Shown piece by piece: positions 1 through 22,839 of a stretch of 22,839 bases of DNA; within the stretch, counting starts at the first letter, position 1; each line of letters starts with the position of its first letter. This DNA comes from a virus, in the IMG/VR virus record IMGVR_UViG_3300029986_000086, positions 1-22,839 of that record; one strand, given 5' to 3'. The notes beneath the pieces were generated by a model. The model did not search any database, had not been told where the DNA came from, and saw only the letters and a list, made by a program, of their open reading frames with translations. The position numbers and the translations under genes are program-made.

Positions 1-2
1 AT

Positions 3-3000
3 AGTAATGTCAACAATTTAATGATTGACGTGCTGCCATATATGGCGAGTGCTCCCTTTACAGTTGCTAGTAATGCTGCATCTGGTGATAATACTTTAAG
101 TTTTGCGGCAACGACTGGAATTTTGGTCGGCGCACTTGTAACTGGTGTTGGTATTCCAGTTGGAACAGTTGTTAAAGATATGACAACAACTTTATTAATA
201 TTATCTAATAATATTACATCTGCAATTTCTTCTGGTGCAACTGTGACGGTTACTGGTGGAGCAATTATAACAAGGCAAATTCCTGATCTTAATACTATGA
301 CGGTAACAGTTGGGTCATCGGCTGGTGGTAAAGTAGTTCCATTAACTTCCCCATCATCTACTGTTGGGCTAGGACTTTATGTAGGAATGTATGTTACTAA
401 TGTTTCTGGTGCTAATACTGTCGGCGCTGGTGCGACCATCGTTTCGTTTACGAATAATAGCATTACCCTTTCAGGTGGCAGTACATCAAACGGCGATGTA
501 ATATCATTAAATGGTACAGGATACCTGATCCTGCCAGTTCATAAAGTTTCGTTTACAGGGATAGTATTTGACGCATTTGCTAATCCTACTACTGGTGTAT
601 TATACAATAATATTAATACAACACTTAGCAGTGGTCAGTTATATCCACAATATACTACATTAACATCTGCTGTTATTGCTGGTGTAACAGGCACTACAAT
701 TCAATGTTCAACTTCTGGAATGACTGTTGGTTCTATTGCTAAAGGAAGTGTAGTAACTGGTGCATGTTTTTCACCTTGGACGTATGTTGTTAGTTTTACT
801 ACGACTTCTATAACGTTATCCTGCCCACCAATTGCTAATGCACCGGCAGGAACGGTAGTTGTAGTTACATCTATGCCCGGAATTCTTAGAGTTAAAAATG
901 GAGGATTTGTTAATCCTTATGGTATTATGGGTCCAGCACTTGTGAACGCCACTATCAATGAGTCTGACGGTGCTATGTTAAACTATTCCTATTCCTATTG
1001 CTTTTTATCTATTGAAGAAGGGGTGTATCTAACTATTGGTGGTCCTTCTGCCACTCTATTAAGAAATGCTCATGTATCTATTTGTTGGGATTACCAATTC
1101 TTACTTGGTGGAACCCAATTAAATAATTTTAGCGGTCTTAGGCAGTTTAATAATAAACTAATAGGACCAAGATTATGTCAGAATGTTCTCCTAGCAACTA
1201 CATCATCAACTACTATTACTAATAAATTAGATTTAACTGTTTCTGTTCTAACTACTGCCGGTGCTCCAATCGGATCACAAACATTTAGTGTTAATAGTAC
1301 CACTGGACTTTCTATTGGTATGGTCGCAAAAGGCACTAACATGGCAGCAACATCATTTGGAACTATTGCTGGTGTTACGGCAACTACAGTCACTCTAACA
1401 AATGGTTGTATTGGTTTCGTTCCCGCTGGAACTAAAATTATTTTTGGTTATAGTATTATTTCAATAGGCGCTCCTTCTTCCGGTGTCACACAGTTTAATT
1501 TAAATATGCTGTCTGGTAATAGTACAGCAGCGATTAGCAATATTGTTCAAGCTCCTAGTGGAACAGTTAGAGCAACTGTTGGTTCAACATCTAATTTTTA
1601 TTCTGGTCAAGAATATTGGGTAAGTACCGTTGTTGGCTCTAAAGCATCTCTTCTTCCTGCATTAGGTAAAAATAATTATAGTTTAATGAATGGAAATTTC
1701 ATTGTCAATGTTATTGACTCTAATAATATGGATTTTGGGACTATTGAGGGCGGTTATAATGATATTCCTTATTATGATCCATTAGATACATACGTGTCTG
1801 GCGGCGTTATTGGTCCTTCTTATGATGGTATTATCATTGGTGGAAATAACACCAATGGGACTGCTACTAATTATACCGCAGCTTATTCAACAAAATCAAA
1901 CATAACGGTAACATCATCTTCTGGAACACGTTTAGTAATGTCATCATTAAGTGGCATCTATCCCGGTATGCCAGTTTCAGGAACTGGTATTCCTGCCGGA
2001 ACTTATGTAGTAGCTACTGACACTCAAACTTTATCAGTTACGTTATCTCAGCCCATAACATCATCAGTAACTTCCGCAACATTTGGTCAAATGTTAACTT
2101 CTTATGGTAGTACCAATGGAATTGCCATTAGTGCATCGTCAGGAAATGTATTAACCTGTGCATCAGGCGTAATATTTGCAGCAACGGTGGGCGCATCAAT
2201 TACTGGTACTAATATACCGACAGGAACGTATGTAACCGGAACTACTGCTACAACAATTATATTATCACAAAATGTTACTGGAACGGTGACAACCGCATTT
2301 ACTGGTTGTACATGTATCGTTTATGGTGATGTAAGCAATATTTCAGTAGGAGATAGTTGTACTATAACTGTTCCAGAGCATCCTGATCTTATGCAATATG
2401 CTGATGATCCAACTGATTTCTCGGTAAATGATGAAAATTTTTTTTATCAGGGCTGTATTCTCAATACAATTGGGCATCAGATATTATTAGCACAAAGAAG
2501 TCAAGTAACTGGAATTGGCAACGTAACTACATCTGGAAGAGTAGCCACAATTTCCGCTCCTACATTAACGGTTGGTGCGACTTGTGTACATAACGTGGGA
2601 ACAAATCTAACTACAATACCTTGGAGTAGTCCACCTTCTACACTACGTACATTATATGCCCGCGTAGGTTGTATTATGCCTAGTTCTTGTGTGGTTCAAT
2701 TTACTAGTGGGGCATTATCAGGACAGAGTTTTCAAGTAGTTTCACAAACTAGTTCTGTTACCACAGTATTAGGCGATGCTAGTGCGGCTATAGCAACTGA
2801 TACCGCACTTCAACCTATATGTATTATGCCGGGCGATTTTATCGTTGCTAATGGCGGAAGTGTTAATCAAGAAGGTCATCCTGTAACACGCGCTATTAGT
2901 CCATCACAATATCAGTTAAGTAATCCATTCAGCACAGACATATCTATGTTTAGTACTGTAGGTCTTACCGCATCTATCGGTTCAACCGTTACGGGGTCCA

Positions 3001-3881
3001 ATATTCCGTCAGGAACAACTATATCTGGATTTACTGCTACTGGTTCAATAATTTTGTCCGCTTCTATAACTGGCACGGTAACTACTGCCACTATTAATGG
3101 AACAATTACTGCCGTTACTAGTGTTAGTAGCGGAAATATCCTAGCACCATCTTGGATTCAATCTAAATCAATTAAAGATATTGGTTTACAAAATATGGTA
3201 TTATGCGGGGCGCAAGCTCAGATCGACCAAAGCGCACAACATTTAGTATATCAAAATTCTTCATTATTAACATATACAATTGGAAGCGGAATTACTGCTG
3301 GATACCTATATACTAGATTATCATCTACTGGCGCATTAGCGGCGGCATCTGCCGAGGCTGTAACTTTCCTAGATTGTTTGATGGGCGGGTATTATAATTA
3401 TAGTACAGTTAGTACAAGTAAACGATTTATGGATTGTGTCTTTGCTGACAATAATCAACATATTGGTTTGCCATTATATGGAACTGGCTCATCTACATTT
3501 AAAACTATATCTACATCAGCGGCTTCTAATTCTGGCACAAATACGTTATATTTTAGTAATACAGCCGGATTATTTGTCGGAATGGTGTTATCTCCATCTA
3601 GTTCTATTCCAGTAACAACAGTCATAACGTCTGTTAGCCCTACTAGTATAACTATAAATAATATGTTGTCTGGTAACGTAGCACTTAATTATGGTGTATC
3701 ATTTACACTACCACCAACATTAAACATGACAATTGCGCACAGTGGTAATTTTAAACCTTTAAATGGGTGTGTAACATTACCAGTAAGAGGAAATCTATCT
3801 ACCGGATTACCATTTGTTCCTTATGATGCTCTGTTAGCTAATACGACTATTAATTCTGTTGTTGGCGCAGTCCAACCATAA
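3..3881 (+). CDS. Repeat-built tail-fibre-like structural protein, 5' end missing
   Basis: The reading frame is open from the first complete codon at base 3. The first ATG (base 21) has no Shine-Dalgarno sequence, so the true start is probably left of the window and about 1290 C-terminal residues are visible. The protein is rich in Thr, Ser, Gly, Val and Ile and has almost no charged stretches. About eight divergent copies of a 55-65 residue unit are spread along it: a TLxF/S start, GLxVGMxVxGxxIPxGTxV, then a TTxxTLS strand. They lie near residues 20, 120, 220, 420, 630, 700, 990 and 1190 counted from the ATG. Such repeats occur in large phage fibre, baseplate or virion-surface proteins and should fold as beta structure. 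Exact role (fibre, capsid decoration or tail) is inferred only. No enzymatic motif was seen. Confidence 0.75.
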   Translation, partial: SNVNNLMIDVLPYMASAPFTVASNAASGDNTLSFAATTGILVGALVTGVGIPVGTVVKDMTTTLLILSNNITSAISSGATVTVTGGAIITRQIPDLNTMTVTVGSSAGGKVVPLTSPSSTVGLGLYVGMYVTNVSGANTVGAGATIVSFTNNSITLSGGSTSNGDVISLNGTGYLILPVHKVSFTGIVFDAFANPTTGVLYNNINTTLSSGQLYPQYTTLTSAVIAGVTGTTIQCSTSGMTVGSIAKGSVVTGACFSPWTYVVSFTTTSITLSCPPIANAPAGTVVVVTSMPGILRVKNGGFVNPYGIMGPALVNATINESDGAMLNYSYSYCFLSIEEGVYLTIGGPSATLLRNAHVSICWDYQFLLGGTQLNNFSGLRQFNNKLIGPRLCQNVLLATTSSTTITNKLDLTVSVLTTAGAPIGSQTFSVNSTTGLSIGMVAKGTNMAATSFGTIAGVTATTVTLTNGCIGFVPAGTKIIFGYSIISIGAPSSGVTQFNLNMLSGNSTAAISNIVQAPSGTVRATVGSTSNFYSGQEYWVSTVVGSKASLLPALGKNNYSLMNGNFIVNVIDSNNMDFGTIEGGYNDIPYYDPLDTYVSGGVIGPSYDGIIIGGNNTNGTATNYTAAYSTKSNITVTSSSGTRLVMSSLSGIYPGMPVSGTGIPAGTYVVATDTQTLSVTLSQPITSSVTSATFGQMLTSYGSTNGIAISASSGNVLTCASGVIFAATVGASITGTNIPTGTYVTGTTATTIILSQNVTGTVTTAFTGCTCIVYGDVSNISVGDSCTITVPEHPDLMQYADDPTDFSVNDENFFYQGCILNTIGHQILLAQRSQVTGIGNVTTSGRVATISAPTLTVGATCVHNVGTNLTTIPWSSPPSTLRTLYARVGCIMPSSCVVQFTSGALSGQSFQVVSQTSSVTTVLGDASAAIATDTALQPICIMPGDFIVANGGSVNQEGHPVTRAISPSQYQLSNPFSTDISMFSTVGLTASIGSTVTGSNIPSGTTISGFTATGSIILSASITGTVTTATINGTITAVTSVSSGNILAPSWIQSKSIKDIGLQNMVLCGAQAQIDQSAQHLVYQNSSLLTYTIGSGITAGYLYTRLSSTGALAAASAEAVTFLDCLMGGYYNYSTVSTSKRFMDCVFADNNQHIGLPLYGTGSSTFKTISTSAASNSGTNTLYFSNTAGLFVGMVLSPSSSIPVTTVITSVSPTSITINNMLSGNVALNYGVSFTLPPTLNMTIAHSGNFKPLNGCVTLPVRGNLSTGLPFVPYDALLANTTINSVVGAVQP

Positions 3882-3916
3882 TCAACAGTATTTCGGGCAC
3901 AAACTAAAATTAGATG

Positions 3917-3945
3917 TTGACAACATGTTATCCTTGGTGTATCTT
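3917..3945 (+). promoter_or_regulatory. Sigma70-like promoter for the deoxyribosyltransferase-like gene
   Basis: TTGACA at 3917-3922 and TATCTT at 3940-3945 are 17 bp apart. Transcription would start near 3952, at the Shine-Dalgarno sequence of the gene at 3964. The promoter lies in the short gap after the large structural gene. Confidence 0.6.
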
Positions 3946-3960
3946 AAAACCAAGGATAAC
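3927..3960 (+). promoter_or_regulatory. 11-bp inverted repeat around the -10 box and the ribosome binding site
   Basis: GTTATCCTTGG (3927-3937) and CCAAGGATAAC (3950-3960) are perfect reverse complements with a 12-nt loop. The loop holds the -10 box. The 3' arm holds the Shine-Dalgarno AAGGA, 7 nt before the ATG at 3964. In read-through RNA the site would be paired. RNA started at the local promoter would lack the 5' arm. It could instead be a DNA operator. Confidence 0.6.
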
Positions 3961-3963
3961 AAA

Positions 3964-4464
3964 ATGTACATACAATCACCGGCACCTTTTCCAAACAATA
4001 TATCAACTGGCGTTTTCATAGGTGGCGGTATTTCTAATTGCCCGCGCTGGCAGGATGAAATTGCCGATTTATTGATACCTACGAACCACACGATTTTCAA
4101 TCCCCGGCGCGTAGGCGATCTTGCAAAAGATGGTGATGAAGCAGCCCAACAGATTGAGTGGGAATATAAGGCATTAGACCTCTCTACAATTCTGTTATTT
4201 TGGTTTCCTAAAGAAAGTGTCTGTCCTATCACTTTATTTGAATATGGCAAAGCGTTGGCTTGGGCTGAGAGAGGCTTCATACGAAAGCTGATCGTGGGGC
4301 GCGATCCTGAGTATCCCCGCGTCTTCGATTTGGATACTCAGACAGCAGTAGATAGTCAACATAGCCGGTTATGGGTTGCCTCTGTTACAAACCCCCGCGC
4401 GCAATTATTTTATACTAAAAGTTTTGATGAATTTAAAGACACTATTAAAACGGAGTTACTATGA
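3964..4464 (+). CDS. Nucleoside 2-deoxyribosyltransferase-like protein
   Basis: The 166-residue protein matches the nucleoside 2-deoxyribosyltransferase-like fold (Nuc_deoxyrib_tr_2 type) as I recall it: GVFIGGGIS near residues 16-24, WQ at 29-30, NPRR at 46-49, a QIEWEYKAL helix, FWFPKES, then the PITLFEYGKALAW helix whose Glu is in the position of the family nucleophile. These enzymes cleave or exchange the N-glycosidic bond of nucleosides or nucleotides, and in phages they are thought to act in nucleotide salvage or modification. An earlier in-frame start at 3859 exists, but 3964 has a clear Shine-Dalgarno (AAGGA, 7-nt spacing) and the family-like sequence begins only after it. The stop overlaps the next gene by ATGA, implying translational coupling. 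Substrate unknown. Confidence 0.75.
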   Translation: MYIQSPAPFPNNISTGVFIGGGISNCPRWQDEIADLLIPTNHTIFNPRRVGDLAKDGDEAAQQIEWEYKALDLSTILLFWFPKESVCPITLFEYGKALAWAERGFIRKLIVGRDPEYPRVFDLDTQTAVDSQHSRLWVASVTNPRAQLFYTKSFDEFKDTIKTELL

Positions 4465-5051
4465 TATTATCACCATTTTTAAAAACAAATGAATTACCAA
4501 AAGGGTTGTATGTAACCACTAAGCTCGACGGCAGGACGCGGGTTGATGCTGTTCTCACCGGGGACTGTGAATTTATAGAATTTAATTCAATTGCGGAAGC
4601 AGAAGATCATTTTTTAATATTGGTTGATACAGATATTGTCGATAAACCATTAAATCCAGATGACTTCGCTTTGACTTTGAATAAAGCAGCAAATAAGGTA
4701 GCTACCCATTCTCTACGCGCTAAGGCAAATATTATATTAATAAATCCAAAAACTTTAAAGGAATTTGTTGATTATAATAATAGCGGTAAAGATTTAGGAC
4801 GATGGACAGAAGTTTATATCGATCAAAATAGAAACTTGAATATGATGCGTTCTAAGTGTGAGTTTATGAGTGAGGCATTTAAATTTTATGTGTCAGAATG
4901 CATTCCTGAGAACGAGGTGGTTCTTGCGTTTTTTAACACCCATGTTGATATTGATGTTCCCGGAATCGTTTTTGATAATGTGTTGATTTATGCGCCATCT
5001 AATAAAACTACTTTAGGCAGTGATACACGGGTGAGAAGGATCGTATGGTAA
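4461..5051 (+). CDS. Hypothetical phage protein, 196 aa
   Basis: I do not recognise this protein. It starts at an ATG overlapping the previous stop (ATGA) with GGAG 5 nt upstream, so it is probably translated together with the deoxyribosyltransferase-like gene. It is soluble in character, mixed alpha/beta, with an acidic N-terminal half and a beta-like C-terminal part ending in VRRIVW. There is no signal peptide, membrane segment, cysteine cluster or nucleotide-binding motif. Its stop codon is joined to the next small gene through TAATG. Linkage to the upstream enzyme suggests a shared expression programme, not a proven shared function. Confidence 0.7.
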   Translation: MILSPFLKTNELPKGLYVTTKLDGRTRVDAVLTGDCEFIEFNSIAEAEDHFLILVDTDIVDKPLNPDDFALTLNKAANKVATHSLRAKANIILINPKTLKEFVDYNNSGKDLGRWTEVYIDQNRNLNMMRSKCEFMSEAFKFYVSECIPENEVVLAFFNTHVDIDVPGIVFDNVLIYAPSNKTTLGSDTRVRRIVW

Positions 5052-5182
5052 TGAAAAATTATATATATGCTTTAATATTATTGTTTATAATGGCAGTATG
5101 CGTTGTGATAGCTGGTAGTCAAAAGGGCGGCTTATTTTTCAACTCTGATATCGTTAAATGTGTGGTGATTTATGGAATGTAA
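5051..5182 (+). CDS. Small single-helix membrane protein, 43 aa
   Basis: A short gene fits exactly between its neighbours. Its ATG overlaps the preceding stop (TAATG at 5049-5053), with AAGGA about 10 nt upstream, and its end overlaps the following start by 11 nt. The product begins MKNYIYALILLFIMAVCVV, a single hydrophobic helix of about 18 residues, followed by a short tail (GSQKGGLFFNSDIVKC). It could be a small inner-membrane phage protein or have an uncleaved signal anchor. An alternative ATG at 5045 in the same frame would add two residues. The tight overlap on both sides is the main support. Confidence 0.55.
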   Translation: MKNYIYALILLFIMAVCVVIAGSQKGGLFFNSDIVKCVVIYGM

Positions 5183-5864
5183 ATTTACTGATGATAAGGT
5201 TAATAACCTGATTAACACCATTAAAGCCGATATTGGTGACAGTCTTGATAAACATTTATTTGATTTTGATCGTGAAGAAGTGATAAAAGAATATACTAAA
5301 TCTCTTAATAATCTTCCCGGTATATACGATTCAAAAGTTGAATTAGTCGAAGAAACATGGGAGACTTTATATCCTAATATGGCGCAACGGCTTGCGATCA
5401 TGTTGGCTTATGAAAACGATGAAATCAACTTAAAATACCATGATGTCCTACCGGACCATGCCAAAATTTATCCTTATAAATATAAAGGAGATTGGTGTGT
5501 ATGGTTTGATTGTGTTGATGAGGATGGTAAGGTATACCGGGACAAGGAATGGTTTTTTGATGGTAGTAGCACACTAGAAGACGTTATTGAGGAAATCGGT
5601 AACGAGTATTATGTTGGTAAAAATCCGACTATTATTCCAATCGTTTCTTGGGAATTGTGTGTTCCGAGAACTTATTTTAATTGTTATATTAAACCAGTAA
5701 AACCCATTGAATATATTACTCTCGATTGTATTATAACGAATGAGATAAAAAATTTGGCAAAACGCCAAGAACCATTAGGTGAGGAATTTGAAAAAGTCCT
5801 ATCTGATAATTTATGGGACTTATATAAAACGGACACGCCTGAAAAACCGGAGAATAAAAAATAA
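5172..5864 (+). CDS. Hypothetical acidic protein, 230 aa
   Basis: I recognise no family. The protein is acidic, with a helical N-terminal region (residues 1-80), a central beta-rich part with aromatic residues (YKGDWCVWFDCVDEDGKVYRD near 103-123) and a charged, Pro/Lys-rich C-terminus (EKPENKK). There is no membrane segment and no clear zinc or catalytic motif. It starts inside the end of the 43-residue membrane protein gene with only a weak GGTG element upstream, so translation is probably coupled. The 19-nt gap to the next gene contains a strong Shine-Dalgarno sequence, which argues that the following gene is expressed independently. Confidence 0.7.
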   Translation: MECKFTDDKVNNLINTIKADIGDSLDKHLFDFDREEVIKEYTKSLNNLPGIYDSKVELVEETWETLYPNMAQRLAIMLAYENDEINLKYHDVLPDHAKIYPYKYKGDWCVWFDCVDEDGKVYRDKEWFFDGSSTLEDVIEEIGNEYYVGKNPTIIPIVSWELCVPRTYFNCYIKPVKPIEYITLDCIITNEIKNLAKRQEPLGEEFEKVLSDNLWDLYKTDTPEKPENKK

Positions 5865-5883
5865 TTTTAAGGAGGAAGAATAA

Positions 5884-6114
5884 ATGATACGTTTTAGAAA
5901 AGAAGGTGAAGAAGTCAAAAATGGTATAAATTTATATCCGTTTAATGATAGACACTCGATTGGTGGTTATATCAAATTTGGTCACTACGTAGGATTTCTG
6001 CGGTACAGCAAAAAACTCAAAAAATGGTTTTCTGAATTTTATAAATTCAAATATGTCGATATTCCTTGGGATAGCAGCGCCAAGTGGATAGAAAAAATTA
6101 GGGTTTGGAAATAA
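5884..6114 (+). CDS. Small basic hypothetical protein, 76 aa
   Basis: A strong Shine-Dalgarno (AAGGAGG, about 8 nt before the ATG) marks the start. The 76-residue product is basic and aromatic-rich (FGHYVGFLRYSKKLKKWF, then YKFKYVDIPWD) and ends in a tryptophan-containing tail. Lys and Arg density suggests nucleic-acid or membrane-surface binding, but no known domain is visible. It is the last protein gene before a promoter at 6128 and the first tRNA cluster. Confidence 0.65.
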   Translation: MIRFRKEGEEVKNGINLYPFNDRHSIGGYIKFGHYVGFLRYSKKLKKWFSEFYKFKYVDIPWDSSAKWIEKIRVWK

Positions 6115-6127
6115 TTTTAAAAACCTC

Positions 6128-6156
6128 TTGACGAAACCGATTCATTTTGCTAAATA
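6128..6156 (+). promoter_or_regulatory. Promoter upstream of the first tRNA cluster
   Basis: TTGACG (6128-6133), 17-bp spacer, TAAATA (6151-6156). Transcription would start near 6163, giving about 150 nt of leader before tRNA-Arg. In that leader I see one perfect hairpin (TTAGCC/GGCTAA, 6213-6229) and no gene. Confidence 0.55.
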
Positions 6157-6316
6157 CATATCACAAGGAAAGAACGAAACAATGTTTAACCATCCACGAC
6201 CTAAACGATTTATTAGCCATATCGGCTAAGCAGCGTCCCGTGATGTACTCATAGGACGACTTATTCGATCCTGTGAGATTTGTTTTGATATTCCAATAAA
6301 ATCCCACAACTACACT

Positions 6317-6389
6317 GGTTCCATAGCTCAAAGGATAGAGCAAGTGCGTCCTAAGCACAAGGTTGCAGGTCCGAGTCCTGCTGGAATCG
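6317..6389 (+). tRNA. tRNA-Arg (anticodon CCT)
   Basis: A full cloverleaf can be drawn: acceptor GGTTCCA/TGGAATC with one G-U pair, T8 A9, D stem GCTC/GAGC, anticodon loop GTCCTAA (T33, CCT), T arm GCAGG/CCTGC with loop TCCGAGT, discriminator G. Position 27-43 is an A-A mismatch. CCA is not encoded. It reads AGG, a codon rare in many high-GC hosts. Confidence 0.9.
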
Positions 6390-6432
6390 CTTAAAGATTG
6401 TGGGTAAATCTCTCAAACTTTATAACATATAT

Positions 6433-6505
6433 GGGCTATTGGCGCAAAGGTTAACGCAGCGGTCTCTTAAACCGAAGATTGAGATTTCGAAATTCTCATA
6501 GCCCA
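6433..6505 (+). tRNA. tRNA-Lys (anticodon CTT)
   Basis: Acceptor GGGCTAT/ATAGCCC, D arm around AAAGGTTA, anticodon loop CTCTTAA (T33, CTT), T loop TTCGAAA and discriminator A. There are weak points: 27-43 is G-A, 13-22 is C-A, and the innermost T-stem pair is T-T. It should read AAG. CCA is not encoded. Confidence 0.85.
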
Positions 6506-6545
6506 CTAATATATGTTGCTGTTTGAAATTGTTAATGTTTAATTT

Positions 6546-6622
6546 GGGACTCGGGAATGGCTGGTGCCTGTTCGACGGTCTGAAAAACCGTAGTCGCATT
6601 TCGATTATGCGGGGTCCCACCA
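6546..6622 (+). tRNA. tRNA-Phe (anticodon GAA), CCA encoded
   Basis: Acceptor GGGACTC/GGGTCCC (one wobble), D stem GAAT/GTTC, anticodon arm ACGGT-CTGAAAA-ACCGT (T33, GAA), T arm CGCAT-TTCGATT-ATGCG, discriminator A and encoded CCA at 6620-6622. Positions 8-9 read GG instead of the near-universal T8, and the variable loop is only 3 nt, so the core is unusual. The anticodon assignment is clear. Confidence 0.8.
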
Positions 6623-6642
6623 AATTAATTTTTAGTTTGTTA

Positions 6643-6670
6643 TTGACTTTTATCTCGATAGAAGTAAATA
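6643..6670 (+). promoter_or_regulatory. Promoter for tRNA-Pro
   Basis: TTGACT (6643-6648), 16-bp spacer, TAAATA (6665-6670). The expected start near 6677 lies inside the left arm of the 24-bp inverted repeat that surrounds tRNA-Pro. The sequence resembles the promoter at 7715-7742. Confidence 0.55.
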
Positions 6671-6671
6671 G

Positions 6672-6791
6672 AATAATGAAATCTTAGTCAGGGCGTGGGG
6701 GAGTCTGGTCGTCCTCGCCTGATTTGGGATCAGGAGCTTTTAAACGCATCGCAGGTTCAAATCCTGCCGCCCTGACTAAGATTTCATTATT
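6672..6791. repeat. 24-bp perfect inverted repeat enclosing tRNA-Pro
   Basis: Arms 6672-6695 and 6768-6791 are exact reverse complements. The inner 7 bp of each arm form the tRNA acceptor stem. The outer 17 bp lie beyond the tRNA ends. The right outer part encodes the C-terminus and stop codon of the minus-strand endonuclease. The left outer part is a second copy of those codons. Confidence 0.9.
6689..6775 (+). tRNA. tRNA-Pro (anticodon TGG) with long variable loop
   Basis: Acceptor CAGGGCG/CGCCCTG starts with the C1-G72 pair and has A73, both typical of bacterial tRNA-Pro. D arm GGGG/CCTC, anticodon arm CCTGA-TTTGGGA-TCAGG (T33, TGG), T arm GCAGG-TTCAAAT-CCTGC. The variable region is 16 nt, against about 5 in ordinary tRNA-Pro. 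The stop codon of the minus-strand endonuclease directly abuts base 73. Confidence 0.9.
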
Positions 6792-7594
6792 TCTACCATA
6801 TTATTAAGGTATGATAAAATTTCATCTATTGTCCCTACGATAAGATTAATTTGCTCCGATACTATTTCAATCTTTCTCTTGTCAGCAATCTGTACATACA
6901 CATTCTTTGGATCAAGATATACTTCATATTCATTTAAGTAAAAATCTGGATGATATCTACGCTTTTTACCTTCATCATCTGTCCAATAGATTGGTGCTGG
7001 TCGCTCCCATTGTATATTATTATGATCTAAAAATTCAGCAGTCCGCTTTTCCCAAGTAGATTGGAGATAAACTGTTCTACCTTCATGGTTGAACGGAATG
7101 GATAAGCATCTAAATGGGGTACTTTTGAATGCTTTAAGTTCTTCGAGACATTTATCAGAACACGTTTTACGTTCTTTATGTTTATAACTGGTAGTAAACC
7201 ATGTGGTACATTCAGAGCATTGACGGATAAATACTTTACATGTTACACGCGCGCCACCCGGATGTTTTCCTTTTTGATAAGGGCGCGGTTTACTAGCTGC
7301 GACAGATATTTTTCTCTTAGTTTCTTCGGAATGTACTCTTCTAGAATTATTATATTTCGCCGCACATACACTAGAACAAAATCTATTGTCCCGATTGCGA
7401 ACCTGTTTATTACATTCTAAGCATTCCTTGTAATTTATAGGATTATCAAAACATGCGATTTCATGTTTAACAATAGTAGATTTCATTTTAAGGGTATTAC
7501 AATGGCTACAGGGTAGTTTGGTTGTTAATGCAATTTGTGTTGCTCTAGCCATATTTTCTAAATGGCGAGCGGAACCGTTATAATCTGATGACAT
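6776..7594 (-). CDS. Free-standing homing endonuclease, zinc fingers plus PD-(D/E)xK nuclease
   Basis: The 272-residue protein has Cys pairs forming several zinc ribbons (C29xxC32, C58xxC61...C72xxxC76, then CSEC...CSDKC), a NUMOD3-like DNA-binding segment (HSEETKRKISVAAS, near 87-100) and a C-terminal nuclease core RYHPDFYLNEY...YLDPKN in which P216-D217 and D228-P-K230 fit a PD-(D/E)xK active site of the Vsr/EDxHD kind. Such genes move by cutting alleles that lack them and often sit beside tRNA genes. The start at 7594 is chosen because AGGA lies 7 nt upstream; longer forms from 7687 lack a ribosome site. The gene ends flush with tRNA-Pro and runs against its neighbours. The minus-strand promoter was not found. 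Confidence 0.75.
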   Translation of the reverse strand: MSSDYNGSARHLENMARATQIALTTKLPCSHCNTLKMKSTIVKHEIACFDNPINYKECLECNKQVRNRDNRFCSSVCAAKYNNSRRVHSEETKRKISVAASKPRPYQKGKHPGGARVTCKVFIRQCSECTTWFTTSYKHKERKTCSDKCLEELKAFKSTPFRCLSIPFNHEGRTVYLQSTWEKRTAEFLDHNNIQWERPAPIYWTDDEGKKRRYHPDFYLNEYEVYLDPKNVYVQIADKRKIEIVSEQINLIVGTIDEILSYLNNMVEIMKS

Positions 7595-7714
7595 ATGAAT
7601 TTCCTGTGATAAATAAATTTTAGATGGGACAGCCACAGTTTCCTGTGCTGGGGTTGAAAGTTGCGCTAACAATTTTCTTACCATCATTATTTATCATTAT
7701 GAGAATTCTGATAG

Positions 7715-7742
7715 TTGACTTTTAATCGTTTGCTATTAAATA
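7715..7742 (+). promoter_or_regulatory. Promoter for the small protein gene at 7763
   Basis: TTGACT (7715-7720), 16-bp spacer, TAAATA (7737-7742). Transcription should begin near 7749, at the first base of AGGAG (7749-7753), giving a leader of only about 14 nt. Confidence 0.6.
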
Positions 7743-7762
7743 GAATATAGGAGTTTTAAATC

Positions 7763-8041
7763 ATGGCAATTACACAAGTCTACCTTAACGACACATTTAC
7801 TACCGTGCGGTGCGTCGCTGAAATTACATTGACCACTACACTGGATATTGTAGTTCCTTCATCAGCCGCTTCAAATCAATCTGCACTACTTGCAGCCATT
7901 ACCCCAAGAGCCGTTTCTACTTGTATCGAGGAAGCGAAGGTTGCCCTAGTAACTCAAGACCTCTCATCACAAGTTAATGTTACCGTAGCCCCAACGGCTC
8001 CTGCTGTGCCCGCCAATGGCGCAACTGTAACATCTTCTTAA
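7763..8041 (+). CDS. Small Thr/Ala/Val-rich hypothetical protein, 92 aa
   Basis: It has its own promoter and an AGGAG ribosome site 9 nt before the ATG, so it looks like a separately expressed gene. The product is rich in Thr, Ala, Val and Ser, with a beta-like N-terminal half, a helical middle (CIEEAKVALVTQDL) and a C-terminal APTAPAVPANGA linker-like tail. There is no signal peptide or membrane helix. The composition resembles small virion-associated proteins, but I do not recognise a family and the role is unknown. A run of abnormal tRNA genes begins ten bases after its stop. Confidence 0.7.
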   Translation: MAITQVYLNDTFTTVRCVAEITLTTTLDIVVPSSAASNQSALLAAITPRAVSTCIEEAKVALVTQDLSSQVNVTVAPTAPAVPANGATVTSS

Positions 8042-8050
8042 TATAACCTT

Positions 8051-8119
8051 TCGATAGTAGTACAACTCTAGTACGCTCCACTTGCGGGAGTGATGAAGGT
8101 CCGAACCCTTCCTATCGAC
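8051..8119 (+). tRNA. tRNA-like gene, anticodon uncertain (TTG in standard register)
   Basis: Acceptor TCGATAG/CTATCGA, TA, D stem GTAC/GTAC with a 7-nt loop lacking GG, anticodon stem GCTCC/GGAGT with loop ACTTGCG, T arm GAAGG-TCCGAAC-CCTTC. Position 33 is C, not the near-universal U, and the variable loop is 3 nt. In the normal register the anticodon would be TTG (Gln), and T1-A72 fits Gln, but this is weak. It may be degenerate. Confidence 0.6.
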
Positions 8120-8124
8120 TTTAT

Positions 8125-8198
8125 GGTCCTGTCGTCTAATGATAAGGCGAGCGGTCGATACCCGTTAAACCATGGTTTGATTCCATGCAGGACCACCA
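8125..8198 (+). tRNA. tRNA, likely Ile (anticodon GAT), C33, CCA encoded
   Basis: Acceptor GGTCCTG/CAGGACC, D stem GTCT/AGGC with a 7-nt loop without GG, anticodon arm AGCGG-TCGATAC-CCGTT, T arm CATGG-TTTGATT-CCATG, discriminator A, encoded CCA (8196-8198). The anticodon in standard register is GAT with A37, as in tRNA-Ile, but position 33 is C. It lies six bases after the previous tRNA-like gene. Confidence 0.65.
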
Positions 8199-8280
8199 AC
8201 GGATGATTACTGGCTGAGATAGCATCCCCCACCGATTAGGTCCACGCGCAAGGCGGGATACCCAAGAGGTTGCCAGATAT

Positions 8281-8363
8281 GCTCATGTATACCGCTCCGC
8301 TACGAACGGAGATTAAGTTAATTGGATAGGAAGATGCAGGTTCGAGTCCTGTCATGAGCGCCA
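8281..8363 (+). tRNA. Atypical tRNA-Arg-like gene (anticodon ACG) without a normal D arm
   Basis: Acceptor GCTCATG/CATGAGC, T arm GCAGG-TTCGAGT-CCTGT, discriminator G and encoded CCA are clear. The hairpin CTCCG-CTACGAA-CGGAG (8295-8311) has the same loop as bacterial tRNA-Arg(ACG). Only 7 nt separate the acceptor from this hairpin, so there is no D arm in its usual place. A stretch that resembles a D loop (AATTGGATA) follows the anticodon hairpin, but its stem does not pair. In the 82 bases before it (8199-8280) I see no gene, only a GGATG/CATCC hairpin. Confidence 0.5.
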
Positions 8364-8365
8364 TT

Positions 8366-8441
8366 CCCCTGTAACCCCTATAATTTTGATCATTATGGGA
8401 TTATATTAGTTTAATGTAGGTGCAATTCCTGCCGGGGGAGC
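8366..8441 (+). tRNA. tRNA-like element without a recognisable D arm
   Basis: Acceptor TCCCCTG/CGGGGGA and a T arm GTAGG-TGCAATT-CCTGC can be drawn. Between them lies a hairpin ATAAT-TTTGATC-ATTAT (TGA in the anticodon position, but T37 is unlike real tRNAs), and 8 nt replace the D arm. It may be a decayed tRNA or a different structured RNA. Confidence 0.4.
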
Positions 8442-8453
8442 AAAATTATTTCC

Positions 8454-8482
8454 TTGACACGATCTAACCTTAGATGTATCCT
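8454..8482 (+). promoter_or_regulatory. Promoter for the zinc-finger gene at 8506
   Basis: TTGACA (8454-8459), 17-bp spacer, TATCCT (8477-8482). The spacer contains a small palindrome (ATCTAA/TTAGAT). The expected start is near 8489, with GGAGGG at 8496-8501. Confidence 0.6.
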
Positions 8483-8505
8483 CTAAAAAAAGTTTGGAGG
8501 GTGTT

Positions 8506-8751
8506 ATGAAAAATTTCATTAAAAAACGGACAACACACGAAGTTGTTTCTTCGGTTGTGTGCGATGTTTGTCAAAAAGAATATGATGCCGACGATTTTGT
8601 AGAAATGCAAGAGTTTCATCATATTGATTTTGTTGGTGGATACGGTAGCGTGTTTGAGGACATGTCGCGATATAATTGCGACATATGTCAGCATTGCCTG
8701 AAAGAAAAGCTTGGACCTTATATTAGAAAAGTTGGAGAAACGGTGTTCTGA
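8506..8751 (+). CDS. Small zinc-ribbon protein, 81 aa
   Basis: The product carries two CxxC pairs (VVCDVC near residues 18-23 and CDICQHC near 60-66) around a conserved-looking EMQEFHHIDFVGGYGSVF segment, which should form a zinc ribbon. I recall short proteins of this pattern in phages and bacteria; their role is unknown. The start at 8506 is preferred over an upstream TTG because GGAGGG is 4-5 nt upstream of the ATG. Its stop (TGA) overlaps the ATG of the next gene, so the two form an operon from the 8454 promoter. Confidence 0.75.
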   Translation: MKNFIKKRTTHEVVSSVVCDVCQKEYDADDFVEMQEFHHIDFVGGYGSVFEDMSRYNCDICQHCLKEKLGPYIRKVGETVF

Positions 8752-9017
8752 TGATGTATTTTGAAAAACAGTGGCGAACTGCAAAGAATAGTAACTATGG
8801 GCAGAACGTACTCGAAAGAGTTGATAATTTTATTGATGTTTTTGTTGGGCTTACGTTGTTTGCTTTGGCTGTGGCTTTAGGTGTTAGTGCATTCAGCGCG
8901 GTGGGTTGGCTTTTAATACTCTTATTCGAGGCTTTTAATCCTAATATACTTATATGCGTTTTAGGCATACTTGCAATATTGGCTTATATCTTTGTTCCAT
9001 GGGAGAAGTTTGACTAA
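8751..9017 (+). CDS. Two-helix membrane protein, 88 aa
   Basis: After a polar N-terminus of about 27 residues, the protein has two long hydrophobic segments (about 30-50 and 52-80), broken by short polar turns, and ends in VPWEKFD. It should be an inner-membrane protein. Two adjacent ATGs (8751 and 8754) are possible; both overlap the stop of the zinc-ribbon gene, so translation is coupled. Holins can look like this, but nothing specific supports that and no lysis gene is adjacent. Confidence 0.7.
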   Translation: MMYFEKQWRTAKNSNYGQNVLERVDNFIDVFVGLTLFALAVALGVSAFSAVGWLLILLFEAFNPNILICVLGILAILAYIFVPWEKFD

Positions 9018-9028
9018 TGGAATAATAT

Positions 9029-9101
9029 CCTGACTTAGTGTAGTGGTTTCGCACGAAAAATTGTGGATTTTTTAGGGATGGTCCGAATCCATCAGTCAGG
9101 A
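9029..9101 (+). tRNA. tRNA-His (anticodon GTG)
   Basis: Acceptor CCTGACT/AGTCAGG, T8 A9, D stem GTGT/GCAC with loop containing GG, anticodon arm AAAAA-TTGTGGA-TTTTT (T33, GTG), T arm GATGG-TCCGAAT-CCATC. The base before position 1 is T and base 73 is A, so an extra T(-1)-A73 pair can form. It stands where tRNA-His normally has G(-1)-C73. CCA is not encoded. Confidence 0.85.
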
Positions 9102-9139
9102 CAAACATTTATATTATACGTAATATTAATGTTTAAATC

Positions 9140-9214
9140 GGTTCCGTAGCATAACAGGATTAATGCATTTCCCTCCGAAGGAAAAGACTGTGGATTCGAG
9201 TTCCACCGGAATCA
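9140..9214 (+). tRNA. tRNA-Arg (anticodon CCG)
   Basis: A regular cloverleaf: acceptor GGTTCCG/CGGAATC, TA, D stem GCAT/ATGC with loop AACAGGATTA, anticodon arm TTTCC-CTCCGAA-GGAAA, variable AGACT, T arm GTGGA-TTCGAGT-TCCAC, discriminator A. It reads CGG. The gene at 9228 starts 14 nt later, so the tRNA would need to be cut from a shared transcript. Confidence 0.92.
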
Positions 9215-9227
9215 CTAAGAAACGAAC

Positions 9228-9437
9228 ATGGTTATGAATGTAAAGGATTGTATAAAAGGTAATGTCACTTTTTTATATTACCGTGCTGGTAATTTATGGT
9301 ATGTGACGGAAAATTCTTTTTGTTTTCCTGTGCCAATTGAAGACGTTGGTGATGCCACTTTCAATAAAGAGGAAAAGGGCATTATGTTGATGCGTTGGAT
9401 TCGTAAACATCTTGCCATAATTGAACAGGATGCTTGA
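9228..9437 (+). CDS. Conserved hypothetical phage protein, 69 aa
   Basis: The sequence (VKDCIKGNVTFLYYRAGNLW, then FPVPIEDVGDATF and MRWIRKHL) looks like a small family common in T4-like and other large phages, known only as hypothetical proteins: a short beta sheet followed by a C-terminal amphipathic helix with an IRKH motif. Two in-frame ATGs (9228 and 9234) share a weak purine-rich ribosome site. The gene directly follows tRNA-Arg(CCG) and probably shares its transcript. Function unknown. Confidence 0.75.
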   Translation: MVMNVKDCIKGNVTFLYYRAGNLWYVTENSFCFPVPIEDVGDATFNKEEKGIMLMRWIRKHLAIIEQDA

Positions 9438-9452
9438 AAAAGCCGCTGGCTC

Positions 9453-9481
9453 TTGACTTTCAATGGTAGATATACTAACTT
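9453..9481 (+). promoter_or_regulatory. Weak promoter for the gene at 9502
   Basis: TTGACT (9453-9458), 17-bp spacer, TAACTT (9476-9481; only a fair -10). The expected start near 9488 coincides with AAGGAG (9489-9494). Confidence 0.4.
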
Positions 9482-9501
9482 CATGCTTAAGGAGATTAGA
9501 C

Positions 9502-9708
9502 ATGATAGCGTTTTTATTTGGGTTGGGTATTGGTGGTGTTGCTGGCGTTTTGTGGTTATTTGCCAAGCTATTGAAAGACTGTCCTTCTGTTAAGGATGCG
9601 ATTATTAAAGATGCGCAGGACCAAAAAGTCCCGGATGAGAAATTACAAAGACTGACAAAGTCACTGAATGAATCTCAAGAAATCGCCACTCGCTGGCGCT
9701 GGCTCTAA
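9502..9708 (+). CDS. Small N-terminally anchored membrane protein, 68 aa
   Basis: AAGGAG, 7 nt before the ATG at 9502, fixes the start; a longer reading from 9463 has no ribosome site. Residues 1-23 (IAFLFGLGIGGVAGVLWLFA) form one glycine-rich membrane helix. The remaining charged part (KDAIIKDAQDQKVPDEKLQRL) should be a cytoplasmic or periplasmic helix, ending RWRWL. The layout resembles small phage membrane proteins such as spanin-like or holin-like factors, but no specific evidence favours either. Confidence 0.7.
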   Translation: MIAFLFGLGIGGVAGVLWLFAKLLKDCPSVKDAIIKDAQDQKVPDEKLQRLTKSLNESQEIATRWRWL

Positions 9709-9720
9709 CCCCTAAAGAAT

Positions 9721-9812
9721 AATAGGTGGTGCTATCTTGATTAATGGGTAGTAACTAAGGAATTAGGGAGGTTTGCGGGTGTACAACCGTTTAATAAAAC
9801 TGACCACCTATT
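9721..9812 (+). ncRNA. Candidate structured RNA closed by a 10-bp stem
   Basis: AATAGGTGGT (9721-9730) pairs perfectly with ACCACCTATT (9803-9812). Inside are a D-arm-like hairpin (CTATC/GGTAG) and CTAA-GGAA-TTAG. The overall length fits a tRNA of the long-variable-arm class, but I cannot draw a proper anticodon or T arm. It lies between two protein genes and is followed by T-rich sequence. Confidence 0.35.
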
Positions 9813-9848
9813 TTATAATTAATAATATGAGACGTGAAAAGGTGGAAT

Positions 9849-10064
9849 ATGGAAAACGAGACTGAATATACCTACTGCCCCCATTGTGGCGCAAGACCTG
9901 ATCAAAAGCATTATAATGATTGCTTAACTGTTTTGGTTGAAAAGCTTGAGGGATATCTTCCGAAGATGACTTATCGGGAAAAGGCTGATTTGGCAGAAAA
10001 GATTTTAGCCGGAACGAATCTTGTTACTGTCGGCTTGGGCTTACACGGAGGGGTCGTACTGTGA
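9849..10064 (+). CDS. Small zinc-finger-like protein, 71 aa
   Basis: The N-terminus has CPHCGARPDQKHYNDC, one CxxC pair with His and Cys further on, consistent with a zinc knuckle. A charged helix (LVEKLEGYLPKMTYREKADLAEKIL) follows, then a glycine-rich end. The ATG at 9849 follows AGGTGG closely; an upstream GTG at 9834 lacks a ribosome site. The end overlaps the next gene's GTG start (GTGA). The family is unknown to me; small phage zinc proteins often bind nucleic acids or host polymerase. Confidence 0.65.
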   Translation: MENETEYTYCPHCGARPDQKHYNDCLTVLVEKLEGYLPKMTYREKADLAEKILAGTNLVTVGLGLHGGVVL

Positions 10065-10252
10065 CGACCATAGTAATTATAAAAGCAAATCATGGATGGG
10101 ATGTTGATGTAACCCCGATTAGTACTAAATCTGGCGAACCGGACGGATGTACTTTTACAGTTGTGGCAAACACCGAACAAACTTTTAATGTTTGGGATGG
10201 TAGAGATTTGCTTATTCACGAAGTGCAACCGGGCGAATACCGGGGCGAATAA
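10061..10252 (+). CDS. Conserved hypothetical phage protein, 63 aa, GTG start
   Basis: A GTG start overlaps the previous stop, with a very good Shine-Dalgarno (GGAGGGG, 7 nt upstream). The product is a compact beta-rich protein: an initial VIIKANHGWDVDVTPI strand pair, then TFTVVANTEQTFNVWDGRDL and a final EVQPGEY. This pattern resembles small hypothetical proteins I recall from T4-like phages. It sits in a run of three genes (9849-10570) with almost no spaces between them. Function unknown. Confidence 0.7.
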   Translation: MTTIVIIKANHGWDVDVTPISTKSGEPDGCTFTVVANTEQTFNVWDGRDLLIHEVQPGEYRGE

Positions 10253-10570
10253 ATGAACTTACATGAAACAGTCACGCTTATGCGGATTCTTGATATACCA
10301 TTACATTTCCCCAATTACGAGGGACTTGCGCCATTACATACAAAATTATATGCTGAAGTATTAGATAAAACCAATCCTTCTGATATTAATATCACAATGA
10401 GTCTCGTTCTGCTGTCTCATGGTTTTATGGGGCGGCGCGAAATCGGTAAATCTTGGTTTGATTTCAGGGATAGATTAGTGACACACCTTACCAATACACA
10501 GTATCCAGATATTGAGGGATTAATGGTTGGTTTTACTGAGAATTATGAAGATATAAAAAATAATAATTGA
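10253..10570 (+). CDS. Hypothetical protein, 105 aa
   Basis: It begins one base after the previous stop, with a weak GGGGCGA ribosome element inside the preceding gene. The product is mainly helical, with hydrophobic helices (VTLMRILDIPLHF, INITMSLVLLSHGFM) that look amphipathic, not membrane-spanning, and a polar C-terminus. I recognise no family or motif. It is the last gene of the short operon before the tRNA-Lys promoter, which overlaps its final bases. Confidence 0.65.
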   Translation: MNLHETVTLMRILDIPLHFPNYEGLAPLHTKLYAEVLDKTNPSDINITMSLVLLSHGFMGRREIGKSWFDFRDRLVTHLTNTQYPDIEGLMVGFTENYEDIKNNN

Positions 10571-10595
10571 CAATAAAAAGTGTATAGCATATTAT
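10567..10595 (+). promoter_or_regulatory. Near-consensus promoter for tRNA-Lys(TTT)
   Basis: TTGACA (10567-10572), 17-bp spacer, TATTAT (10590-10595): the best promoter in the window. A 9-bp perfect inverted repeat (AAGTGTATA 10579-10587, TATACACTT 10594-10602) overlaps the -10 and start region and could be an operator. The start near 10602 lies about two bases before the tRNA. Confidence 0.75.
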
Positions 10596-10603
10596 ACACT
10601 TAT

Positions 10604-10686
10604 GGACTGGTTACCGTAGTAGGTCGAACGGCTCGGACTTTTAACCCGATATACAAACACCGTGGGTTCGAATCCCACCCAGTCCT
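10604..10686 (+). tRNA. tRNA-Lys (anticodon TTT) with a 12-nt variable loop
   Basis: Acceptor GGACTGG/CCAGTCC, D arm with CCG/CGG and a GG-containing loop, anticodon loop CTTTTAA identical to bacterial tRNA-Lys, T arm GTGGG-TTCGAAT-CCCAC. Base pair 31-39 is an A-C mismatch. The variable region (TATACAAACACC) is much longer than in ordinary tRNA-Lys. CCA is not encoded. Confidence 0.85.
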
Positions 10687-10723
10687 CTAAAATTAAACAT
10701 TAACAATTTCATGGAGCCTTTTT

Positions 10724-11068
10724 ATGAGTGATGATAGCGTAACATTAGAAGATTTTAATTTTACTTCACCCGGTGGCGCATCGCCCCAAGAATTAATTGA
10801 TGCACAAATTGCATGGCTGACCAAACAATTAGCTAAAAAACAAAAGCAAAAAAAACAGCTTAAAAGCGCTTTTCCAAAGCCGTATAAATTATATCTTTAT
10901 TCTAATAAGGAAGATTGTTATGATGCTAAGAAAAGGCTTGGTCTTTCTGCGGATGTAGACTTCTTTCCCGCATATGAAGTGTGTCTTGAAGGCACCGTTG
11001 ATGAAGACGGGACGTTTACTTGTTATAGCATTAATGGTTCCAGCCTCGTCGTTGCAATGGAGCTTTGA
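10724..11068 (+). CDS. Hypothetical protein with a lysine-rich helix, 114 aa
   Basis: GGAG 7 nt before the ATG fixes the start. Residues 1-25 are acidic and disordered-looking. Residues 25-48 form a strongly basic helix (LIDAQIAWLTKQLAKKQKQK) that could be coiled coil. The C-terminal 60 residues are beta-rich (KLYLYSNKEDCYDAKKRLGL...). No family recognised. It opens a long series of overlapping genes that runs to 14352 without another clear promoter, so it may be the first gene of an operon containing NADAR and the DNA ligase. Confidence 0.7.
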   Translation: MSDDSVTLEDFNFTSPGGASPQELIDAQIAWLTKQLAKKQKQKKQLKSAFPKPYKLYLYSNKEDCYDAKKRLGLSADVDFFPAYEVCLEGTVDEDGTFTCYSINGSSLVVAMEL

Positions 11069-11069
11069 T

Positions 11070-11426
11070 ATGGAAAAGTTTATTAAAAACCGTAATGGTT
11101 TCTTCATGACTGAATATGAAATATTCAATGATATAGTTGGAAATAATAAATTAGATCAAGAAACCATTGAGTTGATGGTCAACGGCTCTAAAGGAGAGGG
11201 TCTTGATTATCATTTTATGAATGTTGAATTATGTAGGTGGATACGAAATGCCTATGGACTATGGTCTAAGAAAAATAGTAATGTTATTCTTAATCCACTT
11301 CCTAACGCAGAAGGGATTATTGATCATCCTAGTTTCCCTGATAATTTAAGTGGCAGGATTTTTGATAGATTAGTAACCTATTATAAATGTGTGAGTGAGA
11401 TTCGTGACAAAACGCCAATCGTGTGA
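11070..11426 (+). CDS. Hypothetical protein, 118 aa
   Basis: The ATG at 11070 lies just after the previous stop, with GGAG 7 nt upstream inside that gene; a longer frame from 10974 is an out-of-frame extension over the neighbour. The product is helical and mildly acidic (TEYEIFNDIVGNNKLDQETI at the N-terminus; IRNAYGLWSKKNSN in the middle). I recognise no motif. Its last 23-32 bases overlap the start of the next gene. Confidence 0.65.
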   Translation: MEKFIKNRNGFFMTEYEIFNDIVGNNKLDQETIELMVNGSKGEGLDYHFMNVELCRWIRNAYGLWSKKNSNVILNPLPNAEGIIDHPSFPDNLSGRIFDRLVTYYKCVSEIRDKTPIV

Positions 11427-11826
11427 AGATATAGATAAAAAGAATTATTTTGGACAGGTATTAACATTATCTCCTGATGATGTAAGACTACCACGGTACC
11501 ATGACCAACGCAAGCGGCGCGGGTTCGATGATACCGAGGCATGGGATTTGCGGGGGACAATTTATAAATTTGTTCTTCCTAGACTGAAAAGATATAAAGA
11601 GCTTTCTACGGGATATCCAGAATCTTTAATGTCTGTTATTGGAAGCTATCCAGAAATCATTACAACATCGGAACAGAACCGGGGTGAAGTGTTATGGCAC
11701 TATTTCCTTAGTGAAATGATTTATGCAGTTGAGTTTGCTGTTAATCATGAAACACTTGATGATAGAGCAGAAAAAGGTCTGGTATATTTTCATCAGTACT
11801 TTGATGATTTATCTAATGGATATTAA
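11404..11826 (+). CDS. Conserved phage protein of unknown function, 140 aa
   Basis: The core FGQVLTLSPDDVRLPRYHDQ, then RGFDDTEAWDL and TIYKFVLPRLKRYKEL, followed by a LSEMIYAVEFAV helix, matches a family I know from many T4-like, cyano- and pelagiphage genomes, always annotated as hypothetical. It appears all-helical and cytoplasmic. The start is one of two GTG codons (11395 or 11404); 11404 is placed better behind GAGTGAG. It overlaps the upstream gene, and its end overlaps the NADAR start by 11 bases, so its translation is probably coupled with both. Confidence 0.75.
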   Translation: MTKRQSCEDIDKKNYFGQVLTLSPDDVRLPRYHDQRKRRGFDDTEAWDLRGTIYKFVLPRLKRYKELSTGYPESLMSVIGSYPEIITTSEQNRGEVLWHYFLSEMIYAVEFAVNHETLDDRAEKGLVYFHQYFDDLSNGY

Positions 11827-12277
11827 ATCTGGAAATACTTATCCCTCATGTGCATTGAGTAATTTTGCGTCTCACCCTTTCGTGTTAGATGGCGTTGAGT
11901 GCGCTTCCGCTGAGGGTTGGTTGCAATCTTTGAAATTTGATAAACCACATATTCAGGTCGAAGTGTGCAAGCTCTCTGGATATGTAGCTAAACTAAGGGG
12001 TAGGGCGCGCACTAAGCACTGGCAGAGGGTGCAGAAGCTATGGTGGCAGGGCGTTGAGTATGATCGCCACGGAGACGCTTATCAGGAGCTTCTAGACCGT
12101 GCTTACGAAGCCCTAGCGCAGAACGATGGATTCCGCCGCGCATTGCTGGCGACAAATAATGCGGTTTTACGGCATAGTATGGGGCGTAGCAATGCTTCAG
12201 AAACGATATTGACAACTACCGAATTTACTAGTAGATTGACTAAGATAAGAGAGCGACTTAAAAATGGAAATCTTTGA
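11816..12277 (+). CDS. NADAR-family ADP-ribosyl hydrolase-like protein
   Basis: The 153-residue protein fits the NADAR/YbiA fold: A13-LSNF-17 followed by HPFVLDG, S31-A-E33 in the place of the family S-x-E-x-x-x-Q-x-x-K (Q37, K40, F41), then VAKLRGRA and a C-terminal helix. NADAR enzymes remove ADP-ribose from guanine in DNA and act as antitoxins to DarT2-type toxins, or act on related riboflavin/NAD products. A phage copy could reverse host DNA ADP-ribosylation during defence. The start at 11816 is the first Met that leaves only family-like sequence; its ribosome site is weak, so coupling with the upstream gene is likely. It overlaps the DNA ligase gene by 14 bases. The sequence is divergent, so activity needs proof. 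Confidence 0.8.
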   Translation: MDIKSGNTYPSCALSNFASHPFVLDGVECASAEGWLQSLKFDKPHIQVEVCKLSGYVAKLRGRARTKHWQRVQKLWWQGVEYDRHGDAYQELLDRAYEALAQNDGFRRALLATNNAVLRHSMGRSNASETILTTTEFTSRLTKIRERLKNGNL

Positions 12278-13571
12278 TATTATCGAGTCTATTGCTGCGA
12301 CTGCTTCCCGTAATGAAAAACAAGCAATTTTGGAAGCACATAAGGATAACGAACTACTGAAACGAGTTCTTTATTATACTTATGAATCTAGCAAAAATTA
12401 TTATATTCGTAAATTTCCGGCGGTTGATGATGACAAACAACTGAACACAGAAACATTTATCGCCTTAGAAGATATATTTCAATTATTAGATGATTTAAAT
12501 AACCGAGTAATTACTGGTCATGCCGCGTTACATGAAGTGATGTTGTGTTATAATGGATTAAGTCATAAAAATGCAAAACTTTTTGCCCGTATTATTGAAA
12601 GAGATTTGCGCGCCGGGTTTTCTGCTGGCACCACCAACAAGGTATTTCCGGGATTAGTTACTGATTTTCCTTGTATGTTGGCGCAGCCCGTAGAGTCCTT
12701 AGATGATTTAACATATCCTGTCATGGGTCAACTTAAAAAAGATGGAGTGCGCGCCTTCGCGGTCCCCGGCGTCGATAAGTCATATTCATTTTTCTCTCGC
12801 AACGGCAAGTTCATTGATGTTGGCGAACAGACAACCGATGCAATGAAACAAATCAGTGATGGTTATGTTTTTGACGGCGAATTAACTGTAGTTGGTATGG
12901 ACCGGAAGCGTTCTAGTGGCATTATAAACAAAGCTATTAAAGGGACTATTTCTAAGAAAGAACAAGACCTTATCCGCTATTCAGTTTGGGATGTCGTCCC
13001 TGTTGAAGCTTTTTGGAAAGGGTATTATGACGAGCTTACCTGTCAAGAACGCTATCAAATGCTCAATGCCATGGAATATGCAGGGTTTCCTGACTTCGTT
13101 GATCTTATTGATTGTTGGGTAATTCATAATGCCGAGGCTGCTCGTGCAAGCTTCGCTCGAAAATTGGCAGAAGGCGAGGAAGGGCTTATTCTTAAAACAA
13201 TGGATGGTCCGTGGGAAAGCAAACGGTCTAAACATTGGGTGAAAGTCAAAGGTGAATATGAAGCTGAATTTGTCATCGTCGGGTGGGAATTCGGTGAGGG
13301 GAAAAATGAAACGAAATTAGGTAATCTGATTTGTGAAAGTTCCGATGGGAAAATCAGGTTTGGGGTTGGTTCTGGACTGAATGATATTCACCGGGAAACA
13401 CTCACTGATGCGGTGATTGGTAAGATTGTATCTATTAAATTCAATGATATTATCAGTAATGAAAAGACTGATAAATTATCTTTGTTTCTTCCTATTTTTC
13501 TAGGAATTAGAGAAGATAAGGATGAAGCAAATTCTTATGAAGAAGTTATGAAAATAGCGGGGAAGAAATAA
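12264..13571 (+). CDS. ATP-dependent DNA ligase
   Basis: The 435-residue protein has the nucleotidyltransferase motifs in order: motif I K158-KDG-161 with K158 as the adenylated lysine, SRNGK (178-182, motif III region), FDGEL (203-207, motif IIIa), EGLILK (motif IV) and WVKVKG (motif V), then an OB-fold tail. An N-terminal helical region of about 140 residues precedes the core, as in T4 gp30-like ligases, and the length is close to that family. It seals nicks in phage DNA replication and repair. The ATG lies inside the NADAR gene, so the two are co-translated. The next gene starts at TAATG on its stop. Confidence 0.93.
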   Translation: MEIFDIIESIAATASRNEKQAILEAHKDNELLKRVLYYTYESSKNYYIRKFPAVDDDKQLNTETFIALEDIFQLLDDLNNRVITGHAALHEVMLCYNGLSHKNAKLFARIIERDLRAGFSAGTTNKVFPGLVTDFPCMLAQPVESLDDLTYPVMGQLKKDGVRAFAVPGVDKSYSFFSRNGKFIDVGEQTTDAMKQISDGYVFDGELTVVGMDRKRSSGIINKAIKGTISKKEQDLIRYSVWDVVPVEAFWKGYYDELTCQERYQMLNAMEYAGFPDFVDLIDCWVIHNAEAARASFARKLAEGEEGLILKTMDGPWESKRSKHWVKVKGEYEAEFVIVGWEFGEGKNETKLGNLICESSDGKIRFGVGSGLNDIHRETLTDAVIGKIVSIKFNDIISNEKTDKLSLFLPIFLGIREDKDEANSYEEVMKIAGKK

Positions 13572-13825
13572 TGCCTAGAATGTATAGGGAAGATGGGGTT
13601 TATAAGGTAACAATTGTTGTTGATACTGATTTAGATAGACTTCATGATGTAGTTTTAGATATTACTGATGTATCAAAAACTGAAGATGAATTACTTGATA
13701 TTTTCAATTCTCTGTCGGAAAATACCAAATATATCGCGTACCGGTGGTCGGCAGGGGATACTGAATTTGGGGATGCTGCTTATAAAGAATTAACAGAAAG
13801 GTTAGAAGATGGAAAAGCTATATAA
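13571..13825 (+). CDS. Small acidic hypothetical protein, 84 aa
   Basis: Its ATG overlaps the ligase stop (TAATG), so translation is coupled to the ligase. The product is acidic and alpha/beta, with a GVYKVTIVVDTDLDRLHDVV strand-helix start and a SENTKYIAYRWSAGDTEFGD segment. No known motif. Its end overlaps the start of the next gene by 17 bases. Close linkage suggests the same expression timing as DNA metabolism genes, but function is unknown. Confidence 0.65.
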   Translation: MPRMYREDGVYKVTIVVDTDLDRLHDVVLDITDVSKTEDELLDIFNSLSENTKYIAYRWSAGDTEFGDAAYKELTERLEDGKAI

Positions 13826-14045
13826 AACAATATCTTTAGAAAGTTTGAAAAATGAGATGCTTGGCAAACTAACGGCAAAAAGCATAGCCGAAGAAATTTG
13901 TTCTGTTCAACCAATGGGACCGGAAGTTTACTCCGCAATTGGTGCAATATATGAAGGCAGTAAATCTAGGGAAGAATTGATTAAAGAGGGTTATGAACCG
14001 GTGTGTCCTACTACTGGATTGATGTGGATTAAGAAAAATGACTGA
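13809..14045 (+). CDS. Small hypothetical protein, 78 aa
   Basis: AAAGG about 7 nt upstream, inside the preceding gene, supports the ATG at 13809. The protein is mainly helical in residues 1-60, followed by EELIKEGYEPVCPTTGLMWIKK, a Cys-containing turn that resembles the end of small hypothetical proteins in other large phages. No catalytic or zinc motif. It overlaps both neighbours, in keeping with the compact operon. Confidence 0.65.
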   Translation: MEKLYKTISLESLKNEMLGKLTAKSIAEEICSVQPMGPEVYSAIGAIYEGSKSREELIKEGYEPVCPTTGLMWIKKND

Positions 14046-14352
14046 TGAAATAACCATCGGTTATAAATTGTTTCGGCAGCGTTTGGACGGGACATTTGGT
14101 CCGCTGTTTATTAATAAGAAACAGAAATTAGTTATTGGGGAGTGGTATGAAAGCGAAGCTCATCCCACTAAAGGGTATGCATTCCGACCGGGTTGGCACT
14201 CCTTACTATTACCTATTGCTCCACATTTGTCTGAAAAAAATAGAGTGTGGTGTGAGGTTTTATTAAGGGGTGTAGAACTTTTCGAAAGACCTGTTAATCA
14301 AGGAGGAAAATGGTTCCTTGCAAAACATTTAAAAATATCAAAAGTTATATAA
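14038..14352 (+). CDS. Conserved hypothetical phage protein, 104 aa
   Basis: The sequence has the pattern GYKLFRQRLDGTFGPLFINK, then GEWYESEAHPTKGYAFRPGW, APHLSEKNRVWCEV and a GGKWFLAKHLKI end. I recall this as a family spread through phages and some bacteria without an assigned function; the conserved RPGWH and APHLS motifs suggest a small beta-barrel. The ATG overlaps the previous stop region by 8 bases. It is the last gene of the operon; a promoter for the next RNA cluster follows 16 bases after its stop. Confidence 0.75.
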   Translation: MTDEITIGYKLFRQRLDGTFGPLFINKKQKLVIGEWYESEAHPTKGYAFRPGWHSLLLPIAPHLSEKNRVWCEVLLRGVELFERPVNQGGKWFLAKHLKISKVI

Positions 14353-14367
14353 TATTAAAAACTCTTC

Positions 14368-14396
14368 TTGACTATAAGCTCTAAATAGACTAAATA
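14368..14396 (+). promoter_or_regulatory. Promoter for the third RNA cluster
   Basis: TTGACT (14368-14373), 17-bp spacer, TAAATA (14391-14396). The start is expected near 14403. The RNA would begin with an unassigned 75-nt segment, followed by tRNAs Arg, Ser and Glu. Confidence 0.6.
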
Positions 14397-14402
14397 TAAA
14401 GT

Positions 14403-14477
14403 GTGGACCGATATACCCGGAGGGTATTAGCACCAACAAGGTTTTGGAAGATTGGACCTCGATCAATCTTCGTTTTT
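14403..14477 (+). ncRNA. Candidate small RNA or leader before tRNA-Arg(TCT)
   Basis: Between the promoter and the tRNA lie two perfect hairpins: ATACCC-GGA-GGGTAT (14413-14427) and GAAGATTG/CAATCTTC (14447-14471), the second followed by TTTTT, as in a weak terminator. No tRNA or reading frame fits. It could be a small RNA, or an attenuator in the tRNA precursor. Confidence 0.4.
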
Positions 14478-14549
14478 GGACCCATAGCTTAAGGGATAAA
14501 GTCTTGCTCTTCTAAAGCAACAATCCCAGTTCGAATCTGGGTGGGTCCT
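14478..14549 (+). tRNA. tRNA-Arg (anticodon TCT)
   Basis: Acceptor GGACCCA/TGGGTCC, TA, D stem GCTT/AAGT with loop AAGGGATA, anticodon arm TTGCT-CTTCTAA-AGCAA (T33, TCT), T arm CCCAG-TTCGAAT-CTGGG, discriminator T. It reads AGA and AGG. CCA is not encoded. Confidence 0.92.
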
Positions 14550-14560
14550 CAATGAAATAA

Positions 14561-14585
14561 TAAAGGGGCGCAGCGCGCCCCTTTA
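14561..14585 (+). terminator. GC-rich 11-bp hairpin between tRNA genes
   Basis: TAAAGGGGCGC and GCGCCCCTTTA (14561-14571 and 14575-14585) pair perfectly around a 3-nt loop. No T-run follows beyond the stem, so it may be a processing signal, an RNA stabiliser or a weak terminator. Confidence 0.45.
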
Positions 14586-14588
14586 AAT

Positions 14589-14676
14589 GGGGGATGAATC
14601 TACACGGCTGTAGAGGCAGACTTGAAACCTGTTCGGGGGCAGTGATGTCTCTTGGGATCGACACCTACTTCCCCCG
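14589..14676 (+). tRNA. tRNA-Ser (anticodon TGA), long variable arm
   Basis: Acceptor GGGGGA/TCCCCC plus a T-T mismatch at 7-66, anticodon loop CTTGAAA as in bacterial tRNA-Ser(TGA), a long variable arm (GGGGC/GTCTC) and discriminator G, typical of Ser. The T arm is weak (TTGGG-ATCGACA-CCTAC). Pair 31-39 is A-C. The D arm can form a 6-bp stem with a 4-nt loop (TCTACA-CGGC-TGTAGA), a shape otherwise typical of tRNA-Sec. Confidence 0.75.
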
Positions 14677-14681
14677 CTCAC

Positions 14682-14753
14682 GGAGCCTTCGTCTAATTGG
14701 GAGGACACATTTTTCTCAGGAATGAAAAATCGGATCGAAACCGATAGGCTCTG
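14682..14753 (+). tRNA. tRNA-Glu (anticodon CTC)
   Basis: Acceptor GGAGCCT/AGGCTCT, D stem GTCT/GGAC with loop AATTGGGA, anticodon arm CATTT-TTCTCAG-GAATG (T33, CTC), T arm ATCGG-ATCGAAA-CCGAT, discriminator G as in tRNA-Glu. It reads GAG. The gap to tRNA-Ser is five bases. Confidence 0.88.
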
Positions 14754-14766
14754 CAAAAGGTGATTA

Positions 14767-15006
14767 ATGAATATTAAAATTGGTAAAAAGGTCACGCTGT
14801 CCGAGGTCCAATATCCAAGAGATTTACGCCATTTTACAGAAGAACAACTCATAGCTCGTAATAAATTACAGGAAGAAGTTGCGATTGTTGGTATGGAAAT
14901 TGGTATTAAAGCTGCTGTTATTACTGACCGGATAAAAGAGACTATAGCAAAAATAACTGATAAAAAATTATTAGCTTTATTGAATGAGAATAAAAAAGCC
15001 CGGTAA
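14767..15006 (+). CDS. Small helical hypothetical protein, 79 aa
   Basis: AAAGGTGA before the ATG gives a good ribosome site, 13 nt after tRNA-Glu, so it probably shares the tRNA transcript. After a short IKIGKKVTLSEVQYPRD start, residues 18-79 are almost entirely helical and charged (HFTEEQLIARNKLQEEVAIV, then ITDRIKETIAKITDKKLLAL), with possible coiled-coil character. The end, ENKKAR, and the stop codon lie inside the terminator hairpin. No family recognised. Confidence 0.65.
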   Translation: MNIKIGKKVTLSEVQYPRDLRHFTEEQLIARNKLQEEVAIVGMEIGIKAAVITDRIKETIAKITDKKLLALLNENKKAR

Positions 15007-15020
15007 AAACCGGGCTTTTT
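14993..15020. terminator. Bidirectional Rho-independent terminator
   Basis: AAAAAGCCCGG (14993-15003) and CCGGGCTTTTT (15010-15020) pair around a 6-nt loop, with A-run and T-run on the two sides, so it can end transcription in both directions. It separates the + strand gene at 14767 from the converging glycosyltransferase. The stop codon of the 14767 gene is in the loop. Confidence 0.9.
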
Positions 15021-15030
15021 GTTTAGCGTC

Positions 15031-16137
15031 TTACTCTTGGTCAAAACCAGTAGTAATGCTTAGTAAGGAATCTTTCCATATTTCTGTGCTTTTTTCGTTA
15101 TAAACTTTTAAGTTCTTAATATTCAACTCGTGATGTGCGCCATTTGCGTGCCACTCAGGTAATTTTGACATCGCAAGTGCTCTTTTCATCACATAAACGA
15201 TATTATCTGAACTGTTGGGATCGGCAGTGTATACTTCATGCACCCACTTGATATCACCAGAGGTAACAACAGGGACGCCTTCATAAACAGCATCAGCAGT
15301 AACAATATTGAATGTTTCACTATAAGACACCTGTAAGCTTAAATCCATGGATGCAACCAGTATCTTAAATTCATCATGTGGCAACCAACTATGCTCAACT
15401 AGTTTATGCGGCAATTTAGCGAATAATTTACGCAAATTCTGTAATATGGAATTACCACCGCCTTCAATGCGAGTAGCATTGATATGGAAATTTAATGTTT
15501 TACCCCACTCATCTGCTAACTTGATAGCCGCGATTGCCTGAATTAATTGATTCTTTAAAGGACGGATCGCACCGAAGCAAGCAATGTCTAAGGTTTCTTT
15601 CTTATCGTTGAATACCTTAGTGGTCTTATGTGCATGAACTGGATAATAATTAGGGAGATATATCACGCGCTCGGCAACATCCTCGGCTGTCCAAGTTGGT
15701 TTATAAATTGCCACCAATTCGCGCAGTTCATTATTAGGGCGAAGATCGTTACATGACACGTAAACGTTATCGTAATCCATGTAACGTAAGGACCAATCCA
15801 TGATTTGTCCCTCACCCGCAGCGAAAGGCATCGCGGAATGATTGCGAATTACCCACTTAACGGTTGGGTGTAATTTAACAAGAATTTCAAACTTTTCTGG
15901 CACTACCCAATATGCTTCTATAATAACAACATCGGGTTTTGCTTCCGTGACCAGATGGTCGATATCATTGTTGTCTACGGCATTAGCAACGGTGGCATCG
16001 ATCTTCTCTTTTACGAGATTATCACATACGAACTTTGCGGAGTTCATCAACCCGCTTGATAATAGCGAGTATCCGTAGGTCGCCGCGTCACAGTCATAGC
16101 TGTTATCGCGGTATTTCAGAATAAATAAGACGTTCAT
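15031..16137 (-). CDS. Glycosyltransferase, GT-B fold (family 4-like)
   Basis: The 368-residue protein has the layout of a retaining GT-B glycosyltransferase. The N-terminal Rossmann-like half begins MNVLFILKYRD and includes KPDVVIIEAY. The C-terminal half has DIACFGAIRPLKNQLIQAI (sugar-nucleotide domain start) and SYSETFNIVTADAVYEGVPV, which occupies the place of the E-x7-E motif, here with Asp in the second position. Phage enzymes of this type transfer sugars to phage DNA bases or to virion or host surface components; the target cannot be told here. AAGGA about 6 nt upstream supports the ATG at 16137. It is the only large minus-strand gene besides the endonuclease and shares a terminator with the converging gene. 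Confidence 0.85.
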   Translation of the reverse strand: MNVLFILKYRDNSYDCDAATYGYSLLSSGLMNSAKFVCDNLVKEKIDATVANAVDNNDIDHLVTEAKPDVVIIEAYWVVPEKFEILVKLHPTVKWVIRNHSAMPFAAGEGQIMDWSLRYMDYDNVYVSCNDLRPNNELRELVAIYKPTWTAEDVAERVIYLPNYYPVHAHKTTKVFNDKKETLDIACFGAIRPLKNQLIQAIAAIKLADEWGKTLNFHINATRIEGGGNSILQNLRKLFAKLPHKLVEHSWLPHDEFKILVASMDLSLQVSYSETFNIVTADAVYEGVPVVTSGDIKWVHEVYTADPNSSDNIVYVMKRALAMSKLPEWHANGAHHELNIKNLKVYNEKSTEIWKDSLLSITTGFDQE

Positions 16138-16246
16138 TTTGGTTCCTTGGGGGGTTCGTTGTTATTTATAAAATTATTGAAATTTAAAATTTTAAAAATC
16201 AACAACCTACTTTACCTGAACCTATTTACGTGCTATGTTTTTTAGT

Positions 16247-16723
16247 ATGTATTACAACATCATCTCTTTAGAAAAAAAATTATGTATCATAGCCTATTCT
16301 CGTGAGTGTTACAGATGGGGTCATGAGTGTGGATACCACGCCGAAATACGCTATGATAATGCCCTTAAGTTGATAACTCGTATAAGAAAATATGCGATAG
16401 AAAACAATTTACCCGATGATGCCCCTGAATGGGATTTGTCTATGTATATCGGGTTTGATGGAAATGATTCGCGCCCAGATCAACCAAGTGGGGACCATAT
16501 TTATTTTGATCGACCGGCACCGGCTCTGAGAGAAGAAACCATGCTTAGGGAACCATTACCAATTGATGGTATGGCTTGGACGCCAACACCACAAACGGCA
16601 ACAGCAACTAATATGCATTGGGATGGTGTGGCTTGGCACAGCTATAGATATATACAACCAATACAAACAACACAAATAGCTACTACTACATATGTGACAG
16701 CGGGAGCAACAAATGTACTATAA
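16247..16723 (+). CDS. Paralogue array member 1, 158 aa
   Basis: First of five tandem homologues. The shared domain covers residues 1-72: MYYNII start, a Y-x-W region (YRWGH), an RYDNALKLITRIRKYAIEN helix and LPDDAPEW. The remaining 85 residues are Pro/Thr/Ala-rich low complexity, including PQTATATNM, which recurs in member 2. The ATG at 16247 is chosen because the family starts MxY; an ATG at 16235 is also possible. No Shine-Dalgarno is visible. A possible -10 (TATGTT, 16234-16239) would make the mRNA nearly leaderless. The family is unknown to me; no membrane or catalytic motif is seen. Confidence 0.65.
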   Translation: MYYNIISLEKKLCIIAYSRECYRWGHECGYHAEIRYDNALKLITRIRKYAIENNLPDDAPEWDLSMYIGFDGNDSRPDQPSGDHIYFDRPAPALREETMLREPLPIDGMAWTPTPQTATATNMHWDGVAWHSYRYIQPIQTTQIATTTYVTAGATNVL

Positions 16724-17342
16724 TGTAATTTGCGTGGATAAAAATAAGGTTATTACTTATTATGATGGACATGATTATTATGTATGGGAGCTTATTAGCG
16801 AGACAACAGGGACCCGTTGTAGATTGTCTTATACAGACGCAACCAAACTTGTTCGAATAATGCAACAAAAAGCAGTAGCTAATGATTATTCTAAAAATTC
16901 ACCAGAACTTAATTGTTCGATTGTTCCGGCTGAATCCGTGCGGCTTGATATGAATGAACCCGGATTTATAAATGGTGCGTTCCTCAGGGCAGCGGATTTG
17001 CCGGGGTATAATGCCCCCGGTCATCGTGGCGGCATTGATTGGGCAATTATCAGAGATGCTAATGTTATATATGATGATCCTTGGTTCCATTATGATGGGG
17101 ATAGAAGGTATGGTTATAGAAGAACCGCGCAAACCGCGCAAACCGCGCAAACCGCCACCACGGCAACCGCAACTAACATGTTCACCAATGGTTTAATACC
17201 AACTGATACATATATGCATCCGTTGATGAATTATGCTTATGAATCGAGGGCACCAGAACCTGAAACCCCGCTTCCACTCAAATATAGAGCGCAACATTAT
17301 TTGGATACGAGCAACAACCATATTAGGAAAGTGAAAAGATAA
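16713..17342 (+). CDS. Paralogue array member 2, 209 aa
   Basis: The start overlaps member 1 by 11 bases. The conserved domain is residues 1-72: MYYNVICVDKNK, DYYVWEL, LSYTDATKLVRIMQQKAVAN and a degenerate SKNSPEL in place of LPxxAPEW. A longer variable C-terminal part follows, with GINWAI-like and DPWFHYDGDRRYGYR segments, an AQTAQTAQTAT run encoded by a 9-bp tandem repeat, and a tail rich in Pro, Arg and His ending IRKVKR. Like member 1 it carries a low-complexity TATATNM block. Function unknown. Confidence 0.65.
   Translation: MYYNVICVDKNKVITYYDGHDYYVWELISETTGTRCRLSYTDATKLVRIMQQKAVANDYSKNSPELNCSIVPAESVRLDMNEPGFINGAFLRAADLPGYNAPGHRGGIDWAIIRDANVIYDDPWFHYDGDRRYGYRRTAQTAQTAQTATTATATNMFTNGLIPTDTYMHPLMNYAYESRAPEPETPLPLKYRAQHYLDTSNNHIRKVKR
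17123..17158 (+). repeat. 9-bp tandem repeat, three exact copies and one degenerate
   Basis: The unit AACCGCGCA is repeated exactly at 17123-17131, 17132-17140 and 17141-17149, then imperfectly to 17158. It encodes a repeated Ala-Gln-Thr motif in paralogue member 2 and stays in frame, so copy number can change without breaking the gene. Confidence 0.9.
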
Positions 17343-17343
17343 T

Positions 17344-17622
17344 ATGTTATATAACATAATTTGTGATGGAGGGAATTTTGGGATCACTGATAGTAAAAGA
17401 TATAGTAACGGTTATACTTGGGAATGGGTAAAAACCAAAGGGAATAATTTTAAACAGTTTTCATATAAAGAAGCGGTTGACATTTCGAGGCATATTCTCG
17501 AAAAAGCGCGACATAACGGCTTGCCAGAAGATAATAAAGAATGGGGTGTGGTTGTTGCTGTGAGCGTGGGACCACAAAGTTTTTGGGCGTTACCTGATTA
17601 CATCATACCCCGAAACATTTAA
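17344..17622 (+). CDS. Paralogue array member 3, 92 aa
   Basis: It starts one base after member 2 with only a purine-rich GAAAAG upstream. It consists almost solely of the shared domain: MLYNIICDGGN, GYTWEWV, FSYKEAVDISRHILEKARHN, then LPEDNKEW, and a short hydrophobic end without the long tails of members 1 and 2. It is followed by a promoter and the first non-coding RNA candidate. Function unknown. Confidence 0.7.
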   Translation: MLYNIICDGGNFGITDSKRYSNGYTWEWVKTKGNNFKQFSYKEAVDISRHILEKARHNGLPEDNKEWGVVVAVSVGPQSFWALPDYIIPRNI

Positions 17623-17625
17623 TGG

Positions 17626-17659
17626 TTGATTATAAAGATCCTTAGTCTATACTAAGGAT
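17626..17659 (+). promoter_or_regulatory. Promoter with 8-bp inverted repeat for RNA candidate 1
   Basis: TTGATT (17626-17631), 16-bp spacer, TATACT (17648-17653). ATCCTTAG (17638-17645) and CTAAGGAT (17652-17659) flank and overlap the -10 box, as a possible operator. The start is expected near 17660. Confidence 0.6.
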
Positions 17660-17868
17660 AGGTAGTCGTGTTTACCTCAATTAACGCGGAGATTCTATGG
17701 TGTCTTATATCATGGGGGTTAAGATTTTGTCCTACAACAAAATCCCCGTGGGGATTGGGCAGTGTCCATCCGGTTTTTATTGCATGGGATTGCAGGGGTT
17801 TTGCCTCAAGAAACTTGAATTCCTAAGGCTTTACCCGGTGTGCCTAGAACACCGGGTTTTTATTTTTA
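17660..17868 (+). ncRNA. Candidate non-coding RNA 1, about 200 nt
   Basis: The unit runs from a promoter to a strong terminator. It contains hairpins GGTA/TACC at the 5' end, GATTTTGT-CCTACA-ACAAAATC and ATCCCC/GGGGAT that partly exclude each other, and G-rich stretches. A GTG-started frame of 52 codons (17668-17826) ends before the terminator, but its ribosome site would lie upstream of the predicted start and its product is not protein-like. An ATG frame at 17697 runs through the terminator. I therefore favour RNA. The class is not recognised. Confidence 0.5.
17833..17868 (+). terminator. Rho-independent terminator of RNA candidate 1
   Basis: ACCCGGTGT (17833-17841) pairs with ACACCGGGT (17849-17857) around a 7-nt loop, followed by a T-tract (TTTTATTTTT). 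Confidence 0.9.
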
Positions 17869-17884
17869 ATATCAAAACTAATAA

Positions 17885-17913
17885 TTGACTATGAGCCGAG
17901 CTTCCGGCATACT
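17885..17913 (+). promoter_or_regulatory. Promoter for RNA candidate 2
   Basis: TTGACT (17885-17890), 17-bp spacer, CATACT (17908-17913). The start is expected near 17920. It follows directly on the terminator of RNA candidate 1. Confidence 0.55.
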
Positions 17914-17919
17914 CCAAAC

Positions 17920-18200
17920 ATCGACGGACCAATAGACACGTGGTGATTTCTAATTCTTGGCGGCAGGGAAAAGAAATCATATTACCGCCAACCATTTGTT
18001 GTTTCCCGAAGATAGGACTGAACTTTCCATTAAGATGTTCCGAGTGCATCTCTATACCCGTTAGCATAGAGAAGGTTCGTGTTAGACTTCCATAATGTCT
18101 AAGTCGCTTGATGGTGAAATAGCGGATTCAGACTTACCCCGAATCCAATCCATCACAATAGGGCTTGTGGTGGGGGTGCCCGGAACCCCCACCATTTTTA
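17920..18200 (+). ncRNA. Candidate non-coding RNA 2, about 280 nt, with pseudoknot
   Basis: No convincing gene fits between this promoter and its terminator, but pairing is dense. TGATTTC (17944-17950) pairs with GAAATCA (17973-17979) and TTGGCGG (17957-17963) with CCGCCAA (17985-17991); the arms interleave, so they form an H-type pseudoknot or two alternative states. GAACTTTC (18020-18027) pairs with GAAGGTTC (18071-18078), enclosing AGATG/CATCT and CTCTAT/ATAGAG hairpins as a three-way junction. TTAGAC/GTCTAA and a nested TGATGG...CCATCA hairpin follow. It does not look like tmRNA, RNase P RNA or 6S RNA by eye. It lies between paralogue members 3 and 4 and 2.5 kb before Ro60. Confidence 0.6.
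18168..18200 (+). terminator. Rho-independent terminator of RNA candidate 2
   Basis: TGGTGGGGGT (18168-18177) pairs with ACCCCCACCA (18185-18194) around a 7-nt loop, then TTTTT. Confidence 0.9.
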
Positions 18201-18221
18201 ATATGAATAAGGATAAAAATA

Positions 18222-18527
18222 ATGCAATATCAAATCGTATCTGAATCGGCAAAAAGAGTAATTAAAGCTGCTGACACGCGGGAAGGGTCGCCTTCCCGTT
18301 ATATTTGGGCTGATGCGGGTACTTCCCTCGCGTATCCGTTTAATTATAATGCTGCTCGTAATTTAGTCAGAAGCATGTTGAAGTATGCCGAGCATTATAA
18401 TTTACCAGAAACCGCGCCGGAATGGAATACATGTGTCATGCTGTACGAAGAAGTCGCCACTAATGGTGAGCGGCAGAATTCTTCTAATGTTATAGATGTT
18501 TCCGCCTATAGGGACAATAGGGGTTAA
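18222..18527 (+). CDS. Paralogue array member 4, 101 aa
   Basis: AAGGAT about 7 nt before the ATG gives a clear start just after the terminator of RNA candidate 2. The shared domain fills residues 1-75: MQYQIVSESAKRV, RYIWADA, FNYNAARNLVRSMLKYAEHY, LPETAPEW, followed by a short polar tail. It is closest in form to member 5. With a terminator directly upstream and no clear promoter between, it depends on read-through or an unseen promoter. Function unknown. Confidence 0.72.
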   Translation: MQYQIVSESAKRVIKAADTREGSPSRYIWADAGTSLAYPFNYNAARNLVRSMLKYAEHYNLPETAPEWNTCVMLYEEVATNGERQNSSNVIDVSAYRDNRG

Positions 18528-18529
18528 TT

Positions 18530-18826
18530 ATGTTTTATCATGTAGTATCATATGATACCAAGCGTGTAGTGACACAATGTCAAGGTCTACAGGTTAATGA
18601 TTTAAGATACTATGTGTGGGCGAATGTAGAAAGTAGGTGCCTACGGTTTTGCATGGAGTATTCTGCGGCTAAATTCCTCGTTGATCGGATGTATAAACGG
18701 GCATTGATGCAGCATTTACCTGAAAATGCACCGGAATGGTCGGCGGTTATCGCTCCGCGTGACATGATACAAATCCCGCGTGTGGTTGGTACGCGAGAGG
18801 ATAAATCAGAAATGGTTTACATCTAA
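18530..18826 (+). CDS. Paralogue array member 5, 98 aa
   Basis: It begins two bases after member 4 and is probably translated with it. The shared domain is MFYHVVSYDTKRV, RYYVWANV, MEYSAAKFLVDRMYKRALMQ, LPENAPEW, then a short end (PRVVGTREDKSEMVYI). Three members end the domain with PEW preceded by an Asp- or Glu-containing LPxxA, arguing for a conserved surface or active-site role. I do not know the family. Confidence 0.72.
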   Translation: MFYHVVSYDTKRVVTQCQGLQVNDLRYYVWANVESRCLRFCMEYSAAKFLVDRMYKRALMQHLPENAPEWSAVIAPRDMIQIPRVVGTREDKSEMVYI

Positions 18827-18851
18827 ATAGCCGATGGAAGATTAATAAATG

Positions 18852-18865
18852 GTAAACGCGTTTAC
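18852..18865. promoter_or_regulatory. 14-bp perfect palindrome, possible operator
   Basis: GTAAACG/CGTTTAC is a perfect palindrome without spacer in the 71-bp gap before the membrane protein gene at 18898. It fits a binding site for a dimeric repressor. A 12-codon frame also crosses it (ATG at 18849), probably by chance. Confidence 0.4.
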
Positions 18866-18897
18866 TACAACAAAAATGAAAACATAGGATTTAAACA

Positions 18898-19128
18898 ATG
18901 AGTAGACGCCCAACACTATCTTGGTATCTAAACCTTATCATCAGTATTATTTTCATTGTGTTAGTCCTATCCGATAGCATGTCATATATGATATATGGCA
19001 CGATACATAATCTTTTAATTGTTAGAGTGATGGAATCATTTTTTATGATTTTTGGCGTTCTTAAGATCGCTTATTGGTTGTGTGTCAACCCTTATTCGGA
19101 CGATGAAACGCCGCCAGAAGATGACTGA
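18898..19128 (+). CDS. Two-helix membrane protein, 76 aa
   Basis: AGGAT 7 nt before the ATG supports the start. Two hydrophobic segments are visible: about residues 10-29 (YLNLIISIIFIVLVL) and 42-65 (VRVMESFFMIFGVLKIAYWL), with an acidic C-terminus (DDETPPEDD) expected in the cytoplasm. Position upstream of the SLT muramidase makes a holin-like lysis role conceivable, but the intervening 300-base leader and promoter suggest separate expression. Function not assigned. Confidence 0.65.
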   Translation: MSRRPTLSWYLNLIISIIFIVLVLSDSMSYMIYGTIHNLLIVRVMESFFMIFGVLKIAYWLCVNPYSDDETPPEDD

Positions 19129-19154
19129 TTTATAACAAATATTAAAAATTTGTC

Positions 19155-19183
19155 TTGCTAACTCACATTTTTCCCTATATACT
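19155..19183 (+). promoter_or_regulatory. Promoter for the structured leader of the muramidase
   Basis: TTGCTA (19155-19160), 17-bp spacer, TATACT (19178-19183). The start is expected near 19190, just before the first hairpin. Confidence 0.6.
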
Positions 19184-19189
19184 CATAGA

Positions 19190-19261
19190 CGATGAAAATA
19201 GGCGATAATTACTTGTCGCCTATTTCGCATTAAAACACTGGTATAATTTACAGTGTTTTTA
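19190..19261 (+). ncRNA. Candidate 70-nt small RNA or attenuator
   Basis: Directly after a promoter come AAATAGGCGA/TCGCCTATTT (19196-19225, perfect 10 bp) and then AAAACACTG/CAGTGTTTT (19232-19259) followed by T, which looks like a terminator. This is a compact small-RNA layout. Alternatively it attenuates the muramidase gene. The loop of the second hairpin holds an extended -10 (TGGTATAAT), so a second promoter is possible. Confidence 0.5.
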
Positions 19262-19267
19262 GTCTGT

Positions 19268-19369
19268 GATAGTATTATGAATCAGACACTAAGATTATGT
19301 TTGTAATAACATTCAGTGTCGTGGAGTAATGAGGTAGTTTGCCTTCTCCTGAAATATTCAAATACTATC
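19268..19369 (+). ncRNA. Three-way-junction RNA in the muramidase 5' leader
   Basis: GATAGTATT (19268-19276) pairs perfectly with AATACTATC (19361-19369). Inside are two hairpins: GACACT/AGTGTC (19285-19320) with an inner ATGTT/AACAT, and GGAG...AGG/CCT...CTCC (19323-19349). AACAACG/CGTTGTT (19374-19408) follows before the ribosome site. I see no gene in 19129-19427. It may control the downstream gene as a leader, or be a separate RNA. Confidence 0.45.
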
Positions 19370-19427
19370 ATCTAACAACGGTTGGTCAATGGTGTCCACA
19401 ACGTTGTTAATTTTGAAAGGTAAAAAT

Positions 19428-19892
19428 ATGAAGTATATCATGACTATATTGGCTTGTCTTTTTGCAGGGGTTTCGTGCGAAGCCCGCGCCGACGACAAGG
19501 CAATTATAATTGCATCAGCCGCTAGCATGGGCATTAGCCGCCCGGTGATTGAAAAAGTGGCGGGACGTGAAAGTGGATTTAACTGCCACGCGTATAACCG
19601 TAGTTCTGGCGCGTCGGGACCGCTCCAAATCCTACCTAGCTCCGCTAGGGCGCTTGGGTATGGCAATGGTAGAGCCACGGCGGCGCTGCGCTCCTGTGGT
19701 ATGGGTTTGACTGCTGGTTTGAAGCATCTGCGCGCTTGCGTTGATGTCGTGGGTCAAAACCCTGCACGTGCGGCGTATTGCCATAATTTTGGTTTGGGTG
19801 CTGTCACTCATCGCCATTATGCTTCCGCCCATAGGCGTCATCAGCACTATGCCTCCGCGCATAGACATAGGCGGCATTATGCCATGCGTTAA
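19428..19892 (+). CDS. Secreted SLT-type muramidase (endolysin-like) with His/Arg-rich tail
   Basis: The 154-residue protein starts with a signal peptide (MKYIMTILACLFAGVSCEARA, likely cleaved after A21). A lytic-transglycosylase domain follows: G46-RESGF with E48 as the catalytic Glu, HAYNRSSGASGPLQILPSSA (the usual AxGxxQxxP pattern) and a helical second half with GLKHLRACVDVVGQNP. The end is a repeat of HYASAHRRHQ-type units, strongly basic. It would cut peptidoglycan in the periplasm of a Gram-negative host, for lysis or DNA entry. AAAGG 7 nt upstream supports the ATG at 19428 over 19389. G+C and GCG/CGC codon use are higher than in neighbours, suggesting acquisition from a bacterium. Confidence 0.85.
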   Translation: MKYIMTILACLFAGVSCEARADDKAIIIASAASMGISRPVIEKVAGRESGFNCHAYNRSSGASGPLQILPSSARALGYGNGRATAALRSCGMGLTAGLKHLRACVDVVGQNPARAAYCHNFGLGAVTHRHYASAHRRHQHYASAHRHRRHYAMR

Positions 19893-19912
19893 ACTTTATC
19901 AAAAATAAAGTC

Positions 19913-19941
19913 TAGACTTAAAATCCTCCAAGGTGTATAAT
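19913..19941 (+). promoter_or_regulatory. Promoter for the HD-domain gene
   Basis: TAGACT (19913-19918), 17-bp spacer, TATAAT (19936-19941), a perfect -10 in the loop of the 14-bp inverted repeat at 19920-19956. The start is expected near 19948, within GGAGG (19947-19951). Confidence 0.5.
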
Positions 19942-19958
19942 GCCTTGGAGGATTTTTT
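19920..19958 (+). terminator. 14-bp inverted repeat: terminator and ribosome-site hairpin
   Basis: AAAATCCTCCAAGG (19920-19933) and CCTTGGAGGATTTT (19943-19956) pair perfectly around a 9-nt loop, followed by T residues to 19958. It can end muramidase transcripts. The 3' arm holds GGAGG, the ribosome site of the HD gene (ATG 19959), so any read-through RNA would have that site closed. Confidence 0.75.
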
Positions 19959-20645
19959 ATGAGCCATTTTAAAGCATTGTTGATCGCCGCGCGGGTATTG
20001 AAAAAGGAATTGAAATCTCCGCACAGAAAATATCATGACATTAATCATATTTTCTATATGTGGAAAAATTATAAAAAATATAAGAAGTCAGTTGACACCA
20101 CGCCTCTTGAAGATACGGCGGTCAGGCTGGCTATCTGGTTTCATGATATTGTGTATTACGTTGATGAATTATATCATCATAATGAGACATACAGCGCCGA
20201 TACGGTGGAAGAAATAATTATAAACTTTGGCAACAGCTTTATAGAAATAAACGAAGACGCAGTTAAAATTTTAGAATATATGATCGAGATGGTGCGCGTC
20301 ATGATTCTTAATTCCGGCGACCATATTCACTATCATCCCGCTTATAGAGGCACTTACGTAGGGTTGTTTCTAGATTTGGATTTATTGTCCTTAGCCGATA
20401 TGCCAAATCTTTTTATCAATAATGCAAACATAATTGCTGAATTTGGAGATATCAGTAAGACCAGCGGCTTCTGGAAAAACCGAGCGGAATTTTTAGCAAA
20501 TTTGTTAATAAGCCGGTATGGGTTTTTTGAATTTTATATAGCTGATATTAATAAAGAACATGCCACTGCTGCCGAAACGGGAATAATGTTATTGTTGCAA
20601 CATGCAACTTTTACAGCAAAGATGCTTGACAATACACCAGAATAG
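19959..20645 (+). CDS. HD-domain metal-dependent phosphohydrolase
   Basis: The 228-residue protein fits the predicted HD-superfamily phosphohydrolases (COG4339-like): Y25-HDINH-30, FHD at 61-63 as the HD pair, HNETYSADTVEEII near 74-87, and DLDLLSLAD in the C-terminal half where the family has a conserved Asp. Such proteins bind divalent metal and hydrolyse phosphate esters, often nucleotides; the substrate of this group is unknown. In a phage it could act on nucleotide signals or pools, but that is inference. GGAGG 7 nt before the ATG is buried in the upstream inverted repeat. The Ro60 promoter lies in its last codons. Confidence 0.8.
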   Translation: MSHFKALLIAARVLKKELKSPHRKYHDINHIFYMWKNYKKYKKSVDTTPLEDTAVRLAIWFHDIVYYVDELYHHNETYSADTVEEIIINFGNSFIEINEDAVKILEYMIEMVRVMILNSGDHIHYHPAYRGTYVGLFLDLDLLSLADMPNLFINNANIIAEFGDISKTSGFWKNRAEFLANLLISRYGFFEFYIADINKEHATAAETGIMLLLQHATFTAKMLDNTPE

Positions 20646-20653
20646 TATATGTT
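20626..20653 (+). promoter_or_regulatory. Promoter for Ro60
   Basis: TTGACA (20626-20631), 16-bp spacer, TATGTT (20648-20653), overlapping the end of the HD gene. The start near 20660 leaves a leader of about 25 nt with GGGAGA before the ATG at 20685. Confidence 0.6.
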
Positions 20654-20684
20654 CTATTAACAATTAAAAACAGGGAGAAATAAG

Positions 20685-22346
20685 ATGACGAATTATGCAA
20701 ATATTTCTGGCAAGGCGCGCGTTCGCGCAACGACTGCGACTTCACAGGCGGCTCCGATTCCGGGGCGCGAGGCAGAGATGACGGCTAACCATGCCGGTGG
20801 GTATTCTTTCACTACCACGGAAATGCAGCGCTTGCGCCGCTTCCTCGTGTTGGGTGTCGAGGGCAATACTTATTATCAGGCAAAGAATGAACTTGTGCGT
20901 GAAAACGTCAAGGTTCTTGACCAGTTGCTTAAGTCCGATCCTATCGGCGTGATCAATGAAGCGCAGCGGGTGCTTAAGAATAATCTTGCATTTAAACAGA
21001 ATGCTCCCTTATTCGTGTTGGCGGCGGCTGCTTCCTACAAGGAAAATGGCTCCGTGCCTTCCGATATCGTGCGTTCGCGCGCCTTGTCGGTTGCCAGCGA
21101 GGTTATCCGCACTCCGTATAATTTGTATATGTTCGTCAACTATATTAACTCCATGCGTGGTTGGGGTCGTGCTGCGACTCGCGCCGTTGCGGATTGGTAT
21201 ACCGAGTCCCCGATTGATCGCCTTGCGATGCATTCTTGGAAGTATAAGAACCGTGATGGTTGGTCGCACCGCGACTTATTGCGTTTGAGTCATCCTAAGA
21301 CGGCTGACGCAACCCGCAACGCTATTTTCCATTATATGGTGAAGGGAACTTTGCCGGAAAATATTGAGGGCGCGGCATTGGCGCAAATTGCGGCGGCGGA
21401 AGAGTTGCTGCATTTGACCGGTAATGATAAGAAAACTGTTGATCGTGCGGTATCGTTAATCACTGATTTCCGATTGACTCGCGAGGCGGTTCCGACCCAT
21501 CTTTTGAATGAAAAGAAAGTATGGGAAGCACTTGTTGACGATATGCCTATCATTGCGGCATTGCGTAATCTTGGAAAGATGACCAATATTGGTCTTATTT
21601 CTACGCTGTCTTCTACCGAAGCCAAGTTGGTGGCTATGCTTACCAATAAGGAATTGGTGGAACGCTCTAAGGCGCATCCGATGCAGTTCTTGCTTGCATA
21701 CAACCAGTATGCACAAGGTAAGGGCGACAAGGGTAGCTTGACGTGGACTCCGAGCCGTAAGGTTTTGGACGGACTTAATGATGCTTTCGAGCTTTCATTC
21801 GGTAATGTTCCGGTTACGGGTAAGCGTATCATTGTTGCGGGTGACGACTCTGGCTCTATGCAGGGTGGTAACGTTATTGGGACGAATATGACTCCGGCTA
21901 AGGTCGCGGCGGCTATGATGTATATCACTGTCCGTACCGAGCCGAATGCGGTTCCGATTTGTTATTCCACCGCTTATAAGGACCTTCCTGTTGGTCGCCG
22001 CTCGTCCTTGGATGAAATGCTTAGGGCGTTTGGTCGCGGTGGTGGAACTAATACTGCTCTTCCTGTGCAATATGCATTGGATAAGAAGTTAGACGTTGAT
22101 GCAATCGTGTCTTATACGGATAATGAAACATGGGCTGATTATGGTTGGAATAGAAATGGGCACGTGACTCAGGTACATTCCCATCTTGAACAGCGTCTTG
22201 GTCACGAAGTTAAATTTGTGAACTGCGCTACTACCGCAACACAATGTACTGATGTTGATCCTAACAAAACCAGTATGTTCGAAATGGTAGCATTTTCGGC
22301 TGATACGCCGCGAATAATCTCAGCCATTATTAATGGCGATGCCTGA
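20685..22346 (+). CDS. Ro60 / TROVE-domain RNA-binding protein (Rsr-like)
   Basis: The 553-residue protein has the Ro60 plan. An N-terminal TROVE helical-repeat ring covers about residues 40-365 (start FTTTEMQRLRRFLVLGVEGN; NYINSMRGWGRAATRAVADW; WSHRDLLRLSHPK, a typical Ro60 stretch). The C-terminal von Willebrand A domain has an intact metal site: D387-x-S389-x-S391, T455 in GGGTNT and D479 in SYTDNE. Full length matches bacterial Rsr. Ro60 binds Y RNAs on its outer surface and ends of misfolded RNAs in its ring; bacterial Rsr works with PNPase in RNA turnover. A phage copy may guard or degrade RNA. G+C and codon use are higher than in neighbours. Own promoter and terminator; GGGAGA ribosome site. 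Confidence 0.95.
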   Translation: MTNYANISGKARVRATTATSQAAPIPGREAEMTANHAGGYSFTTTEMQRLRRFLVLGVEGNTYYQAKNELVRENVKVLDQLLKSDPIGVINEAQRVLKNNLAFKQNAPLFVLAAAASYKENGSVPSDIVRSRALSVASEVIRTPYNLYMFVNYINSMRGWGRAATRAVADWYTESPIDRLAMHSWKYKNRDGWSHRDLLRLSHPKTADATRNAIFHYMVKGTLPENIEGAALAQIAAAEELLHLTGNDKKTVDRAVSLITDFRLTREAVPTHLLNEKKVWEALVDDMPIIAALRNLGKMTNIGLISTLSSTEAKLVAMLTNKELVERSKAHPMQFLLAYNQYAQGKGDKGSLTWTPSRKVLDGLNDAFELSFGNVPVTGKRIIVAGDDSGSMQGGNVIGTNMTPAKVAAAMMYITVRTEPNAVPICYSTAYKDLPVGRRSSLDEMLRAFGRGGGTNTALPVQYALDKKLDVDAIVSYTDNETWADYGWNRNGHVTQVHSHLEQRLGHEVKFVNCATTATQCTDVDPNKTSMFEMVAFSADTPRIISAIINGDA

Positions 22347-22385
22347 TGATAAAGGGGTTCCTTCGGGAACCCCTTTATCACTTTT
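22347..22385 (+). terminator. Rho-independent terminator after Ro60
   Basis: TGATAAAGGGGTTCC (from 22347) pairs with GGAACCCCTTTATCA (to 22380) around a short TTCG-type loop, then CTTTT. It directly follows the stop codon. Confidence 0.9.
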
Positions 22386-22399
22386 AAATGGAGAACAAT

Positions 22400-22435
22400 A
22401 TGTTAGACCCTATTACCCGTACCCTTGATCTTTAA
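22400..22435 (+). CDS. Very short reading frame (11 codons) with a good ribosome site
   Basis: ATG at 22400 has GGAG about 6 nt upstream and encodes MLDPITRTLDL before TAA. It lies between the Ro60 terminator and the next promoter. It could be a leader peptide, a remnant of a gene removed by deletion, or chance. Confidence 0.25.
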   Translation: MLDPITRTLDL

Positions 22436-22464
22436 TTGACTTATTAATAAATATAGGTTACTTA
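22436..22464 (+). promoter_or_regulatory. Weak promoter candidate before the last gene
   Basis: TTGACT (22436-22441), 17-bp spacer, TACTTA (22459-22464), a poor -10 box. The predicted start would fall after the AAAGG ribosome element at 22464-22468, so the true -10 may be elsewhere. Confidence 0.3.
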
Positions 22465-22474
22465 AAGGTTATTC

Positions 22475-22839
22475 ATGATCAATTATCTAGCTTTGATTGC
22501 TGCGCTATTAATAGCAAGTGTTTCCGGTTTCTTTGGGGTGACCGGTATGACTGCAATTTTCCCCGGCGCATTAATACCTATTATTTGTATGGCTGTTGTT
22601 TTAGAGATTTCAAAACTTATAACAGCCAGTTGGCTGTATAGAATGTGGAATCACATTCCTATATTAATGCGGGTGTTTTTAACTTGTACATTAATAATGT
22701 TATCCAGCATAACCAGCTTGGGCGTCTTTGGATATCTCGCAAAAAACCATATAAGTCAACAAGTCAATATTGAGACAGGCACTGGCGAAAAAGTATCAAT
22801 TGTTGAAAATAAAATAGAAACATTGAAATTGAATTTAGC
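22475..22839 (+). CDS. Membrane protein with three to four helices, 3' end beyond the window
   Basis: AAAGG 6 nt before the ATG fixes the start; 121 residues are visible. Hydrophobic segments lie at about 2-24 (YLALIAALLIASVSGFFGV), 28-50 (IFPGALIPIICMAVVLEISK) and 66-90 (VFLTCTLIMLSSITSLGVFG), followed by YLAKNHISQQ and the start of a charged, probably coiled-coil region (ENKIETLKLNL). This matches a membrane protein type I recall from many T4-like and marine phages: N-terminal helices with a conserved EISKLITASWLYR loop and a long C-terminal coiled coil. Its function is unknown. Confidence 0.75.
   Translation, partial: MINYLALIAALLIASVSGFFGVTGMTAIFPGALIPIICMAVVLEISKLITASWLYRMWNHIPILMRVFLTCTLIMLSSITSLGVFGYLAKNHISQQVNIETGTGEKVSIVENKIETLKLNL

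Follow-up and report, generated by a model that had tools for sequence, protein, structure and literature searches.

Y RNAs near Ro60 genes were reportedly described by Chen et al. in 2014 in many bacteria and phages. In Deinococcus radiodurans, the basal stem of the Y RNA binds Rsr while the other end tethers PNPase, leading to decay of structured RNA (PMC8394870), and in Salmonella inhibition of an anticodon nuclease was suggested for the tRNA-like end of YrlA (PMC7790460). TROVE proteins were noted in some jumbo phages, with a tRNA-like partner in cells (PMC7824862), and YrlA was stated to be carried by several phages in a study of Vibrio jumbo phages (PMC7765460). Ro60 relatives are present in 362 of 50,697 phage records, where most of them are annotated as "Ro-like RNA binding protein". 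Phage Ro60 is therefore already known, and the protein described here is a divergent member of this family rather than a new one.

The stretch of DNA analyzed here, hereafter the window, is the complete IMG/VR record IMGVR_UViG_3300029986_000086, a linear sequence of 22,839 bases. It has no end repeats and thus is probably a fragment of a phage genome; a search with its last 37 bases for an overlapping contig that would extend it found none. No close relative turned up in IMG/VR when Ro60, the HD protein, and the DNA ligase were each used as single-protein queries. The claim in the original prediction that the phage carries many tRNAs was borne out: ARAGORN detected eight tRNA genes and Rfam two more (at 8125 and 8281), all on the same strand and spanning 6.3-14.8 kb. 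In Rfam scans of the region and of the window, tRNAs alone reached the cut-offs.

Ro60 gene of the window and its sister phages

The Ro60 gene of the window, which belongs to a large tailed phage, is a genuine full-length ortholog of Ro60/Rsr (Table 1). Its TROVE domain (PF05731, 8.3e-36) is followed by a vWA_Ro60 domain (PF25045, 6.5e-28); the protein matches PHROG 850, "RNA-binding protein" (1.1e-52), as well as Deinococcus Rsr (phmmer, 7.5e-92), and it is also similar to vertebrate Ro60. The vWA metal site (D387-x-S389-x-S391, T455, and D479) is invariant among 36 sequences. K186 and R190 are likewise invariant in 36 relatives, and H203 is conserved in more than 90%; these three residues align with K170, R174, and H187 of Xenopus Ro60, which, from the Ro60 structure literature, we take to be Y RNA contacts. 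An AlphaFold model built with 35 aligned relatives (pLDDT 90.3, pTM 0.88) has a ring-shaped helical-repeat fold that matches Ro60 structures solved by crystallography and by cryo-EM, and its top PDB matches are RNA-bound Ro60 structures (TM 0.87 by query and 0.91-0.93 by target). Domains, invariant residues, and model thus agree with what had been read from the sequence at the outset, namely a full-length Ro60 with intact TROVE and vWA metal site.

In a quick tree, the window protein groups with those of two other IMG/VR phages, L019 and L020, in a long-branched clade of their own (SH-aLRT 100), which adds a divergent branch to the known phage family. Both sister phages have a Y stem (defined below) directly upstream of Ro60 (36 and 63.5 bits, respectively), located between a ClpS-family gene and Ro60. 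L020 has a canonical Y RNA at 3726-3790 and a second Y stem at 256 kb, also near tRNA genes. Because both sister phages keep a Y RNA beside Ro60, its absence in the window was unexpected. In the window, the corresponding place is taken by an HD-like gene, which ends 39 nt before Ro60 and so leaves no space for a Y RNA between them. The HD-type protein has no Pfam match, and no homolog of it was found in 12 related contigs or records.

Table 1. Positions of the features discussed in the text
Feature	Coordinates	Strand	Details
Candidate RNA A	17626..17872	+	Promoter-like 17626-17653 (TTGATT-16-TATACT), RNA ~17660-17862, terminator 17833-17857
Candidate RNA B	17885..18202	+	Promoter-like 17885-17913 (TTGACT-17-CATACT), RNA ~17919-18200, terminator 18167-18195
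Candidate RNA C	19185..19262	+	Two hairpins, of which the second precedes a short T run and is terminator- or attenuator-like; z -6.9
Candidate RNA D	19267..19370	+	Multibranch element closed by TGATAGTAT/ATACTATCA; z -3.65
Lysozyme-like ORF (transglycosylase SLT) that follows C and D	19389..19892	+	PF01464, 2.8e-9
HD-type phosphohydrolase-like protein, directly upstream of Ro60	19959..20645	+	228 aa; PHROG 19425, 2.6e-19
Promoter-like site before Ro60	20626..20653	+	TTGACA-16-TATGTT; consensus match only
Ro60/Rsr ortholog	20685..22346	+	553 aa, TROVE ring and vWA domain; domains, homology, AlphaFold model
Intrinsic terminator after Ro60	22347..22380	+	15-bp stem

Y RNA genes of phages that encode Ro60

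An alignment-based search yielded 80 IMG/VR Ro60 loci, and the counts of Y stems given below refer to 78 phage Ro60 loci. The regions upstream of Ro60 share a stem that consists of an outer helix (nnnGRGC), CGAA, an inner helix, a GGTTATC loop, and a 3' side with CTTGCYC. We built a covariance model of this Y stem, R1, from 12 examples aligned by sequence alone. In this alignment, 92% of the cells are paired, compared with 40-48% in slid versions, and 53 cells changed on both sides, compared with 17 in shuffles. In a further alignment, A3, comprising all 99 R1 matches, 93.5% are paired and the covariation score is 0.90 versus 0.27, although these pair counts lean towards the structure because the alignment was fitted to it.

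The 99 R1 matches lie in 48 of the 78 phage Ro60 loci, among which are the loci of the 12 training sequences. A second model, R2, built from the R1 matches, added 34 Y stems in 16 of the 30 remaining loci, bringing the total to 133 in 64 of the 78 loci. All 133 are on the strand of Ro60; 115 are upstream of it (median, -418 nt) and 18 downstream, and in 61 loci they are found within 1 kb. There are often several per phage, up to eight. R1 also identified 52 Y stems beside bacterial Ro60 genes, again all on the strand of Ro60. Neither strand nor position was used in the model searches, and both therefore provide independent support for the Y stems. With the Rfam YrlA model (RF02553), some phage Y stems are visible only below the 69-bit cut-off, and the 40 contigs tested all stayed short of it; at that cut-off, the Y-stem model is the more sensitive of the two to phage Y RNAs. 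Phage Ro60 genes, as seen in most of the tested loci, are normally accompanied by Y RNA genes. The initial suggestion that a phage Ro-RNP is plausible is thus well supported as a kind, given the bona fide Ro60 of the window and the frequency of Y RNAs at phage loci.

The flanks fetched for the other 14 of the 78 loci contain no Y stem. On the other hand, the Y RNA gene may lie far from Ro60: in Phosso, Ro60 is at 290 kb and the Y stem at 420 kb, and in Atu_ph07, Ro60 is at 94 kb and the Y stems at 447 and 467 kb. Four IMG/VR jumbo contigs likewise keep their Y stems remote, which brings the number of jumbo phages with Y stems more than 100 kb from Ro60 to six. Several of these remote Y stems are closely surrounded by tRNA genes.

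Candidate RNAs of the window

The original prediction pointed to four structured RNAs within 3 kb upstream of Ro60 as potential partners, designated here A to D. All four fold, and C, D, and B do so beyond shuffles; A, by contrast, is weakly structured (17661-17872, z -1.85, with 12 of 200 shuffles folding as well), and C proved to be two plain hairpins. The B fold (17918-18202, z -2.84) has a long-range closing helix that pairs 17919-17938 with ~18095-18113. An H-type pseudoknot read by eye near 17945-17993 (GAUUUCU/UUGGCGG/AGAAAUC/CCGCCAA) is possible; its pattern has three IMG/VR matches that share no flanking similarity, a number close to chance by a rough estimate. A CGAAG in B (near 18007) was rejected as a Ro60 motif, as neither a stem nor GTTATC follows it. 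The promoter-like sites that precede A and B are of the sigma70 type. Small ORFs of one paralogous family (16235-18826) surround A and B, and there are five ORFs between B and Ro60. The D element is closed by a helix of 9 bp, and its z-score was computed on 19262-19420. C and D are located between a promoter-like site at 19155 and the lysozyme-like ORF, for which a start at 19431 is more likely, and probably represent its 5' leader; C would open the presumed transcript of the lysozyme gene.

None of the four resembles a Y RNA. The CGAA, GTTATC, and CTTG motifs of the Ro60-binding stem do not occur in A-D in the form of a Y stem, and ARAGORN and Rfam found no tRNA-like module (D and T arms) in 17600-20700. 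Covariance-model searches of the candidates with Rfam YrlA, R1, and R2 left all four unmatched. The observation that no candidate has an obvious YrlA module therefore holds, whereas the proposal that one of them is the Ro60 partner is not supported, since none gave a Y stem, YrlA, or tRNA-like match with a meaningful score.

A and B have the appearance of separate transcripts with their own terminators, and C and D resemble a 5' leader belonging to the lysozyme-like gene. A more skeptical interpretation, which is tentative, is that A-D are fortuitous folds, that is, ordinary terminators and leaders that yield no stable small RNA. The weak structure of A, the terminator-like nature of C, and the place of D in a 5' leader fit this interpretation, as do the promoter matches, which in the AT-rich stretch are only moderately above chance (30 versus 19.5 +/- 4.5), and the lack of homologs of A and B: BLAST against 20 related contigs or records gave chance 15- to 30-mers only, and blastn against phage records gave nothing. 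However, a strong terminator closes both A and B, and neither contains a convincing ORF (the short ORFs inside them run past the terminator or are unconvincing), and C and D fold well below shuffles. This interpretation is compatible with the explanation that we prefer below.

Probable partner of the window Ro60

No Y RNA gene was found near the Ro60 gene of the window, in which 20.7 kb of sequence precede Ro60 but only 0.49 kb follow it. Searched over the whole window with filters off, R1 and R2 gave nothing at E < 3, and their best scores (8.0 bits, E 3.6, and 8.1 bits, E 3.9, respectively) are at the level of chance, although a very divergent Y RNA would be missed by these models. No Y stem was detected in the window's own tRNA region (6.3-14.8 kb) either; an Rfam YrlA match of 13.5 bits at 6360-6411 was rejected because it overlaps tRNA-Arg. 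A relaxed descriptor scan, which recovers the Y stems of L019 and of three other loci (L043, L072, and L076) and misses those of L020 and L008, found nothing convincing in the noncoding DNA of the window.

We consider it probable (roughly 70%) that the window Ro60 works as it does elsewhere, with a Y RNA encoded beyond the contig and none of A-D as its partner. The outer surface of the Ro60 ring would bind the basal stem of the Y RNA, and the pore would take up 3' ends of RNA that is misfolded or structured. The gene for the Y RNA of this phage would lie outside the 22.8-kb contig, elsewhere in the genome, perhaps in a different tRNA cluster. Since the six jumbo phages described above have Y stems more than 100 kb from Ro60, several of them among tRNAs, a location outside the contig is the most likely one. 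A jumbo genome may have further tRNA clusters. During infection, Ro60 may serve the quality control, the stabilization, or the directed decay of RNA or tRNA. A phage Ro-RNP could contribute to the removal of structured host RNA, or it could protect the phage tRNA pool. That Y RNAs occur among the tRNA genes of phages is in line with protection of the tRNA pool, but the evidence does not discriminate between the two roles.

It is less probable that this Ro60 dispenses with a phage Y RNA and either uses a Y RNA of the host or attaches directly to misfolded RNA and the ends of tRNAs. Y stems are found next to Ro60 in bacteria that possess this gene, so a supply from the host is conceivable, and the 14 phage loci with no Y stem in the flanks fetched would be in line with such a mode of action. 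Nevertheless, K186, R190, and H203 have been kept, as if Y RNA binding were under selection, and several phages that lack a local Y stem have a remote one.

A local RNA, most likely B, could also be a highly divergent Y RNA or a noncanonical partner of Ro60, which we regard as unlikely. B folds better than its shuffles, has promoter-like and terminator-like flanks and a long closing helix, and lies on the strand of Ro60, 2.5 kb upstream of it; moreover, the Y RNA slot is otherwise empty in the contig. All the same, the descriptor scan, which calls for an outer helix, CGAA or CGAG, and a 3' CTT, has no hit in B, neither covariance model matches it at E <= 10, and Rfam gives no match; the sister phages carry canonical Y stems, and typical Y stems are ~0.4 kb from Ro60, whereas five ORFs lie between it and B. 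Least likely of all, and very improbable, is that this phage lineage swapped its canonical Y RNA for an unrelated structured RNA such as B (17919-18200), although, if true, such a replacement would amount to a phage Ro-RNP whose RNA is of a new architecture.

The more useful outcome of this work is the comparison itself, that is, a Y-stem model supported by covariation and the pattern of Y RNAs in phages; what remains of interest in the window is its missing Y RNA, seen against this general pattern. With Y RNAs beside phage Ro60 genes, and some remote among tRNAs, the question of what phage Ro-RNPs bind becomes directly testable, and the cultured phages Phosso, Atu_ph07, Sixama, and relatives of Bxz1 are suited to it.

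Compared with known systems, the window contig differs from those of Rsr and vertebrate Ro60 in having no Y RNA gene, and its four local RNAs match none of the bacterial Y RNA/YrlA modules. Among phage proteins, its Ro60 has full-length homologs in PHROG 850 (for example, from Sinorhizobium phage Phosso, Agrobacterium phage Atu_ph07, and Bxz1-type mycobacteriophages), and it is at most ~35% identical to proteins in annotated phage records. Ro60 of Thermus phage phiLo (PDB 9l5y) is another phage-encoded TROVE protein with a solved structure, but it is far more distant (18% identity, TM 0.55-0.64). An insertion after the YTDNET/YTDNNT motif, common to the window protein and that of L019, sets them apart from Rsr and vertebrate Ro60. 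Nevertheless, the window protein shares the two-domain ring of D. radiodurans Rsr (PDB 2nvo) and vertebrate Ro60 (1yvp, 2i91, and 9nep), with ~30-34% identity in structural alignments; TM values against RNA-bound vertebrate Ro60 are 0.87-0.93, and the metal site and the Y-contact residues are kept. The expected partner class of this protein is that of the bacterial Y RNAs, represented by YrlA (RF02553) and by the Y RNA of the RYPER complex (Rsr-Y RNA-PNPase; PMC8394870).

Y stems at phage Ro60 loci

In phages, a Ro60 gene typically comes with one or several Y stems, the Ro60-binding stems of Y RNAs (loci L019 to L098). The mean is 2.1 per positive phage Ro60 locus, and the maximum, eight, is reached in one locus (L032). 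The majority of these phage stems score under the Rfam cut-off for YrlA or escape that model altogether. In several jumbo phages (the Sinorhizobium phage Phosso, L105-L108 and L115), Y stems are situated in tRNA gene clusters, and in the Phosso-like group the distance from Y stem to Ro60 exceeds 100 kb.

Unusual tRNA-like genes and other elements of the window

One odd tRNA-like gene (34 bits in Rfam, with a 21-nt insertion) has normal acceptor and T arms, but its D arm is missing from the expected place; a D-arm-like stretch, GTTAATTGGATAGG, comes after the anticodon-like hairpin instead. Three further tRNA-like sequences, read by eye, have T arms and stems resembling acceptor stems, and their D loops or anticodon loops are unusual; neither ARAGORN nor Rfam called them. 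A serine-type tRNA, not detected by ARAGORN, matched Rfam only as tRNA-Sec (41 bits; cut-off 47).

The structured RNA candidates A and B are situated between small paralogous ORFs that share the motifs ...YxW...LPExAPEW; those ORFs that were searched had no match in Pfam. Elsewhere, a noncoding stretch closed by AATAGGTGGT/ACCACCTATT is possibly another structured RNA. Ahead of the HD phosphohydrolase gene lies a perfect 14-bp inverted repeat. The TATAAT in its loop belongs to a sequence that resembles a promoter (TAGACT-17-TATAAT); judged by sequence, a putative terminator and this promoter-like site overlap there.

Features of the window and of related phage loci
Record	Position	Feature
Window	6546-6622, 8048-8118, 8381-8445	tRNA-like sequences
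Window	8281-8360	odd tRNA-like gene
Window	9705-9815	noncoding stretch
Window	14589-14675	serine-type tRNA with a long variable arm; anticodon TGA
Window	16235-18826	small paralogous ORFs (at 16235, 16713, 17344, 18222, 18530)
Window	19920-19956	inverted repeat
L019	3328-3666	ClpS-family adaptor gene
L020	3369-3671	ClpS-family adaptor gene
L032	3121-3926	Y stems
L005 (Sixama)	4977-5398	tmRNA gene

Neighbours of Ro60 in related phages

Both sister phages (L019 and L020) carry a ClpS-family adaptor gene directly 5' of their Y RNA and Ro60; no such gene was seen in the window. In Gordonia phage Sixama, a tmRNA gene (Rfam, 88 bits) that is absent from the record's annotation adjoins Ro60 and a large tRNA array.
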